Of a DNA stretch of 64,000 nt, positions 1 to 64,000 are shown in pieces (the first letter of the stretch is position 1; each line of letters opens with the position of its first letter). The notes below the pieces were generated by a model. It was not told the DNA's origin. It ran no database searches and saw only the letters and a program-made list of their open reading frames with translations. Source of the DNA: a virus. Where the stretch lies: IMG/VR virus record IMGVR_UViG_3300029908_000004, positions 107,458-171,457 of that record. One strand, 5' to 3'. A program made the position numbers and the translations under genes.

Positions 1-543
1 AACAGGTTCAATCCGAGGCTCACCAAGCTTGGTAAATGCCTCATCCACCACGGTATCAGAGACATATTGGTCGCCAAGCAGTTTCTTTACAATCACATCC
101 TGAGATACCTCGTTCAATTGCTTATCAGCAATAGAACGCATACCCCAGCGATTCGCATCAATGTTATGAGCGACAAACGTTGTGCCAATGTCCCAACTCT
201 GGAACCCCGGCATAGACAAAGAAGGCTTACCCACTTCCTTATTTAGGTAATCCAACAAATTGATTACCTTAGGAGTTTCAGCCTTCTTCTCCACAACTGG
301 CTCAGCCGGCTGAGATACAGGTACCTTCACCAACGCCTTCTCAGCTTCCAATAGAAGTGTTACCTTAGTCACATTGGACCGGATCCACTTCTTAGCCTCC
401 TCATTCCTAACCGCCCAGATATCGGTATTTTCATAGAACATCACCGACAAACCACCGATGACAAACAAAGTCTTGTTACCATCCTGTTTGTCCGCAGAAG
501 CACCCATAGCAGCAAACAACGCAACCAACGTATTAGAATCCAT
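1..543 (-). CDS. Unknown protein, N-terminal 181 codons (cut by window edge)
   Basis: The reading frame is open from an ATG at 543 to the left edge without a stop, so only the N-terminal part is visible. The start is chosen because GGAG (550-553) sits 6 nt upstream and is itself abutted by a perfect 6-bp hairpin (554-569). The protein begins with two short hydrophobic stretches around residues 6-15 and 25-36. A Pro/Glu/Lys-rich linker follows at about 73-92, and then a region predicted by eye to be helical. I recognise no family. It is the last visible gene of the leftward block of small genes. An opposite-strand frame at 458-643 overlaps it and has no good start. Confidence 0.7.
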   Translation of the reverse strand, partial: MDSNTLVALFAAMGASADKQDGNKTLFVIGGLSVMFYENTDIWAVRNEEAKKWIRSNVTKVTLLLEAEKALVKVPVSQPAEPVVEKKAETPKVINLLDYLNKEVGKPSLSMPGFQSWDIGTTFVAHNIDANRWGMRSIADKQLNEVSQDVIVKKLLGDQYVSDTVVDEAFTKLGEPRIEPV

Positions 544-553
544 AACACACTCC

Positions 554-569
554 ATGCCCAGAAGGGCAT
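554..569 (-). promoter_or_regulatory. Leader stem-loop abutting a Shine-Dalgarno
   Basis: Perfect 6-bp stem (ATGCCC/GGGCAT) with a 4-nt loop. It ends on the base next to the GGAG of the gene starting at 543. A second perfect hairpin (CTCGTAT/ATACGAG in the minus-strand RNA) lies further upstream at about 610-627. Confidence 0.6.
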
Positions 570-639
570 CTCCGTTAGTGGTATGCTTTTCACATCCACG
601 TTTAAGCGTATCTCGTATAACAATACGAGACAGATGTTT

Positions 640-837
640 CTAGAGGTTGTTCATCCAATAACCAATAGCAGTTAATACTTCTTCCTTAGTGCCAACGCAT
701 ACATTCAAAGGCACCGCTATCTTGCTTCCGCCCTCTTCAATAAATAGGGCACGGTATTCACCACTCTGTTTATCACGAGCAATGGTGACACGTTGGGAGA
801 AGAACACCCTTCGTACATCAATATCAGACAACGACAT
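640..837 (-). CDS. Unknown small protein, 65 aa
   Basis: The start at 837 is preferred over an upstream in-frame ATG at 885 because a strong AAGGAGG (844-850) lies 6 nt before it. The product opens with MSLSDIDVRRVFF. It looks like a few beta strands rich in basic residues, followed by a C-terminal helix (KEEVLTAIGYWMNNL). No signal peptide, membrane segment or catalytic motif is visible, and I recognise no family. It sits in a row of similarly sized leftward genes, each with its own Shine-Dalgarno and leader hairpin. Confidence 0.65.
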   Translation of the reverse strand: MSLSDIDVRRVFFSQRVTIARDKQSGEYRALFIEEGGSKIAVPLNVCVGTKEEVLTAIGYWMNNL

Positions 838-856
838 TCTATTCCTCCTTGTTACA

Positions 857-883
857 GAGCTACCTCTTATAGCAGGTATGCTC
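857..883 (-). promoter_or_regulatory. Leader stem-loop upstream of the gene starting at 837
   Basis: Nine-pair stem GAGCTACCT / AGGTA-GCTC with one bulged base. It lies 6 nt upstream of the AAGGAGG at 844-850. The loop contains GCTATAAG in the RNA sense, resembling the loop of the next leader at 1325-1346. Confidence 0.5.
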
Positions 884-889
884 AAAGAG

Positions 890-916
890 TAATACTAGGG
901 ACATAACCTAGTATTA
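890..916 (-). terminator. Intergenic 10-bp hairpin
   Basis: Perfect 10-bp inverted repeat TAATACTAGG / CCTAGTATTA with a 7-nt loop. It lies just after the stop codon (931) of the upstream gene. No clear U-tract follows, so it may be a processing or stabilising element and not a terminator. Confidence 0.45.
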
Positions 917-930
917 AACTCTCAGCATAT

Positions 931-1308
931 CTAGTTCATGTATTTAGAAGCTTCAGATACGGAGTTTTCATCCATATCCACACCGCCCCTCAAGTTAAGC
1001 ATAGAGGATAAATCCACTACTTGGATATCCCCTTGTGGTACGTTGTACATCTGCTTAAGAGCATACAAAGTGCTCCTAAGTACATGCGCCACTGTCCATT
1101 CCCTTCTGGGCAAACGACCCAGATAACGGGCAAGTATCCAAGGATACTTGAACTTACCTCCCCAAAAGCCCATCTCACGACGAGCTTTCTTGGTAAGTTC
1201 GTTATACTGCAGAGTCGTACCCTCCCCAGAAGAGAGGGTATACTCCAAGAAACGACCCAATGCCTGAGCACAAGGCTTAGGGAACGCTGTGTATATCAAT
1301 ATAGGCAT
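931..1308 (-). CDS. Unknown protein, 125 aa
   Basis: The start at 1308 (MPILIYTAF) is chosen because GGAGG lies about 6 nt upstream. A longer in-frame start at 1392 would add a hydrophobic extension read through the leader hairpin and is less likely. The protein is basic in the middle (TKKARREMGFWGGKFKYPW). Its central part reads WTVAHVLRSTLYALKQMYNVP, and the tail is acidic and serine-rich. No recognised family, no membrane segment in the chosen form. Part of the leftward accessory block. Confidence 0.65.
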   Translation of the reverse strand: MPILIYTAFPKPCAQALGRFLEYTLSSGEGTTLQYNELTKKARREMGFWGGKFKYPWILARYLGRLPRREWTVAHVLRSTLYALKQMYNVPQGDIQVVDLSSMLNLRGGVDMDENSVSEASKYMN

Positions 1309-1324
1309 ACTTCCTCCAATAGAA

Positions 1325-1346
1325 CATATCTTCAATAGCAGATATG
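1325..1346 (-). promoter_or_regulatory. Leader stem-loop upstream of the gene starting at 1308
   Basis: Seven-pair stem CATATCT/AGATATG, 8 nt upstream of GGAGG. The loop reads GCTATTGA in the RNA sense, close to the GCTATAAG loop of the leader at 857-883. Confidence 0.5.
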
Positions 1347-1355
1347 CCCAAAGGA

Positions 1356-1380
1356 CTAGGTATACTGTCACTATACCTAG
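1356..1380 (-). terminator. Intergenic 9-bp hairpin
   Basis: Perfect stem CTAGGTATA / TATACCTAG with a 7-nt loop. It lies between the stop at 1395 and the next leader hairpin, the same position as the hairpin at 890-916 but with a different sequence. Confidence 0.45.
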
Positions 1381-1394
1381 AACTCTCGACATAA

Positions 1395-1559
1395 CTACAT
1401 CTTGATCTTGGACAGCTCCTTTACTGCCCTATACATCCAGTAAGTCTCTAAAACAAGTGCTCCAACAACCAAAGCAGTCTTAAGACTCTTCGGTCTCACA
1501 GGTGCGAGTACTCCAAACATCACCCACTCCCCAAAGCTGCACTTCTTCTGTTCTTTCAT
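1395..1559 (-). CDS. Small membrane protein, 54 aa
   Basis: The start at 1559 (MKEQKKCSF) has a strong GGAGG 8-12 nt upstream. Longer in-frame starts exist, but they run through that site. Residues about 30-48 (KTALVVGALVLETYWMYRA) form one likely transmembrane helix, with a positively charged N-terminal half and a lysine-rich tail. It follows another small membrane protein (1562-1750) with a 2-nt gap, so the two may act at the inner membrane together. The function is not recognisable. Confidence 0.6.
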   Translation of the reverse strand: MKEQKKCSFGEWVMFGVLAPVRPKSLKTALVVGALVLETYWMYRAVKELSKIKM

Positions 1560-1561
1560 GA

Positions 1562-1750
1562 CTATATTTCCTCCGAGATATGGATGGTATACGTCGTCCA
1601 TCCAATTGTTAACACAACAACAAACTCGCACATCACAGTTGCATACGCACCATAACGTGGGAGCTCAACAGCGGCGAGCATATAATAATACACACTCGCC
1701 GCCAAAATGGTTACCACCACACCAAAGAGCGAATGGATAAACCTATTCAT
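1562..1750 (-). CDS. Small membrane protein with two helices, 62 aa
   Basis: The ATG at 1750 overlaps the end of the upstream 43-aa gene (stop at 1743-1745), so translation is probably coupled. AAGG lies about 9 nt before it. The product has two hydrophobic stretches, about residues 5-28 (IHSLFGVVVTILAASVYYYM) and 38-53 (TVMCEFVVVLTIGWTT), and short tails. It is small enough to be a holin, antiholin or superinfection protein, but nothing in the neighbourhood supports one of these over another. Confidence 0.6.
   Translation of the reverse strand: MNRFIHSLFGVVVTILAASVYYYMLAAVELPRYGAYATVMCEFVVVLTIGWTTYTIHISEEI
1582..1603 (-). promoter_or_regulatory. Leader stem-loop inside the 3' end of the upstream gene
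   Basis: Six-pair stem GGATGG/CCATCC with a 10-nt loop, 7 nt upstream of the GGAGG serving the gene that starts at 1559. Unlike the other leaders it overlaps coding sequence. Confidence 0.4.
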
Positions 1751-1874
1751 TGGCTACCTTAATTAATTCCAATATCGTCTCCAAAGCCTTGTCTTCCAAC
1801 CCCTTGAGACGGGCATCTTCCGCCTTGAGGCGGGCTTCATCTACCAAATTGTCGATTATCATCTCCAAAGACAT
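1743..1874 (-). CDS. Very small charged helical protein, 43 aa
   Basis: ATG at 1874 with AGGAGG (1881-1886) 6 nt upstream, reading through 43 codons to TAG at 1743-1745. The product starts MSLEMIIDNLVDEARL and is rich in Glu, Lys, Arg and Leu. It contains a short internal repeat (EARLKAED, DARLKGLED) and looks like one amphipathic helix that could form a coiled coil. It is translationally coupled to the membrane protein gene starting at 1750. A good Shine-Dalgarno and leader hairpin argue that this short frame is a real gene. Confidence 0.6.
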   Translation of the reverse strand: MSLEMIIDNLVDEARLKAEDARLKGLEDKALETILELIKVANE

Positions 1875-1885
1875 ATACTTCCTCC

Positions 1886-1915
1886 TAGAACATCCCCTAA
1901 AGCAGTTATGTTCTA
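1886..1915 (-). promoter_or_regulatory. Leader stem-loop abutting a Shine-Dalgarno
   Basis: Perfect 8-bp stem TAGAACAT/ATGTTCTA whose base touches the AGGAGG at 1881-1886 of the 43-aa gene. A further hairpin, GATACGG/CCGTATC (1921-1945), follows towards the upstream gene. Confidence 0.55.
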
Positions 1916-1974
1916 TCCCAGATACGGAGGGACTAACCCCGTATCAAGGGAGAATATAACTACTGTTGAACATA

Positions 1975-2277
1975 TTACCTAACTACAGACGTATCAATAG
2001 TCTTGGTATACCCCCTCACAGCAGCAGCCAATGCCTGCTTCTTGGTCATAATACGTGTGTTACCCATATACGTATTGAAGTAATGACGCACAGTCTGTTC
2101 TGGTATGGTACCGAACGACACTGACATCAACTCCGCCTGAAGCTCTGCAAACAACTGTTTGCGACCTTCTTCCCTAAGTGCCAACACAATGCTCAGAGTA
2201 GATGGAACAACCACCTGCTTCTGCTTATTGATGTTAATGGTACGAGCGGTGGCGAGCTTAGACCCAAATACGGTCAT
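1975..2277 (-). CDS. Unknown protein, 100 aa
   Basis: The start at 2277 (MTVFGSKLATARTININ) is preferred because AAGGAG (2284-2289) lies 6 nt upstream; the ATG at 2283 would have no spacing. The N-terminus is strand-like and basic. The middle is a charged helix (ALREEGRKQLFAELQAELMS). The end (MTKKQALAAAVRGYTKTI) is also basic and helical. It might bind nucleic acid, but there is no defined motif. Its leader is a near-duplicate of the leader of the next gene upstream (2623), while the proteins are not visibly related. Confidence 0.65.
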   Translation of the reverse strand: MTVFGSKLATARTININKQKQVVVPSTLSIVLALREEGRKQLFAELQAELMSVSFGTIPEQTVRHYFNTYMGNTRIMTKKQALAAAVRGYTKTIDTSVVR

Positions 2278-2291
2278 ATACATCTCCTTGT

Positions 2292-2306
2292 GAGCTATAC
2301 AAGCTC
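2292..2306 (-). promoter_or_regulatory. Leader stem-loop, copy 1 of a covarying pair
   Basis: Stem GAGCT/AGCTC with loop ATACA (plus-strand letters), 2 nt from the AAGGAG at 2284-2289. The leader at 2638-2652 has the same loop and position but stem GAGTC/GACTC, so two base pairs have changed together. Confidence 0.6.
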
Positions 2307-2328
2307 CTTTGATAACAGACATTACATA

Positions 2329-2379
2329 GCCTGCATCCTTCCATACACATAATACTTAGGTGTACAGAAGGATACAGGC
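2329..2379 (-). terminator. Long intergenic hairpin
   Basis: A 13-bp stem at 2329-2341 and 2367-2379 that pairs fully in the minus-strand RNA, with one G-U wobble. An inner TACAC/GTGTA stem and a neighbouring CCTCC/GGAGG hairpin (2380-2393) add to it. The same layout recurs at about 2672-2747 with different bases. Confidence 0.5.
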
Positions 2380-2407
2380 CCTCCCTAAGGAGGACCTATA
2401 TACATAA

Positions 2408-2623
2408 CTACACATGCTGACAATGTCCACCATGTAAACCCTTTGCAGGATATTCACATGGTGAATACGCCTCTATCCCCTCATTAATACATTTAGGACA
2501 GCGATTGTCTGTATAGAGCGCCTTTGGGTAATAGCAATCACAAGTTACGCATTCATACATGTTTTCACAGCGATTAAGCTCTACCAATGCGTCCCAAACA
2601 ACAGCTTTATCAAGCTTAGCCAT
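2408..2623 (-). CDS. Small zinc-ribbon-like protein, 71 aa
   Basis: ATG at 2623 with AAGGAG 6 nt upstream. Residues about 20-45 carry a Cys cluster ending in a CPKC knuckle (CENMYECVTCDCYYP, then NRCPKC), the arrangement of a four-cysteine zinc ribbon. More Cys and His residues follow near the end (GGHCQHV). Such small ribbons in phages usually bind nucleic acid or a protein partner, but that is family knowledge and not visible here. It lies in the leftward block with a duplicated type of leader. Confidence 0.65.
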   Translation of the reverse strand: MAKLDKAVVWDALVELNRCENMYECVTCDCYYPKALYTDNRCPKCINEGIEAYSPCEYPAKGLHGGHCQHV

Positions 2624-2637
2624 ATACATCTCCTTGT

Positions 2638-2652
2638 GAGTCATACAGACTC
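2638..2652 (-). promoter_or_regulatory. Leader stem-loop, copy 2 of a covarying pair
   Basis: Stem GAGTC/GACTC with loop ATACA, 2 nt from AAGGAG. Compared with 2292-2306 the loop is unchanged and two stem pairs are swapped in a compensatory way. This is direct evidence that the structure is kept. Confidence 0.6.
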
Positions 2653-2753
2653 CTTAGTGCAAGGTATTACCTAACCTGCACTCTTAAACGTATGTGTTAC
2701 ACAGGTATACGCTTAAGAGCACAGGCCCTCCCACTTAAGGGAGGACCTATATC

Positions 2754-3008
2754 CTATTTCATGTTGTTCGGATCCAGCATACGTTCCTGAGCGAAATCGC
2801 AAAACTCCCTGTATTCAATACAGGTAATCTCACCATCTCTCTCACCAAGAAGATGTTCAATAGCGTGTTGTAAGAACACATATACACCCGGAGCTAGCAC
2901 TTGGGTGTATACTATTTCAGCTAATAACTTCGTAGCGGGAATAGCTGCAATGGCATCCTGTCTAGCTTGCCATACGGCAAGCTCCTTCTTCCAGTGATTG
3001 TGAGACAT
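2754..3008 (-). CDS. Unknown protein, 84 aa
   Basis: The start at 3008 (MSHNHWKKELAVWQARQDA) has AAGGAGG (3013-3019) 4 nt upstream, directly abutted by a hairpin. The protein looks mainly helical: a basic and aromatic N-terminal helix, then AATKLLAEIVYTQVL-type hydrophobic helices, then a charged C-terminal part (GEITCIEYREFCDFAQERM). No signal peptide or known motif. Accessory gene of the leftward block. Confidence 0.65.
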   Translation of the reverse strand: MSHNHWKKELAVWQARQDAIAAIPATKLLAEIVYTQVLAPGVYVFLQHAIEHLLGERDGEITCIEYREFCDFAQERMLDPNNMK

Positions 3009-3019
3009 ACTGCCTCCTT

Positions 3020-3037
3020 GTAGCAACCGAAAGCTAC
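3020..3037 (-). promoter_or_regulatory. Leader stem-loop abutting a Shine-Dalgarno
   Basis: Stem GTAGC/GCTAC with an 8-nt loop. It begins on the base next to AAGGAGG (3013-3019). Confidence 0.55.
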
Positions 3038-3048
3038 ACATTACGTGG

Positions 3049-3101
3049 GACCCATCTTGTAAATGGGTCTTGTCGGTTAACTATGTGGTTATCCCACATA
3101 G
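3049..3101 (-). terminator. Two tandem intergenic hairpins
   Basis: GACCCAT/ATGGGTC (3049-3069) and CTATGTGG/CCACATAG (3081-3101) fill the gap after the stop codon at 3123. Both stems are perfect. There is no obvious U-tract, so termination is only one possible role. Confidence 0.45.
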
Positions 3102-3122
3102 CTACTCCCGATTAATACCGAA

Positions 3123-3323
3123 CTATAACCACGTCACTGGGTTTTCAGCAAAGACGTGTCTCACGTCTTTACCTTTTAACCAACACGCGTGGTCCAGCTC
3201 CGCCGCCTCGTTGGGTGACCTCAACCGAGTACAGAGAATTACTGGGGTTCCGCTGGAAAGGTCTACTACATTGTATAAATAAGACCGTTCCGACAGATTG
3301 GCGAAGAACGACGAGTTATTCAT
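3123..3323 (-). CDS. Unknown protein, 66 aa
   Basis: ATG at 3323 with AAGGAGG (3330-3336) 6 nt upstream. The N-terminus is MNNSSFFANLSERSYLYNVV. The product is short and mixed, with strand-like segments (VVDLSSGTPVILC) and a C-terminal KDVRHVFAENPVTWL. I see no motif that assigns a role. Part of the leftward block. Confidence 0.6.
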   Translation of the reverse strand: MNNSSFFANLSERSYLYNVVDLSSGTPVILCTRLRSPNEAAELDHACWLKGKDVRHVFAENPVTWL

Positions 3324-3335
3324 TTACTTCCTCCT

Positions 3336-3354
3336 TCTAGAATAAGGCTCTAGA
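3336..3354 (-). promoter_or_regulatory. Leader stem-loop abutting a Shine-Dalgarno
   Basis: Stem TCTAGA/TCTAGA with a 7-nt loop. Its base touches the AGGAGG of the gene that starts at 3323. Confidence 0.5.
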
Positions 3355-3374
3355 TAACCAACCTCACTACTAAT

Positions 3375-3463
3375 AGAGTCCTCTTAGAAAGGACTCTTGT
3401 GGGTTATCACGAGACTATCCTCGTGATCTTCCCCTGTTAAAGGGGAGTAGTTTCCTACTCCCC
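3375..3463 (-). terminator. Cluster of three strong intergenic hairpins
   Basis: Consecutive perfect stems lie between the stop at 3472 and the next leader: AGAGTCCT/AGGACTCT (3375-3397), ATCACGAG/CTCGTGAT (3406-3427) and GGGGAGTAG/CTACTCCCC (3442-3463). An outer pairing (ATAACC with GGGTTAT) may enclose the first. This is the densest structured gap in the block. Confidence 0.5.
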
Positions 3464-3471
3464 CATGTTTA

Positions 3472-3759
3472 CTACCTTGGCGGCAGGACGATCCCCTGTC
3501 CTGACTTCTCCGCCAACCTCGCTGCCAAGTTGTCATCCCATTCCTGGGATGTGGCGACAAGCTTGTTAAGTGTCGCGTCAACGGCGTCCTTCGCCCTTGA
3601 TGTAAAGGGATCGATAATGATCCCTGCCACGAGCACACTTACAAGGACGTGACCTGCTCCGTTCTCGATCGATTGCTCGATCGCTTTCGCCCCGTTGTGA
3701 AGGGACTTCAGCATTCTGTACTTTGCAACGGCAGCTGCTGCTCTTTCTCCGTGAGTCAT
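3472..3759 (-). CDS. Unknown protein with one membrane segment, 95 aa
   Basis: The start at 3759 (MTHGERAAAAVAKYRM) is preferred because AGGAGG (3767-3772) lies 7 nt upstream; a longer frame to 3837 reads back through the leader hairpin. Residues about 36-50 (HVLVSVLVAGIII) form a likely membrane or buried helix. Amphipathic helices flank it (LHNGAKAIEQSIEN before; AKDAVDATLNKLVATSQEW after). It is the first gene of the leftward block, next to the divergent intergenic region. No family recognised. Confidence 0.65.
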   Translation of the reverse strand: MTHGERAAAAVAKYRMLKSLHNGAKAIEQSIENGAGHVLVSVLVAGIIIDPFTSRAKDAVDATLNKLVATSQEWDDNLAARLAEKSGQGIVLPPR

Positions 3760-3772
3760 TGTAATTCCTCCT

Positions 3773-3838
3773 GGTGATTTATTTAATGAAGGGGTGGGCT
3801 CGAATGTATCTGTCGAATCCTTCTCCTTCATAATCACC
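3773..3838 (-). promoter_or_regulatory. Large leader stem-loop abutting a Shine-Dalgarno
   Basis: GGTGATT (3773-3779) pairs with AATCACC (3832-3838), and inside it TGAAGG (3787-3792) pairs with CCTTCA (3825-3830). The base is directly next to AGGAGG (3767-3772). This is the longest leader of the series, at the head of the leftward block. Confidence 0.5.
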
Positions 3839-3954
3839 TATACTATCAATCCATTACACTTTCTGGGTGGCTATAAGACTTTATCCAGTACGTCTATACT
3901 AAATATATTTATAGATCCTTTGGATATTTCTAGTTCTGATGGTATAATAAAGAC
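3839..3954 (+). promoter_or_regulatory. Divergent intergenic region with rightward promoter-like boxes
   Basis: This gap separates the leftward block from the rightward genes. A TATAAT at 3943-3948 has TTGGAT 17 nt upstream (3920-3925), a fair sigma70 match. TATACTAA at 3895-3902 matches a motif seen in other gaps. With a normal start point the transcript from 3943 would begin at or next to the ATG at 3955. No equally clear leftward promoter was found. Confidence 0.5.
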
Positions 3955-4317
3955 ATGAGAACTTCATCAATATCTATGAACGGGGTCCCCGCGATGATGT
4001 ATAAAGACATCCCCTATATAAACCAGAAGAATTGGTCCTCGTATGTAGACTTTAAAAGGATCGGTCGCATGCAGATTTGGTCTGCTCCTTTACCTATACC
4101 AGAGTCTATTTCTCCTATAGTTATAGTTTCTCCAGGAGAATTATATGATCATGAAGCTAAAAAACTTATCCGGTCTGGGAAGTTATTAGCTCAGGCCCAT
4201 GCTGCTTATCTTCTCCGATATTGGGGGCTAACCATACATAATTCTTTAACTACTGCGTTAATAAATTGTGTTTATGAAGAGACTAGAAAGGGTTTCGAAG
4301 ATGATCAAATTTTCTAG
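3955..4317 (+). CDS. Unknown protein, 120 aa
   Basis: First rightward gene. The ATG at 3955 follows a TATAAT box by only 6 nt and has no Shine-Dalgarno, so it would be read from a leaderless message unless translation starts further in, for example near 3979 or 3994. The protein has a strand-rich middle (MQIWSAPLPIPESISPIVIV). Its C-terminal part is helical (YDHEAKKLIRSGKLLAQAHAA). It ends inside the next gene with a 17-nt overlap. No recognised family. Confidence 0.55.
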   Translation: MRTSSISMNGVPAMMYKDIPYINQKNWSSYVDFKRIGRMQIWSAPLPIPESISPIVIVSPGELYDHEAKKLIRSGKLLAQAHAAYLLRYWGLTIHNSLTTALINCVYEETRKGFEDDQIF

Positions 4318-4831
4318 GGTTACAGTGATAGAAGTATTACCACACCACTGTTGGCACGAAGAAGCTGGAAATATTAAATGCTGTTATTGCGGGCTACTAG
4401 ATACATTCCTCCCCAGCGAGGCTGCTGGAGGACATGGCCGATATGCTATAAAGAATTCAATTAGAATTTATGAAAAGACGTTGTGTTCCGCCAGAATGAC
4501 GGAAGAACAGAAGAAGCAACAACTCTTTGAGGATTGCTTAGTACAGTCTATTAACCCACAGCTTATAACTAATCCATTTATTAGTTATACTCAACCTTAT
4601 CAACAATTTATTTATAGTTCACCACAAGTTACTACTACTGAGGGTTTACTAACTTATGTACCTTACCTAACCGGCCAAGTGGAGTCTACTTTTACTGGAA
4701 ACACAGAGAGTTTAGTACAGTACTTTTATACTTCTGGACTAGGAAACTCAATGTCTGGTGGGACAGCCTCATCAAACTTAGCATATAATCCAATCTATAA
4801 TTTGGAAGCTAACGTTATAGACAATAAGTAA
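4301..4831 (+). CDS. Protein with N-terminal zinc-binding motif, 176 aa
   Basis: The start at 4301 (MIKFSRVTVIEV) is chosen because AAAGGG lies upstream; an in-frame start at 4268 would overlap the previous gene much more. Residues about 15-31 contain HHCWHEEAGNIKCCYCG, a compact Cys/His set typical of a small zinc finger. The second half is low in charge and rich in Ser, Thr, Gln, Tyr and Asn, like virion or disordered surface sequence. It lies in the cluster of small zinc-finger genes before the terminase. The function is unknown. Confidence 0.6.
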   Translation: MIKFSRVTVIEVLPHHCWHEEAGNIKCCYCGLLDTFLPSEAAGGHGRYAIKNSIRIYEKTLCSARMTEEQKKQQLFEDCLVQSINPQLITNPFISYTQPYQQFIYSSPQVTTTEGLLTYVPYLTGQVESTFTGNTESLVQYFYTSGLGNSMSGGTASSNLAYNPIYNLEANVIDNK

Positions 4832-4880
4832 TAAACGAATAGAGCACGGAGAATAGATGTTTATCCTAAGTGGAGATAAT

Positions 4881-5210
4881 ATGACTATCAAGTATAGCAG
4901 GCGCGGCATATACAATCGGTTATACGGCTATCATTGTCCTATCTGTAGCGGTACCGGTAAGAAATTGGAATATGCACCGGATGAAGCATTAAATAATAAT
5001 GGGGACACCTTTACTACTTATATTATGAAGCCATGCCCTTGTTACGCTTGTGAGGGAACTGGAACTATAAGAAGTCAGACCCCTCCGAAGTTAACTCTGG
5101 AATCACCGAAGTTAACTCCTGAGGACACTCCATTTATAACAGGGATGCGTGCGCTTCGGATGGTTCGCGCCCAGCATGCCGCTGCTCTTGCCAGCCAGGT
5201 GCCTGAATAG
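4881..5210 (+). CDS. DnaJ-type zinc-finger protein, 109 aa
   Basis: The start at 4881 (MTIKYSRRG) has GTGGAGAT just upstream; the longer frame from 4857 would include that site. Two CxxCxGxG motifs are visible, CPICSGTG near residue 20 and CYACEGTG near residue 55, the signature of the DnaJ central zinc domain. No J domain is present. Isolated zinc domains of this kind bind a protein partner or stabilise a fold. The C-terminal third is Pro/Thr-rich and then helical. The neighbours are other small zinc-binding genes. Confidence 0.65.
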   Translation: MTIKYSRRGIYNRLYGYHCPICSGTGKKLEYAPDEALNNNGDTFTTYIMKPCPCYACEGTGTIRSQTPPKLTLESPKLTPEDTPFITGMRALRMVRAQHAAALASQVPE

Positions 5211-5212
5211 AA

Positions 5213-5476
5213 TTGCGTAAGAATAGAACAAACATATTTAATACTATTCCCTCTAATGTTAAAAGATGGACATATAGGTATGAGAAGAATGGCTATAATC
5301 TTGAACGACATTCAGATACTCTTATAGATTTAGTAACTATAGCTGTGGACGATTTGGAACAGAATAGAGCCATTCCTTTATCTATTCGGGCGGACTCAGT
5401 AGAGATAATGAATACACAGGACATAGCACTTGCTTGGTCAGATAAATACTTAGAGGGAAGAAAACTCTCCTATTAA
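5213..5476 (+). CDS. Unknown protein, 87 aa
   Basis: The frame begins with TTG at 5213, two bases after the stop of the DnaJ-like gene. The Shine-Dalgarno is weak, so the start probably depends on coupling. The N-terminus is basic (RKNRTNIFNTIPSNVKRW). A helical middle (HSDTLIDLVTIAVDDLEQ) follows. It has no motif I can name. Confidence 0.5.
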   Translation: MRKNRTNIFNTIPSNVKRWTYRYEKNGYNLERHSDTLIDLVTIAVDDLEQNRAIPLSIRADSVEIMNTQDIALAWSDKYLEGRKLSY

Positions 5477-5478
5477 CG

Positions 5479-5486
5479 TATACTAA
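5479..5486 (+). promoter_or_regulatory. TATACTAA motif
   Basis: Lies in the 20-nt gap before the gene at 5497. The same octamer is found in the gaps at 3895, 9109, 35210 and 59606. No good -35 box is present at the usual distance, so it is a candidate promoter element only. Confidence 0.3.
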
Positions 5487-5496
5487 TAAGGTTTGT

Positions 5497-6234
5497 ATGG
5501 ATAACGATTCAAAAACATCAGATAAAATAATCACTACTGATACTAAAGCTCTAACTAGTTCAGCTTTTGATCTTCTTCCTATTAAACATATATCGCTTAC
5601 ATTAGAAGAAACAGATCGTGTTCAGAAACTACAAACAGCCTTATTAGTATTAGGTCCAGCTGGAGGAAGTTGCCTTGTATGCCCCGGAAACCAGATAAAC
5701 ACACCACAAGATGAAAGATGCCCTTATTATTCTAAGTGTGAATTATTAAAGATGAGAAAGGCTCCTCAAGGTGAGCTCTGCCCAATAGAAGCTAATTATA
5801 TAGCCACTCGTTTTACTGATTGGGCAAAAGAACTTAATAGGACTGTCGATCAACTAACAGAAACAGAAAGATGCTTTGTATCTGATCTAACTTGGATAGA
5901 TACCCAAGCATTACGTTGTAACTCCATTGTGTCTGAAGCTGAAGCATCTAGATTAACACAATTAGACCCGAAGGAAACCCACCCAGAAACCGGTGAGATA
6001 TTATCGTGGCAAAGAGTAGTACACGCTAATATGGCAAGATTAGATATGTTAGTAACACAAAGAAGGATGCTTCTAAAAGATTGGATGTTGACCCCAGAAC
6101 AGAAAGCAAAGCAAGCTAAATGGGAAGGGCGTACCGTAGGAAATGATATTAGCAAGAAACAATCAGCCACTGCCGATAAGTTACGAGACTTAGGTATGAC
6201 GATTGTTAATCAAGAAGAAAAAGAAGAAGAATAA
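5497..6234 (+). CDS. Cys-cluster protein upstream of phosphoesterase and terminase, 245 aa
   Basis: ATG at 5497 with AAGG upstream. Residues about 59-98 hold a set of cysteines in the spacing C-x2-C, C-x4-C, then CP (SCLVCPGNQ, RCPYYSKCELL, GELCPIEAN), which could hold zinc or an iron-sulfur cluster. The rest is a long helical region with two further Cys, ending in a Glu/Lys-rich tail. Its position shortly before the terminase would suit a small terminase subunit or DNA-binding partner, but I cannot recognise such a family in the sequence. Confidence 0.6.
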   Translation: MDNDSKTSDKIITTDTKALTSSAFDLLPIKHISLTLEETDRVQKLQTALLVLGPAGGSCLVCPGNQINTPQDERCPYYSKCELLKMRKAPQGELCPIEANYIATRFTDWAKELNRTVDQLTETERCFVSDLTWIDTQALRCNSIVSEAEASRLTQLDPKETHPETGEILSWQRVVHANMARLDMLVTQRRMLLKDWMLTPEQKAKQAKWEGRTVGNDISKKQSATADKLRDLGMTIVNQEEKEEE

Positions 6235-6245
6235 GTTCCCCACTA

Positions 6246-6300
6246 GGTCAGGGTATCCTGACCGATGTACCCAGCCCAGGGTCAAAGCATCGATCCTGGG
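6246..6300 (+). terminator. Two adjacent intergenic hairpins
   Basis: GGTCAGG/CCTGACC (6246-6263) with a 4-nt loop and CCCAGG/CCTGGG (6275-6300). They lie between the stop at 6234 and the preferred start at 6331. A 13-nt sequence (GTCAAAGCATCGA) inside the second loop recurs at 6339-6351. Confidence 0.45.
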
Positions 6301-6330
6301 AATAATTTAAATAATATCATTAGAGGTGAT

Positions 6331-7503
6331 ATGGAACGTCAAAGCATCGAAATGAATATGAATGCTATGTTAGAGGATTCTAAGACTCTAGAAATCTCTG
6401 AGCTAGCTACAAAGTATGGTGTTTCTATACCTACAATGTACGCTTTCCTACAAGAATCTAAACCAGAAGTATTTAATTCTCACGTAATACAAGAGGCATC
6501 CCAAGTAATTAACACACCAAATATAACAGCTCCAGTACAATCTACTGGGGTATACAAGTTTGGTACACCAGCGGGAACAAGAGGGGATAACCTCAAGAAA
6601 AAGAAGCCAATTAACTTATATACAGATAGTGACTTTGACGTTTATTATAAACAGTATCGTGACTGGTTAGGTTGGTTCAAAGAACCCTCTCCAAAGGTGG
6701 TTCATCCAGTATCAAGTAACCAGTCGGAGTTAACAATTATAATTGGTGACTTACACGTTCCATATCATCACGAAGAAGCATTAAAGTGGGCTATCAGTCG
6801 TACTAGCAAGAGAGCTAATAGACTTATCATAGGCGGGGATCTAGCAGATATGTTCTGGTGCTCTAAGTATATGAAGTTCGATCAGCATTTTACTCCAGTA
6901 GAAGAAATGAAGAGAGTTCAGGCTGTGCTAGTAGCGTTAAGTGAAGCTTACGAAGAGGTCATTCTAATGCGGGGCAACCATGATGATAGATTTATTAAAT
7001 ATTTACTAAGACAGGGTATTAAGCCAGAGGCTATGGAAGTATTCAAATACATCTATGGTGCACACGCTATGCATCCTATTTATGTATTAGCGCACGGCTT
7101 ACCTAATGTAAAAGTAATTGAACCATTAAATAAAGACTACGCAGAGTTTAGTTATTTGTACCAGCATGGCGATTGTGTTGTAAGTCACGCTGAGAAGTTT
7201 TCACAGCAACCTAACAAAGTGGCAGAAGACATGATTAAGACATTAATGAGCTATCATGTTCCTGCTGGTATTATCAAACCATTTAACGTAGTAGTTCAAT
7301 GTCATACACACATGGCAGGAAAGACTTGGGGAGACTTTGGTAAGATTGGTATCGAGAACGGTTGTATGGCAATGATACCAGATTACTCAGGTAACGCCAA
7401 ATTACTTCCTCGCCGTCCACCAGTATTAGGCTATACAGAATTATGGCAATACGCCGGCATCTCGGATTTAGAGAGAACCAACTTTGTACCATATCAAAGA
7501 TAG
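6331..7503 (+). CDS. Calcineurin-like metallophosphoesterase with N-terminal HTH, 390 aa
   Basis: Predicted metal-dependent phosphoesterase. From the 6331 start it carries GDLH (139-142), GGDLAD (about 168-173), GNHDD (215-219), a His in SHAE (286) and HTH (325-327), the ordered metal-binding blocks of the calcineurin fold. Residues about 22-41 (ISELATKYGVSIPTMYAFLQ) resemble a helix-turn-helix. The start is chosen for AGAGGTGAT just upstream; a start at 6265 is possible but would read through two hairpins. In phages such enzymes can act on nucleic acids, nucleotides or phosphoproteins. The substrate is not visible. Confidence 0.85.
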   Translation: MERQSIEMNMNAMLEDSKTLEISELATKYGVSIPTMYAFLQESKPEVFNSHVIQEASQVINTPNITAPVQSTGVYKFGTPAGTRGDNLKKKKPINLYTDSDFDVYYKQYRDWLGWFKEPSPKVVHPVSSNQSELTIIIGDLHVPYHHEEALKWAISRTSKRANRLIIGGDLADMFWCSKYMKFDQHFTPVEEMKRVQAVLVALSEAYEEVILMRGNHDDRFIKYLLRQGIKPEAMEVFKYIYGAHAMHPIYVLAHGLPNVKVIEPLNKDYAEFSYLYQHGDCVVSHAEKFSQQPNKVAEDMIKTLMSYHVPAGIIKPFNVVVQCHTHMAGKTWGDFGKIGIENGCMAMIPDYSGNAKLLPRRPPVLGYTELWQYAGISDLERTNFVPYQR

Positions 7504-7513
7504 AGGAGAATAA

Positions 7514-7789
7514 GTGTCATCAAATCCAAATTTATCACTTCAGACTTTATTGCTAGAACAAATGGCGGCAAAGAATATCTCGTCAGATTCAGCACAAGGT
7601 AAAGCTTACCTATCTCAATTAGGTTTACTACAAACACCGTCAGGTGGTGGTGTACCTATTAACCCAGATGATGGGGAAACTACGATTAGTAGCACCGTTG
7701 TTAAGATGACGAGTCTACCAGTAGAAGATCCAAAAGTAGTCGGACAATTGTGGAATAACTCAGGTGTCTTAACCGTATCAGCCGGCTAA
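7514..7789 (+). CDS. Small putative virion protein, 91 aa
   Basis: GTG start at 7514 with GAGGAGAA upstream, 10 nt after the phosphoesterase gene. The N-terminal half is helical and Gln-rich. The C-terminus reads DPKVVGQLWNNSGVLTVSAG, a short beta motif often seen at the end of small phage structural proteins. I infer a minor virion or attachment role with modest confidence. Confidence 0.55.
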   Translation: MSSNPNLSLQTLLLEQMAAKNISSDSAQGKAYLSQLGLLQTPSGGGVPINPDDGETTISSTVVKMTSLPVEDPKVVGQLWNNSGVLTVSAG

Positions 7790-7803
7790 ATAGGAGGTGG
7801 ATT

Positions 7804-8163
7804 ATGATAGATCCACCAGTAACAAGATGTAAAGTCTCTAAGATACCAAAAGAAATTAAAGTAGGGGCTCACGTATATAAAATTCGCTTAGTAGCAGGGT
7901 TAGAAGAAGAAGGGGTCAAAGCTAACGGTATGTTAGATTCTGACGCCTGTGAAATTCTGCTACTAAGAAGCCTTACTCATACAAAGATGCAAGAGATACT
8001 TTTACACGAAACTCTGCATGCTATATTCTACGCCATTCCAAACAAATCAAACATACTTGAAGAAGAGGAGTTTGTCACCCACGCATCTCCTCATCTATTA
8101 CAGGTATTACAAGAAAATCCTAAGCTAGTAGAATACCTTTCTACTAAATCATCCTTTCTATAA
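7804..8163 (+). CDS. HExxH putative metallopeptidase, 119 aa
   Basis: ATG at 7804 with AGGAGGTGG upstream. Residues about 73-80 read LLHETLHA, an HExxH zinc-peptidase motif inside a helix. A strand region precedes it and an acidic helix (ILEEEEFVTHAS) follows. Short phage proteins of this layout are common and resemble minimal zincins. Whether this one cleaves a protein is not known. It lies between a small virion-like gene and the membrane protein trio before the terminase. Confidence 0.6.
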   Translation: MIDPPVTRCKVSKIPKEIKVGAHVYKIRLVAGLEEEGVKANGMLDSDACEILLLRSLTHTKMQEILLHETLHAIFYAIPNKSNILEEEEFVTHASPHLLQVLQENPKLVEYLSTKSSFL

Positions 8164-8172
8164 GGGACTACT

Positions 8173-9105
8173 TTGTTCAAATCAGAAAATAAGCAGCAGT
8201 CTACACAGACTAGGTCTCAATACTTCTGGGGTAAGTTTGAAGTATTTGAACCTTTTACTGCCGTGGCTGAATTGGCTCACGACTTCTTCTCGCATTTACA
8301 TGGTGAAGAAAGCACCTTAGGAGGAATGCTTAAAAGTCAAGCTATTGCAGCTGGGGTAACTCTTGGTGCGGCTGCTCTTACAACTGCTGTCTTTTATAAT
8401 AAGGACAAAGTAGTAAACAGCCATAAACAGAAGAATATAGCAAGAGCTGCTGCTGCAGGTATAGTTGTTGCTGGTGGGGCTGCTACCTATTACTATTTAA
8501 CACATAAAAAAGATAAATCATCTTCATCTTCGTCTCGTCCATTTTCTTCTAATAACGGCGTTGTAATACCCCCTCCACCAAAACCATCAGCACCTAGTAG
8601 TCCTAATACAACACAAACAATACAAGGTGAATGGAAAGAAGCTCCATTTGAAAAACCACCTATAAGGTTACTAGAACCTCCAAAACCTACTATAGTAAGC
8701 CCTACTATAGGAGGAGGAACTATAGCAGCAGCTCAAGAAGATACTAACTTCTTCGGGCAGGCTCAAGCAGAATTCAAAGAAACATATTCTTCTAGAGTAG
8801 CTAAGAGGGCACAAGAATTAAAAGAATTACATACACTTCGAAAATCAAGAGTATTACATAAGCCTTCAGTATTCACTTCTATTGACGAAGCAGGTTTAAT
8901 GACTGCTAAGTCTATTGCTAGGGAGGCCCATCTAGCTCCGGGCCGTGGGCGCACCAAAACTGATATTATTGCTGCATTCAAACAAGCCAAAGATTCAGCA
9001 GTTGTTAAAGCTTCAATGAAGAACGGTGAGACTGCTTCAAGAGTAGGAACGGGTATAAGGAATTTAATAACTAAAGGCTCTCGCGTATTAAAAGGTCTGT
9101 TATAA
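8173..9105 (+). CDS. Membrane protein with Pro-rich region, 310 aa
   Basis: TTG start at 8173, 9 nt after the previous stop, with AAGGGA upstream. Two hydrophobic, Ala/Gly-rich segments lie at about residues 56-75 (IAAGVTLGAAALTTAVFY) and 92-110 (AAAAGIVVAGGAATYYYL). A Ser tract, a Pro-rich region (VVIPPPPKPSAPSSP) and a basic helical C-terminal half follow. With the next two genes it forms a trio of glycine-rich hydrophobic proteins. These could be internal or ejected virion proteins that insert in the host membrane; that role is inference. Confidence 0.6.
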   Translation: MFKSENKQQSTQTRSQYFWGKFEVFEPFTAVAELAHDFFSHLHGEESTLGGMLKSQAIAAGVTLGAAALTTAVFYNKDKVVNSHKQKNIARAAAAGIVVAGGAATYYYLTHKKDKSSSSSSRPFSSNNGVVIPPPPKPSAPSSPNTTQTIQGEWKEAPFEKPPIRLLEPPKPTIVSPTIGGGTIAAAQEDTNFFGQAQAEFKETYSSRVAKRAQELKELHTLRKSRVLHKPSVFTSIDEAGLMTAKSIAREAHLAPGRGRTKTDIIAAFKQAKDSAVVKASMKNGETASRVGTGIRNLITKGSRVLKGLL

Positions 9106-9108
9106 CTG

Positions 9109-9116
9109 TATACTAA
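9109..9116 (+). promoter_or_regulatory. TATACTAA motif
   Basis: Located in the 29-nt gap between two membrane protein genes, 12 nt before the AAAGGA Shine-Dalgarno of the next gene. Same octamer as in four other gaps. No convincing -35 box. Confidence 0.3.
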
Positions 9117-9134
9117 ACAGAACAAAGGAACATA

Positions 9135-9971
9135 ATGGCAAATTGGTTTACAGCACTTCCTGAATTAGTGAAACCTCTGAAAAACCCATATATGTGGGGC
9201 GCTTTGGCCGGTACAACGGCTGGGGTATTTATGGGTGCGAGTAAAACAGATGAAGACGGTAAGCCATTAGGTCTAGTTGGAAAAGCAGCAAATGCAACAG
9301 TCACTGGGCTTGCTATGGGTGCTGTAGCAACCGCTGGTGTATTTGCTTTTAAGCATCGTCCGACATTTGAAGGACAAAGCTCAGCAGCTGTAGCTATGAA
9401 CCGTCCGTTTCCTATGGTAGATGTTAAAATGCCTAATATGGAGGGGAAAACCTTCGAAGAATCTATTGATGCGATAAATGGGGCAGCGAAAAGGGCACGA
9501 ACCGTTGCTAATCGTATGGCATCTAATAGTAAAGTAGGTATTACTTATAATCAAGCTTTAAAAGAAGCTACTAGTCCAATAGCATCTAGGTTAGGTAGGT
9601 CTTCTTCTATGTTTGCTATGGCAGGAATTGGAGCTGGAATTGGTGCTTTAGTTGATAAGAAAGATAGAGGTAGAGGGGCGGCAATTGGGGCTGTAGCGGG
9701 TGCTGGCTTATCTTTAGCAGCTAGAGGAGCAGCGAATATGAAAGTTATGCCACGAATCCAAAAGACTGTAGTGAAAGGTGGTTTGCTTGCAACAGCTTTA
9801 TTATTGGGGGCAGGGGCTATACTTTCACGTTCGATGAGTAATAGGGCTCCTGTATCACAAGAAGCATCACAAGAGGAATCAGAGGAATACAACTATTCCA
9901 GAAGATTACAAACTATAAACGCCACTGGCAGTATAGTAATGGGTTTACACGGAGGTAGACATGGCAGCTAG
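9135..9971 (+). CDS. Glycine-zipper membrane protein, 278 aa
   Basis: ATG at 9135 with AAAGGA upstream. Several Ala/Gly-rich hydrophobic helices are visible: near 20-36 (MWGALAGTTAGVFMGA), 55-71, 156-168 (FAMAGIGAGIGALVD), 178-192 and 216-230. GxxxG-type spacing recurs throughout. The tail is SRRLQTINATGSIVMGLHGG. The pattern suits a membrane-inserting virion protein. It overlaps the next gene by 11 nt, so the two are coupled. Confidence 0.6.
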   Translation: MANWFTALPELVKPLKNPYMWGALAGTTAGVFMGASKTDEDGKPLGLVGKAANATVTGLAMGAVATAGVFAFKHRPTFEGQSSAAVAMNRPFPMVDVKMPNMEGKTFEESIDAINGAAKRARTVANRMASNSKVGITYNQALKEATSPIASRLGRSSSMFAMAGIGAGIGALVDKKDRGRGAAIGAVAGAGLSLAARGAANMKVMPRIQKTVVKGGLLATALLLGAGAILSRSMSNRAPVSQEASQEESEEYNYSRRLQTINATGSIVMGLHGGRHGS

Positions 9972-10566
9972 TCCTTTTCCAAAACCACCAATTAGACCAG
10001 ATAGCGCAGCAGAGCGCGAAGCATTAAATATCCCGTATAGTTCAGCAGAGTTAGAAACACTCAATGTTTGGAAGTACGACCCACGAATAGGTATGAGTGG
10101 ATTCGGCAAGCTGAAGTATGGTGCAAAGAGGGGTTGGCGTATGGGAGCTATGGGCGGTGGTTTAATGAACACTGCGATGATTGGCTTACAAATGGCGACT
10201 GCTCAGAGGGGAGAGGTTATCCCAACTCTTACTACAGGTGTAGTAGGTATTGTTACATATGGTGTCATATCTTCAATGATAACTGCTGGATTAATGTTGA
10301 TCCCCGGGATTAATGTAGGTGTAGCTACTTACTTAGCATTAGGTTTAGCTATCCCTCCAGAAATGAAGCTAGAAGCTAAGATGATGAATGGTATGAAATT
10401 TCTTAGTGGAGCGGGTCAACAGATAAGAGCTTTACACATGGGTGGTGGGTACAATGACACCGATAACGCAATCGGACGTCGTAGAGAAGCTATTATGGAA
10501 ATGAGCGGAGCGTCAATGCCCTACAGACGTTATTTAGGACAAGAAGCTAAATTTCTACACAGATAA
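9961..10566 (+). CDS. Membrane protein, third of a trio, 201 aa
   Basis: ATG at 9961 overlaps the previous gene; GGAGG precedes it. Hydrophobic segments lie at about 63-78 (MGAMGGGLMNTAMIGLQM) and 89-124 (TTGVVGIVTYGVISSMITAG and beyond). The C-terminal 40 residues are charged and end in YRRYLGQEAKFLHR. The Gly/Ala-rich character matches its two neighbours. Location before the terminase and similarity of composition suggest a shared virion or ejection role, unproven. Confidence 0.6.
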   Translation: MAASPFPKPPIRPDSAAEREALNIPYSSAELETLNVWKYDPRIGMSGFGKLKYGAKRGWRMGAMGGGLMNTAMIGLQMATAQRGEVIPTLTTGVVGIVTYGVISSMITAGLMLIPGINVGVATYLALGLAIPPEMKLEAKMMNGMKFLSGAGQQIRALHMGGGYNDTDNAIGRRREAIMEMSGASMPYRRYLGQEAKFLHR

Positions 10567-10581
10567 AACAAAAGGAGCAAC

Positions 10582-11064
10582 ATGCCAAGCAATAGTAATT
10601 CAATTAATCCAAAAACTCTTACACACTCCCCGAGTCCGATATATGGTATTCCTTATGGATTCAATATATCTGACCTACCTAGTGTTGGTTTGGCTCAACC
10701 TATACCAACTCTAGCTGCTGTTAGCACAGCTACAGTATCTGCTGAATTAAATATACAAGCAAGATCTATTGAAATAGATGTAGCATTTAGTGCACCATTA
10801 GCTACCTGTCAGATTGATGTATATTCTGCTGCTGATGGTTATACACAATCCCTATTTACTGCGACGGCTTCACAAGTAGAGAAACCAGCTACAGGAACAA
10901 ATTTGGACCCATTACCCCCAGATAACACAGATAACTTATTGCCTTCAACTACTATATTTGTAGGCAACTTCGAAAATATAAATCTTAATGGGGCGCCTGT
11001 TAAGATAAAGGTATCTAATGTTTCAGCTGGAACAGTAACTGTAGCCTATCGTCTAACGAGTTAA
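10582..11064 (+). CDS. Beta-rich putative virion protein, 160 aa
   Basis: ATG at 10582 with AAAGGAG upstream. The first 40 residues are Pro/Ser-rich (PKTLTHSPSPIYGIPYGF). The rest alternates short strands and is low in charge (VKIKVSNVSAGTVTVAYRL at the end), like a small decoration or fibre domain. It lies just before the terminase with a 2-nt gap. No family name can be given. Confidence 0.55.
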   Translation: MPSNSNSINPKTLTHSPSPIYGIPYGFNISDLPSVGLAQPIPTLAAVSTATVSAELNIQARSIEIDVAFSAPLATCQIDVYSAADGYTQSLFTATASQVEKPATGTNLDPLPPDNTDNLLPSTTIFVGNFENINLNGAPVKIKVSNVSAGTVTVAYRLTS

Positions 11065-11066
11065 TT

Positions 11067-13094
11067 ATGAGTGAGAAAGTAGATATAACTTTAGATAGTT
11101 TCTTATCTGAGGTTAATAAAAGAAATACAAACAAGGATGGAAGCGAGAGAGACCCTAGATTGCTCGAACGCTTCCAGAACCCTATATGTCAGGATTGTCA
11201 CGCCCGATATAAAGAGAAGTACCCGGGTATTCCGTTCAAGATTAAGTGTAATGGTGTTTATGATGATCCCGATTATGTAATTATAAGGGAGAAGTGGAAA
11301 GAAACTTATCCAGATGAGGAACCACCAGATTTAGAGACTATTAAAGAAATTACTGATCCGTCTTACTGGGCGAGAAAACATATCTATAGAAAAGATCATA
11401 GAGGTGACTTGGTTCCTTTCGTTCCTCGTTGGTATCAGGAATGGATTCTTCGTTGTACAGCAATGCAGAAAGTTGATAGATGTGGTAGGGGCACCGGGAA
11501 AACTACTGTAGGTGTAATTGAAGAATTACATAAAGCTATCACTAGAAAGAATTATGATATCCTTGTTGTAAGCCCTGCTGATTCACAGTCAGAAAAATGG
11601 TTCACTGAGATTCTAGTGCAAGTAGAAAACTCTCCATCATTGAGAGAAGCTCTAGCCCAGAAGAAGCAACAGCCTTATAAAATATTTAGATTTAATAATG
11701 GGTCTACTATCTCCATCTTCACTGCGGGTTCCGCTTCAGGTCGTGGTGCTGATTCTATTCGTTCTCAATCGCCTAGACGTGTTCGTTGCGAGGAGCAGGA
11801 CTATCTAGCAGAAAAAGATTGGGGAGCGATAGAACCTCTTCTAAATAGATATTCAGATTCTGAGTTCCATGGAGCTTCAACCCCTACTGGTTCACGTAAT
11901 AAGTTCTGGAACATGTGTACCAAATATCCTAGATATAAAGAATTCTATTTCCCAGTTACTGTTCTTCCAGACTGGAGTCCAGAGAAAGAAGAACAGTGTA
12001 TTTTAGAAGCTAAAACCATGGATAGATATCGCCATGAATATTTAGCTGAATTTGGTGACCCCACACAAGGTGTATTCAAAGGCATCTTCGTAGATAGAGC
12101 AAAAGGGGTATATGAAGACCCACAACATCCACACACTAAAGGATATGATACTTGTCAGTATGACCCAAACCTAAGGTACTTTATGGGCGTGGATTGGAAT
12201 GGTGAAGGTACTGGTACCCGTATACGTGTATTGTCTTATGACACAATTAGTAGAATAAGACGTTGTGTAACAGCACATACTGTAGATGAAGCTACTTGGA
12301 CAGTTAATAAGTCTATTGATGCTATTCAGATATTAAATAAGAAGTGGCATTGTGAAAAGGTATTTATAGACAGGGGTTATGGTCAGGCACAAGACGAAAT
12401 GATTCGTATGCGAGGAGTAACAGCTCCCCCAACTGATGCAGATACCCGTAGACTTCGAGATATAATAGCCATAGACTTCGGTGCTAAATTAATAACTAAT
12501 AAACTTGTTCCATTAAGAGATCCTAACTCTAAGTACTTACCCGAAGACAAGAATGAACTAGAACGCCCAACTAAGCCGTTTATGGTTGAAGGCGCTGTAA
12601 TGGCTATAGAAACAGGTCTTGTTACATTCTGGCAAGGGGACTCTTTATTGGATGAACAATTAAGAGCTTACAGAGTAAAGAACTGGTCAGCACACGGGTA
12701 TCCGTCTTCTTATGAAGTAGAAGGAGACTGTGGAGACCACGATTTAGACGCGTTCATGCTGGCACTCCTAGCAATTGAAATGACGTATGGTATGTTCAAG
12801 ACTCCAGAAGAATTAAAAAAGTGGACTCAAATTGTATATGTTGGAAACTTCGGAGCTAATATGGGATTCGGTAAGTCCTCTTCTGATCCAATGAATAAGA
12901 AGAGAGAAGACGCAGGCATCCCTAACAGAACACAACCAACAACTACTTCTCCGAAAGATGAATATAGATTAATGTATCTAATGAAGAGTGGGTCTTTAAT
13001 TGCCCCCGCTAGAAGTAGTTCTGGTAGAATGCAAACAGGATCGAGAACAAGCATATTTAGAAAATCCCCAGGTAATAAAGATAGGAATTATTAA
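11067..13094 (+). CDS. Terminase large subunit, 675 aa
   Basis: ATP-driven DNA packaging motor with headful or cos nuclease. The N-terminus has a CxxC plus Cys motif (about 41-61). Walker A is GRGTGKTT (140-147). A Walker B-like acidic stretch is RVRCEEQD (238-245), and the coupling motif is STPTG (271-275). The RNase H-like nuclease carboxylates are in YFMGVDWNG (D376), VFIDRGYG (D435) and CGDHDLDAF (557-561). The length is normal to long for the family. It lies next to head genes and ends in a TAATG overlap with the following gene. Confidence 0.92.
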   Translation: MSEKVDITLDSFLSEVNKRNTNKDGSERDPRLLERFQNPICQDCHARYKEKYPGIPFKIKCNGVYDDPDYVIIREKWKETYPDEEPPDLETIKEITDPSYWARKHIYRKDHRGDLVPFVPRWYQEWILRCTAMQKVDRCGRGTGKTTVGVIEELHKAITRKNYDILVVSPADSQSEKWFTEILVQVENSPSLREALAQKKQQPYKIFRFNNGSTISIFTAGSASGRGADSIRSQSPRRVRCEEQDYLAEKDWGAIEPLLNRYSDSEFHGASTPTGSRNKFWNMCTKYPRYKEFYFPVTVLPDWSPEKEEQCILEAKTMDRYRHEYLAEFGDPTQGVFKGIFVDRAKGVYEDPQHPHTKGYDTCQYDPNLRYFMGVDWNGEGTGTRIRVLSYDTISRIRRCVTAHTVDEATWTVNKSIDAIQILNKKWHCEKVFIDRGYGQAQDEMIRMRGVTAPPTDADTRRLRDIIAIDFGAKLITNKLVPLRDPNSKYLPEDKNELERPTKPFMVEGAVMAIETGLVTFWQGDSLLDEQLRAYRVKNWSAHGYPSSYEVEGDCGDHDLDAFMLALLAIEMTYGMFKTPEELKKWTQIVYVGNFGANMGFGKSSSDPMNKKREDAGIPNRTQPTTTSPKDEYRLMYLMKSGSLIAPARSSSGRMQTGSRTSIFRKSPGNKDRNY

Positions 13095-13924
13095 TGGCAA
13101 TTAACATTCCAGGTCTTACTGATATTAATGGTATATCTATACCTATTGTTTCCAAAGCCTCTCAATGGAGAGGTCAACAACAATTACAGTATGCCTCTAT
13201 AATAAATTATATCAAGAATGATTTCCATGGGTTAAGCGACTTCCAAACGGAGATGACTATATATTCATCTACGCATCCAATACTCGCTAAAGCGTGGAGT
13301 ACCATATCTAGTATGGTTCCTGTTAATGCTCAAGTATCTTTACAAATGTACTATGATATACTGATGGGACCAGTTGGTAACGCCTTCTTGAATATGATTG
13401 GATTTGGGACGGTGTTTGCGGCTTCACCGTTAACACAAATCACTAATGAAGCAACTAATACAGTGTCTAGTGTAGTAAGTAGCGCGGCTAGTACAGCTTC
13501 TAGTAGTGGTTCAACTGGATCAACACTTGGAGTAGTAGCTAGCACAGCAGCTCAATTAGCACCTGCTGCTTCTATTATTGGATCGGCACCTTCTGCGATC
13601 AACGCACCAGTTCCAGTAGCAGGTATAACCTCACCAACTGATACTGGTACAGGTATGGGCGGAACAACTTCTACCACTTCTCCAATAAATGCTAATCAAG
13701 TAGCTGGTGTACCTATCAGTGGGGTACCAACTACAGCTGGGCAATATCTAGGTTATACCGGACAACAGCTTTCTTGGACTAATCCGATAACAATATTACC
13801 AATAACTACTGGTGCCCCAACAACTCCCGCTCCACAGGTAGGCAGTATGATGTTAGATACCTCTGGAAATTACATTTGGGTATATGCCAATAGTGCTTGG
13901 AAAAAAGTGGAGCTGACTTCTTAG
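13094..13924 (+). CDS. Putative virion protein with Ser/Thr/Ala-rich middle, 276 aa
   Basis: Starts in the TAATG overlap with the terminase stop. The first 110 residues look folded and mostly helical. The middle (about 110-200) is a low-complexity Ser, Thr, Ala, Val stretch. The C-terminus ends in a short strand pair (MMLDTSGNYIWVYANSAWKK) of the type seen at the end of phage attachment proteins. It sits between terminase and portal, so a head or connector-associated role is likely but unassigned. Confidence 0.6.
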   Translation: MAINIPGLTDINGISIPIVSKASQWRGQQQLQYASIINYIKNDFHGLSDFQTEMTIYSSTHPILAKAWSTISSMVPVNAQVSLQMYYDILMGPVGNAFLNMIGFGTVFAASPLTQITNEATNTVSSVVSSAASTASSSGSTGSTLGVVASTAAQLAPAASIIGSAPSAINAPVPVAGITSPTDTGTGMGGTTSTTSPINANQVAGVPISGVPTTAGQYLGYTGQQLSWTNPITILPITTGAPTTPAPQVGSMMLDTSGNYIWVYANSAWKKVELTS

Positions 13925-13931
13925 AGAATCT

Positions 13932-15500
13932 ATGTCATTCGAACCAATTAAGTTTATATATAACCCGCCTAGGACTATTGAAGCCCCTTTACCTGAGGCA
14001 TCGTCTTATGTTCCTAATACGACGACGAATAACCCGAATGTTTATCCAGTAAGCACTGCTACTAATGCTGCTACTAGCTTTGCTGTGTCTTTGATATCTA
14101 GGTATAATGGACTAGCTGCAACTTCTAGTTATCTACAGCAAGTTATATTACAGCAGACACAAGATACACCTATAACTATAGATTTTGATGTGGATCCTGA
14201 TGCTTCTAGAGCTATGATAGGGTTGTTTGGTACCCCAAATCCTTCGAACACAGTAACGGTAAAAACATATTCACAGATGTTAGATTCACAATTGGGTGCC
14301 ACAATGGCAGATATGCAATTGGGCAGTAATAGCCCTTTCGTGACTAGTCCATATCAGAACGCTAATATACTGACGCTAACTCAGTCTATAGAACAGAATC
14401 TACAGAGTCAAGGCACGTATTCTTCTATATTACCAACGATGCTACGTAATCTTAAGGGTGACCAAGTTATATTCCAAAGCATAGCACAAACATTACAGAG
14501 TTATCCTGTAGTACAATACGATCAATATCAAGCTTCCCAATTGGCGAATCCAAGTACTAACACCTCTATTATACCTGCATCGAGTTTAGATGTGTCGCCC
14601 CCTCTTAATTCATATTTAAATGATTATGCTGATAGATACTCCACAGCTTACGCTGGGACATATCAACTTGTATCTGGCATAAATGCTGTAGAGGGCGATA
14701 TAAACAATGTATTGTCACAGTATTTTAATACTGCCATTTCTGAATTAAATATGATAACATCTTTATTAAGTGCTGCTCAAACACTGACGAGTTTGACTAG
14801 ATTACAGGATATGGCTGATGATTTATTAGGGTTTGCTTTCGTAAGATTACAATGCGAAGCTTTTACATTTATGAGTTTATTTAATAGACTTATGAATATA
14901 ACTGTTATTCCATTTCAACAAGCTAATGGCATTCTTCATAAATTATCTTCTGCAATATCAGGCATCGCTTCAAAGTTAGGCACACAAACAGTAGGTGGAT
15001 TAAAGGGGATGATTCAAGGGAGTAGCTGTTCCACCAGATCTAATTCTTCTGTTTACGCGCAAGTAAGGGGCTTACAAATCCCGGGGCTACATAACGTCAC
15101 AGCTGGGTTAGCATCCTTAGGTTCACATTTAGCTTGGGCTGAATCAGAGGTAATGAAGGGCGAAGAAGAACTTATGAAACAGTTCCGTAGGTTATGTGAA
15201 CGTAGAATAAATGCTTCTGGTGATATGTTAGAGCTAATGTGTTCACTTAAATCTATACAAACATTAGTATCCTTTGGTAAGGCTATCGCCTCTCAACCAC
15301 AAAGTTTAGCGCCAACCCAACAAACACAACCTAGCACAATAACTAATATACTATCTAATATTAGTGTAGGTACCGGAACTACATATAGTGTTAGTAATGG
15401 GTCAGTTATAGCTTCTCCACCAAACGTGCCCCCAATACCACCAACTGTCGCTTCTGTGTTCGCAACCGGTGGATTAAAACAGCTAAATCTGTCTAGTTAG
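13932..15500 (+). CDS. Putative virion protein, 522 aa
   Basis: ATG at 13932 shortly after the previous stop. An N-terminal strand and Pro region (KFIYNPPRTIEAPLPEAS) is followed by Gln/Ser/Thr-rich sequence. A helical core lies at about 240-450 (for example ISELNMITSLLSAAQTL and EEELMKQFRRLCERRI), and the tail is Pro/Ser/Thr-rich. It lies between terminase and portal and is not a known packaging enzyme by motif. A structural role is inferred from position and composition. Confidence 0.55.
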   Translation: MSFEPIKFIYNPPRTIEAPLPEASSYVPNTTTNNPNVYPVSTATNAATSFAVSLISRYNGLAATSSYLQQVILQQTQDTPITIDFDVDPDASRAMIGLFGTPNPSNTVTVKTYSQMLDSQLGATMADMQLGSNSPFVTSPYQNANILTLTQSIEQNLQSQGTYSSILPTMLRNLKGDQVIFQSIAQTLQSYPVVQYDQYQASQLANPSTNTSIIPASSLDVSPPLNSYLNDYADRYSTAYAGTYQLVSGINAVEGDINNVLSQYFNTAISELNMITSLLSAAQTLTSLTRLQDMADDLLGFAFVRLQCEAFTFMSLFNRLMNITVIPFQQANGILHKLSSAISGIASKLGTQTVGGLKGMIQGSSCSTRSNSSVYAQVRGLQIPGLHNVTAGLASLGSHLAWAESEVMKGEEELMKQFRRLCERRINASGDMLELMCSLKSIQTLVSFGKAIASQPQSLAPTQQTQPSTITNILSNISVGTGTTYSVSNGSVIASPPNVPPIPPTVASVFATGGLKQLNLSS

Positions 15501-15507
15501 GAAATCA

Positions 15508-17808
15508 ATGAGTAATAGTAAAACAGCAAATACATTAGATATTGAAAAAATAGGACGTCAACAGCGTTTAGAAAATTGGTTAGAAAGAGACCAATCTAAA
15601 TCTATTTCGTCCTTCAAACGCCGTATAAACGGAAAGACATTAGAGCCCTTTGTGGAAGGTTTAGGAGATAGGTCCAAGATGAAGATGCCTCTTCCTTGGA
15701 GACCTATGTCTACCCGTTCTGTAGAAGATGAAAAAGCAGCAGATGGTGGAAGGGCTATTGACCCTTCATCAGCTTCTATTAAGCTAGCCAAGGCTAGTGA
15801 TTATATGGGTACTTATCATGGCCACAATGGAATCTTACGTCCAGAATATGACATGTTAGAACCATTCGTTATTGCTGATACCGAGGTATACGTCAAGCAA
15901 GCAATCGTTCGTAGACAAGCTTTAATGTTCCGGAATGGGTTTGAATTAGTTAGTGACTTTGACAAGGATACACAACAAGGACAAAAGAATGTAGATTATA
16001 TACAGGCTCGTTTTGATGTAATGGAGTATGTGACAAATAGGGCCACAGAGATCTTTCTAAAAGACATTTTGTATAATCTTGAATTATGTTCTAATTGTTT
16101 TCTGCGGAAGATTCGTGATGAGAAAGCATCGCCCGGTGTAAAGCAAGATAATAATAATAAAAGAATTCCTGTTGCTGGGTATCAAATCATTCCAGCACAT
16201 CAAATAATGCCTTATCTAAAGAGTGGTGTTATTATTAAGTGGCGCAGATACTTCGATACCGGTATGCCATTCGAAGACATCCCTCTTGAAGATATTATAC
16301 ATTTGAAGTGGGATGTTAAGCCAAGTCACATCTTTGGCACTCCACGTACAATTGGGGTTAGAGATGATATATTTGCGCTTCGCCGGTTGGAAGAGAACAT
16401 AGAGCTCTTATTTATAAACCATCTATTTCCTTTATTCCATGTAAAAGTTGGTAATGAAAAAGCTCCGTGTACTTATACTTCAGACGGTAACTCAGAAATA
16501 GATCTAATCCGATATCAGATCGAAGCCATGCCAAAAGAGGGTATCTTCGTTACTGATGAAAGAGTTGAGATAGAAGCCGTTGGTGCTAGCGGGGAATCTC
16601 TTGATACTAAGGACATCATTACCCATTTAAAGGGAAGGGTGTTTACAGGTCTAGGGGTATCCCCTTTAGACATGGGCGAAGGGGACTCGGCTAATAGAGC
16701 TACCGCTGATAATATCTCCCAGAATCTGAAAGATGCTATAAAAGCGGATCAGGAAACATTTGCCCATTTAATTCGTATCTGGATATTTAAAGAGTGGTTT
16801 CTAGAAGCTCCTTATTCATTGTCTGTTCAAAGAGCTGTGGCATCTACTCATCTAGCGTTCCATGAGATAGATTTGGATAACCTGATTAAAGAACAGAATC
16901 ATATTATCCAGCTATACACCAACCATCTTATTACCGAAACAGAAGCTCGTAAGAAGATACATAAGAAGCCTATGGATAACTCCATGCGTAAAGAAACCCA
17001 TTACAAGCAGCACATCGTTGACTTGGTATGGGAAGAAGCTGAAGCTAAAGCTGATGCCCAGATTAAGATTACCGAAGCTCAAACTGAACAACAGAAGGCT
17101 TTACTTACCCATCAGACTAAAGAAACAGAAAAGGGTGCTTCAACTCAAATGTCTCTATTAAAGGCCGAAGCCGAAGCAGAAGGAAAGAAAGCACAGGCCC
17201 AAGTAATAAAGGCGGAAGCTCAGCACAAAGTCTTGAAAGCTAAGACTGCCCATGCTATAGCTACTGGTGGTGGGAAGGCTGTGAAGAAAGCCACACCATC
17301 AGCTAAGACAACTAAGAATAAGAATATGCCTACTAACCAACATGGTACTAACCCCGGACCAACGAAGGCTAAAAGCTCTCTGGAATTCATGAAACTCCTA
17401 AAAGATAGGCTAACAGAGCTTCGATCTAACGTAATTAACCTTGAACAATGGTCAGTAGTATCAGCAAAAGTGATAGATGATTTAAATTTGGAATTTGAGG
17501 ACTCCCAAACCATTGATGACACAGAGAATTCCTATACTAATCAGATACGAACGGGATTAGATAGACTAAAGAATATAGTTGGACTAACCCACGACCCAGA
17601 AATCTTAAGTATCTTGTTAGACAGCTGGCTTGAATCAGAGGAATTAGAAGATGTCGAACACACAGCGGTGGAATCAGTTACCGGAAGGCTGGAGGACAGT
17701 GAAGCACCCAACAACGAGAGTGCCATTGGACCAAGCAATTCAGAACCCAGCGATAATCCCACGAGAGGGAAGACCAACAACGAAGACTCCCTTACCACAG
17801 TCGAATAG
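15508..17808 (+). CDS. Portal protein with long C-terminal extension, 766 aa
   Basis: Forms the ring at the capsid vertex through which DNA enters and leaves. The order of genes (terminase, portal, protease, capsid) supports the call. So does sequence such as YVKQAIVRRQALMFRNGFEL, the HLKWDVKPSHIFGTPRTIG region and the FTGLGVSPLDMGEG loop, which is usual in portal clips. Residues about 505-580 form an Ala/Glu/Lys coiled coil (EEAEAKADAQIKITEAQTEQ). A disordered Lys-rich linker, another helical part and an acidic Ser/Asn tail follow. The extension makes the protein longer than most portals. Confidence 0.82.
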   Translation: MSNSKTANTLDIEKIGRQQRLENWLERDQSKSISSFKRRINGKTLEPFVEGLGDRSKMKMPLPWRPMSTRSVEDEKAADGGRAIDPSSASIKLAKASDYMGTYHGHNGILRPEYDMLEPFVIADTEVYVKQAIVRRQALMFRNGFELVSDFDKDTQQGQKNVDYIQARFDVMEYVTNRATEIFLKDILYNLELCSNCFLRKIRDEKASPGVKQDNNNKRIPVAGYQIIPAHQIMPYLKSGVIIKWRRYFDTGMPFEDIPLEDIIHLKWDVKPSHIFGTPRTIGVRDDIFALRRLEENIELLFINHLFPLFHVKVGNEKAPCTYTSDGNSEIDLIRYQIEAMPKEGIFVTDERVEIEAVGASGESLDTKDIITHLKGRVFTGLGVSPLDMGEGDSANRATADNISQNLKDAIKADQETFAHLIRIWIFKEWFLEAPYSLSVQRAVASTHLAFHEIDLDNLIKEQNHIIQLYTNHLITETEARKKIHKKPMDNSMRKETHYKQHIVDLVWEEAEAKADAQIKITEAQTEQQKALLTHQTKETEKGASTQMSLLKAEAEAEGKKAQAQVIKAEAQHKVLKAKTAHAIATGGGKAVKKATPSAKTTKNKNMPTNQHGTNPGPTKAKSSLEFMKLLKDRLTELRSNVINLEQWSVVSAKVIDDLNLEFEDSQTIDDTENSYTNQIRTGLDRLKNIVGLTHDPEILSILLDSWLESEELEDVEHTAVESVTGRLEDSEAPNNESAIGPSNSEPSDNPTRGKTNNEDSLTTVE

Positions 17809-17835
17809 AATAGTTAACCCATTTAAGGAAAAGTA

Positions 17836-20160
17836 ATGTCTTGGATCCGTATGAGGGACTTTGTTAGTGGTCCCACAAAGAAGATAATTAGAGTTGATAA
17901 CCATAAAGTAATGGATTCAGAGAGTAAATCAGAATCATTACTTATCTATGTAGCAGCTACACATGCTGGCATAGTTAATGGTAACTCTCGCTTTTATCGT
18001 CCCGACAGGATGCAGGAAAGCACAACATCTTGGTTGCCTAAGAATAGATTTCCAAAGCCAGTACTAATAGGACATAACGAAGACGGTCAGGTTCTCGGAC
18101 GTGTAATGTCAGCAAGATATGTCGACGAAAGTCATAAATATGTTGTTGATTTTCCTACCGTTCGAGATTCTGTATTTTATAAATCAGCAGCAGATAAAAG
18201 AGTTGGTTTATACGAGTCTATAGATTGGATAGTTGATAACCTACAAGAGCAGGATGAATACGCAGGCTTAGGTTATATAGAATTAGGATCAAAGATTACT
18301 AATCCAGAGGGTATTCAAAGAGTTCTTCGTGATGAGTACCTTACAGTCTCAGTAGGTTTCAAAACAGATTCTGCTATTTGTAGCATTTGTCACACTGATT
18401 GGGCGCAAGAAGATAAATGCGAACACAAAATGGGCGAATTATACGATAAGAAGAAAATGTTTATTATCAGCGGTAGATTTGAATACGACGAGCTATCGTT
18501 TGTGAATTTCCCTGCTGATCCATTTGCTGGCGTAGTCTCTAAGGATAAGCTGGCTGATAGTCTATCGAAGTATTCACGAGAATCGTGTTTCTTCATGGGC
18601 CTCTCCACAAAGGAACGTAAGTCCTTAGGTGGAGTTAAGATGACCGACAGTTTGTTAGGTCATGATATCGAATTCGAGGAAGACATGGCTATTTCAGTAG
18701 TGGAAGTAAATAATATCGATCCGGTTACCTTCGAAGCTGAAATTAAGGACGATGGGTTGGTTTCAGAGAAAGCTCAAGAGCTGAAGAAGAAGCTTCAAAC
18801 ATGGGAGCCAGAGACTGATGAATTAAAGACTAAGAAACGTTCCTTAATTTCAACATTGAACGCAAGAATTAAGAAGAACAGCTGGGATAAGAAAACAGTA
18901 ACTGAGACACCAACTACAACAGCTCAACAAAGCGGAGAAATTGAAGCAGCTTTGTCTGAATGTAAAGCCTGCCACACCACAGATACAGATAATGATACAC
19001 CACCAGAATGGAATATGGACGAGTTAACTGAAGAAGATAAGTTATTCTTTAGTGACGTCGATGGTATCTATGCTGAGATGGAAGTCGAGATGGACGCGGC
19101 TCTTGCTGACGGCGAATTAACAGATATAAAAGACGCCAAGCTTAGTTCTGAATCACGTAACAAGTTAAAGGGCGGTTCATTCTGCGGTCCAAATCGTAGC
19201 TTCCCGGTTCCAGATTGTGCCCACGTAACGGCAGCACGTAGATTAATCGGAAGAGCTAAAGTATCAAGTGGTACTAAGTCTAAGATCCTATCTTGTGTGT
19301 CTGGTAAATCTTCAAGAATGGGTTGTGGTGGAGCAAAGAAAGACTCTACTTTAGATTCTCTAAAAATGAAGAGTCCAGACTTGTATCCTCTTGTAGCTGA
19401 ACAGTTTAGTGACTCTGAGCTTTCTAAAGAAGGAACTGCCCCAGGAGAAATTTGGCAACATTACGATGGTCTACAAGGTTGCTATAAGAAATCAGATCCA
19501 GAGTTACGACAGAAGATGCGTAATCTACATTATGCAGTAGGCGAGCACTGGGATACCACAAGTTCCGTTGAATACTATAAAAATATATTGAACAAGCAGG
19601 ATATGGTAGTTCTACCTAAACAGGAACTAGCTGATAAAGAAACTGCTATTAATCAACTAACTGATGAGAAAGCAGAATTAGAGAAGTCTCTGATTGCTTC
19701 TGAAGATGTTAAGGGTAAGCTCTTATTACATATAAAGAAGAATTATGCTACTCAGATAGTTATGTACCGTGTATTAAAAGGTTCAGATGGATTTAAGGAT
19801 CTTACTTTAGAACAAGTATTAGCTAAGGTAGATGAGTTAAGCAAACGTCACGTAACATCCCTTAAAGATACCGTGGCAGATATTATGTCTGAGTTAAAGT
19901 GGAATGATGCTATAGTTTCCATAGAAGCTCCCCGGGAGGACAAGACCAAAGAGTCCGGACAAACGGTAAACGACAACGTGCAGGTGATAACCGAACCAAC
20001 TTCTGGACCTGAAGTTAAAGATCCAAAGGTTGTGATGGCTGAGGCTTCTCGTAAGGCCCAAGAACTCCATGAATCACTTCGGTACATGACAGATCAGGAA
20101 CGTAGAGTGTTCCTGCTTTCCCAAGGCTATGATATAGCCAAGGCTGCGAAGAAAAACTAA
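17836..20160 (+). CDS. Prohead protease fused to a scaffold-like C-terminal part, 774 aa
   Basis: Likely capsid maturation serine protease. PVLIGHNEDG (H80) and the LTVSVGF strand (S172) are in the positions expected of catalytic His and Ser in herpes/HK97-type prohead proteases. An inserted Cys/His set (CSIC, then CEH, residues 182-197) suggests a zinc knuckle, followed by DELSFVNFPADPFAG. A second domain at about 436-492 (FPVPDCAHVTAARRLIGRAK) resembles a small domain found in phage proteases. The C-terminal third has coiled-coil segments (LTDEKAELEKSL), like scaffold. It lies between portal and capsid genes. Confidence 0.8.
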   Translation: MSWIRMRDFVSGPTKKIIRVDNHKVMDSESKSESLLIYVAATHAGIVNGNSRFYRPDRMQESTTSWLPKNRFPKPVLIGHNEDGQVLGRVMSARYVDESHKYVVDFPTVRDSVFYKSAADKRVGLYESIDWIVDNLQEQDEYAGLGYIELGSKITNPEGIQRVLRDEYLTVSVGFKTDSAICSICHTDWAQEDKCEHKMGELYDKKKMFIISGRFEYDELSFVNFPADPFAGVVSKDKLADSLSKYSRESCFFMGLSTKERKSLGGVKMTDSLLGHDIEFEEDMAISVVEVNNIDPVTFEAEIKDDGLVSEKAQELKKKLQTWEPETDELKTKKRSLISTLNARIKKNSWDKKTVTETPTTTAQQSGEIEAALSECKACHTTDTDNDTPPEWNMDELTEEDKLFFSDVDGIYAEMEVEMDAALADGELTDIKDAKLSSESRNKLKGGSFCGPNRSFPVPDCAHVTAARRLIGRAKVSSGTKSKILSCVSGKSSRMGCGGAKKDSTLDSLKMKSPDLYPLVAEQFSDSELSKEGTAPGEIWQHYDGLQGCYKKSDPELRQKMRNLHYAVGEHWDTTSSVEYYKNILNKQDMVVLPKQELADKETAINQLTDEKAELEKSLIASEDVKGKLLLHIKKNYATQIVMYRVLKGSDGFKDLTLEQVLAKVDELSKRHVTSLKDTVADIMSELKWNDAIVSIEAPREDKTKESGQTVNDNVQVITEPTSGPEVKDPKVVMAEASRKAQELHESLRYMTDQERRVFLLSQGYDIAKAAKKN

Positions 20161-20172
20161 CGGAGAATTTAG

Positions 20173-21393
20173 ATGCCTTTCGATATCAATAATGGGTTCC
20201 ATGGCGATCTGTTTGGTCGTGACCGTGTTGGTCATACCACCCCAGATGCAGAAGCAAGTGAATCGCTTCGTCCTTGGTTACCAGTTCCGTACCCCGCTCC
20301 TTACCTTCCAGCAAGACGTCAGGATCAAGGTCACCCAGTTCTTGCGAACGTGGTGTTCTCTAGCCAAAACTTAATTGGTCAGGACGCAAGCGGCGCATTC
20401 GTACCAGCAGGTTTATTCTGCGGACAAACAGCTACTAATGCTAATCACGCCACTGGTGGTGGTTATTGCATTCTGAAGTATAGCTCTTATGATGTAGGCT
20501 TTGCTTATAACGCCATGACTGGCAATTACGTAGCAACAGCTGGTGAAATAGCTGTTCTAGCGGCCCCAAGCAATGGAGTTGACGGTGACGTTTATACTTT
20601 CGCAGATGGTAGCACTTATGTCATTAGTGAAACTACAAATCATGATATTACTAACGCCCACGCTTGTACGTTGTTCCCAGCCGGCTCTGTAAAGCCGATT
20701 GGTGTAGCACTACGTAACGTATTCCAATACATTGGTGGTGTGACTATTTCAACAACCACCGGCGGTATGCACTACTGGCTAAATGGTATTATCCCAACTA
20801 AGTTCAAGGTTATGAACTATATGCATGAAATGGGAACTGCTGTTCAGACAAAGTATGTTCTACGCCTACCTTGGATTGGTGCTAATTTAACTGCTCTACA
20901 GACAATGGCGAACGCCGATGGTGTAGTTGGTTATACCCAAGGATTTTACAGTCGTTCATTTGTCCACTTTACCGCACCAGTTGTAACTACTCCTGGTGTT
21001 GTAGATGGATGTCTAGCATACGGTAATATGGTTGTAGCTGGAATTGGCGAAGATGCGGGCAATTATGCTGCATATAACGCTACTTCTGGTGACCCAATTA
21101 CTGGCAACGCTAATACTCTACGTGATGTGTGTGGTCGCATTATTGGTATCCAGAATATGTATCCAATTCGTGATTATGCAAATCGTGTTCGTACCCTGTG
21201 GGATCCGAACCGTCTAGTAGGACCTATTCAGGATCCTAACCCAGCATCTATCATGATGGGTGGTTCCGCAACCGCTGGTATTGATTACCAGTTGAACCTT
21301 GGTACTGATGCGGCTTTCCAAAAGGCATACACCCAAGGTAGACCACTTCACCCAGAATATAGTACTTATGTGTTAGTTCACATATCTCTATAA
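20173..21393 (+). CDS. Putative capsid-associated protein, 406 aa
   Basis: ATG at 20173 with CGGAGAA upstream. It is Gly/Ala/Asn/Tyr-rich and beta-like throughout, with long low-charge strands (YCILKYSSYDVGFAYNAMTG) and no helix-rich section. It lies between the protease and the major capsid gene. In large myoviruses that slot often holds a decoration, vertex or second capsid-type protein. Codon choice looks closer to the highly expressed capsid gene than to the flanking hypothetical genes. The exact role is not assignable. Confidence 0.6.
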   Translation: MPFDINNGFHGDLFGRDRVGHTTPDAEASESLRPWLPVPYPAPYLPARRQDQGHPVLANVVFSSQNLIGQDASGAFVPAGLFCGQTATNANHATGGGYCILKYSSYDVGFAYNAMTGNYVATAGEIAVLAAPSNGVDGDVYTFADGSTYVISETTNHDITNAHACTLFPAGSVKPIGVALRNVFQYIGGVTISTTTGGMHYWLNGIIPTKFKVMNYMHEMGTAVQTKYVLRLPWIGANLTALQTMANADGVVGYTQGFYSRSFVHFTAPVVTTPGVVDGCLAYGNMVVAGIGEDAGNYAAYNATSGDPITGNANTLRDVCGRIIGIQNMYPIRDYANRVRTLWDPNRLVGPIQDPNPASIMMGGSATAGIDYQLNLGTDAAFQKAYTQGRPLHPEYSTYVLVHISL

Positions 21394-21406
21394 GGCAGGC
21401 AAAGTG

Positions 21407-21610
21407 ATGGCAAATCAGACCTTCATAAAGCAAGGCCGAGCAGTTCTAACACAGAATGGGCTTAGGTGTCAATTTCCTCGTGAGAAAGACCCAACAACCC
21501 CTTGTAATAAACTGCTTGTGAAAAAGAATGCTCTTGGCCAAGTCGCTGGTGCTTTTAAGTGCGAACGATGTGGCCAAGAGATAGTTGTTGAGTTGGCTGT
21601 AAAGCCTTAA
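21407..21610 (+). CDS. Small Com-like zinc ribbon, 67 aa
   Basis: The ATG at 21407 is preferred; a GTG one codon upstream is possible. The protein has a pair of metal-binding ends, CQFP...TTPCNKLL and FKCERCGQEI, an arrangement like the Com-type zinc ribbon of phage Mu and many small phage ribbons. In Mu, Com controls translation of a neighbouring gene. Here the position directly before the major capsid gene, whose Shine-Dalgarno can fold into a hairpin, makes a regulatory role conceivable but unproven. Confidence 0.6.
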   Translation: MANQTFIKQGRAVLTQNGLRCQFPREKDPTTPCNKLLVKKNALGQVAGAFKCERCGQEIVVELAVKP

Positions 21611-21621
21611 CCTATATTTAT

Positions 21622-21637
21622 ATACCCAGGAGGGTAT
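21622..21637 (+). promoter_or_regulatory. Hairpin occluding the capsid gene Shine-Dalgarno
   Basis: Perfect 6-bp stem ATACCC/GGGTAT with the loop AGGA. The AGGAGG Shine-Dalgarno (21628-21633) lies in the loop and 3' arm. The start codon is at 21644. Confidence 0.45.
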
Positions 21638-21643
21638 TCACCC

Positions 21644-22963
21644 ATGTCCAAGAACGTTATGGTGCAAGTAACTGACGAAGAACGGGCACAGTTCCGTCGT
21701 TTTGACACCATTTTCCGCGCTAACGGGTTCGACCCGGAAGAAAAGCGCCACATTACAATTAAGGATGCTATGGACATCCAAAATGCGGCGTTCATGATTC
21801 CAAGGGTAATGACCCAGATTGTCCAGGAGGGCATTGAGCCTCTTCTGATTGGTACCAGCCTGCTGCAGAAGATCGATTATGTGCCCGGCATGCAGACTGT
21901 TTTCCCAGCTATTGAACCATTGCATGCTGAAGAAGTAGGCGATAACATGGGTCTACCTATCTTCAACATCAACGTTGGTGGTGCGGCAACTTATGGTACA
22001 ACCGTAAAGCGGCATGGTCTTATGTTGAAGATCGCAAAGCGCTACGTAGAAGAATCTACTTATCCGTGGATCAATATGTGGCTGCGTCTTGCTGGTAACG
22101 CGTTGGCACGTCACAAGGAAGAGTATATCTTCTCCTTTATTACACAACTTGGTCAAGTTGTATTTGATAATAGCGTTTCTTCACGTTTACCTTCTTCTCC
22201 AGTTCAACCTATCAAAGGACCTACAACCGGACGTAATTACAAAGGTCAGTTCAATGGCTCCATGGTTGTTGATGACATCTTTGATATGTACGCTCAACAG
22301 CTATTAAATGGTTTTATCCCTGACACTATGCTTGTACATCCAATGGCATGGTTGATGTGGGTAAAGGATCCTGTGATGCGTGAATTTGCTATCCAAGCTG
22401 GTGGTGGTTCGTTCTTCGCCAACTGGACAGGCAATGTAGCATCACAATCTAATATGTTCTACAACTTCGGAGGCATGGGGTATAGCACAGGTCAGACTGG
22501 GCAGTATACTCAAGGTCAACTAACTGGTGGACAGCTTTCTACTCCAGAGGGTGTCCCTTCACACATGAACTCCGCACCAGTCCTACCTAGTTATCTAGGA
22601 CTGCCATTTAAGATTCTTGTTTCGCCATTTATGCGCTTTGACCCGCTTACACGTGAAACCGACATCTTGATGTTCAACTCGAAGAACCTTGGAGCTCTGA
22701 TTGTAGATGAAGAGCCACATGTTCGTTCCTTCGAAGATAACCGTTATGGAATACAGGAATTAGGAATCGAAGAGACTTACGGTTTCGGTATCCTGAATGA
22801 AGGCTTAGCAATCGGCGTAGCAAAGAATGTTAAGATTCGTCCAAACGAGTTCGTCATGCCGGCTCGCAGTGTATTCAACCTGTCAGATCCAAACTCTGGA
22901 TTCCAGGATATCAACACAACAGCTTTGTTCGGCAATGTGCCGATCGATGTCAACTCACAGTAA
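21644..22963 (+). CDS. Major capsid protein, 439 aa
   Basis: Builds the icosahedral shell, most likely with the HK97 fold. Support comes from its place after the protease and from its length. An N-terminal helical arm is followed by AAFMIPRVMTQIVQEGIEPL, a region typical of phage capsid proteins just after the arm. Later come VTD-like beta domain sequence and a Gly/Gln-rich insertion (YSTGQTGQYTQGQLTGG) at about 280-300. The end reads FGNVPIDVNSQ. AGGAGG precedes the start, and a strong terminator follows the stop. Confidence 0.88.
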   Translation: MSKNVMVQVTDEERAQFRRFDTIFRANGFDPEEKRHITIKDAMDIQNAAFMIPRVMTQIVQEGIEPLLIGTSLLQKIDYVPGMQTVFPAIEPLHAEEVGDNMGLPIFNINVGGAATYGTTVKRHGLMLKIAKRYVEESTYPWINMWLRLAGNALARHKEEYIFSFITQLGQVVFDNSVSSRLPSSPVQPIKGPTTGRNYKGQFNGSMVVDDIFDMYAQQLLNGFIPDTMLVHPMAWLMWVKDPVMREFAIQAGGGSFFANWTGNVASQSNMFYNFGGMGYSTGQTGQYTQGQLTGGQLSTPEGVPSHMNSAPVLPSYLGLPFKILVSPFMRFDPLTRETDILMFNSKNLGALIVDEEPHVRSFEDNRYGIQELGIEETYGFGILNEGLAIGVAKNVKIRPNEFVMPARSVFNLSDPNSGFQDINTTALFGNVPIDVNSQ

Positions 22964-22985
22964 CCATACTGACCGACTACAACCC

Positions 22986-23016
22986 AAAAGGCAGGCAGGT
23001 TTCCTGTCTGCCTTTT
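22986..23016 (+). terminator. Rho-independent terminator after the capsid gene
   Basis: A 14-bp stem (22986-22999 with 23003-23016, one G-U) with a TTT loop. Its 3' arm ends in TTTT and runs into TCTTTC. It is flanked by A-rich sequence, so it may terminate in both directions. This is the best terminator in the window. Confidence 0.85.
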
Positions 23017-23047
23017 CTTTCAATGAAAGAGGAGACAAACTCCCATT

Positions 23048-23575
23048 ATGTCATTAATTCAAGAACCAGAACACAAAGACTTAACAGGTCGTATTATATC
23101 GTTGAATCTACATGTATGTAAGAGATTCCAATGTGGAGGATTCGCTCTGGGACCGGCTCGTCCTTTTTCAGTGGTAGAGCCAACAGCCCAACAAGGAATA
23201 ATACGTCAAGGATTAATTGATGGTAGGTTACTAGATATAACAGACCAAAACATACAAGGGGTTTCTATAGGAGAAACTTCACATAGTCCAGCTCATGTAC
23301 TAGAAGAAAAAGGTAAGAAAGTATATCTTCAGATAAACCAAGACGGTAGTCTTACTGTAATAGCCCCGAAAGATGAAGCGGATGAAGCTAAGCGTGAAGA
23401 AGAGTTAGCTACTATGGGCGTACTTATAGTAAATGAAGATGAGGTAGAGGTAGCTAAATCTACATTTGATCAGTCAGGTAAAATAGACACGTCGGGCGCG
23501 GAACAATTAATAACGAGTATGGCTGAAGTTATTGATATGGCAAAGTCTAAACAATCTCATAATAAGGTAAATTAA
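23048..23575 (+). CDS. Putative head or neck protein, 175 aa
   Basis: First gene after the capsid terminator. The start at 23048 has GAGGAG upstream at a long spacing. The N-terminal half is beta-like (RIISLNLHVCKRFQCGGFAL). The C-terminal half is acidic and helical (EADEAKREEELATMG). Two Cys lie near residue 30. A head completion or neck role fits the position, but no motif proves it. It ends in a TAATG overlap with the next gene. Confidence 0.55.
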   Translation: MSLIQEPEHKDLTGRIISLNLHVCKRFQCGGFALGPARPFSVVEPTAQQGIIRQGLIDGRLLDITDQNIQGVSIGETSHSPAHVLEEKGKKVYLQINQDGSLTVIAPKDEADEAKREEELATMGVLIVNEDEVEVAKSTFDQSGKIDTSGAEQLITSMAEVIDMAKSKQSHNKVN

Positions 23576-24330
23576 TGTCTACAGCTCCAACATTATTATC
23601 TGTGTCACCACTAGATAACGCAACAGACGTTATATTAGGTTGTAATATAGTATTGACTTTTAGTCAGCCTATAAATCAACTAACTGTAACTGCTGATACC
23701 TTCCTACTACAGGGCCCCGGTCAGACAACTATGATTGGTCCTGAACAGTTGGAATCTATCAATCCGTTATCTGTAGTTGGTAGAGAATATATATTAGGTA
23801 GTTTTAATTGGGACCCAACGTCGACAATACTTACGTTTGTTCCAGATAAGCCTTTACAGCCTAATATGCTCTATAATATAATGATAGTTGGAACTGGCGG
23901 CGGATTAAGTAAGAGTTATGTATCAGGGACGAGTGGGTTATCCTTAGATAACACATATAAATGGAGCTTTACTACAGGGAACGTCAATGTAAAGAGCCCT
24001 CCTATACAGTGTCCTTTACCTCCATTTAGGAATCCAATTTATCCAGGAGATATAAAAATAGACATTGCCCCACGATTAAAGCCTGTTGGTAATGATTTAT
24101 CCCAAGAAATAAATATTATATTTCCAGCTCCGATTGATCTTTCTACATTCAGTCCAGCTGATTTACAAGCCAGTATAGATCCAATATTGAATGATATTTA
24201 TGTAAGAGTCCCATCAACCTTAGTATTTACCGTAGCTTTAAGCTTGGATGCCACAACTATAAATATAAATATAACAGGATGGCCACCAGATTGGGAACAA
24301 AACTGGAACTGGGGAGGTTATGGTGGATAG
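23575..24330 (+). CDS. Ig-like (Big_5 type) domain protein, 251 aa
   Basis: The N-terminal domain (about 5-140) reads like a bacterial Ig-like domain of the SbsA/Big_5 kind: PTLLSVSPLDNATDV, then IVLTFSQPINQLTV, with a closing NTYKWSFTTG strand. A second beta-rich part follows after a Pro-rich linker and repeats the pattern (INIIFPAPIDLSTF). Such domains in virions bind surfaces or decorate other proteins. It begins in the stop of the previous gene and its end overlaps the lysin gene. Confidence 0.65.
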   Translation: MSTAPTLLSVSPLDNATDVILGCNIVLTFSQPINQLTVTADTFLLQGPGQTTMIGPEQLESINPLSVVGREYILGSFNWDPTSTILTFVPDKPLQPNMLYNIMIVGTGGGLSKSYVSGTSGLSLDNTYKWSFTTGNVNVKSPPIQCPLPPFRNPIYPGDIKIDIAPRLKPVGNDLSQEINIIFPAPIDLSTFSPADLQASIDPILNDIYVRVPSTLVFTVALSLDATTININITGWPPDWEQNWNWGGYGG

Positions 24331-24832
24331 TAATTCAGAAGCTAGATTAAGTAAGGTATACCCAATTCTAGCATCTAAAATAAGGATTCTAGCTGAGAAG
24401 CTATTAGAAGAAGGTATTGAAATTAGGGTGGTACAAGGGCTTCGAACATACCAAGAACAAGGCGACCTTTACGCTAAAGGAAGAACTGCTCCAGGACCTA
24501 AGGTAACTGATGCCCCACCAGGGTATTCATGGCATAATATGGGAGTTGCTGTAGACGTCTGCCCGGGTATCTCTGGTGAAGACCCATGGGCACCAGATTG
24601 GAATGCAGCCCACCCTGCTTGGAAACAAATATGGACTATTGGAACTGGCTTAGGATTAGTTTCTGGGGCTCTTTGGAAGGGTATCCCAGATAAACCCCAT
24701 TTCCAGTTAGCAAATATAGGTCCAGTAGACGCTCCAGATGATGAATTACGAAAAATCATAGCAACAGGTGGGGTTCAAGCGGTCTGGAAAGAGATAGAAA
24801 GACGAATAAATGAAAGTAATCTACATACTTAA
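24320..24832 (+). CDS. M15-family peptidoglycan peptidase (endolysin), 170 aa
   Basis: Predicted zinc D,D- or L,D-peptidase that cuts peptidoglycan cross-links or stem peptides. The ordered motifs are present: VVQGLRTYQEQGDLYAKGRT, then SWHNMGVAVDV (H72, D79) and DKPHFQLA (H127). GGGGAGG is so close to the ATG at 24320 that GTG at 24323 may be the true start. The last 40 residues (from FQ at 24701) have a diverged duplicate at 25488-25607, and a GIY-YIG gene lies between the two. The present C-terminus may therefore be a replacement. A putative holin, lipoprotein and papain-like gene follow. Confidence 0.85.
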   Translation: MVDSNSEARLSKVYPILASKIRILAEKLLEEGIEIRVVQGLRTYQEQGDLYAKGRTAPGPKVTDAPPGYSWHNMGVAVDVCPGISGEDPWAPDWNAAHPAWKQIWTIGTGLGLVSGALWKGIPDKPHFQLANIGPVDAPDDELRKIIATGGVQAVWKEIERRINESNLHT

Positions 24833-25528
24833 AGATCCAATTGATAACAATGTGCGGTATGTCGGCGTAACTACTAATCCACGTAAACGATTAATAGTGC
24901 ACATAAGTCAAGCTAAGCGTGGTAGAAGTAATCGTAAGAATTACAGGTCTACCCATCGTGATAATTGGATTAATAAATTATTATCAAGGAATCTAAAACC
25001 AGAGATGGAGATTATAGAAGAGGTTAGCGATAATTGGGCTGATAGAGAACGATGGTGGATATCTCACTACAAGAAGTTGAATGCCCTCTTACGAATCATA
25101 CTGAAGGTGGAGAAGGAACGTTTGGACATAAACAGTCGCTTGAAACCCGTAAGAAGCATAGTGATTCTATGAAAGCTTATTTCTCAAACGTGTCTAATAG
25201 ACAAAAGACAAGAAATGCGTTATTAGGACACATAGTAAGTGCAGAAACAAGAGGTAAACAAGCTGCTGCGATGCGAGGTAGAAAGTGTCCACAGCACGTT
25301 AAAGAGATAGCTTCACAAACATTGAATAAACTTATAAATAGTCTTCCGAATAGATTCTGTAAACAATGTAATAATGAATTCAAGCCAATTCAGTTTAATA
25401 GTTGTTTTTGTTGTAAAGATTGTGCCAAAATTAGTTTTTCTATTTATCACAAGGAATATAAGAAAACTTACAAACAAAAGAAACTATTTCCAGATAACGG
25501 GAAGATTTCCAGAGGATGCGCCAGATAA
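24810..25528 (+). pseudogene. GIY-YIG homing endonuclease, split by a frameshift
   Basis: The first frame (24810-25172) starts MKVIYILKDP and has VRYVGVTTNPRKRL, the GIY-YIG nuclease core, ending in ERWWISHYKK. The homologous continuation (ECPLTNHTEGGEGTFGHKQS) is in another frame and runs to 25528. It includes NUMOD3-like repeats (SLETRKKHSDSMK, SAETRGKQAAAMRG) and a four-Cys finger (CKQCNNEF, CCKDC). A single missing base near 25080 explains the break, so the gene is probably dead unless the base is a sequence error. It overlaps the lysin end by 23 nt. Confidence 0.8.
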
Positions 25529-25607
25529 CGAGGTTAGACAGATTATAAAAGTTTCTGGGATGCAAACGTTGTGGGATGATATTACCAAATCGTGTAATAC
25601 AGGATAA
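25488..25607 (+). pseudogene. Detached, diverged C-terminal segment of the lysin gene
   Basis: Reads FQITGRFPEDAPDNEVRQII and onward to a stop at 25605-25607. It aligns without gaps to the last part of the intact lysin (FQLANIGPVDAPDDELRKII), with about half the residues identical and the same ending pattern (QxxWxxI). It has no start of its own. It looks like the original 3' end of the lysin, cut off when the endonuclease entered at the FQ position. Confidence 0.75.
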
Positions 25608-25630
25608 AGAAAGTAGAAACTACAAACAAA

Positions 25631-25651
25631 CACTATTGAATAGTGTATAAT
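25631..25651 (+). promoter_or_regulatory. Promoter-like box with an operator-like palindrome
   Basis: TATAAT at 25646-25651 is directly preceded by a perfect palindrome CACTAT-TGA-ATAGTG (25631-25645). The -35 position is poor. A transcript from here would start near 25658, right at the leader hairpin at 25659-25680. Confidence 0.45.
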
Positions 25652-25658
25652 GTAATTA

Positions 25659-25680
25659 AGTCTTTCTTAATAGGAAGACT
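25659..25680 (+). promoter_or_regulatory. Leader stem-loop abutting a Shine-Dalgarno
   Basis: Stem AGTCTT/AAGACT with a 10-nt loop. It is directly followed by AGGAGA (25681-25686), which serves the gene at 25694. This is the same layout as in the leftward block, here on the plus strand. Confidence 0.55.
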
Positions 25681-25693
25681 AGGAGATAAGATC

Positions 25694-26053
25694 ATGTCGT
25701 TCTGGGATAAAGTTGTTGCATTTTTCAAAACAAATTATGCCAAAGCAAGCGCTGGATTTGTAAGTATGTTCGGCAAAGACGCGGCAGAGGAATTTGCGCA
25801 TGGCGCAGAAGCTCTACTAAAGACCGGTTTAGGAATTATTGCGACAGATGCTGTTATGGCATCCTCTTCACTAGTACGCAATCCTAATGGTTCACCAGCA
25901 ACATCAACAGATAAAAGAAATGCTGCTTTCCAGAAGATAGCTGTTGATGCAAAATCTCAAGGAATAAATGTTACCTCTTCTATAGCAAACCTATTGATAG
26001 AATTAGCTGTACAAAAAGTGGTAGCAAATAACGTTATTTCAAACATAAAGTAA
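25694..26053 (+). CDS. Putative holin-like or lysis-associated protein, 119 aa
   Basis: The start at 25694 (MSFWDKVVAFF) has AGGAGAT 7-8 nt upstream; an in-frame start at 25643 would read through the promoter and leader. The protein has an amphipathic N-terminus. A hydrophobic stretch (GIIATDAVMASSSLV) lies near residues 47-60, and a C-terminal helix reads SSIANLLIELAVQKVVAN. The position just after the lysin suggests a holin or other lysis factor. The membrane character is weak and the call is tentative. Confidence 0.5.
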   Translation: MSFWDKVVAFFKTNYAKASAGFVSMFGKDAAEEFAHGAEALLKTGLGIIATDAVMASSSLVRNPNGSPATSTDKRNAAFQKIAVDAKSQGINVTSSIANLLIELAVQKVVANNVISNIK

Positions 26054-26070
26054 CTAATCTAATCTCAAAT

Positions 26071-26094
26071 TAGGAGGTATTTAGGTACCTCCTA
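26071..26094 (+). terminator. Hairpin after the holin-like gene
   Basis: Perfect 9-bp stem TAGGAGGTA/TACCTCCTA with a 6-nt loop, followed by CTTTGTG. It may be a weak terminator. Confidence 0.5.
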
Positions 26095-26144
26095 CTTTGT
26101 GATAAAGATGAAAATTCAAGCGGCCCTAGGAGGGTCGGTTCTAG

Positions 26145-26717
26145 ATGAATAAAACACTTATAGCTATAGTTTTAGGCTTAGCCATGATTACTACAGCTTG
26201 TACAACCTCAATGATTAGCACAATCTTGGGTTATGTAAATACGTTCCTACCTATAGCTGAAACTATTACTGGTCTTGTTATGGCTACAGAAAACCCAACT
26301 TCAGTGGCTTCTATTCAGTCTGTTGAACAGAAGATTAACGCTGATCTTCAAGAGATTCAGTTGTTAGGTGCTGGTTATTCAACAGCTAATGCTACTACCA
26401 CGGATCAGAAGATTTTAGCTGTAGCTAAAGATATCCAGATTAATATAAATGGAATCTTAACCTCAACTAACGTTGTTAATCCAACAACAAAGCTAGAAGT
26501 AGAAGCATTTGTTTTACTTGGTGATGATCTTGTGAATGACATCATCAATTCTTTGCCAGTTTCTAATTCTACTGTATCTGCTTCTCAGGTTCAATTCAGG
26601 ACTAGTACAGCAGTTAGTTCCTACAAGAAACGTTATAACAAATTAATCCGCACTAAGAGCGGAGACGCACGAGTAGATGCCGTGCTATCAAGCAGACATA
26701 AACTTGTAACTTGGTAA
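26145..26717 (+). CDS. Lipoprotein, 190 aa
   Basis: MNKTLIAIVLGLAMITTAC is a short signal peptide ending in a lipobox-like TTAC, so Cys19 is probably lipidated. The mature part is helical with two Thr/Asn-rich stretches. The C-terminus is basic (SYKKRYNKLIRTKSGDAR). AGGAGGG precedes the start, within a CCCT/AGGG fold. It sits between the lysin cassette and a papain-like protease. It could be an outer-membrane spanin, a superinfection-exclusion lipoprotein or a surface factor; none is proven. Confidence 0.65.
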   Translation: MNKTLIAIVLGLAMITTACTTSMISTILGYVNTFLPIAETITGLVMATENPTSVASIQSVEQKINADLQEIQLLGAGYSTANATTTDQKILAVAKDIQININGILTSTNVVNPTTKLEVEAFVLLGDDLVNDIINSLPVSNSTVSASQVQFRTSTAVSSYKKRYNKLIRTKSGDARVDAVLSSRHKLVTW

Positions 26718-26720
26718 ATA

Positions 26721-26755
26721 AATAGACCGTAACCCTAATAAGGTTACGGTCTATT
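26721..26755 (+). terminator. Perfect 14-bp hairpin before the papain-like gene
   Basis: AATAGACCGTAACC pairs with GGTTACGGTCTATT around a 7-nt loop. It may end the lipoprotein message, but it also abuts the AAAGG Shine-Dalgarno of the next gene. Confidence 0.65.
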
Positions 26756-26768
26756 AAAGGAAATGTCA

Positions 26769-27641
26769 ATGAGCTTTCTAAAACTGTCACCCGCCGGTCG
26801 TCGTTACGGGCGTTATCCTGATAACCCGTTTTCCCCAGCTAAAACACTACTTAAAATAACAGCTCCATCTAATTTAGTATTACCACCAACTGCTACTACT
26901 TCTCAATGGATGGGCCCAATTCGTGATCAAGCACAAGAGGGTTCCTGCACGGGGCAATTGAAAGCTGAATACCGTGATTGGATGTACCGTAAGTTGTATA
27001 TGTTTGAGAAAGATAAAACAATAGCTACAGCGGACTTTATGTCTTCAGCAGCTTTTGCTTATCAGACAAACCTTGCGGCTGATGGTGATATTGGACAGGA
27101 TGCGGGATCAACAATCCACACAACGTTTAAAACTTTAAATAAGTTTGGTGTATGTCTAGCTCCACAAGAACCATATCTTGGAACAGATTATATGTCTGCC
27201 CCTACTCAACAAGAATATGCTGAAGCTCTTATCTATAAAGGAGGACCATATCATTCATTACCAACATTAACAGATGTTAAATTCTCAATTTCTTCTGGCT
27301 ATGCCGTTGGTATAGGAATTAATGTGTATTCTTCTTTTGAAGAAACCCAAATACAGACTACTGGGTTTATGCCAATGCCGGCACCTGGCGAGAGTTTATT
27401 AGGTGGTCATGCACAACTAGTTTTAGACTATAATGACACAATTGCTTTCCCAGATGAAACCACTGGTGGTGTATTTATCCAGAATTCATGGGGCAGTTCA
27501 TGGGGTATTTCAGCACAAGGCCGCACTGACGGCGGTTGTTATTGGATGCCTTATGCTTTCTTTAATTATCAAGACCCAAGTGGTAATGGATCGGGAGTCT
27601 CTGATATGTGGATGATGCATGAGGGCTCAATTTGGCAGTAA
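26769..27641 (+). CDS. Papain-like cysteine peptidase, 290 aa
   Basis: Predicted C1A-type protease. From the start at 26769 the active-site Cys is in AQEGSCTGQLKA (C60), with Gln54 or Gln56 as oxyanion residue. The His is in LLGGHAQLVLDYND (H214) and the Asn in VFIQNSWGSSWG (N239). An earlier ATG at 26763 is too close to AAAGG. There is no signal peptide, and the N-terminal 40 residues are Pro-rich, unlike a classical inhibitory propeptide. It lies after the lipoprotein and before adhesin-like genes, so it could act in the virion, on host proteins or on a prey surface layer. Confidence 0.85.
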   Translation: MSFLKLSPAGRRYGRYPDNPFSPAKTLLKITAPSNLVLPPTATTSQWMGPIRDQAQEGSCTGQLKAEYRDWMYRKLYMFEKDKTIATADFMSSAAFAYQTNLAADGDIGQDAGSTIHTTFKTLNKFGVCLAPQEPYLGTDYMSAPTQQEYAEALIYKGGPYHSLPTLTDVKFSISSGYAVGIGINVYSSFEETQIQTTGFMPMPAPGESLLGGHAQLVLDYNDTIAFPDETTGGVFIQNSWGSSWGISAQGRTDGGCYWMPYAFFNYQDPSGNGSGVSDMWMMHEGSIWQ

Positions 27642-27656
27642 AATAAGTTAATTTTT

Positions 27657-27680
27657 GAGAGGATGCCATAACATCCTCTC
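27657..27680 (+). terminator. Hairpin between protease and adhesin genes
   Basis: Perfect 9-bp stem GAGAGGATG/CATCCTCTC, preceded by a T-run and followed by ATTCTGAGG, whose GAGG serves the start at 27695. Confidence 0.6.
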
Positions 27681-27694
27681 ATTCTGAGGTTCTA

Positions 27695-28342
27695 ATGTAT
27701 TATCCTGGCGATTCTTACACATTCACTCTATTTATAACAACTTCTACCGGTGTAACTCCAAGCGTAACGGCCAATCCAATGATACAGATAATAAATGCTG
27801 CTACTGGTACCTCTGTGCTAGGAACCGCTGGTGCAATGACTTTAATACCTAGTACCACCTGTGTATATAAGTATACGTGGGTTATATCTTCCTCTGCGAC
27901 AGCAGGGGAATATGTAGCTGTAGCCTCTTATGCAGCTAATGGAAATACGTTCTCAGGTTATCCATTTGAGACTGTTTCCATAGGGGATTCCCGGATTACT
28001 GGAATAGTGGCATTAAATAATACAGTAGCTTTAAACGCTACTGTTGCTAAAGATGCTACTGTTGCCCACTTTAGTGATTTGGCTAATATAAACCCAACTT
28101 CCAATCCAACGGTAATGGCTATAAAGGCTAAAACAGATCTAATACCAGCGATTCCTGCTGCACAATCTGACGTATTATCAGTACAGACAGTAGTAGATTA
28201 CATCGAATCTATAGTGGCTGCTGATATGTCTATTGATAAAACTACTAATCCAGTAGTTATGACATTAACTTATGAAGGTAACACTATAGCTATCTATAAC
28301 ATAGTTGATGACTCAACTACTTCTGGAAGAATACAAACCTAA
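27695..28342 (+). CDS. Adhesin or tail-fibre-associated protein, 215 aa
   Basis: ATG at 27695 with GAGG upstream. The first 95 residues form a beta domain (MYYPGDSYTFTLFITTSTG, then CVYKYTWVISSSATAGEYVA), of a type frequent beside phage fibres. The second half has short repeats (ALNNTVALNATVAKDATVAH) and then IKAKTDLIPAIPAA, a segment often found in phage fibre-type proteins. It runs into the giant Fn3 gene by a TAATG overlap, so the two are co-expressed. Confidence 0.65.
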   Translation: MYYPGDSYTFTLFITTSTGVTPSVTANPMIQIINAATGTSVLGTAGAMTLIPSTTCVYKYTWVISSSATAGEYVAVASYAANGNTFSGYPFETVSIGDSRITGIVALNNTVALNATVAKDATVAHFSDLANINPTSNPTVMAIKAKTDLIPAIPAAQSDVLSVQTVVDYIESIVAADMSIDKTTNPVVMTLTYEGNTIAIYNIVDDSTTSGRIQT

Positions 28343-31300
28343 TGACCCGGTTGATTGACCCTTCACAATATTTCACTAGATACCAATCAGATGCACGTTA
28401 CTTGGGCAGGTCACAACCTGCCCCACCACCTATTGGGCTATCTATGATATCCACAGCCCTATCTGCTACTCCTGGCTATTCCTCTGTAGTGATTGAGTTG
28501 ATTGATCCCTCTATTCCGTTTTGGGCGGATACAGGTGGTCCTTATGTGTATTATTATATGTTTGATTGTACACCTACGATAGCCGGTGTGGCACAAGCAA
28601 CAAATACAATAACTTTACCATATTCTTCTTCTTGTATTTACACCTTACCTGCGTTAATATCTGGTGCAAATTACTCTATATCTGCTAGAACTGTAGATTA
28701 TACCGGACAGCCAGGAACAGAGAGTACAGCAGTAGAAATAACAACAACAACAAATACTTCTACTCCTACAGCTATAACTATTACTGCTGCCCCATGTATT
28801 GGTGGTGCGCAGATAGTTCTTAGTGCTCTCAATACTGATCCAGATTTTAGTCAATATGAACTCTATAGAGGAAATGGTTATGTAAGCTCTCCAGTATCTT
28901 GGGGAGTCGCTCCCATTATTGTAGCTACATTTACTAACGTTATGATACCTAATGGGGTGTTTATCGACCATTCGATACCTGCTACTTCTACTGATTATTA
29001 TTACTATATAGTTGAAGTAAATCTGAGTGGCAACACCACAGTCACGCCAATTGTAGGACCATTAAGCCTAGTTGGTACTAGTGTAGCTCCTCCACCTACA
29101 CCAAGTTTGGTAACAGCTTCTGGAACAGTAAATTCAGACGGTTCAATAATTATCTCCTTTCAATCGTTAACATTAACAACAGCCCCAACAGTTACATCCT
29201 ATAATATCTATCGTAGAATTACTGGAACTGCTCAGTGGCTATCATTAGTTAATTTACCAACAACGATGGAAGTAAACTCTACTACTATCACTTATATAGA
29301 TACCTACACTATTATAGGAATGAACTATACTTATGGGGTAACCTCTGTAGACTCATACGGCGATGAAAGTAGTATGGACACAGATCATTTAATTATGGTG
29401 ACCTCAACGGTTACAACAACCATAGCAGCTCCAAGCGATGTTGTATTAACTGGGGTACAAGGTGGGGTAAACGTATCTTGGCTTATTACAAGAGGAGCTG
29501 TTGGTTATGAGATATGCTATAGATTTGCGCAAGTTGGATCATCAGATTTAACTTCGTGGAGTGACCCAATAAATGTACAATCTAATTCCTATACAATTTT
29601 TGGTCTGGAATACCCAGAATCTCCAGTTGGCCCGCCAACAAGAGATGTATTAGCTAATAGTTTTGAGGTGAGCCTCCGTTCATATAATTCGATAATGGAT
29701 TATTCTCCGTACTCTTACTTAATAGCAACATATCCAGATTTAAATAATTACTTTCCGGCTGATACTTCGTTACCACCAGCTCCTATTAAAGTTACGCCAG
29801 TCATAAGTAACGCAGCTTCTATTACGCTTACTTGGACAGCTCCTGTTACTAATAGTTTAGCTGGATATCAGATAGAGCAACAATCTGTTTACGATGATAC
29901 ACCTAGCTCTTGGTCTATATTAGCACTTATAAACGACCCAACTGCTGGGACTAAGTCTTTTATTGCTAATGGTTTAGAGCCGTATGCTTTTACTAACACT
30001 TCTTATATATTTAGGGTGAGAAGTGTAGACACAAGTGGTAATTTGTCTTCACCAAATCTAGTGTTCAACCCTGGGTTTGAAGATGTACCAACCACCTCTC
30101 CTTTTGGTATCCCTTTCTGGTCTTATATTGGTGACGCTCCATCTATTATAACTACTGATACCAGAAATAATTCTCTTCGAGCAATGAAGCAAGATGGTAC
30201 TACACAGCTATCACAATCAATAGAGGTGATTGGCGGTTTAGTTTATACCGCCTCTTGCTTTGTTACTAGTGACCCAGCTATTAATGGGTCCCCTAATCCA
30301 AACACTTCTGTCCAAATGCAGATAACGTTTTCTAATACATTAGGGTTATCAGAAACTTATAATAGTAATAGGATCACAACGAATATAGGTTATCAAAGAT
30401 TAGTTGTTACCGCTACAGCTCCTATCGCAGCTACCATAGCTAAAGTTACTCTTCTTAATGACCCAACAAATACAGCACAAACAGCCATATGGGATGATGC
30501 ACAAGTTGAACAATGTCCTTTCGCTACTATTTATGCTGATGGTAAAACGGAACAAGTAAATGCTGTTGAGACTAGTGGACCACAACCTTATCTTGTAAAT
30601 GGGTTACCACTTGTGTTATCTATTGCTGGGTCTTTGGGGGCTATTAATTTATCATGGATTAACCCATCTAGAGATTTTAGTGGTTACTATGATTACATAA
30701 ACGGTGCGTTTGAGATATGGAGAATGGTAACTGTCTCTGAACAATCAAATATGCCAGTATCCACTAGTTATATAAAGATAGCAGAGGTACCCTCTTTTGT
30801 GTCTGCCAGCGGTATAACTAGCTACAATAGTTATTCTGATCTACAACCGGAAGAAAACAATAATATTACTGCTTCCTATGAATTACGTGGAATAGATAGA
30901 TTCGGTAATGAAGGAAATCAGGTTCTAGCCGGTCCTTTATCTGCTACATCACAGACTCCTAATGATATACAGATAGTGACAGACATCCACGTACCACCAC
31001 CGACTCCTATATTGGTTGGCAGTGGTTGTGGGGCGGTAGCAAATTCAGATGGTAGTATCTCTGTGTCTTGGAATGGGATCACCCCCTTAGATTGTGTAAC
31101 TCTAGGTGGTTATAACTTATGGAGGATGATAATCCCGTCTGGTACAACACCAACCCCATTATGGAATTCGTTATTAGCAACAATTTCTATAGGACCTTCT
31201 ACTGGTGGGGATATAGTAACATTTATAGATACTAGTACTAACCCAGGAGCGTTATATTGGTATAATGTTTCATCATTCGATAGGGTGGGAAATCAATCTC

Positions 31301-33033
31301 CCCCTAGCTCTACATATTTTACCTGTACCTCTGCTAATTATTCTCTTCCAGAACCGGTGCCATCAGGCAGTGTGATTGGGACAGGGACTATGGGGGCGAT
31401 AGTTTTAACATGGTCCCCTTCTCCAAGCAATATTAACCAATATAAAGTATATTGGTCGAACAATTATGGAACTTCTTTTACTTCATTTACAGTTTCTGGA
31501 ACTACAGCTACAGTCGTGTTAACTAGTGGAGACCCAGCAGCGTTATTAACAACTGATTTTTCTGCGCATATCACAGCTCTTTCTATCAGCCCTAATTCAT
31601 CTACTGGGTTATACGTAGAGTCTGCTCCAGTTAGTATGAATACGCCTCCTGATCTGACTGGATACATGCCACAGACGTCAGGTACCCCGGCTCCACCAGC
31701 TAGTATAACAGCCACACCACAGACGTCAACAGATATAACTCTATCTTGGCCTGCTTCTACTTCCACAGATATAAATTATTATATAATTGAAAGCCAATCA
31801 ACAAATAATAACACTATGGTATCTTCTCCTTGGTGTTATATAGGGACGGTACCAGCTCCTTCTACAGGATACAGGGTATCTGGGCTACAATCTAGTACGA
31901 TAAGCCAATTATTATGGACATTTAGAATTTGGTCAGTAAATAATACTAGTGTAGTGTCTGCTACTCCTGCGGTATCAAGTCCAGTACCTGTATTAATAGA
32001 TACTACCCCTCCTGCTATACCGGTAGGTCTAAGTGGGACATTCCTGAATAGTGGATCTACAGCTACTGCTACTATTTGTTGGACTCCAAATATAGAGCCG
32101 GATTTCGACCATTACCTATTACAGTACCAAGCTAGTAGTTTATCTGGTACACCAACATCTATAAATGTTCCTGGTATTACACCAACTACTACTATAACTG
32201 GATTACCACAATCTATTAGTTATAATTTTATGGTAGCCGCAGGGGATACTCTTGGTAACACTAGTGCTTTCTGTTCTCCTCTAGTTATAACTTCAACAAC
32301 CGGTAGTGGCACAGTACCAACTGCTCCAACGGTTTCTGAAACGTTTACCGCCCCTTATTCAGGTATTTTAACCATTACGTATACCCCTCCTTCTAATTTC
32401 ACGTGCTATTCGATTTATAGAGCAACGACTAGTTCGCAAGGATCTTTATTAGGCACCTGTACTACTAGTACATACACTGATTTCGTTATGTCGTATTCTA
32501 ATATAACTTATTACTACTGTGTTACAGCTACGAACAGTAGTGGTCTTTCAAGTGTGATTTCAAATATTGTATCTATAACTTATACCGGAACTGGAAGCAA
32601 CGGGGCTTGCCCGGCAGAAAATATGTGGGTTACTCAGGATAAGCAAGCAAAGCAAGTTGTAGCTGGGGATTTATTAGATATTCTGCTGAATAACGATGTA
32701 TCAAGCAAAGGGCTAGTGATTTCCAATTCTCATACTTACGCAGCTTGTGTAGAGCTGAAAGCGGATAATGGAGCCACTGTAATAGTTTCTAGGAATACGC
32801 CGATGGTATTAAAGGATAATACACAAAGGTATGCTTCAGAAATGCAGCTACAGCTAGTAGCAACTGATATAGGAAACGGGATTGAATGGTCACCAGTCAC
32901 TGTTTACGATGCTGGAATTCGTAGGGTTTGTCATATATACCTAGGAGGAAAGATTTTTGCTGCTGGATCCTCAAAAGATAAGAGGGTATACACACATAAC
33001 TCCCTTGCTTATGGACCGATTAGGACAAAATAA
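28342..33033 (+). CDS. Giant fibronectin-III adhesin with C-terminal Hint-like domain, 1563 aa
   Basis: Likely receptor-binding or tail-tip protein. Many Fn3-type repeats are visible, each with patterns such as ITLTWTAPVTNSLAGYQIEQ or INLSWINPSRDFSGYY and closing NxVSSFDRVGNQS-like strands. At about 570-720 a galactose-binding or CBM-like domain interrupts them (NPGFEDVPTTSPFG, WDDAQVEQCPF). The last 140 residues (from C1423) look like a Hint/intein-like domain: CPAENMWVTQDKQAKQVVAG, then VIVSRNTPMVL, then VCHIYLGGKIFAAG and THN (1551-1553). The start lies in the TAATG overlap. Confidence 0.75.
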   Translation: MTRLIDPSQYFTRYQSDARYLGRSQPAPPPIGLSMISTALSATPGYSSVVIELIDPSIPFWADTGGPYVYYYMFDCTPTIAGVAQATNTITLPYSSSCIYTLPALISGANYSISARTVDYTGQPGTESTAVEITTTTNTSTPTAITITAAPCIGGAQIVLSALNTDPDFSQYELYRGNGYVSSPVSWGVAPIIVATFTNVMIPNGVFIDHSIPATSTDYYYYIVEVNLSGNTTVTPIVGPLSLVGTSVAPPPTPSLVTASGTVNSDGSIIISFQSLTLTTAPTVTSYNIYRRITGTAQWLSLVNLPTTMEVNSTTITYIDTYTIIGMNYTYGVTSVDSYGDESSMDTDHLIMVTSTVTTTIAAPSDVVLTGVQGGVNVSWLITRGAVGYEICYRFAQVGSSDLTSWSDPINVQSNSYTIFGLEYPESPVGPPTRDVLANSFEVSLRSYNSIMDYSPYSYLIATYPDLNNYFPADTSLPPAPIKVTPVISNAASITLTWTAPVTNSLAGYQIEQQSVYDDTPSSWSILALINDPTAGTKSFIANGLEPYAFTNTSYIFRVRSVDTSGNLSSPNLVFNPGFEDVPTTSPFGIPFWSYIGDAPSIITTDTRNNSLRAMKQDGTTQLSQSIEVIGGLVYTASCFVTSDPAINGSPNPNTSVQMQITFSNTLGLSETYNSNRITTNIGYQRLVVTATAPIAATIAKVTLLNDPTNTAQTAIWDDAQVEQCPFATIYADGKTEQVNAVETSGPQPYLVNGLPLVLSIAGSLGAINLSWINPSRDFSGYYDYINGAFEIWRMVTVSEQSNMPVSTSYIKIAEVPSFVSASGITSYNSYSDLQPEENNNITASYELRGIDRFGNEGNQVLAGPLSATSQTPNDIQIVTDIHVPPPTPILVGSGCGAVANSDGSISVSWNGITPLDCVTLGGYNLWRMIIPSGTTPTPLWNSLLATISIGPSTGGDIVTFIDTSTNPGALYWYNVSSFDRVGNQSPPSSTYFTCTSANYSLPEPVPSGSVIGTGTMGAIVLTWSPSPSNINQYKVYWSNNYGTSFTSFTVSGTTATVVLTSGDPAALLTTDFSAHITALSISPNSSTGLYVESAPVSMNTPPDLTGYMPQTSGTPAPPASITATPQTSTDITLSWPASTSTDINYYIIESQSTNNNTMVSSPWCYIGTVPAPSTGYRVSGLQSSTISQLLWTFRIWSVNNTSVVSATPAVSSPVPVLIDTTPPAIPVGLSGTFLNSGSTATATICWTPNIEPDFDHYLLQYQASSLSGTPTSINVPGITPTTTITGLPQSISYNFMVAAGDTLGNTSAFCSPLVITSTTGSGTVPTAPTVSETFTAPYSGILTITYTPPSNFTCYSIYRATTSSQGSLLGTCTTSTYTDFVMSYSNITYYYCVTATNSSGLSSVISNIVSITYTGTGSNGACPAENMWVTQDKQAKQVVAGDLLDILLNNDVSSKGLVISNSHTYAACVELKADNGATVIVSRNTPMVLKDNTQRYASEMQLQLVATDIGNGIEWSPVTVYDAGIRRVCHIYLGGKIFAAGSSKDKRVYTHNSLAYGPIRTK

Positions 33034-33081
33034 TCAATCATTTACCTATACTATGAAGTAGTATGGAGAGGATCCCAATAA

Positions 33082-33639
33082 ATGGGGCGTGTAAACCGCT
33101 TACGCTACATAGAATTCAGATTGGTTGACTTATCTAGCAACCCAATTACAGGGAGGGTTTTGTCCCAATTACAGGTATTCTTTACAAGAAACGCGGTGGT
33201 TTGCACAGATCCTTTATCTTTGGTGGAATTAGGTAGTGGTAGGTATATATTAGAGTACACTCCTTCTGCTGCGGGTCACGATTATCTAGAAATGTATGAC
33301 CCACCTTCTCAGATTAGAATCGAAGACTCAGAAGATATAGATGACGCTAATACATTCTTTGATTTGAGTGCTACCGTAGGTGTTAGTCAGGATTATGGCA
33401 GTATTGGTAGATATAAAGTCATTGTATCTAACCCGAGTTCTTACGTACTTTACGTGTTTTATACATCTGATTGGGACGCTGGAAAGACTGCCACAAACTT
33501 TGCATTGGCAGCTACGAATATAGACAGCTCTGGTAACTGGCTGTCCACCCCTATAACTTTAGTTCATGGCACTTATAACTTAGTTTTATTTGGGGCAGAC
33601 GGAACAATAATAGTAGTAGCTGCCAGCTTAGTCGTTTAA
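33082..33639 (+). CDS. Beta-rich adhesin-associated protein, 185 aa
   Basis: ATG at 33082 with GGAGAGGA upstream. The N-terminal half is a beta domain (RYIEFRLVDLSSNPITG, then GSGRYILEYTPSAAGHDYLE). The second half is another strand-rich part (GRYKVIVSNPSSYVLYVFYT). It follows the Fn3 giant and shares its low charge and beta character, so a fibre or tail-tip role is likely. No family named. Confidence 0.55.
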   Translation: MGRVNRLRYIEFRLVDLSSNPITGRVLSQLQVFFTRNAVVCTDPLSLVELGSGRYILEYTPSAAGHDYLEMYDPPSQIRIEDSEDIDDANTFFDLSATVGVSQDYGSIGRYKVIVSNPSSYVLYVFYTSDWDAGKTATNFALAATNIDSSGNWLSTPITLVHGTYNLVLFGADGTIIVVAASLVV

Positions 33640-33650
33640 TTGGAGCAATA

Positions 33651-34424
33651 ATGAGAAATTTGATTTTGCATGTAACACTACCAAAAGGACTATCGTTAAC
33701 TGATGGCAGAATATTGGAACAAGACGTGACTTACGATTTGGTATCACAAATCGAGCCATATTTTTGTTCTATAGATCAAGTACGTCTAGCTGGTGGGCAA
33801 ATACTTCGTAAGCTATCGGACTTAACAATAGCTTGTCAGATTTATCAATCTAGTGAAGAAGCACGTCTTATTTCACCTATGCCCTTTTCTAGCTCTGTAA
33901 TAAACAATACTCCTTATAACAATATTACACATCATAGGTTAATTGGGTGTAGGAATCAGTGGGTAACTGCCGCTGCTGCAAGGGATTTAATCTTAGGTCA
34001 GGGTACACTATTAGGTGGTCCACAATCCCACGTATTAGCAAATTTCTCTGTTGAGAGATCAAGAGGATTCCAGACTGAGGGTACCCCAGCCAAACTTAAG
34101 GAGTTGGGTGATTCAATCAAATTCTATGAAGTAGCGTTAAGAAGTTCTGGGTATACACTTCCCGGTGGAAGACCAAGATCAGGTATGGCAGCAAAAGGTG
34201 TATATGACTGGACAGAAAGAACACCAGCAAGAACTTGGACGTCAACTGGTCTAGGTGCAAACGCTACATCTATGGATTTCGGTTCACCAACTGGTGGTCG
34301 TGGAAAACCAACAAAGTTTTTTGCTTCTCCATTCTATTCTCCACCTCTTATTAATCTAAGATCTGGTATTTTCCAAGGAACTTATCCATTAGTTATTCAA
34401 ACAGCATATCCATTATCAGTATAA
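33651..34424 (+). CDS. Unknown protein, 257 aa
   Basis: ATG at 33651 with GGAGC upstream. The N-terminus is beta-like (RNLILHVTLPKGLSLTDGRI). The middle is helical with Ala-rich parts (QWVTAAAARDLILGQGT). A Gly/Pro/Thr-rich section with many aromatic residues (FFASPFYSPPLINLRSG) comes near the end. It is in the adhesin-to-neck transition. I cannot assign a family or function. Confidence 0.55.
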   Translation: MRNLILHVTLPKGLSLTDGRILEQDVTYDLVSQIEPYFCSIDQVRLAGGQILRKLSDLTIACQIYQSSEEARLISPMPFSSSVINNTPYNNITHHRLIGCRNQWVTAAAARDLILGQGTLLGGPQSHVLANFSVERSRGFQTEGTPAKLKELGDSIKFYEVALRSSGYTLPGGRPRSGMAAKGVYDWTERTPARTWTSTGLGANATSMDFGSPTGGRGKPTKFFASPFYSPPLINLRSGIFQGTYPLVIQTAYPLSV

Positions 34425-34447
34425 GTATTTAATAAGGAATTAATATA

Positions 34448-34615
34448 ATGACTGACCCCACAACAAAGTATCCAGTCCTTTCTAATGTTAACTTGTCAGA
34501 ACAATTATGGGGTGAGATTAGAGCAATAGAGACCCCAGTCAAAAATTATTCCCTATGGAATGAGATTAAAGGAAGAGAAATAACAGGCAAGAATTATTCC
34601 TTTATGGAGAAGTAA
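34448..34615 (+). CDS. Very small protein made of a short tandem repeat, 55 aa
   Basis: ATG at 34448 with AAGGA upstream, 56 codons to TAA at 34613-34615, directly followed by the next ATG. The product contains two adjacent 16-residue units, LWGEIRAIETPVKNYS and LWNEIKGREITGKNYS, then FMEK, which begins a third. The repeat, the Shine-Dalgarno and the tight junction support a real gene. It may be a short coiled or beta-repeat linker in the neck region. The role is unknown. Confidence 0.55.
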   Translation: MTDPTTKYPVLSNVNLSEQLWGEIRAIETPVKNYSLWNEIKGREITGKNYSFMEK

Positions 34616-35161
34616 ATGCAATATTTTCCAGATACACCAAATATCGATTTACGTGAAGAAATGGACGCTTTGTTGTTCGGGCGTTCGGATGTAAATTCTA
34701 TTGGTAAACGTGTCATTCTAAGAAGAATAACAAACGATAAATGTGTTTGTTGGGATGAAACTTCTGGTGGTCCAAATAGAATGTGTGTTTATTGTGGTGG
34801 TGAGGGATATCTATGGAGAGAAACTTATGAAACTATGTGTGTGGTCAGAGGCATAGCCCCTGTGTATAAACCCGGAGTTCTGGCTACTGGTTCGTACCCT
34901 ATGGCCCAGTATGGTTATACAGATCAGAACACTGGCACAGCGTTCGCTAGGTTTGATTGTTATATAAATTATGAGAGATATACCCTTCCAGAACACCTAT
35001 CCTACGACAAGATGTATGAACTAAAAGTCAACGAAGATGGTAGTTTATTTCATCCGTTAACACGAACAATAAAGTGGAAAGTGTTGACCGTAGTGCCCGT
35101 TCATGGTGATTTCTCAAGGATCGAATACTTTGAGTTGGCACTTGAAAAAGAAAACGTATAA
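34616..35161 (+). CDS. Neck-type protein with zinc knuckle, 181 aa
   Basis: ATG at 34616 with GGAG upstream, starting right after the repeat gene. Residues about 43-65 hold CVCWD and CVYCGGEGYLW, two Cys pairs that could bind zinc. The rest is mostly beta (FARFDCYINYERYTLPEHLS, then YELKVNEDG), with a terminal FSRIEYFELALEKE. The location before the sheath and the size suit a head-tail connector or closure protein. That is inference from context. Confidence 0.6.
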   Translation: MQYFPDTPNIDLREEMDALLFGRSDVNSIGKRVILRRITNDKCVCWDETSGGPNRMCVYCGGEGYLWRETYETMCVVRGIAPVYKPGVLATGSYPMAQYGYTDQNTGTAFARFDCYINYERYTLPEHLSYDKMYELKVNEDGSLFHPLTRTIKWKVLTVVPVHGDFSRIEYFELALEKENV

Positions 35162-35209
35162 ATAAGGTTCGCATGGGTATTTAAATCTATGAGTTAGAGT
35201 CAGAACTGC

Positions 35210-35217
35210 TATACTAA
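35210..35217 (+). promoter_or_regulatory. TATACTAA motif
   Basis: In the 88-nt gap before the neck gene at 35250, in a stretch rich in A and T with no other gene. Same octamer as at 3895, 5479, 9109 and 59606. The -35 region is weak. Confidence 0.35.
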
Positions 35218-35249
35218 TTAGGAATAGTTGGAGAGATATCGGGAGTTAT

Positions 35250-35963
35250 ATGGATCGCTACTTTAAAAGAGGGTATGACAAGAAGGAACCTAGAACAAAT
35301 AGACATCTTTTAGAGCCACCCATAAGATCTACTTTACCAGCGGTCGATATACCAGGATTTTTTGATGCGGTGGAGGCTGCTTTACAGATTCATATTAAAT
35401 CTTATGGCACTCCAGAGGGGACAACCCCAAAGTTTGAGCATGAATTCCCTAGGGAACGAATGACAAAAACGGATGATCCATTCGATGTAATTACTTTTAG
35501 AGTGGTTAGTAGTTCAATGGCTCCAACAATGAACGATGGATCAGCACCACGGACTCCAGAAGTGAGACAAATAATGCCTCACCCAAAGCAAGCGGGCTAC
35601 AACCTCGTCGTCTATGGTTGGTGGGAATTAGTTATTGTAGAGTTTAGCATTTGGTCAAGATCAAATTTACGAGCTGATTTATTAACTAATTGGTTTCATC
35701 GATTCATGGTTAAATATGCTACCGAACTGGATTATTTCCTTGCTCGTGGCGTACAGCATTTTAGATTCGTCGCACGTGGCGACGACGATTTCGATTCAGA
35801 ACAGAGACAGGAAATCTACCGTCGTAGATTGAAGTATGAGATCCGTCTTGAATACCTGGACACACTAATGGAGAAGACGCTTCAGAGTGTTGACTTAATA
35901 ATTGGGGTTGCAAAGCAGACCGACACGATCGTTATACCAAGTGACCCAAACAGCGACAAATAA
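35250..35963 (+). CDS. Putative neck or tail terminator protein, 237 aa
   Basis: ATG at 35250 with GGGAG upstream. It shows a helix (FFDAVEAALQIHIKS), then strands (DPFDVITFRVVSS, NLVVYGWWELVIVEFSIWS) and a C-terminal helical part (SEQRQEIYRRRLKYEIRLEY) with DxVIGV-like end strands. The mix of strand pairs and helices, and its place directly before the sheath, resemble tail-completion proteins. There is no diagnostic motif. Confidence 0.6.
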   Translation: MDRYFKRGYDKKEPRTNRHLLEPPIRSTLPAVDIPGFFDAVEAALQIHIKSYGTPEGTTPKFEHEFPRERMTKTDDPFDVITFRVVSSSMAPTMNDGSAPRTPEVRQIMPHPKQAGYNLVVYGWWELVIVEFSIWSRSNLRADLLTNWFHRFMVKYATELDYFLARGVQHFRFVARGDDDFDSEQRQEIYRRRLKYEIRLEYLDTLMEKTLQSVDLIIGVAKQTDTIVIPSDPNSDK

Positions 35964-35998
35964 AGTTTGTTTGCTATAGAGAGGGAGAATTTAATCTC

Positions 35999-38068
35999 AT
36001 GTCTAGTTATCCAAATCTACCTGGAATTCAGGTCTACACGATCGATCGTGGCCTTGCTTCACGCACGGTTCCCAAAGATAAGTCAGTATTGATTTGTGGT
36101 ACTGCCGGTCAAGGTCCTCAAAACGACCCGTTCCAGGTAACCGATCGTGCCGCAGCAGCAAGCACCTTCGGTCTTAACGGCTCACTTATCAAGGCAATGG
36201 AAGAAGTTGCTGCTAATTGTGACAACGTCATCCTATATCGTATAGGAACAGGACCAACATACCTAAATGGTGTTGGAGCAGCACAAATCGGACCAATCAC
36301 AGCTGTCAGTCAGTCAGTTGGTGGCACTTGTGTGTATACTGGAACATTTACTGGCGCAGCAACAAACGCATTGTCTGGTGGGTCGATTACTGTATCTGGG
36401 ATGACTCCTTCAGCACTTAATGGAACGTTCACCTGCACTGCTTCATCAGCTGTAGCACTAACACTATCTAATGCAGCCGTTACAACTGCAGCCTCAGGTC
36501 TTACTGGAATGGCCACTTATTCAGGATTCAATATTGAATGTGGTTCAACGAATACAGATAATTCTACTGATTATCAAATCTGGTATAAAGCTGGGATTCT
36601 GTATGTGTGGTTTTACGGAGACCTAGTATTTTCAAATGATGCTGCTAATGGCTACTCAATAAATACTGGTGACATAACAATCACTGGCAATATCCTAAAT
36701 TTGGGTCTAGAACTCGGAACTGGCACTAGCGCCCAAGCAGTAACCACAGCACAAGCCCTAACATTAACGCAAGCTGGGGCACTTACTGGTTCAACTGCTG
36801 CACCAGCACCAGTTTTTGTACTTGGTGCTGATGGTACATCCCTTACACTACGTCAGACATATGTTGCTCTGGCACAGGCTTTGGATTTACTAATGGATTT
36901 CTCAGTAGATTCTGTCTATTGCCCAGATGCTTTTGTTGATGCCCCAAACGTTGCTTATAGAATGACTGCTGCTGGTAACACTAGCGTTCTAGATTGGTTG
37001 AAGACAACGTCTTCTTCAACTGGTGTTAAGACATATCAGTGGGCGAGCGAATCAGTTGATAGTAACGGAACTGTCGCTACACCTATGGCAGGTAGCATAA
37101 CTACTGCAGCTGCTCGTGTAGCTGCTGGTTGGCATGAAGTTCATTTTGAGTACTTACTAGCTAACTTCTGTTATGTCCAAGAAACAATTGGTCAGTCTGG
37201 AACTTGTATTGGCTTTATTGGTACTACAGGACCAAATAGCTTCTCACTTATAGACACCCGTAATTGGATAGGCTATCTACCTCAGTATAGCCCAGTTGTT
37301 ACGAATGAAGTTATCACAGCAGGTAATGGTATATTAGGTATACCTACCATAGTTGGAACTGTTCCGTCTAATCTAAGTGTTCTTTGTACGGATAGTTCTA
37401 TTGGGCGTGCTGGTGGATTATTCGCAACCACTGTTGGTGAGTATGACGGCATAGTTGTTCAGGATGCTAATGGTAATAATGTTGACATCGGTGCTTATAT
37501 CCACGTATTCGCAGATCAAGGTGTAATTAGCAATGGATACGCTACAAACTACTGTACTAATCTAGCGGGTTATGTGGCAGGTATCGCTTCAGCATTAGAT
37601 GAGAAATCAAACCTGACTAACAAACCGGTGAACGCAGTTCAGCTATGGAAAGCTTCCTTCGCACAGATGGATTCTCTAACTTGGGCTGGTGTTAACGTAT
37701 TAAGGTTCAAGGGAAATGGAATTCTGCCAGTAATGCTTCATGGCTTTACTATTGCTACGGATCTTAGCGATTATCATAACCTGCTTCGCCAGCGTATTAA
37801 GGGCTTGGTTGTTGATACAATTCGTGTTACAGCCGATCCTTATATCGGTGAGTCTTCAACAGATGGTCTACAGTTGACAGCAATGCAAACAGCATTGGAT
37901 TCAGCATTGACAAACCTACAGAAGCGCGGATATATCAGTCGTTATAGCTTTGTGGTAAGTGTAACACAAGCAGAACAACGTATTGGACACGCCAATATCT
38001 ACGTCAACTTCTACCCAGCAGACGAGCTGGTTCAGCTAACAGCAACTGTTGGTATTAGCCGTTCCTAA
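35999..38068 (+). CDS. Contractile tail sheath protein, 689 aa
   Basis: Forms the contracting outer tube. The N-terminus reads YPNLPGIQVYTIDRGLASRT, and SVLICGTAGQGPQNDPFQV with the FGLNGSLIKAMEEVAANC region is typical of sheaths. The C-terminus has the conserved helix and strands (DSALTNLQKRGYISRYSFVV, then ANIYVNFYPADELVQLTATV). At about 105-180 an Ig-like insert is visible (TVSGMTPSALNGTFTCTASS). GAGGGAG precedes the start. The length is above the usual simple sheath because of inserts. Confidence 0.88.
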   Translation: MSSYPNLPGIQVYTIDRGLASRTVPKDKSVLICGTAGQGPQNDPFQVTDRAAAASTFGLNGSLIKAMEEVAANCDNVILYRIGTGPTYLNGVGAAQIGPITAVSQSVGGTCVYTGTFTGAATNALSGGSITVSGMTPSALNGTFTCTASSAVALTLSNAAVTTAASGLTGMATYSGFNIECGSTNTDNSTDYQIWYKAGILYVWFYGDLVFSNDAANGYSINTGDITITGNILNLGLELGTGTSAQAVTTAQALTLTQAGALTGSTAAPAPVFVLGADGTSLTLRQTYVALAQALDLLMDFSVDSVYCPDAFVDAPNVAYRMTAAGNTSVLDWLKTTSSSTGVKTYQWASESVDSNGTVATPMAGSITTAAARVAAGWHEVHFEYLLANFCYVQETIGQSGTCIGFIGTTGPNSFSLIDTRNWIGYLPQYSPVVTNEVITAGNGILGIPTIVGTVPSNLSVLCTDSSIGRAGGLFATTVGEYDGIVVQDANGNNVDIGAYIHVFADQGVISNGYATNYCTNLAGYVAGIASALDEKSNLTNKPVNAVQLWKASFAQMDSLTWAGVNVLRFKGNGILPVMLHGFTIATDLSDYHNLLRQRIKGLVVDTIRVTADPYIGESSTDGLQLTAMQTALDSALTNLQKRGYISRYSFVVSVTQAEQRIGHANIYVNFYPADELVQLTATVGISRS

Positions 38069-38081
38069 TCCTTCCAAATCA

Positions 38082-38112
38082 AGACTCTCTAGGATATTAT
38101 CCTAGAGAGTCT
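38082..38112 (+). terminator. Perfect 14-bp hairpin after the sheath gene
   Basis: AGACTCTCTAGGAT pairs with ATCCTAGAGAGTCT around a 3-nt loop. No strong U-tract follows, but an A-rich stretch precedes it. The next gene's GAGAT lies 3 nt beyond, repeating the hairpin-before-Shine-Dalgarno layout. Confidence 0.65.
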
Positions 38113-38126
38113 ATCGAGATATAAAT

Positions 38127-38600
38127 ATGGCTTTCGCAGATAGTGTTTATATGAATGCTAGCCGAGCTTTCGGTAAACTAAAAAGTACTATATCCTATGC
38201 CATGTCAGCCCCACTTGTCAAAGAGTCATTATCTTATGCTAAGACTGTAACAGCGGGCGGGCGGTCTGGTATAACTGGCACTTCCCTTAAATCTGTCGGA
38301 ATGTACGCTGCTGGTGGTGCCGCTGCTGGTGTAGCGCAAGATTATGCTTTTAATAATGGTAACGACTGGGCTGCTGCTGGTTTAAAAGGCGCAGCACTTG
38401 GTGGTCTAGGCAGGTATGCTTATGGAGCTGGGAGAGGTGCTTGGAACCAAGGTAGATCTGGAGCAGGTGGGATGAGAAATTCTTGGGGTGCTGGATTTGA
38501 ACGTATGGGGGCAGCAGCAAAATATAACGCTGGTATCGCAGATACAATGGTACCTAGCTCATTTAGACGACCTCTATTTAAGAATTTAGTTGGTCTTTAA
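38127..38600 (+). CDS. Gly/Ala-rich virion-associated protein, 157 aa
   Basis: ATG at 38127. The middle is strongly Gly/Ala-rich with hydrophobic helices (MYAAGGAAAGVAQDYAF, then AAGLKGAALGGLGRYAYGAG), and the tail is Gly, Arg and Trp-bearing. The composition resembles the three glycine-rich proteins at 8173-10566, although it lies between sheath and tube genes. It may be a membrane-active or packing component of the tail. No family. Confidence 0.5.
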   Translation: MAFADSVYMNASRAFGKLKSTISYAMSAPLVKESLSYAKTVTAGGRSGITGTSLKSVGMYAAGGAAAGVAQDYAFNNGNDWAAAGLKGAALGGLGRYAYGAGRGAWNQGRSGAGGMRNSWGAGFERMGAAAKYNAGIADTMVPSSFRRPLFKNLVGL

Positions 38601-38639
38601 TGAATTCCGTAGCGAGTCACAAATAATATAGGAGAAACA

Positions 38640-39350
38640 ATGTCAACAGCATCAACACTACCTGGTGGTCCATTAGAATCAGAAATATCCAGGTCTTATA
38701 ATTCATTTTCTGGTTCTGATATTATGGCCTGTATCGGCACGTATCAGTTCGCAGAACTCCAGGCGGTTTCTTATAGTGTGACTCGCGAAAAGGCTCCTAT
38801 CTATACGATGGGATCCCCAGATCCAAGAGCATTCAGTCGCAACAAGCGTGGTATCGCTGGAAGCTTGATCTGGGTTAATTTCGATCGTCACGCTTTGCTG
38901 AACGTTTTCTATCAAGCGAATGGAATGTTCGTTGCTAACTCTGAAGACATTCGTCCTCAGTATAGCACTGCGTCTACCAGCTTGTTGAATCAGACAGCTA
39001 TCTTTAATCAAGCGTTAGTCCGTACGATTAACACCGGGGGAATTGCTAATTCTGCTGCGTCTACAATCGATGCTTTGGATTCAGTTCCAATTACATCTGT
39101 ATCAGCTTTAAAATCTCTAGCTTCGCCTTGGTATTCAGACCAAATTCTGCCATTTGATATCACTCTAGTAGCTAACAATGAAATGGGTGCTGCTAGTGGA
39201 ATGAGAATCTTCGGTGTAGAAATTCTTAATGAAGGTTCTGGTGTGTCTATCGACGACGCCGTAACCGAGATGCAAGCAACATTTGTAGCCCGCTTAGTTG
39301 AACCATGGGCTGCCGTTCAGACTCCGTTTGAAAACCTAGTTGGGGGCTAA
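38640..39350 (+). CDS. Tail tube protein (first of three related), 236 aa
   Basis: Likely main inner tube. ATG at 38640 with AGGAG upstream. The region SVTREKAPIYTMGSPDPRAF, then NKRGIAGSLIWVNF, and the later LPFDITLVANNEMGAASGMR and IFGVEILNEGSGVSIDDA are the strand pattern of contractile-tail tube proteins. The next two genes repeat these landmarks. Codon use looks like that of the sheath and capsid genes, which suits a highly expressed product. Confidence 0.75.
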   Translation: MSTASTLPGGPLESEISRSYNSFSGSDIMACIGTYQFAELQAVSYSVTREKAPIYTMGSPDPRAFSRNKRGIAGSLIWVNFDRHALLNVFYQANGMFVANSEDIRPQYSTASTSLLNQTAIFNQALVRTINTGGIANSAASTIDALDSVPITSVSALKSLASPWYSDQILPFDITLVANNEMGAASGMRIFGVEILNEGSGVSIDDAVTEMQATFVARLVEPWAAVQTPFENLVGG

Positions 39351-39380
39351 CCCCTTTTCCGGGCCACCAATAGCCCGATA

Positions 39381-39407
39381 GGGCCGTTATCATGAAGATG
39401 ACGGCCC
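39381..39407 (+). terminator. Hairpin between tube-like genes
   Basis: Stem GGGCCGT/ACGGCCC around a 13-nt loop that can pair further (TCAT with ATGA). It comes 3-4 nt before the AGG that serves the next start. It could be a terminator or a leader hairpin. Confidence 0.5.
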
Positions 39408-39419
39408 AATAGGATGCCT

Positions 39420-40463
39420 ATGCCCGATGCATTTTCCTCTTATACCTCTTACACTTCTTGGTCAACCAGCGGTTATTCTGTTGGTAATCAAACAAGTATT
39501 AGTAATCTACAGTATTCTTCAGTACTGTCTGGCGGCGCTTCGCCTGTTATAAGCCAGACTGCCCCTTCTAATATAACCCCACAAATTACACAAGGAAACT
39601 ACTATACCAACCCTGTGGTACAAGCTCTTCGTCTTAATAGCGGTGGACCAACTTGTAGTGTGAATGATATAGACGGAAACGTGGTAGTTCCTTCCACTTA
39701 TGGTTATATAAATATGGGATCTGGCACCCAAATGACCTTTGACCCCACTACTAAGGCAGGTCAGATAAACCCAGCGGTATCCCCATTAAAATCAAACTCT
39801 CCAAATCCTTATAGCGGGGTTGTCTCTTATACAGGTTCTGATGTTAAGATAATGATAGGAATTAGTAATCTAGCATTCCAGCAACAAGGGAGCGCCGCAC
39901 CTAAATACGCGAAGCAGTTGATAGAGTGTACCACCTTATCTATTTCTATACATAGAGAAAAAGCTCCAGTAAGAGCACTAGGATATATAAATCCTAAAGG
40001 GTTTACTCGTGGTACTAGGACTATAGCTGGGACGATGGTAATGACACAATTTACTGTAGAAGTCCTAATGAAGTTCTTACAGTCAGGCGCATACAATGGT
40101 AATGACCTTTCAAAAGATAGTACCTACCTAAAAGTAGATCAGTTACCCCCATTTGATATGTCTATTTTCTTTAGTAATGAACAAGGTTACGCTTCTTCAA
40201 GAAGTTTATTAGGTGTTCAATTTGTAACGGATGGTGTGGTATACTCTATACAGGATATGTTATCTGAACAAACCGTATCGTTTATGTGTGAGGATTTTAC
40301 ACCCCTGCTGCCTGTGAATATGAGCAGTGTATTTAATATGCCAAAGCATGGCAATCCAAACACTTCTTCACAACCAACACCTATGGGTAAGGTACAAAAG
40401 TATGGAAATGTTAATGGCAACCCTTCACAAGTTATCCCTATTAATAGCACCCCGGTAATGTAA
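39420..40463 (+). CDS. Second tube-like protein with Ser/Thr/Tyr-rich N-terminus, 347 aa
   Basis: The start at 39420 (MPDAFSSYTSY) has AGG at a better spacing than the ATG at 39414. The first 150 residues are Ser/Thr/Asn/Pro/Tyr-rich and look unstructured or fibre-like. The second half matches the first tube protein in layout: SISIHREKAPVRALGYINPK, GTRTIAGTMVMTQF, LPPFDMSIFFSNEQGYASSR, LLGVQFVTDGVVYSIQDM. It may cap the tube, lie at the baseplate end or decorate it. Confidence 0.65.
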   Translation: MPDAFSSYTSYTSWSTSGYSVGNQTSISNLQYSSVLSGGASPVISQTAPSNITPQITQGNYYTNPVVQALRLNSGGPTCSVNDIDGNVVVPSTYGYINMGSGTQMTFDPTTKAGQINPAVSPLKSNSPNPYSGVVSYTGSDVKIMIGISNLAFQQQGSAAPKYAKQLIECTTLSISIHREKAPVRALGYINPKGFTRGTRTIAGTMVMTQFTVEVLMKFLQSGAYNGNDLSKDSTYLKVDQLPPFDMSIFFSNEQGYASSRSLLGVQFVTDGVVYSIQDMLSEQTVSFMCEDFTPLLPVNMSSVFNMPKHGNPNTSSQPTPMGKVQKYGNVNGNPSQVIPINSTPVM

Positions 40464-40465
40464 TA

Positions 40466-41785
40466 ATGCCCACTTATACAGTTCCAGTAACGGTTAATGA
40501 TAATAATGGTAACCCTATCAATGGGGCTACTGTCTTTGTAGATGGTGTAACGGGTGGCACTACCGATTCTTCAGGGACTACCACGATTACTATTTCTACG
40601 CTTGTTACTACCACAGCTAGTGGAGAACAGCAGCCAAGCGACAGCCATCAATTTACACTGTCTGCCACTAGTTTCCAGACTGAAATACAAGAATTAACTG
40701 TTAATACAGAAACACCAATTATTGCCAATCTAACTCCGTCAACTCCTAGTGGTGGCTCTATATTAACTATTATATGTACACCAACAACTAACGGTGCTTC
40801 TGCCTCTGTTACTGTTACTATTGGGTCTTGGGTATCCTCTGGCACAACAGACGCAACTGGTAGTATTTTTATAAGTTCTCCAATCGGGACAGCTACAATA
40901 GTTGTAACCCAATCTGGGTGTGTTACTAATACCTCTACAGTAAATGTAGTCAGTCCCGCTACTTCTACTACCATTCAGATGGTATTGTCAAATGACCCGG
41001 GCTCTGAAACAGCAGTAGCTTCCAAACCAACAGCTAATGGTAGTGCACAACCAATTCCAGCGGTTTCTGCTGCCCCTAGCCCAATGTCTTATACAGATCC
41101 TAATTGGGTTGCTGCTGATAGTAGTGATGGGACGTATAGCACTGGCAACAACGCTAGGATATACATAGGTAATTTATTTATAGATGAAGTAAGTGTAGTT
41201 CACTTCTATATGCAAGATAATAAACTACCTATCTATGGTTATCACAGTAGATTCTATGACGCTATTGGTCAGGGACGTTCATTAGTTCAAGGTGGGTTGT
41301 CTATTAACTTTGTTCATGAGGGCTATCTATATGTAGCCTTACAAGAGTATAATAACATAGTCTTTGCCACACCTACAGCTAATAGTCAACAAACAGCTCA
41401 ATTACAAGCTATAAATCAAAGTATAGCTACATTACAGACACAAGCACAAGCTGCAGCTTCTGGTAGTGTTATAGTTCAAGAAACTATTAATCAACAATTG
41501 CAAACCCTTATACAGCAACAAACTAGTATGTTATCCAATCTTCCACCTTCAGCGGTGAGTCAGTTGCAAGCTACGGCTAGTTCACAATTAGTTGGGCATC
41601 AAGATATGTTTAATGCTGTATATAGTGATATAATGTTTGATATAGTTATAAATATTACACATGGAAGTAGAACAATAACACGCAAGTTAGAAAAGTGTGT
41701 ATTAACCGGTAATTCACAAACATACGACAATGGTGGAAATCCTATAACTGATGATTATTCTTTCATTGCTCGTAAAGTTCGCTAA
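40466..41785 (+). CDS. Third tube-like protein with Ig-like N-terminal domains, 439 aa
   Basis: ATG at 40466 right after the previous stop; the Shine-Dalgarno is weak, so it is probably coupled. Residues 1-90 resemble a carboxypeptidase regulatory or Ig-like domain (VTVNDNNGNPINGATVFVDG), and a second such domain follows at about 95-175. The tube-like part is from about 225 (GNLFIDEVSVVHFYMQDNKL, RSLVQGGLSINFVHEGYLYV). It is broken by a Gln-rich coiled coil at about 310-375. It ends DIVINITHGSRTITRKLEKC and further. Confidence 0.6.
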   Translation: MPTYTVPVTVNDNNGNPINGATVFVDGVTGGTTDSSGTTTITISTLVTTTASGEQQPSDSHQFTLSATSFQTEIQELTVNTETPIIANLTPSTPSGGSILTIICTPTTNGASASVTVTIGSWVSSGTTDATGSIFISSPIGTATIVVTQSGCVTNTSTVNVVSPATSTTIQMVLSNDPGSETAVASKPTANGSAQPIPAVSAAPSPMSYTDPNWVAADSSDGTYSTGNNARIYIGNLFIDEVSVVHFYMQDNKLPIYGYHSRFYDAIGQGRSLVQGGLSINFVHEGYLYVALQEYNNIVFATPTANSQQTAQLQAINQSIATLQTQAQAAASGSVIVQETINQQLQTLIQQQTSMLSNLPPSAVSQLQATASSQLVGHQDMFNAVYSDIMFDIVINITHGSRTITRKLEKCVLTGNSQTYDNGGNPITDDYSFIARKVR

Positions 41786-41835
41786 ATTATGGACGCAAAA
41801 TATAGCGAGAGTAAATAAGATAAAGGAGATCTCCG

Positions 41836-42324
41836 ATGAGCGACGTAGATGTAGTCGACAACATTGTTGAGGCTAACGAAGCCGCAACACAAAAGAAGTT
41901 TTCAGATCCTTACGAGTTCCTAGCAACTATTAATGGATCCCCAAGTAAGGTTCAAATCGAAACTTGGAAGACACAAACCCCTAATAACAGATTGAGAGTG
42001 TTTACCCCAGATGGTGGTAAGCGTGTATTCATTGTAAGGGCCGTTGGGGCAATGGAACTACAACGCATTCAAAGCTCAATCCCCACCAATCTAGGAGCAA
42101 ACCTTTCACAAGAACAACAAGCAGCTAAGGTAGAATTTGAATTACAGCTGTTAATCGCTGCTCATTGTATTTTATGGACTAATGCTGCGTCAGATGGAAA
42201 GATGACTGCTGAGATGTTACGTACTGGTTCTGCTGGCCTACCAAGTACACTATTCAATCTCATAAGTTGGTTGTCTGATTTTATGGATCCAACTGCTTTT
42301 GAAGTTTTGTCTGCTGAGTTGTAG
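41836..42324 (+). CDS. Tail assembly chaperone-like protein, 162 aa
   Basis: ATG at 41836 with AAGGAG inside a GGAGATCTCC palindrome. An acidic N-terminus is followed by a beta part (NRLRVFTPDGGKRVFIVRAV) and a helical C-terminal half (LSQEQQAAKVEFELQLLIAA). The position between tube genes and the first tape-measure-like giant is that of the chaperones that protect tape-measure proteins. Unlike lambda G/GT there is no visible slippery site joining it to the next gene. Confidence 0.6.
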   Translation: MSDVDVVDNIVEANEAATQKKFSDPYEFLATINGSPSKVQIETWKTQTPNNRLRVFTPDGGKRVFIVRAVGAMELQRIQSSIPTNLGANLSQEQQAAKVEFELQLLIAAHCILWTNAASDGKMTAEMLRTGSAGLPSTLFNLISWLSDFMDPTAFEVLSAEL

Positions 42325-42374
42325 AAATTATACTTGACTTCGATTCATTAGGGTCTATGAAATAAGGAATAAGG

Positions 42375-42401
42375 ATGGTGGGTGTCTCAACACCCACCTA
42401 A
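42375..42401 (+). promoter_or_regulatory. Possible 8-codon leader peptide overlapping a hairpin
   Basis: ATG at 42375 with GGAATAAGG upstream encodes MVGVSTPT and stops at 42399-42401. The frame covers a perfect hairpin GGTGGGTGT/ACACCCACC (42377-42398). The next gene starts 9 nt later without a Shine-Dalgarno, so translation may reinitiate after this peptide. Confidence 0.35.
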
Positions 42402-42410
42402 TTACATACA

Positions 42411-42932
42411 ATGATTATTTATCAAGCGACATGGCCTGACGGCTATACTGTCAAGTGGCGCAACCTAACTTGGGCAGAATATCGTAGAATAGAACCATCA
42501 TACCTAGGAGCCTCTTCTAGGTTTTCTTATCCTATGGGGGCTTATTTAGATGTATACAAACTAGTGATGCTAGATGGGCCACTCCCACAATTTGTGCCAG
42601 CGGGAATAGTAGCATACGTTGCTATACAACAGCTAAGTACTAACCCATTCAATGGTACCTATGATGATATAAAAGGTCAATTATATTTATCTAGACAGAG
42701 ATTAGAATCTAGTTATCTAGAAACAGCGAAGTGCTTGATAGCTGCAGCATTTAAATATAGATTCGAAGAAATGGAAGATTGGGATCCAATAACTTTCTTT
42801 GATATGTTAGCAAGAGCAGAGAAGGTATTGGGCCGGCTAGCAGAACCAAATAACCCTAATGAAGTTAAAGCCCCATCAATTCCAGAAGATGTTAAAAGAG
42901 AAGCATTACATAGAAATAGAAGGAAAAAGTAA
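42411..42932 (+). CDS. Second chaperone-position protein, 173 aa
   Basis: ATG at 42411 (MIIYQATWPDGYTVKWRNLT) without a clear Shine-Dalgarno. A short beta N-terminus is followed by mixed sequence and a helical C-terminal half ending in KREALHRNRRKK. It lies directly before giant protein 1 with a TAATG overlap, the usual place of the second tail chaperone. It is read separately from the first chaperone gene, with 86 nt and a hairpin between them. Confidence 0.55.
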   Translation: MIIYQATWPDGYTVKWRNLTWAEYRRIEPSYLGASSRFSYPMGAYLDVYKLVMLDGPLPQFVPAGIVAYVAIQQLSTNPFNGTYDDIKGQLYLSRQRLESSYLETAKCLIAAAFKYRFEEMEDWDPITFFDMLARAEKVLGRLAEPNNPNEVKAPSIPEDVKREALHRNRRKK

Positions 42933-45900
42933 TGGCAAAAGCACGGAAGCCTAAGAAGAATATGTTTATCCTAGATATTGAAACCTCCCACACTAATTGG
43001 GAAGAGCTCAATCGTCTAGAAGGAAAGTTTTCTATCAGAGGGATCTTCGAAGCTTCCAAAGAAGGTGCTTACGGCACTTCAGCTTTTTCTACTGCCTTTG
43101 TTAATAACCAAATCCTTCAGATGCATATTGAAGAATCTAAGGCATATAGGAAATTTTCTGCTGATGGATCTAAGGTATATAAGAAAGGTTCTGGTTATAC
43201 AAAACTATTCCTAGATAAGAATCATATCCTACCTTATAGAGATATCGTTAAGAATGTTGAATTTCCTATATTCTTAGACAAGTTTTCTAATGACATTGCA
43301 GCAGATGCTTTAAAGTACGCCACTCTTACAGAGGAGCAACAGCTAAGAAGACTCTTCCAAGCTGTGCAAGGAAAATCTATAAAAGCTGGTGGTCCTATTC
43401 AGCTTGCTGGATGGAATGTAAAATATGACATTGCTTCTCTTAAAGCCTCTGCAGCTAGATACTCCTCTCTAAATAAATATGTAGAATTCTTTGATAAAGC
43501 CTATGCTACTAATAAGATACAGTTTGTAAGCTTAGAAGACGAGTTGTTTAAACAAGTATGGACGCATGCTTCGCAGAATCCTGACTTAATGCGTCATCTT
43601 ACAGATAAGGCTCGTGCCAGAACATTTGATCTTACATTAGAACTTAAGAGTTCTGAAGATTTAAAGAACGTTCCGGGTTGGAAAGCTTCTAAGATAGCTA
43701 GAATGCTAGGTCTTGGAGAAGAACTTCATCGTGCAGCCGCAGATGTAGCATTAGAGAGAATGATATACGAGGCTGTAATTACAAACGGTCTGACTCTAGA
43801 GCACATCAAAGCGATGTATGGTGCTTGGAGAACCGAAGCATCTTCTATAAAAGAAGTAACAGAAGTTATCGGTGACATAAGACCACTAAATGGGTTTGCT
43901 TTACTAGCAGGAGCCGCCGCTGCAATAGCAGCGGGCTTAGCATTCAGTACCAGATCCTCTAGACAGACTACTATTGTTGGTTTATCAGATAATGGTAAAG
44001 CCAAGGATTCCAGACACAAACACACCTCGTTTGGTTCTGGATGGCACGGACTAGGAGAAGATAATAGTAGCTTAAATTATAAAGCTCTTGGCGCAGCTGG
44101 CTTTGCTGCAGCAGGGTATTCCTATTTCCGTAAGGTTATCGTTCCAGGAAAAGGACCTTTCTCTGTAGATAAACTACACAGCTTTGTAAGTACATTAGAA
44201 GATTACAGCCCATTTAAAATTGGTAGAACTTTTGGTATTAGTCAATACATAAGTTCTTATACTACTCCTAGTAAATTACACGTTGGTTATAGTGAATTAG
44301 TAGGACAGGGTGGTAAATATACTGAGTTAGGTGAACATTTTGATCGCCTATTTACTGGTTCTAATGTAGATTTACGTTCCCAAAAAGGGTTGAATTTTAT
44401 AAGGACTGATTATGGTCCTTATATGGAACTTGAGGGATACGGAGGAGACGTCCGTGCCCGTTTTACAAAGCGTGGAAGTCTATCTAGTTCTAGTTATAGA
44501 TACAACAAACCTCTTGAAAATGTTCCTGTAACTTTCCTAAAAGAGAGTACTCCTTGGGAAACTATTACAAAGAACTTTGGTCGCCTTCGTCATTCACAAG
44601 AACCAACTGGTTATAAAGGTGCTATCAGTGTTGGCGAAGAAGTAGAAGGTGTCTTCCAACCATATCTAGTTAATATAAAGAGTAGAGGCAAATTATTTAA
44701 TTTCGCCGAAACTGCTAATAGAACAGCTCTTAGTCAAGCCGAACGTGTACAGAGATTATTATCTGATATAGGGTTAGGATTAAAAGAAGGTACGTGGAAT
44801 AAAGCTTTTCACGTCCCTATAATAGGTGAGGGTGGTTTAGTTAACCAGCTTCTTACTAAGAGATTCGCTCCAGCAGCTCTATTAGTTGGATTAGCCCTTC
44901 CTTACATAGATTATAAAACTGGCCATTCTTTAAGCGGTATAGCATTAGATACGTTCCAGCGCTTTAGATTAGCCCATGCTTCCCTTACTGATCATTTTCT
45001 GCGTGGTGTAACAGATAAATATGAACAGATTGTACCCGGTCCACAGTACGGTCCATTAGCCTTACCAGTATCTGGAGCCTTTGTTGGTGGGGTACTTCAA
45101 TACTCTAATGTATTAAGAACTAGATACACAAAGGGAGAAAAAGCAGCAGAGTTACTTCGTTCAGGAAGTAAATTCTTCTCCGCCCCCGGACAAAAGTCAA
45201 TCTTAGGTATCCTAAACCGTGAGAATAAGGGTGCTGTTGGTGTAGCTATTGGACTAGCGCTAATGCTTCCCTTCATTCCGGGGATGATTGGGTCTAGGAA
45301 AACAAAGGAAGAACTACAACGGACATACTCTGGTGAGGATCCAGTAGAAATAAAAGCTGGTCGCTGGTGGGATATGGGAACCACAGCGTTAGAAGGTGGT
45401 CGTGTAAAGGAGTATCGCCCACACTGGTCTGTTCTATGGCGCGCACAAGCAGAGAAGAAGGCTTTATATGGATCAGAGAAAGAGTACTGGAGACATAACC
45501 CGATACTTCATCCATTACGCTGGTTAAGAGATCCTTATTTCCTAGAAGAAAAGCATTATGAGGATAGGCCATACCCAGAGACTTCACCTGCGTTTACTAA
45601 TGTTCCATTAGTAGGACCACTATTAGCTTCTACTATTGGTCAAATTGTAAAACCAATCAGGAAGATGCATCCAGAGTGGGATACAACTGACTATACATTA
45701 GGGTCAACTCGTCTAGAACCGAGAGGTCCTAAAGCATTACCAGCAGCAGAACCAACATCAGAATTCTCTTTAGGTGACACAGCTCAAAGATCAATTAAAG
45801 CTGCTACTGAATTCGTTGGATTGCCGGGCTTTATCGGGCGTAGCTTATGGAATAAAACTTTCCCTGGATATGGATCTATGGGTGAGAATGTAAAGTTCCA

Positions 45901-47908
45901 AGGTTCCCGACAAATGACTAATTATAGTCGTAAATACTACGAGCTAGAACTAGGTGCTGTATCTGGTGTAAGTCCTGACTTTGAATTATTTGGATATTCT
46001 GAACCTTTCCGTCGTTTCGTACAGAACGAAGGAAAGTTACTTCAGGCTAATAGTATTAAGAATAAAATGCCTTCTTGGCTTCCTGGAGAGGATTATTTTA
46101 TTAACTTCAGAACAGGTGACCCTTATGTAAAGATTTCAACTGGATTCGCTCGTCTGCCGGGTGAGGGTTATGCAGCTCTACACCCAGAACTAGAAGGTGT
46201 CAGTCCAGAGGATTACCCAGATATGGAGAAATTACGTATCTTAGGGGATGTAGCACCATATTCTAGAGAGTTTGCTATCTTCAAAGGAAAGGTTAGGAAG
46301 GACATCAGAGGAGATACAGAAAGTTTAGCTGAGTATGAGAGTATTATGGCTCGCGCTAATAAGATGCGCAAATCAGTTATTCGGACAGAGGAGCAGAGGT
46401 TCTCAAAGGATGTAGAAGAAACCACTGGAACAGTAAAAGCTCTAGGCTCAGCTGGTGTAGAGTTAAATGAATATCCGGGTCGTATATTTAGAATGAGCGG
46501 CGTTTCTACTACTGCTGCAGATATGTCTGCCGTTGTATTATCACAATATAATGATATGACGAAGGAGGATGCTGCTAAGGAAATAGATGTAAGAAGAGCT
46601 GAGCTAGATAAATTCTTATCAGATACTTTCACTGCTGGCACAAAAGTAACGGCTACTTTCCAGAAAGGGGCTTTAGATAAAGAAACTAATATACGATCTG
46701 TATTAGAAATAGATGGATTAAACATCAATAAAGCTATAGTTGGTGAGGGTTACGGTACCTACGATAAAGCTTCTGCTGGGGCTGAATGGCAAGCTATGTT
46801 CAATCCAGCAGAAAGATTACTAGGAAGGTACGCAGAAGAAGCCTCATTCGCTGAAGAAGCACCTTGGTGGAACCCCCTTAGATGGTTACCTACACCTTAT
46901 CATACCAAGCTGTGGCAAGAACGTTCAGCGCTAGCTCAGTACGTAGATCAAGAAACTGTCGGAACTCGTATGCGTAGGTGGGATAAGCCGATTAAAGACT
47001 TCTTGGCTCCGTATTACCATGGGCTATTACATAGGGTAAGCGGAGAAGTATTTATTCCAGAGGCAACAGTAGAAAAGCGGAATTTAAATACTATGGTAGA
47101 TATGTTAGATTATCTACGAGATTTGAATTTAGCTTCTACCGACTCTGAGAGTCGTGGCAGGTATACTAGTAAGGCTAGTAGGACAGCTATAGGTGCAAAT
47201 CTTACTGGGTCCACCACTTTCCTAGGCTCCACACTGCCTGATCGTGATACTAGATACTTCAAAGAATTTGTAAATTCTACTGACGATGAGGAAAGACAGA
47301 AGATACTAGATGTGGTGCCAGATGAAATGGCTAGAGCTTTAGAAGCTCAGTGGGCTGGTAAAGAGGCACAGATAGCAGAGTCTGAAGGCAAGGAGACTAA
47401 TATACAGTTCTCTGGTGGTCGCCTTGTGAATAAAGAAGGTCTTGATCGTTTCAAGAAAGCAACAACAAAGCTCGATTATGGTGATTATGAAAGGTCCTTA
47501 GAGATATCTGATTTCTTCGCGAAGACTGGATTATCAGTTCCTGAATCAGATTCAGCGTTATGGGACCCAAACATTGATTATGAAGACGTAAAGCTAAAGA
47601 TTATAGAGATGGAAGGTCGTGATTACCATGACTTCAATATATTTGATGATAGAGCTTCATTACTTTGGCGTAAACCTTATGTAGATGGTGCAGTACAAGA
47701 GTTAACGTCTGGAAACGATCGTTCGGAAGAACAGATTAGAAGACAAGTTGAGCGACTTATGCTAGCAGCTAAGAATCCTAATGCTAACCCTTTCACTAGT
47801 GGTCACCCATCTCAAGATAGTAGGGGTAGCGCTACCATTAATGTAAACGTGGATCAGACTGAAGAGTTGCTAAAAGATATGCGACGTAATCCGGAGAATT
47901 ATGATTAG
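42932..47908 (+). CDS. Giant tail protein 1 with N-terminal DEDDh exonuclease-like domain, 1658 aa
   Basis: Tape-measure-position protein. Residues 1-290 look like a DnaQ-type 3'-5' exonuclease: MFILDIETS (D15, E17), LAGWNVKYDIASL (N162, D166) and LHRAAADVALERM (H266, D271), all four acidic residues and the His in order. Hydrophobic Gly/Ala segments follow at about 321-340 and 386-400. Residues about 1165-1290 resemble a degenerate staphylococcal-nuclease fold (GRIFRMSGVSTTAADM, GLNINKAIVGEGYGTYDKAS). The tail ends ATINVNVDQTEELLKDMRR. It starts in a TAATG overlap and is followed by the AAA+ gene. Confidence 0.7.
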   Translation: MAKARKPKKNMFILDIETSHTNWEELNRLEGKFSIRGIFEASKEGAYGTSAFSTAFVNNQILQMHIEESKAYRKFSADGSKVYKKGSGYTKLFLDKNHILPYRDIVKNVEFPIFLDKFSNDIAADALKYATLTEEQQLRRLFQAVQGKSIKAGGPIQLAGWNVKYDIASLKASAARYSSLNKYVEFFDKAYATNKIQFVSLEDELFKQVWTHASQNPDLMRHLTDKARARTFDLTLELKSSEDLKNVPGWKASKIARMLGLGEELHRAAADVALERMIYEAVITNGLTLEHIKAMYGAWRTEASSIKEVTEVIGDIRPLNGFALLAGAAAAIAAGLAFSTRSSRQTTIVGLSDNGKAKDSRHKHTSFGSGWHGLGEDNSSLNYKALGAAGFAAAGYSYFRKVIVPGKGPFSVDKLHSFVSTLEDYSPFKIGRTFGISQYISSYTTPSKLHVGYSELVGQGGKYTELGEHFDRLFTGSNVDLRSQKGLNFIRTDYGPYMELEGYGGDVRARFTKRGSLSSSSYRYNKPLENVPVTFLKESTPWETITKNFGRLRHSQEPTGYKGAISVGEEVEGVFQPYLVNIKSRGKLFNFAETANRTALSQAERVQRLLSDIGLGLKEGTWNKAFHVPIIGEGGLVNQLLTKRFAPAALLVGLALPYIDYKTGHSLSGIALDTFQRFRLAHASLTDHFLRGVTDKYEQIVPGPQYGPLALPVSGAFVGGVLQYSNVLRTRYTKGEKAAELLRSGSKFFSAPGQKSILGILNRENKGAVGVAIGLALMLPFIPGMIGSRKTKEELQRTYSGEDPVEIKAGRWWDMGTTALEGGRVKEYRPHWSVLWRAQAEKKALYGSEKEYWRHNPILHPLRWLRDPYFLEEKHYEDRPYPETSPAFTNVPLVGPLLASTIGQIVKPIRKMHPEWDTTDYTLGSTRLEPRGPKALPAAEPTSEFSLGDTAQRSIKAATEFVGLPGFIGRSLWNKTFPGYGSMGENVKFQGSRQMTNYSRKYYELELGAVSGVSPDFELFGYSEPFRRFVQNEGKLLQANSIKNKMPSWLPGEDYFINFRTGDPYVKISTGFARLPGEGYAALHPELEGVSPEDYPDMEKLRILGDVAPYSREFAIFKGKVRKDIRGDTESLAEYESIMARANKMRKSVIRTEEQRFSKDVEETTGTVKALGSAGVELNEYPGRIFRMSGVSTTAADMSAVVLSQYNDMTKEDAAKEIDVRRAELDKFLSDTFTAGTKVTATFQKGALDKETNIRSVLEIDGLNINKAIVGEGYGTYDKASAGAEWQAMFNPAERLLGRYAEEASFAEEAPWWNPLRWLPTPYHTKLWQERSALAQYVDQETVGTRMRRWDKPIKDFLAPYYHGLLHRVSGEVFIPEATVEKRNLNTMVDMLDYLRDLNLASTDSESRGRYTSKASRTAIGANLTGSTTFLGSTLPDRDTRYFKEFVNSTDDEERQKILDVVPDEMARALEAQWAGKEAQIAESEGKETNIQFSGGRLVNKEGLDRFKKATTKLDYGDYERSLEISDFFAKTGLSVPESDSALWDPNIDYEDVKLKIIEMEGRDYHDFNIFDDRASLLWRKPYVDGAVQELTSGNDRSEEQIRRQVERLMLAAKNPNANPFTSGHPSQDSRGSATINVNVDQTEELLKDMRRNPENYD

Positions 47909-47922
47909 TCCCGGGAGGGTAA

Positions 47923-48987
47923 ATGAAACCAGCCAAAGCGGTAACGCTGGATCCTGATCTACGATGTGGAGATGCTATCGAATTTGAGAACAATCTTCTA
48001 AAGAATGTAATTGGACAAGAAGACGCTATTAAGAAAGTAACTGAGGTAATTGGTACTTATATGGCCGGCTTACAAGCCCCCAACAAACCAATTGCTAATG
48101 TATTATTTCTAGGACCCACCGGCGTTGGAAAGACAAGATTGGTGGAAGTAGTAACAGAAGTTCTTCTAGATAGTGACTCGTCTTGTATTAAAATTAACTG
48201 TGCCGAGTTTCAGCAATCACACGATATCGCTAAACTCACTGGGTCTCCTCCCGGATATGTGGGACATAAAGAATCAATTCCATTTATAACTCAAGAACGA
48301 TTAAATAAATGTCATACCAAAGATGTAAAGTTATCAGTTGTTTTATTCGATGAGCTTGAGAAAGCACACCAGTCTTTTAGAGAGCTTTTACTAGGAGTAA
48401 TGGATAAAGGCATACTACGTATAAGTAGTGGAATAGACGTAGATTTTACCAGTAGTATAATATTTATGACATCTAACGTAGGTGCTAGATCAATGAGAAA
48501 TTTGATTAAACCTATGGGGTTTGATACTGGTAAGGAAGATACAAAGTTAGATATAAAGCTTTGTGATGTTGCTGTAAACGCCATGCGTAAGGACTTTTCA
48601 CCAGAATTCATTAATCGTCTAGATAAAGTTATCGTTTTTAAGAGCCTAAAAGAAGAACAGATTAGACAGATTCTTCGCATAGAAGTAGATCATATACAGA
48701 GACGAATATTAAATTCTAATAATCTTCGGAAGTTTGTCATAATCTTGGATAAACAGGCTGAAGACTACTTACTAGGATTAGGTATAAGCACAGAGTACGG
48801 CGCTAGAGAATTAAGACGAGTATTAGAAAAGAACATTGTGGTTCCTATTAGTAGTATGCTTCTTAGCTCACAGATTAATCTTGGTGATGTTGTAAGAGTT
48901 TCAGTTAGAAACGGTTCCCTATACTTTGATAAAATTCCTTGTGAAATAATAGATAAGCTACCAGAATGTCTTGAAATAGAGGCTTAG
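47923..48987 (+). CDS. ClpA/ClpB-type AAA+ ATPase, single module, 354 aa
   Basis: Protein-remodelling ATPase. Walker A is GPTGVGKT (64-71), the pore loop GSPPGYVGHK (107-116), Walker B VVLFDELEKAH (139-149) and sensor 1 FMTSNVG (181-187). The arginine finger is in SPEFINRLD (R232) and sensor 2 in GARELRR (293-299). Only one AAA+ module with its small C-domain is present; there is no N-domain, first ring or ClpP-binding loop that I can see. It lies between the two giant tail genes, GGGAGGG precedes it, and the next gene begins directly after its stop. Confidence 0.9.
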   Translation: MKPAKAVTLDPDLRCGDAIEFENNLLKNVIGQEDAIKKVTEVIGTYMAGLQAPNKPIANVLFLGPTGVGKTRLVEVVTEVLLDSDSSCIKINCAEFQQSHDIAKLTGSPPGYVGHKESIPFITQERLNKCHTKDVKLSVVLFDELEKAHQSFRELLLGVMDKGILRISSGIDVDFTSSIIFMTSNVGARSMRNLIKPMGFDTGKEDTKLDIKLCDVAVNAMRKDFSPEFINRLDKVIVFKSLKEEQIRQILRIEVDHIQRRILNSNNLRKFVIILDKQAEDYLLGLGISTEYGARELRRVLEKNIVVPISSMLLSSQINLGDVVRVSVRNGSLYFDKIPCEIIDKLPECLEIEA

Positions 48988-49389
48988 ATGGAAGAACAAA
49001 TAATATCAGTTACCTCCACTGACAATGCTATAACTCATCTAAAACGATTTCGCAAGAATTGGGATGGCCATAATTGCCCAGCCATCAAAATTAAGGCGAT
49101 GAAAACGTTAGAAGTTATATTGAGAGATATAGAGGATAGTAAGTTAACATTTCCTAAAATACTCCCTCTACACGACGGGGGAGTTGGTTTAATGTGGGCT
49201 TCTCACACCAGAGATGTCGGATTAGAAATAGCCCCTAATGGTGCACTATCATTTGAGTTTAGCCTTAAAAAATATGACGTAACCGGTGAGTTATCTGGTG
49301 AAGAAACCTCAGTAGGAACTCTTTCTTGTACAGCAAGCGTGGATTATGTCCTAGCTTGGTATTCTAGTGATAAAGCGGGTTCTGTTTAA
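48988..49389 (+). CDS. NWDG-motif protein paired with the AAA+ gene, 133 aa
   Basis: ATG directly after the AAA+ stop, so the pair is coupled. It contains RKNWDGHNCPAIKIKAM (NWDG at 24-27) and PLHDGGVGLMW (60-70), then GLEIAPNGALSFEF. These match a widespread small bacterial family with an NWDG and DGG-x-x-x-W pattern whose members often stand beside a partner gene. Here it may be an adaptor or inhibitor of the AAA+ protein. The function of the family is not clear to me. Confidence 0.65.
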   Translation: MEEQIISVTSTDNAITHLKRFRKNWDGHNCPAIKIKAMKTLEVILRDIEDSKLTFPKILPLHDGGVGLMWASHTRDVGLEIAPNGALSFEFSLKKYDVTGELSGEETSVGTLSCTASVDYVLAWYSSDKAGSV

Positions 49390-49395
49390 TTTCAT

Positions 49396-49441
49396 GGTGG
49401 CTTGAATCCTGTAATTACAGGCCCAGCCAAATTAAGCCACC
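49396..49441 (+). terminator. Intergenic hairpin before giant protein 2
   Basis: Outer stem GGTGGCTT/AAGCCACC with an inner palindrome CCTGTAA/TTACAGG (49408-49421), followed by CTAATTTTGG. It is probably a terminator of the AAA+ operon and lies just before the next gene's TTGGAT-type start region. Confidence 0.6.
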
Positions 49442-49456
49442 TAATTTTGGATCGTA

Positions 49457-52400
49457 ATGACTATAATCAGTTCTACAGTACTGTCTGTTGCAAACTTAAT
49501 AAAACGTCATCATGGCGTATTAGCAGCTTCTGCTATCGTCCCATTCTTCTATGACAGCGAAGATCGTGGCTATTTCAGGACAGCGATGATTACTACCCCA
49601 ATACTGTTCGCTGGGGCAGAGATGTTACCAAAGCTATTCAGCACGGCTAAGACAGAAGCTGAGTCTGTTTTCCATGCTACTATGAGTACTGCTAAGAATC
49701 CTATATTTAATACAGCACATAATATTGTTGGTTCTGATTTATCTAAGCTTGCAGAGGATGGTACTGTTGGTATACGAACTGTTGAAGAAGCTCAAGCTAG
49801 ATATTCTATGGGATTAGCAAAGGCTCGACCAATAGAAGACATAAATAACTTATACAGTAGAGCCACAGGTCTTCTTAAGGCAACTGATCAGAACAGAAGA
49901 ATGATGTCACAAGCAGTTGTGTCTTCAGCACAGGATGCTATGACGCCTTATGATTGGATTAGTACACCAAAAGTTCTAGAAGGGTTGCTTGATAAAGATA
50001 ATAGAACCAACGTATCTATGTCAGACGACAAAATGTTAGAGATTGCTGAGTTCTTCAAGGGCAGAGGAGATACCAGATTCCCAAGAAGATTACAAAGTAA
50101 TATGGATAGAATAGAAGGGTTAGTAGATCAAGGTGCTTTTGTACCAGCAGGGGCCACCTTCTTTCCACCAGATGTAGTCACTAACTTACAAGTTGGCTCG
50201 TGGTCAGAGGCTATTGAAGAGAAATTGAGTAATGCCGGAGCAGGTGGAGTTAGCAATATCCTAAAGAATAGGTCTAACCTTGATAAGTTAAACCTTCAGG
50301 TAAAATTAGTTTCTCAAGGAGTTATAGACGGCAGCACCGCTGATGCTTCCTATATTGATTTTGTCAGAACAATGAAAGATGTAGAACAGAGTATACGTAT
50401 ACCTATTCCAGATGCTAATGGGGCTGTTCGTATTGGTCCATACATAGGAACAGCTCGCTCTGTTATGGATTATGATGGAAAGATATATCGTATTGATGAG
50501 TGGGTAGCTAAGATGGTTACCGAAGGTAATGACTATACTGAAAAACAATTGATGGGGGATATTAATCGTGCTGTATTCTTCACAGCTCACGACCCAGCAG
50601 ATACAGAGGCGATATACTCTCAAGCTGGATCTAGATTTGGCAAGAATTTCGCCGGAGAAAATCAGGTTAGATTAAAATCACAAGCTGCTGTATTAACTTC
50701 TCTACCTAGATTCAAAATGGGTGATGAGGCTGTAAGCTTTGAAAAGTTAGACCCACTATTTCAGTCAGATTTCGAGAGGAAATTAATCAATAGTGGAACT
50801 GTGTCTATGATGGGGCCGGAGTCTGCTTGGGGTAATAGAGTTTATCAATTGCGTAAGATGGAAGATTTTGCTATGGGCGGAGTGGCAGACGTAACAAAGC
50901 AGGATTGGAACTATCGTTCTCTATCTAAAGGTGTATCGTACGAATTCGTACAGAATAAGAATGGACTAGATCTTAAACCAAAGGTCTCGACTACAGCTTA
51001 TGAAGAGTTCCTTGGTACCAAGGAAGTACCAGAATTCAATATGAGACTTGCTGGTATTTCTCCTCAAGAGAAGACACTCCTTGGTGATTTTGGTATGTAT
51101 AAGACTTGGGAGGAAGCACAAGCTTATAAGCCATTGTTTATAGAACGAGCTATGGAAATGAATATCTCTCCAGCAAAAGCTGAAAAAGCTTTTAATGACA
51201 TAGAACATTTCTATAGAAGTAAGACAAAGCTTGATAAATTTGGTAAGCCCAAACTAGGGTATGGTGCTACTATATTCGAACAAATTGGTAGCCTTGGTGA
51301 GACCGATATCATCATATCAGACGCGCTAGCGAAGACTGGTAGACTAAAGTATACGACCACTTATGAAGTAGATCAGATGCATTTCAATCCTGAGGATTGG
51401 GTTGGTAAAGATGTCGAAGATGATTTCAAATTTGGTACTAGACAAAATAAAGTTGTGAGCCCTGATTCTGGTGGAAAGATACTTTCTACCAAGGCTGCAG
51501 ATGAGTCTACTTATCATATAATAATGGAACATTATCAAGGTATGGACGCAGCGAAACATGATACTTTCGGTGTAAAGGGAGAATTCCATACAGGTACCTA
51601 TCAAGGTAATTTCCAGACTATGCTTTCAGCAATAAATGATTTCAGAAAAACAACAAGAACGGGAGATGTAATAGATAAATATACCGTTAACGGTATTGCT
51701 GATTGGACTTATGCTCAAAATAAGATGGACCCAATGTTGCTTCGTATGTCTATAGCAGAGGATACCCTACATAATATAAGTTCACGAAATAAAGCTGTTG
51801 GAGAAGAATTAATAAGTTCTGCTACAGAACAACTAGCTAAAGTTGGTGTAGACTATACTGATGGACAAATGATCTTCCAGCACGAGTTTATTCGTAAGCA
51901 ATTTGCCTCTAGAGAAGCTAAGATCGCTAATATGGAGGAACTTAACAGCGTTATAGATAAGATTATGGCTGATGCTACAGCTTCTATAAGAAGCAAGAAG
52001 GGTCTTGGGTATAAAGTCTATCAAGGGTGGTATAATAAAACAGGTAGTGGTATAACAGATGACGTACAAGCAGGTAAGAGTCTTGAAGCTTATATGCTAC
52101 GTAATGGTGTAAATGTAAACGTTAGAACTTGGGCTCATGCTAATATTAATCTTCCAGAACATGCCACAGTAACTCATGATTACGATACTTTCTCAAACCT
52201 AGGGGATAAGAGAGTTATGGCTGCTGAGCTTCGGAATCGCCTACAAACTGTTGGCGAAGGCGACCCAGAAATGAGTATGCTATACGGTCAATATCTTCAA
52301 GATAATGATTACACCAAACCTATGCGTGAAAGTGAAGATGTAGTAGTAGATTTAGATAAAGCTTTCTTAGGTAGCGCAAAGCTATCAAGACCTGAGGGGC

Positions 52401-54382
52401 GTCATGGAACTATATTTGATCCATCCGATTCAAGATATAAGGAAAACTTTAGAGTAAAATACCTAGACAAAGAGGGTAAACCACAGTTCATACCTGTCCC
52501 GGGGACTGATGCTTATATGTCTATAAGCCCAGAATATAATAAAGAGAAAGGCGTAGGTTACCAAACTCATGACTGGCAAAATCAATTACATAATATTTAT
52601 AACGAGGAAAAAGCTGGTAATATCGAAGCTAGAGACGCGTTAATAGAGGGTATTAAACGAAAAGGCGGTTCAACCCAAGGAATAATAGATGCTATTCACG
52701 ATGACCTATTAACAGGGAAGAATAGTGCTTGGAGACCACGTAGCTATGATCCATTAGGTAGATCTGGATACATCACGACCCGTGGAGGAACCGCTGAACC
52801 TTTCATAGTAGGTATCTCCTCAGAAGAATTAAAAGCGCTACCCGCCAGTATACAACAAGGTATAGAAAAGCAAGGATTTGGCACTGCTTTACTCGGACGC
52901 CAGCCTTATGGAGATGCGGTTGCAGTTAAAGTAATAGAAGATAAACATTTAAAAGGAACCAAGTTCTTTAGTATCAATGAAATAGTTCGTATGTTAATAG
53001 GTGCTGATGATGACCTTGATCCAGCCAACCTACATTATTATGCTGCTGGTTCAACAGGTGAAGCAGAAGCTCTAAGGGTAATGGCACCCGGTGGTAGACA
53101 AGCTAGAAGAGTAGAAAACTTCCGTGCGTTAATGGGCTCAGCTGACGAAAGTGCCTCAGTAAGAAATCCGGTACAAAAAGACTTAGCTGAGAGACTAGCT
53201 AAGAAACTTGCGCTAATGTCTAATCTAGAAGCCGCTGTAGCTAATAGGTCTGCAGCAGAGGCTACTGGTACGTTATCCCTTGCTTCTGGTAGAATGTTAG
53301 CTCACATAGAGAGATCTCCAGCATTTAAGAATAATGAGGTAGTGCGTGATTATTTAACAGATATAGCAAAAAGATTACGTCAAGCGCCTATTGATGCTCG
53401 TAAGACTCAGACTTTGTTCAATAAACAAATGGCTATGAATATAGCAAATGAAGTTAAGGAATCATTTAAACTTGGCACGAGTGGCGCTGAAGGTAGTATA
53501 AAACAAGGTGCTGAAATGTTAAGGCGGGCTGTATTAAAGGAAGGTATTCTAGTTCCAGTTGATTGGAATCCTGTAATGGGAAAGAGATTTAATATTCCAC
53601 AACCCCTTCCTGAAGAAATAGCAAAAGGTGGTGGTAAAGTTAATGCAGCTGCTAGATGGTTAGAAACGCCCGAAGGAATAACAGCCAGTGAAGACTTAAT
53701 GAAAGGTGCCACTAGAGAAACTGAGAATTGGGTAGATATAACAAGTGGTGTTCTTACTGGTGGAAAGAAAGTTACTAGAGAGATATACAATAAGTTAGAA
53801 GCTAGTGTTCCACCAACATTCCGTAAAGCATTTATGGCTATGAGTAGCGCAGCCGATTTAGGAACTATCAATACAAAAGCTGCGGCTGGTGCTTCTATGA
53901 GATCTATCGCTTCAACTGTTACCGAACTCTTCCGTGGAGATTCAGGTAAAGTTCTTGGTGTAGGTTTAGCTATTGCTGCTGGGGCTGGTTTACTATTTAA
54001 TAGACCTAGGAATCCAAAGCAATTAGCAACAGCTAAGATGTCTAGACCAAGTGGGCATAGACCGGAAGAACGTATAGGAACTGACGGAGCAATACCCGGA
54101 GAGCCAATTACGGGGTCTATGGCACCAACTAATCCTCCTAAATCAGTTAGATATGTAGAAAAAGGAGTGAGAACTACAATGGTGGCTCCAATGAATAGAA
54201 CCTCAAACGTAGAAGCTACGATTGTAACTGACAGTGCTAGACAAGGTGCTGACTATTCTAGAGCTGCTGCTATGATGTCTAGTAATGGTGATGTAAACGC
54301 CACGATTAATTATAAAGTAAATAATAAGTTAGGAAGTCTCAGAAATAGAGAACGCATCAGAGAGATAAGAGACGAACAATAA
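49457..54382 (+). CDS. Giant tail protein 2 (tape-measure-like), 1641 aa
   Basis: ATG at 49457. The N-terminus has a hydrophobic segment (LAASAIVPFF, then FRTAMITTPILFAGAEML), and another lies near 1515-1530 (VLGVGLAIAAGAGLLF). Between them is a long, mostly helical, charged protein without motifs I recognise. The last 100 residues are polar and disordered, ending NGDVNATINYKVNNKLGSLR and a charged tail similar in style to giant protein 1. Length, helices and position before the hub suit a tape-measure or ejected protein. It overlaps the hub start by TAATG. Confidence 0.6.
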   Translation: MTIISSTVLSVANLIKRHHGVLAASAIVPFFYDSEDRGYFRTAMITTPILFAGAEMLPKLFSTAKTEAESVFHATMSTAKNPIFNTAHNIVGSDLSKLAEDGTVGIRTVEEAQARYSMGLAKARPIEDINNLYSRATGLLKATDQNRRMMSQAVVSSAQDAMTPYDWISTPKVLEGLLDKDNRTNVSMSDDKMLEIAEFFKGRGDTRFPRRLQSNMDRIEGLVDQGAFVPAGATFFPPDVVTNLQVGSWSEAIEEKLSNAGAGGVSNILKNRSNLDKLNLQVKLVSQGVIDGSTADASYIDFVRTMKDVEQSIRIPIPDANGAVRIGPYIGTARSVMDYDGKIYRIDEWVAKMVTEGNDYTEKQLMGDINRAVFFTAHDPADTEAIYSQAGSRFGKNFAGENQVRLKSQAAVLTSLPRFKMGDEAVSFEKLDPLFQSDFERKLINSGTVSMMGPESAWGNRVYQLRKMEDFAMGGVADVTKQDWNYRSLSKGVSYEFVQNKNGLDLKPKVSTTAYEEFLGTKEVPEFNMRLAGISPQEKTLLGDFGMYKTWEEAQAYKPLFIERAMEMNISPAKAEKAFNDIEHFYRSKTKLDKFGKPKLGYGATIFEQIGSLGETDIIISDALAKTGRLKYTTTYEVDQMHFNPEDWVGKDVEDDFKFGTRQNKVVSPDSGGKILSTKAADESTYHIIMEHYQGMDAAKHDTFGVKGEFHTGTYQGNFQTMLSAINDFRKTTRTGDVIDKYTVNGIADWTYAQNKMDPMLLRMSIAEDTLHNISSRNKAVGEELISSATEQLAKVGVDYTDGQMIFQHEFIRKQFASREAKIANMEELNSVIDKIMADATASIRSKKGLGYKVYQGWYNKTGSGITDDVQAGKSLEAYMLRNGVNVNVRTWAHANINLPEHATVTHDYDTFSNLGDKRVMAAELRNRLQTVGEGDPEMSMLYGQYLQDNDYTKPMRESEDVVVDLDKAFLGSAKLSRPEGRHGTIFDPSDSRYKENFRVKYLDKEGKPQFIPVPGTDAYMSISPEYNKEKGVGYQTHDWQNQLHNIYNEEKAGNIEARDALIEGIKRKGGSTQGIIDAIHDDLLTGKNSAWRPRSYDPLGRSGYITTRGGTAEPFIVGISSEELKALPASIQQGIEKQGFGTALLGRQPYGDAVAVKVIEDKHLKGTKFFSINEIVRMLIGADDDLDPANLHYYAAGSTGEAEALRVMAPGGRQARRVENFRALMGSADESASVRNPVQKDLAERLAKKLALMSNLEAAVANRSAAEATGTLSLASGRMLAHIERSPAFKNNEVVRDYLTDIAKRLRQAPIDARKTQTLFNKQMAMNIANEVKESFKLGTSGAEGSIKQGAEMLRRAVLKEGILVPVDWNPVMGKRFNIPQPLPEEIAKGGGKVNAAARWLETPEGITASEDLMKGATRETENWVDITSGVLTGGKKVTREIYNKLEASVPPTFRKAFMAMSSAADLGTINTKAAAGASMRSIASTVTELFRGDSGKVLGVGLAIAAGAGLLFNRPRNPKQLATAKMSRPSGHRPEERIGTDGAIPGEPITGSMAPTNPPKSVRYVEKGVRTTMVAPMNRTSNVEATIVTDSARQGADYSRAAAMMSSNGDVNATINYKVNNKLGSLRNRERIREIRDEQ

Positions 54383-57300
54383 TGAGTATAACAATTAGTA
54401 ACCCACAACTAGACGATCCAGAAAGTGGTTATTTTCGTATTGGAAATGTGATATTAAAGATTCCACCAGAGGATATTAATATCCATAAGACCTCTAATGT
54501 AGACGAACTTACTGCTTTAAGAGCTAAGTTCCCATACATAAACGAAAGTGGATTCGCTCGTTGGGATGTGACGGTATCTTGGACAGCAGTATATGAGGAA
54601 AACCCTCAGAATTATTCTGATTCCCCAAGTTTCTCAGAGAATGATGACCCACATTGGGCTCAATGGGAGGATGTACGCACCATTGTAGCTATGATGAAAG
54701 CTGCTCCATTTGTAGAAGTGGAGAATGATCTTGTACGTTCAGTTATTTCATCGAGGAATGACGAATCTTCATATTCAGGAATAGCTGTTACTGATAGTAC
54801 TAAATATGTTCGTTTAGCTTTTGCTCTCCGTCAATTTAAGGTATCAACTTCAGAGGATATAGTAGATGGATTAAAGTGTCAACTAGTTATGACATTATTT
54901 AATTATCTTCCATTTACCAAAGACTTCGCTTATGTAGGCACTGGTGGTTTGCCGGTAGACGCCACTCAATCAGATGCTTTTAAGAAGTATTTGAATGAAT
55001 GGAAAGAAAATAATTTAGATGCTCCACAAGAAGGGGAATACAGCCCATGGCAGGAGCAAGACCCGGAAGATACGAGTTTTATTTGGCGGACTTATATGCC
55101 ACAACCAGGGCTCCCTGTTGCTGCTCCAAGCGATTTAGATGTTGATGAATGGAAGTGTGACCATTTCACAGATGATATGACTTATAGATATAAGGAGAAT
55201 AGATTACATCTAGATTCTTCAGATGGCTCAAGCTCTGAGGAAGGCTTATTTCCTACCAATCTCTCCGTTGTATTTGTAAATCAGTTTGCTCAATTACCAT
55301 TAGCTAATTATCAATATCCTACATATCAACATATAGGCCCAGCAACTACCGTTATCTCTATGGGTATGGAATCTGATAGCGCTGAATCCCTAGGGGTAAC
55401 TGGTTTAACTGGAATGATAAATGAGTTGAAGAAACAATTCTTACAATTCCGTTCTTGGAAATCTGCTGCTAGTATTTATAATAGGCAGGCTATCCTAGTT
55501 CGTAATCAGTTCCTTAATATGCTAGGAGTATGGGGGCTTAACGTAGCAGAATTTGATGTATCTACTATACAGAATTCTGCTGGTAGATTATCTTGTACCC
55601 TCATGGCTAGACAATATGAAAACTACTATGAGTTATTAGATCCATTTACTGTATATGGTAGTGACCATTATACACAACAATTGAGTAGTTATATTAGGTC
55701 CCCAGCCTTAACTGCTGGGCTAACTCAAGCTGAGCAATCAGGAATGCAAAAGCTTGTAGCTTTTCGTAACGCTTGGAATGGCTACGACGATAAATATTTA
55801 GCGAATCTTTTATTATCTACAGACCCAACAACAGCGTCTACTTTAAAGACATTGCCTAGTATACCAATGCCTAGTGGGGTATCGTTGACCCCTACTGAGC
55901 AGGCTAATCTATTCTTAACACTTAAGGAAGAAAGCCCATTAAGTGCTACTGTAAGTAGGCTGCCCGGAACGGCTGGTTATGGTAGTACACCCTTCGATAG
56001 CAGTTATTGGCCTTGGTTAGCCGCTAAGAACAGCCCTGGATACGTAATGTCTTATACAGACTATTGGGTGTTAACACGACTAAATACTTTGTCTAGTCAG
56101 AATGATCCAACTAGGTATCAAGCAGATTTAGCTATCCAACAGAAATATGACCCACAAGTAACCCAAGCCATGAAAGATCAGATATGGCAGAAGGCATTTG
56201 AACTATTGGCAGCAAATGACCGAGTAATGTCGAATAACTTGGATCAAATAGCTCGTTCGAAATCTTTCAAAGACTCTCTTGATTCATCGACACAAGCACA
56301 AGGTTTATATAGTCCCGGGTCTGACCCATCTAATGGTAAACATGGATGTTATAGGGACTTAGGGATTTATGATGGGGACCCGGCTGAATATTTCATTGAT
56401 TATTCCAATGTGCTATTAACAACAGCTGCCCAGCAAATGGAACAGAATTTATCTGTAATGTTAACTGGATTCAAAGCTTTTAATACAAAAAATCAGCAGG
56501 GTCAGGGAACAACAATACCAACTGATCTTTCAGATTTTGGTATACAAGAAGGTAATGTTTCTGGTATGCTCCTACGTTCTAATATACCAAAATATAGTAT
56601 GAGGGGATGTTTCCCAACATTCAAATTATTTCTTATGGAGGATAAGAACACTAGTATTTTCTATTGTTATGATAATTTCTATTCTTATGCCTCTGTAATT
56701 GATATGGAAATGATTAAGTATAGGGACAAGCCTGATACTGCTGTGATAAGAATTACAAACCTATCTGGTATGTTGTCATATAGATTATTCGATAACTCTG
56801 TACAAGGTAAGAGAGAATGGGAATTAAGCAATGATGTTAAGGTCCCTACTTCCCTTGACGGGTCACCAACGGTTAACCCAGGAGGTATGCCGGGTGCTGT
56901 AATGGCTGGTAGAATGGGCAATCATAACTATCAAGAGGGTCAAGGTAGTTTAAACTCCCCCGGAGAAACGTTCGTTACAAACCAACCTAAGGTGCCATTG
57001 CGGTATTACCCATTACAAACTGGATCAAAGATACAAGTACGTCTTGGTTATTCTAATAATCCAGACGGGTTATACCCAGTATTTGTTGGACAAGTCACAC
57101 AAATAGATGAAGAAGACGGGATTATAACTCTTGTAGCTCAAAGCTATTTGACTGAGTTGGATACCTCTATGTCAGACGAAGTTAGCAGCGATGGTTTTTC
57201 TGTGCCCGGTCTTGTTGGTAACATAATTAATAGTGTTACTGACGCTGCTATACGGCTAGTTAAATTCCAGCCAATGATGGCATTTCGTGATTTATGGGCG

Positions 57301-59577
57301 GGATTAACTTACGTTAGAGCTCCAGCTTACGGCGGATGGCTGAATTTATCTGGGGATGGTGACGCTTCCAATGTAATAAAAGCGATTCTTAAGATAAGTC
57401 AGGCAAGACATTTTGGAAAATGGCAGATTGGTGGTTTACCTGATCGTTATGTAAAAGGGTTTACATGGAGTGACACGCTTGCTGCCTTAGGAGGCACTGG
57501 ACCAATTGCTTCGACACTTAATAATAGTTATGATAGGTCTGGAGCTAACATATTAGTTAATCATTTGGTTAATTATAGTGGAACAGAAGTTGTTGGTAAG
57601 TTCCCAGTTACTAGAAGTTGGACATTCGAACAGCCCGGTTGTACAAAGCCTGTTTATCATATTAAAGGGGGAACAGCACGCACACCTTGGTTCTATATCA
57701 AAGATGTAGGACGTAGGTACCCAGATTACGTTCTAGCAGTTAGACAATATGGGTTCCCATATCAGGCAAATGCTACTTGTATATTTGGACATCCTAATGA
57801 TTTCTATTATTCTAGAGATTTAATCTTAGGGGAACTTACTGCAATGAAGCTACAGCCTGCTGTAGCTAAACCTATCTTTGCAGATTGGTGGGATCACCAA
57901 CAAGGTAGGTCTCAAACAGCAGCCATGCTATATAACTATCTCATACCAGTGTTACCCGGCGTGCAGCCTGGGGACACTTATGTAAACACATTTATGAACA
58001 AGATAGATAGTACAAAAGACCCTAATGTTTATTTCCAACAATTAGACTCTCTAAATACTATGATAAACAGAACTGGAAACGATTTATTATCATGGTGGCC
58101 AGGGGTACAAAACTATCAGATGCAGTCTTTTAGAACAGAGGTGAATTATCTTCGTAACTCACTTGAATATTATTTAACTCTAAAGATAAACGGGACTATC
58201 GGTAAAGTTAATGAGGCGTTACGTATTCAACCAGTTCGTAGATGGAATTACATAGACCACGAATCCATAATCCACAACGGTATAAAATTATCTGATAAAT
58301 TCTTCAATACAATAAAGTTATCTGATGACACTCTATGTATAAATGAGATGATACCAAGTCATCACCAACGGGTATTAGACGCTGACGAGCTTGTGGAGTC
58401 TGTGGATAAGAATTTAAAAAGTGGTGGTAATGAGCCAATGCGTCTAGCAACTATCCAGAGCTTCTTAAGAGAAGAATGTGGAAAGATGTATTATGGTGAA
58501 TTAATTATTAAAGGCACACCAGAAATTGAGCCTTGGGATGTTGTAGTTATAACAGACCCAGCAACTGGTATGATGGGTCCCGTAGAAGTAGACTCCGTAA
58601 TTCACACATTCAATCAGGAAATGGGGTTTATTACTATTATTAAGCCTAGAGCGTTGATAATAGTTAATGATGCTGCTTCCATGGGGTTATTGAATGGATA
58701 TCGTTGGGCTTGGGCTAACGCGACCCAGATAATAAATGGGTATAGTCAAGCTTATGGAGACGCTACAACGGCCATTGGTGTAACTACACCAACATTACTG
58801 GGAGTAGTAGCTGGTGGAACGGCAGCAGCCATCTTTGGCGGTCCTATAGGGGATGTTGTAGCAGTAATGGTTGCTGGTAGGGCATTTGCTACAGCTATAA
58901 ATATCTCTACAAGAATGAATCTATGTATGGTGTTTCCACTTATGAGATTTGGTAACCCTTGGGTGGGTGGTTTACAAGGATATCGAGCAGGTGATATAGT
59001 ATATTGGTTAAAGGATCATTGGATACAATTTTATACTGATGAAATAGCTCCATTAATGAGCACTTGGCAGGAAATAAAACAAAGCATAACACCATCTTTG
59101 CAGGACCCAACTATGACACCAAATCCTGTTCCCCCTATTTCACCTAGACCACGATCTAAAATATCTAGTGATAAACAAGCAATCATAGCATTAATTCGTA
59201 AAGTAGCTGCTAGACCCGAAAACCAAGCGATGCCTGTAGACTTAGCCATAGCTCAGGCACAGCAAGAATCTACTCTTAACCCAAATGCTATAGGTCCAAT
59301 GACTAAATGGGGGAAAGCTATAGGGTTATTTCAATTACTACCAAGTACAGCTGCTGGTTTACATGTAGACCCTTATGTTCCTGAACAGAATATACAGGGT
59401 GGTATAACGTATATGTTGCAATTATATGATAAGTTTCATACTTGGCCATTAGCACTAGCCGCTTACAATATGGGGCCGGGAGCTCTCCAGCACCATCTAG
59501 ATAAGGGCACGCAATGGCCAACACAGACACAAACTTACGTATCTAATATTATGGGGCATTGGAATCAGAACTCATAA
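54382..59577 (+). CDS. Baseplate hub with C-terminal lytic transglycosylase, 1731 aa
   Basis: Tail-tip protein combining structural hub parts and a cell-wall enzyme. An N-terminal domain (FRIGNVILKIPPEDINIHKT) is repeated in style at about 290-430. At about 860-920 a gp27/gpD-like part is visible (YYPLQTGSKIQVRLGYSNNP, VFVGQVTQIDEEDGIITLVA). Residues 1593-1731 are an SLT domain: LAIAQAQQESTLNPNAIG with catalytic Glu1629, then AIGLFQLLPSTAAGL and PLALAAYNMGPGAL. It would cleave glycan strands during DNA entry. It starts in a TAATG overlap with giant 2. Confidence 0.85.
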   Translation: MSITISNPQLDDPESGYFRIGNVILKIPPEDINIHKTSNVDELTALRAKFPYINESGFARWDVTVSWTAVYEENPQNYSDSPSFSENDDPHWAQWEDVRTIVAMMKAAPFVEVENDLVRSVISSRNDESSYSGIAVTDSTKYVRLAFALRQFKVSTSEDIVDGLKCQLVMTLFNYLPFTKDFAYVGTGGLPVDATQSDAFKKYLNEWKENNLDAPQEGEYSPWQEQDPEDTSFIWRTYMPQPGLPVAAPSDLDVDEWKCDHFTDDMTYRYKENRLHLDSSDGSSSEEGLFPTNLSVVFVNQFAQLPLANYQYPTYQHIGPATTVISMGMESDSAESLGVTGLTGMINELKKQFLQFRSWKSAASIYNRQAILVRNQFLNMLGVWGLNVAEFDVSTIQNSAGRLSCTLMARQYENYYELLDPFTVYGSDHYTQQLSSYIRSPALTAGLTQAEQSGMQKLVAFRNAWNGYDDKYLANLLLSTDPTTASTLKTLPSIPMPSGVSLTPTEQANLFLTLKEESPLSATVSRLPGTAGYGSTPFDSSYWPWLAAKNSPGYVMSYTDYWVLTRLNTLSSQNDPTRYQADLAIQQKYDPQVTQAMKDQIWQKAFELLAANDRVMSNNLDQIARSKSFKDSLDSSTQAQGLYSPGSDPSNGKHGCYRDLGIYDGDPAEYFIDYSNVLLTTAAQQMEQNLSVMLTGFKAFNTKNQQGQGTTIPTDLSDFGIQEGNVSGMLLRSNIPKYSMRGCFPTFKLFLMEDKNTSIFYCYDNFYSYASVIDMEMIKYRDKPDTAVIRITNLSGMLSYRLFDNSVQGKREWELSNDVKVPTSLDGSPTVNPGGMPGAVMAGRMGNHNYQEGQGSLNSPGETFVTNQPKVPLRYYPLQTGSKIQVRLGYSNNPDGLYPVFVGQVTQIDEEDGIITLVAQSYLTELDTSMSDEVSSDGFSVPGLVGNIINSVTDAAIRLVKFQPMMAFRDLWAGLTYVRAPAYGGWLNLSGDGDASNVIKAILKISQARHFGKWQIGGLPDRYVKGFTWSDTLAALGGTGPIASTLNNSYDRSGANILVNHLVNYSGTEVVGKFPVTRSWTFEQPGCTKPVYHIKGGTARTPWFYIKDVGRRYPDYVLAVRQYGFPYQANATCIFGHPNDFYYSRDLILGELTAMKLQPAVAKPIFADWWDHQQGRSQTAAMLYNYLIPVLPGVQPGDTYVNTFMNKIDSTKDPNVYFQQLDSLNTMINRTGNDLLSWWPGVQNYQMQSFRTEVNYLRNSLEYYLTLKINGTIGKVNEALRIQPVRRWNYIDHESIIHNGIKLSDKFFNTIKLSDDTLCINEMIPSHHQRVLDADELVESVDKNLKSGGNEPMRLATIQSFLREECGKMYYGELIIKGTPEIEPWDVVVITDPATGMMGPVEVDSVIHTFNQEMGFITIIKPRALIIVNDAASMGLLNGYRWAWANATQIINGYSQAYGDATTAIGVTTPTLLGVVAGGTAAAIFGGPIGDVVAVMVAGRAFATAINISTRMNLCMVFPLMRFGNPWVGGLQGYRAGDIVYWLKDHWIQFYTDEIAPLMSTWQEIKQSITPSLQDPTMTPNPVPPISPRPRSKISSDKQAIIALIRKVAARPENQAMPVDLAIAQAQQESTLNPNAIGPMTKWGKAIGLFQLLPSTAAGLHVDPYVPEQNIQGGITYMLQLYDKFHTWPLALAAYNMGPGALQHHLDKGTQWPTQTQTYVSNIMGHWNQNS

Positions 59578-59582
59578 ATCTA

Positions 59583-59611
59583 TTGTTGTTCTTAGTCTTT
59601 TAAGCTATACT
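59583..59611 (+). promoter_or_regulatory. Sigma70-like promoter containing TATACT
   Basis: TTGTTG (59583-59588), a 17-nt spacer, then TATACT (59606-59611), followed by AAATAG. It lies in the 50-nt gap before the baseplate gene at 59628 and is the only TATACTAA site in the window with a fair -35 box. Confidence 0.5.
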
Positions 59612-59627
59612 AAATAGAGGTGTAATA

Positions 59628-60230
59628 ATGGGATCAGCGTTGGCTATAGTTAGCCCCTGTTCAACTTGTAAAAATCAGAATGTAGCAGCAGGAACTGATG
59701 GGAAACCACAGTGCCCACGTAGGTATTGGCAGAGTCTAAATAAGAACGTACCACCCGATTTGTCGCTTGCCACAGGACCGGTCCCAGATACTGGGGCTGA
59801 ATCCTACCCATTACTTGCGTTAACTGGTAACGAACGGGATGGCGATACCACAAGCACCTCTCTCGTAAATCCAGTATATTGGAATGATGGAAACTCTATA
59901 TTAGTTTGGGTAGCCAAATTAAAAGATAACTCACCTATTGTTAATAACGGGCAGGTAGTAAACAATGATATATTATCTGATTCCTTTGATACTAGTTATA
60001 TAAATTGTTGTGAATACCCTTATGTACCAGTTGGAAACGAGAATGAATATTTCCAACGTGGTGCACTAAAGGAAAGTGATCAAATAGTAGTGACAGATAT
60101 CCCTTGTGAACAATTGTTTGGTGATACCTTTCAAGGAACTCCTTTTGGTGGCACCTTACAAAGAGCGAACTTCTTCTTCAATGTCCCAAGAGTACCAACT
60201 GATGACCATCAATGTCCGGAAGGTGTGTAA
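59628..60230 (+). CDS. Cys-rich baseplate-cluster protein, 200 aa
   Basis: ATG at 59628 with AGAGGTG upstream. The N-terminus has CSTCKNQNV and CPRRYW, a possible metal-binding set, and two more Cys pairs lie later (INCCEYPYVPV, TDIPCEQLF). The rest is low-charge, strand-like and rich in Asn, Asp and Pro. It opens the final baseplate operon, whose genes are joined by TAATG overlaps. It may be a spike, wedge or tip protein; I cannot tell which. Confidence 0.55.
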   Translation: MGSALAIVSPCSTCKNQNVAAGTDGKPQCPRRYWQSLNKNVPPDLSLATGPVPDTGAESYPLLALTGNERDGDTTSTSLVNPVYWNDGNSILVWVAKLKDNSPIVNNGQVVNNDILSDSFDTSYINCCEYPYVPVGNENEYFQRGALKESDQIVVTDIPCEQLFGDTFQGTPFGGTLQRANFFFNVPRVPTDDHQCPEGV

Positions 60231-60652
60231 TGTCAGATTCAATACAAAAGACCTTTGCTGTAAACCTAGAAACACAACCAACTAGTACTTCTACTAATAA
60301 AACACCAGCCCTATCGCCACAAAAGATGATGGCTGGTAATAGTTATACTGGACAGCCATATATCATTGCTCAGCAGAATGGTTTGGCTATGGTTGGGGAT
60401 CAGAAGCATGTTATAACTGTTAGCCCAGAGCTAGGAGTTACTATTTCTGGTCCAATGAGCTTATCAGCTATGCCTCAACAGATATCATTTGGTGGTGGAT
60501 ACTGGACACTTAATCCACTCAATCTATCAATGTTACCCTCTAGTGCTGTTACACCAGTGCCAATGTTTAAATCCGCCACTCCGAAGCTAATTAGAGCTTC
60601 TAGTGGGTTATCAGGTATTGTTGGTGCTGCAGAAGGGGCTGTAGGACTATAA
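60230..60652 (+). CDS. Baseplate-cluster protein, 140 aa
   Basis: The start at 60230 (MSDSIQKTFAVNLETQPTST) is preferred: it forms a TAATG overlap with the previous stop and has GGAAGGTG upstream. The first 40 residues are Ser/Thr/Pro-rich. A beta part follows (AQQNGLAMVGDQKHVITVS), and the end is Gly/Ala-rich. No motif. Placed directly before the gp25-like gene, it is probably a small tail-tip or wedge component. Confidence 0.55.
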   Translation: MSDSIQKTFAVNLETQPTSTSTNKTPALSPQKMMAGNSYTGQPYIIAQQNGLAMVGDQKHVITVSPELGVTISGPMSLSAMPQQISFGGGYWTLNPLNLSMLPSSAVTPVPMFKSATPKLIRASSGLSGIVGAAEGAVGL

Positions 60653-61104
60653 TGGCTACTACTATAACAACGTTAATACCCCCATCTCCTAATAACCCAA
60701 ACTCTACGACTGAGATAATAGCTGATTATCGATGGATGTCCGGGGGAGGTGGAGTATTAATGGATGCCACTGGTGACATCTCTCTAACAACAACCAATAT
60801 GGAAAGTATAAAGGATATCATCCAGTCTAGACTTAAGGCTGATTATAGAGGATGGGCTTTATACAATATTGGAGCAGATTTACAGAGTTTTATGGGACAA
60901 GTTATTAGTTCAGAACTAACAACATCCTTAAGTCGTAGAATAATTAGTTCTCTAACTTCTTCATTTCTACCAGCAGGGGCTATATCAATTAGAACGTTAG
61001 TTACTGGTGATATGGTACAGGCATTTGTATATGTAGCTGGTACAATGGTGGCAACAGCAACAACAGATAAAAGTGGGTCTACACTAACGGTGGTAATACT
61101 CTAA
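60652..61104 (+). CDS. gp25-like baseplate wedge protein, 150 aa
   Basis: Small wedge protein that starts sheath assembly in contractile tails. The pattern DATGDISLTTTNMESIKDII, then RLKADYRGWALYNIGADLQS and FMGQVISSEL fits the gp25 layout, where a short beta part leads into helices near a GADL-type motif. It is flanked by TAATG overlaps and directly precedes the J-like gene, the classical order gp25/W then J. Confidence 0.7.
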   Translation: MATTITTLIPPSPNNPNSTTEIIADYRWMSGGGGVLMDATGDISLTTTNMESIKDIIQSRLKADYRGWALYNIGADLQSFMGQVISSELTTSLSRRIISSLTSSFLPAGAISIRTLVTGDMVQAFVYVAGTMVATATTDKSGSTLTVVIL

Positions 61105-62309
61105 TGTCTATTCAAGTTCCATACACTTCCACTCAAATTTCACAGACTATTCTGAATGGATTATCGAATAGTGGGGTGAGACAAACTACTGCTGGTGGCA
61201 AAGCAAGAGCTTGGGCTGACGCTGTGGCGTCAATCTCGTCTTCATCTGAACTTCGAGTATTTAATATGATCACCCAGAGCTTCTTAACCACGGCTACTGG
61301 TAAGAATCTAGATTTTATAGGTTCTATTTACGGCGTAATTAGAATCCCTGCACAAGACGCTTCTTCAGACATGACAGATGACAACTTCCAGTTCTATGTG
61401 GCTAGTGGAACTTTTGGGGATATTAATAATGGTAATGATATAATCATACCTACTGGCACTGCTATTAGTGATGGTAACCCATCTGATCCTTTTTACACAG
61501 TTGATTACGAAACCGCTCTCTCAGCCACGTCATCTTTACAAAACATAAGCGTTACCTGTAGTGTGTCAGGTTCTGGTGGGAACTCTGCTGCTAATACATA
61601 TATTTATAGTAATTTTACTAACTATGTTAATTCCATATATGGATCTTTGTTAGTAACAAATAACTATGGGGTCGTCTCTGGTAGAGATGTTGAAGATGAC
61701 GATAGTTATAGATATAGAATAAATCTTAAGCTGCAAGGAACTGGTGGGGCGGCACGAGCTGATTTAACTTTTTCATTACTGCAGGTAACAGGGGTTCAAG
61801 ATATTGTATTTGAATCATTAGCAGGAACCTTTAATGTATATGTGTACGGGATATCACCAAACGTATCTATTGCATTACTTCAACAGGTTCAAGCAATTAT
61901 TAATGCCAATACAGCGTTCCCATTGACTGGGTTAGCACTAGCACCAGATTTGATTGGTATAAGTTTGGAGACAACAGTTACCCCAATAAAAGGGCTCTCG
62001 TTAGCAGAGCAGAACGCCGCTATGGCAGCAGCGGCAACAGCGGCAGCAAGCTATATAAATAACTTAGGAGTTGGTAACACGTTAGTTATAAATGAGATAT
62101 CAGATGTTATGATGAACGCCAGTCAAAACATATTAGACATAGGTAGTCCTAATAAACCATTACAAAATATATTTATCTGGAGAGATAGAACAGATAACAC
62201 ACGATACAGTAGATTCTTAGTTACAGATTATACCCCAGCTCTTGGTGAGCGCGTTGTTGTGGAACAATCTATACCAAATCCAATAGCTCTATCTATTAGT
62301 AATTCATAA
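61104..62309 (+). CDS. Baseplate J-like wedge protein, 401 aa
   Basis: Long arm of the baseplate wedge (phage P2 J, T4 gp6 type). Supporting sequence is FLTTATGKNLDFIGSIYGVI near 65-85, then FQFYVASGTF with IIPTGTAISDGNPSDPFYTV, and SGRDVEDDDSYRYRINLKLQ near 195-215. All are characteristic of the family. VTGVQDIVFESLAGTFNVYV comes later. The length is usual. It starts in the overlap with the gp25-like gene and is followed 1 nt later by the next gene. Confidence 0.8.
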   Translation: MSIQVPYTSTQISQTILNGLSNSGVRQTTAGGKARAWADAVASISSSSELRVFNMITQSFLTTATGKNLDFIGSIYGVIRIPAQDASSDMTDDNFQFYVASGTFGDINNGNDIIIPTGTAISDGNPSDPFYTVDYETALSATSSLQNISVTCSVSGSGGNSAANTYIYSNFTNYVNSIYGSLLVTNNYGVVSGRDVEDDDSYRYRINLKLQGTGGAARADLTFSLLQVTGVQDIVFESLAGTFNVYVYGISPNVSIALLQQVQAIINANTAFPLTGLALAPDLIGISLETTVTPIKGLSLAEQNAAMAAAATAAASYINNLGVGNTLVINEISDVMMNASQNILDIGSPNKPLQNIFIWRDRTDNTRYSRFLVTDYTPALGERVVVEQSIPNPIALSISNS

Positions 62310-62310
62310 A

Positions 62311-63861
62311 ATGCCTAATTATAAATCCCATCTTACTCAAGTGCTTCTCAATTGTTTTGATCCAAAGGATGTTCGTGTAGCACAACAACCTTACACAATT
62401 GATTCACAAATGCTGAATCTTGCTGCTTGCGCAAGAGAGAGTACAAACATGCGCGTATCAAGGGAAATTAACGCAGCCAACCCAATGAAGGTTCCATTAA
62501 ATATAGACAATATGGGTAGATATTTTATGGCTGCTTTGCCACCATCTCTTGATTTAACTAATACTGTGTCTGCATCTACTATCCTACCAGTTTTACATAG
62601 TGTAACCGGGACATTAGGGTCTCAGACTATAACTCTAACCCCTTTTGATGACACATTACCCATTCCAACAGGAATTTTGGTTGATACCACTAGGTCTTCT
62701 GTGCCTTTATCAAACGCAGTTATGATAAGGATGACAGGATCTTTAGATTCCTATAATAACCCGCTGACACAACAATCTGGACCACTGGTTATGCCTATAC
62801 CAAATAACATAACATTCTGGTTAGATAATATGGGGGTAAACACTGGATCAATAGAGATTCTTATAACTGGAGAATTGTATCCTAGACCGGTATGGACACA
62901 GCAAAGAAGTACATATCAAGAATCCCTTGTAACTACAGTCTCACAAGGGGCTTTCACTTCTGATCTACGTTGGGAAGTTATAGATAACATTACTGTTAGG
63001 GGTATGCCTAATGGTGCCACATTAACTTGTTGGTGTTTCCCATTTAATCTACCCGCATGTCCAGATCCAGATAGACCATACGTGAATCACGCCTATAGGG
63101 ATGAAAATATTCCTAGATATTGGAAGATTCAGGGAAACTTATTAAGTGAAGTGTATATCAGAGGGCTAGATACAGGGTTAGAAATATGTAATACATATTC
63201 AACTGATTTAGATTTGGTAGATGTGGTTGTAGAACCAAATACATATGGTTTATTCGCGGTCACCGAATCTTCAATAATCTATATTGATAGAAGGGAACCC
63301 CTACCAACTAATTTAACAGCCACGGCTATACAGGTTCAGCCAGTCTGTGGAATAAACGCACACTTAGATACTTCAAAAGATCCTTCACAGCAGAGATGGG
63401 TGAACCTTCTTCCTGTTTTATATACAGGTGCACAGATTCTCAAATATAGATGGTCTGTGTTGGATCCAAACGGAACACAATATAGCATAACGAATAGTGG
63501 TGCTTTTACATCGTTTAAAGTATCTTTTGGTTGGCGTAGTGGTTACCCAACCAAACATACCTTCCCATTAATTAATACTGGAACTTATACAATTACTTTG
63601 GAATGTCAAGATATTACTGGGGCTATAACAAAGGAGTCCGTCTTATATAATAATTTGGCTCTAGCGCCACAAGTGTCGTTACCAGTCCCATTCGTTCCTC
63701 AGGTCGCTGGTATTTGTTTTGATAGTTTTGATCAAGCTTGGATATGGACAGGATCTTATGCGATACCGGTGATGTTTACTTATGATTCTTACATATTAGA
63801 TATAGCTAATCAAGCCATCTATGTTACAAAGAATTATGACAGTATAGAGGTAACCAATTAA
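62311..63861 (+). CDS. Baseplate or tail-tip protein, 516 aa
   Basis: ATG at 62311, just after the J-like gene. The N-terminus reads MPNYKSHLTQVLLNCFDP. The body is mainly beta with Pro and aromatic residues (MPIPNNITFWLDNMGVNTGS, WTQQRSTYQESLVTTV, then PRYWKIQGNLLSEVYIRGLD). The last 200 residues include an Ig-like domain (YRWSVLDPNGTQYSITNSGA, NTGTYTITLECQDITG). Position suggests a wedge, tail-protein-I or fibre-attachment role. Not assignable to a family by eye. Confidence 0.6.
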   Translation: MPNYKSHLTQVLLNCFDPKDVRVAQQPYTIDSQMLNLAACARESTNMRVSREINAANPMKVPLNIDNMGRYFMAALPPSLDLTNTVSASTILPVLHSVTGTLGSQTITLTPFDDTLPIPTGILVDTTRSSVPLSNAVMIRMTGSLDSYNNPLTQQSGPLVMPIPNNITFWLDNMGVNTGSIEILITGELYPRPVWTQQRSTYQESLVTTVSQGAFTSDLRWEVIDNITVRGMPNGATLTCWCFPFNLPACPDPDRPYVNHAYRDENIPRYWKIQGNLLSEVYIRGLDTGLEICNTYSTDLDLVDVVVEPNTYGLFAVTESSIIYIDRREPLPTNLTATAIQVQPVCGINAHLDTSKDPSQQRWVNLLPVLYTGAQILKYRWSVLDPNGTQYSITNSGAFTSFKVSFGWRSGYPTKHTFPLINTGTYTITLECQDITGAITKESVLYNNLALAPQVSLPVPFVPQVAGICFDSFDQAWIWTGSYAIPVMFTYDSYILDIANQAIYVTKNYDSIEVTN

Positions 63862-64000
63862 TGTCAACATTTTATCTTGGCCCAGAGACCATAACGCCAG
63901 TAAATAGTACTACTTATGTTGATATGCTGGGTGTAAACGTTGGGCTGACACGATTGCCGGGTGAGTCAGCATCAGAGTTTATGAAGCGGGTAACTGTCAT
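63861..64000 (+). CDS. Start of the next baseplate gene (cut by window edge)
   Basis: ATG at 63861 in a TAATG overlap with the previous stop, open to the right edge for 46 codons. It begins MSTFYLGPETITPVNSTTYV and contains GVNVGLTRLPGESASEFMKR, a LxRLPGExxxxF(K/R)R pattern often seen near the start of phage baseplate or tail-tip proteins. Too short to assign. Confidence 0.6.
   Translation, partial: MSTFYLGPETITPVNSTTYVDMLGVNVGLTRLPGESASEFMKRVTV

Follow-up and report, generated by a model that had tools for sequence, protein, structure and literature searches.

A phage locus in which the 3' end of a lysin gene occurs twice, once on each side of a homing endonuclease gene, raises the question of which end belongs to the lysin and how the other came to lie there. 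The locus is part of a 64,000-nucleotide stretch of DNA (the window), which is contained in a 215,291-bp virus record from a large soil or wetland phage. In the 5' to 3' direction, an intact M15 lysin is followed by a GIY-YIG endonuclease gene and by a second, startless lysin 3' end. The initial annotation had described these same parts, with the last one as a gapless, diverged and startless homologue in another frame, and open reading frames, Pfam matches and alignment located all of them at this place. Two other assemblies of the same strain (L001 and L002) showed 100% identity along 8.5 and 7.4 kb, respectively, and the evidence for the locus comes from this one phage strain. The features are listed below.

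24320-24832, + strand: intact M15/VanY-type lysin, made up of its N-terminal part and the upstream C-terminus (matches to Pfam VanY/Peptidase_M15_4 and to PHROG endolysin families)
24699-24706, + strand: first copy of the common octamer ATTTCCAG, end of the catalytic His codon plus Phe-Gln (identical to 25486-25493)
24701-24829, + strand: upstream C-terminus (FQLANIGPVDAPDDELRKII...), in the lysin frame (alignment; congruence with the lysin N-terminal part)
24810-25172, + strand: N-terminal (catalytic) ORF of the GIY-YIG endonuclease (Pfam; it starts within the lysin 3' end, with an overlap of 23 bp)
25052-25528, + strand: continuation of the endonuclease in a shifted frame, DNA-binding half (the phrog_314 alignment continues over 263-388; alignment in this frame begins near 25080)
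25486-25493, + strand: second ATTTCCAG, the right junction between endonuclease DNA and lysin fragment (alignment)
25488-25607, + strand: stranded 3' end of another M15 lysin, without a start codon (FQITGRFPEDAPDNEVRQII...) (tblastn and alignment; closest uninterrupted C-terminus in L291)

The lysin ORF encodes 170 amino acids, ends in its own stop codon and matched Pfam VanY (7e-10) and Peptidase_M15_4 (5.6e-8) above the family cut-off. Its best solved relative was the L-alanyl-D-glutamate peptidase 2vo9, and the product is a putative L,D- or D,D-peptidase. Residues S70, H72, D79, P126 and H127 were invariant among the aligned lysins, and the last 43 residues begin at 24701 with FQLANIGPVDAPDDELRKII. 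An AlphaFold model based on a 10-member alignment reached a mean pLDDT of 84.6, and the C-terminal helix (residues 141-168), which is built from the upstream C-terminus, was confidently folded. It is plausible from this model that the lysin in its present form is a complete enzyme, in agreement with the earlier view that it had been kept intact, and it is presumably the working one of the two. The catalytic domain and the PHF motif are shared with M15 endolysins of the Listeria phage Ply500 type (2vo9), whereas the lysin of the window carries a short C-terminal helix without a cell-wall-binding domain and its locus holds two versions of that helix. A papain-like (C1) peptidase is also encoded at 26763-27641, near the lysin and holin genes, with a weak Pfam match below the cut-off and a PHROG peptidase match at 2e-9.

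The two C-termini align without gaps, with 16 of 39 positions identical and a BLOSUM62 score of 88. Among 100,000 shuffles the mean score was -38 (sd 13) and the maximum 30, the runner-up among ungapped matches in any of the six reading frames of the window scored 21, and tblastn across the whole record matched only these two places. There is no doubt that the two C-termini are homologous. The downstream copy begins at 25488, lacks a start codon, ends with TAA at 25605-25607, and lies in a frame that differs from both the lysin frame and the endonuclease continuation frame. The junction had been placed at the Phe-Gln codons, and indeed ATTTCCAG is present at both copies, comprising the last two bases of a His codon (CAT upstream, TAT downstream) and the Phe-Gln codons. 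All aligned lysins have this His, which is a zinc ligand in the M15 family. Codon usage and GC content showed no significant difference among the lysin N-terminal part, the upstream copy and the downstream copy, and neither copy was marked as foreign.

Between the two copies lies the endonuclease region, which extends over about 680 bp from 24810 to approximately 25487. Its Pfam GIY-YIG match (5.4e-8) scored 33.5 bits against a curated cut-off of 22.6. The ATG at 24810 precedes the lysin stop codon at 24830-24832, so that the two genes overlap by 23 bp in different frames. An overlap of this kind is typical of free-standing phage endonuclease genes; those reported in phage T4 measure 20 bp for segC, 11 bp for segF and 23 bp for mobA (PMC2988022). 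A frameshift near 25080 puts the DNA-binding half out of frame with the catalytic half, and 35 of 78 endonuclease relatives aligned in two frames with the switch at about this position. The frameshift is identical in L001 and L002, and an assembly slip is therefore unlikely. The continuation frame has no stop codon at the right junction, and it enters the lysin fragment and ends at 25528; no intact full-length reading frame of the endonuclease is present. Judged by its sequence, the GIY-YIG gene is of the free-standing homing-endonuclease type and is now decayed by frameshift.

To assign the two C-termini, lysin relatives were gathered in two scans by alignment and one with a degenerate pattern. 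A total of 26 uninterrupted lysins had an alignable C-terminus, and the 25 non-redundant ones were used for trees. Each piece of the window lysin was tried on every branch of the reference tree of the relatives. For controls, the 25 relatives were omitted one at a time, and the N- and C-terminal parts of the omitted lysin were placed on a tree rebuilt without it. The initial annotation had proposed that only the C-terminal piece was replaced and that the downstream copy represents the former 3' end of the same lysin, with the C-termini of uninterrupted relatives to decide. The raw scores by themselves would favour that proposal, since most relatives were nearer to the downstream copy (e.g. L291, L290, L066, L287 and L224), but L058 and L059, the two closest relatives of the N-terminal part, have C-termini that scored nearer to the upstream copy. 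The outcome that the initial annotation had named as a refutation, uninterrupted relatives closer to the upstream copy, was thus observed in part.

The placements leaned against both parts of that proposal. The N-terminal part was placed with L058/L059, the upstream C-terminus was poorly resolved in a way compatible with that position, and the downstream copy was placed at L291 with a weight of 0.83. The control deficit of the 25 relatives averaged -4.1 lnL (range 0 to -13.3). When the N-terminal part was combined with the upstream C-terminus, the mean lnL deficit over the 25 trees was -2.6 (-1.3 to -6.7), and 16 of the 25 controls were equal or worse; with the downstream C-terminus it was -10.9 (-7.4 to -14.6), a value as discordant in only 2 of 25 controls. 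The upstream C-terminus fitted the N-terminal part better in all 25 trees. The picture was similar when the control trees were pruned instead of rebuilt, none of the 25 controls being as discordant as the downstream copy. No switch of affinity was detected along the lysin N-terminal part, whose similarity to the L058/L059 group was uniform, and a linear correlation of N- and C-terminal similarity among the relatives gave no signal. The C-terminal data for placement comprise only about 35 residues, and since the sequences are short the result is a lean and not a proof: the upstream C-terminus appears to be the natural partner of the N-terminal part, and the downstream piece seems to be left over from another lysin, one of the L290/L291 sublineage.

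The lysin slot was also compared among related phages. Phages that have the capsid gene and the gene preceding the lysin in common with the window carried other lysins at this slot. Among 49 loci found via the capsid protein, no empty-site or donor allele was detected, and those capsid-gene relatives that reach the slot have other lysin types, except L004-L006, which belong to the same strain. Two lysin places were present in none of 145 relative loci. No close relative of the lysin was found in the genome collection, and a DNA-level search of phage records returned no match. After the Ig-like (Big_5) gene in L007-L050, most loci have an M15_3-like lysin as against the M15_4 type of the window; another hydrolase occupies the slot in L023, L025, L028 and L030, and L012 has no recognisable lysin directly downstream.

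We consider the locus to be a scar of homing-type recombination between two M15 lysin lineages, with a probability of about 0.5. The upstream lysin, to judge from its congruent parts, probably arrived whole and together with the endonuclease. A free-standing GIY-YIG gene would have travelled directly behind a complete lysin, overlapping its stop codon, and this unit would have been joined at a break, or at the short match ATTTCCAG, in a resident L290/L291-like lysin, with the joint placed at the conserved catalytic His-Phe-Gln codons of the resident gene. Repair of a double-strand break could have copied the donor on one side and proceeded by short-match joining on the other, whereby the 5' part of the resident lysin would have been replaced and its last 39 codons stranded downstream; the endonuclease may have decayed later through the frameshift. 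The arrangement of the parts, the homology, the common octamer, the frameshift and the congruence of the N-terminal part with the upstream but not the downstream C-terminus follow from the data, whereas cutting by the endonuclease at or near the site, its causal role, the order of events and the one-sided resolution of the break are what we infer. Points in favour of such a scar are the certain homology of the C-termini, the congruence of the N-terminal part with the upstream and not the downstream copy, the lack of an internal switch, the closeness of the downstream copy to the L291 C-terminus, the 23-bp overlap, the swapping at the slot, the 0 of 145 loci with double lysins and the position of the frameshift. 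Points against it are the lack of an empty-site or donor allele among the relatives examined, the shortness of the C-terminal data, the raw scores of many relatives, which favour the downstream copy, the uninformative codon usage and the two of 25 controls that were equally discordant, so that the downstream copy may still be the native partner.

The replacement of the C-terminus only, in which an element entered the Phe-Gln codons of this same lysin, supplied a new C-terminus and left the original 3' end as the downstream copy, is possible but rather doubtful. It agrees with the order of parts in the atp6, atp9, cox2 and nad3 hybrids of fungi (PMC3630166), with the position of the junction at a conserved catalytic codon, and with the greater similarity of most uninterrupted relatives to the downstream copy. 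However, the N-terminal part does not group with lysins that bear the downstream type of C-terminus, its two nearest relatives score higher with the upstream one, and no empty site was present among the capsid-gene relatives examined. That the downstream copy belongs to another lysin lineage could also be accounted for if the endonuclease gene had been inserted between or into two adjacent lysins and the second was truncated. This is improbable because none of the 145 relative loci has two lysins, and a deletion would have had to stop precisely at the Phe-Gln codons next to the endonuclease.

An ordinary exchange of lysin modules through short homology, with an endonuclease that never cut here, likewise receives little of our belief. 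Exchange at the lysin slot is evident among these phages, the endonuclease is now broken and the match at the junction is only 8 bp, but a joint inside a catalytic codon, right where an endonuclease gene ends, is expected from homing and would otherwise be a coincidence. An endonuclease gene between two coding pieces might suggest the exon-like flanks of a group I or II intron or of an intein, but this reading is very improbable. An Rfam scan yielded no group I or II intron model at E values up to 5, its sole match being a chance one to bantam, and the upstream piece is in itself a homologous C-terminus, complete and closed by a stop codon. An intein is ruled out because the lysin frame closes with a stop codon of its own and the endonuclease starts separately in a different frame; in this respect the earlier statement that neither an intron nor an intein is involved was upheld.

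Similar arrangements are known from the mORF hybrids of fungal mitochondria, namely atp6 of Allomyces macrogynus and atp6, atp9, cox2 and nad3 of Glomus sp. (PMC3630166). In these, a gene with one C-terminus is followed by an endonuclease ORF (GIY-YIG in Glomus atp9) and by a diverged second C-terminus without a gene (PMC3630166), so that two diverged copies of the 3' end flank the endonuclease and the upstream copy is in frame with the host gene, as in the window. The present case differs in that it lies in a phage genome and its endonuclease is in another frame and frameshifted. Moreover, the downstream copy in fungi was shown to be native by near-identical relatives (PMC3630166), whereas phylogeny here favours the upstream copy as the partner of the N-terminal part. 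It is rather less likely than not that the locus is a phage counterpart of the fungal mORFs, in which a mobile endonuclease gene would enter an important gene at its catalytic codons and supply a replacement C-terminus without an intron or intein.

The free-standing endonucleases of the T4 type (seg, GIY-YIG; mobA and mobE, HNH) also adjoin an important gene and overlap the upstream stop codon by about 20 bp, but the T4 and Aeh1 cases are intergenic or have a gene split into working halves (nrdA, gene 60), and a duplicated and diverged 3' end is not described in the portion of the source consulted (PMC2988022). No phage example of a lysin, an endonuclease and a stranded tail in this layout was found in the literature searched, which lay mostly outside subscription journals. 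If the endonuclease drove the event, phage homing is capable of exchanging whole or partial lysin genes across sublineages and of leaving remnants behind, which would offer a concrete route for rapid lysin swapping in this group. If a swap of the C-terminus were proven, it would be a phage case of the fungal mitochondrial strategy (PMC3630166) and a third mode of entry into an important gene besides introns and inteins.

About 80 loci with related endonucleases were scanned for duplicated flanks, and only the same strain and L351 rose above background, the latter with a flank score of 79 against a cross-locus background maximum of 63. At L351:1923-3419, a related GIY-YIG gene is flanked by an ORF and a downstream piece, both of which contain ITxxLIGSATKRIxGALxSN; the shuffle-based p value of this similarity is about 1e-5 before correction for the about 80 loci. 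The downstream piece may be a complete gene for a small membrane protein, or a paralogue, and L351 is a lead and not a second case.

Two further observations were made in the window. The ORF at 28342-33033 encodes a long protein of fibronectin-like repeats; by eye, its final ~140 residues (CPAENMW... VYTHNSL...) resemble a domain of the Hint/intein type, and its last 177 residues had no Pfam match. The gene at 21644-22963, which was matched by annotated major capsid proteins, departs in codon usage from the window average (z about -6) and has a GC3 of 0.45, compared with roughly 0.27 in most neighbouring genes.
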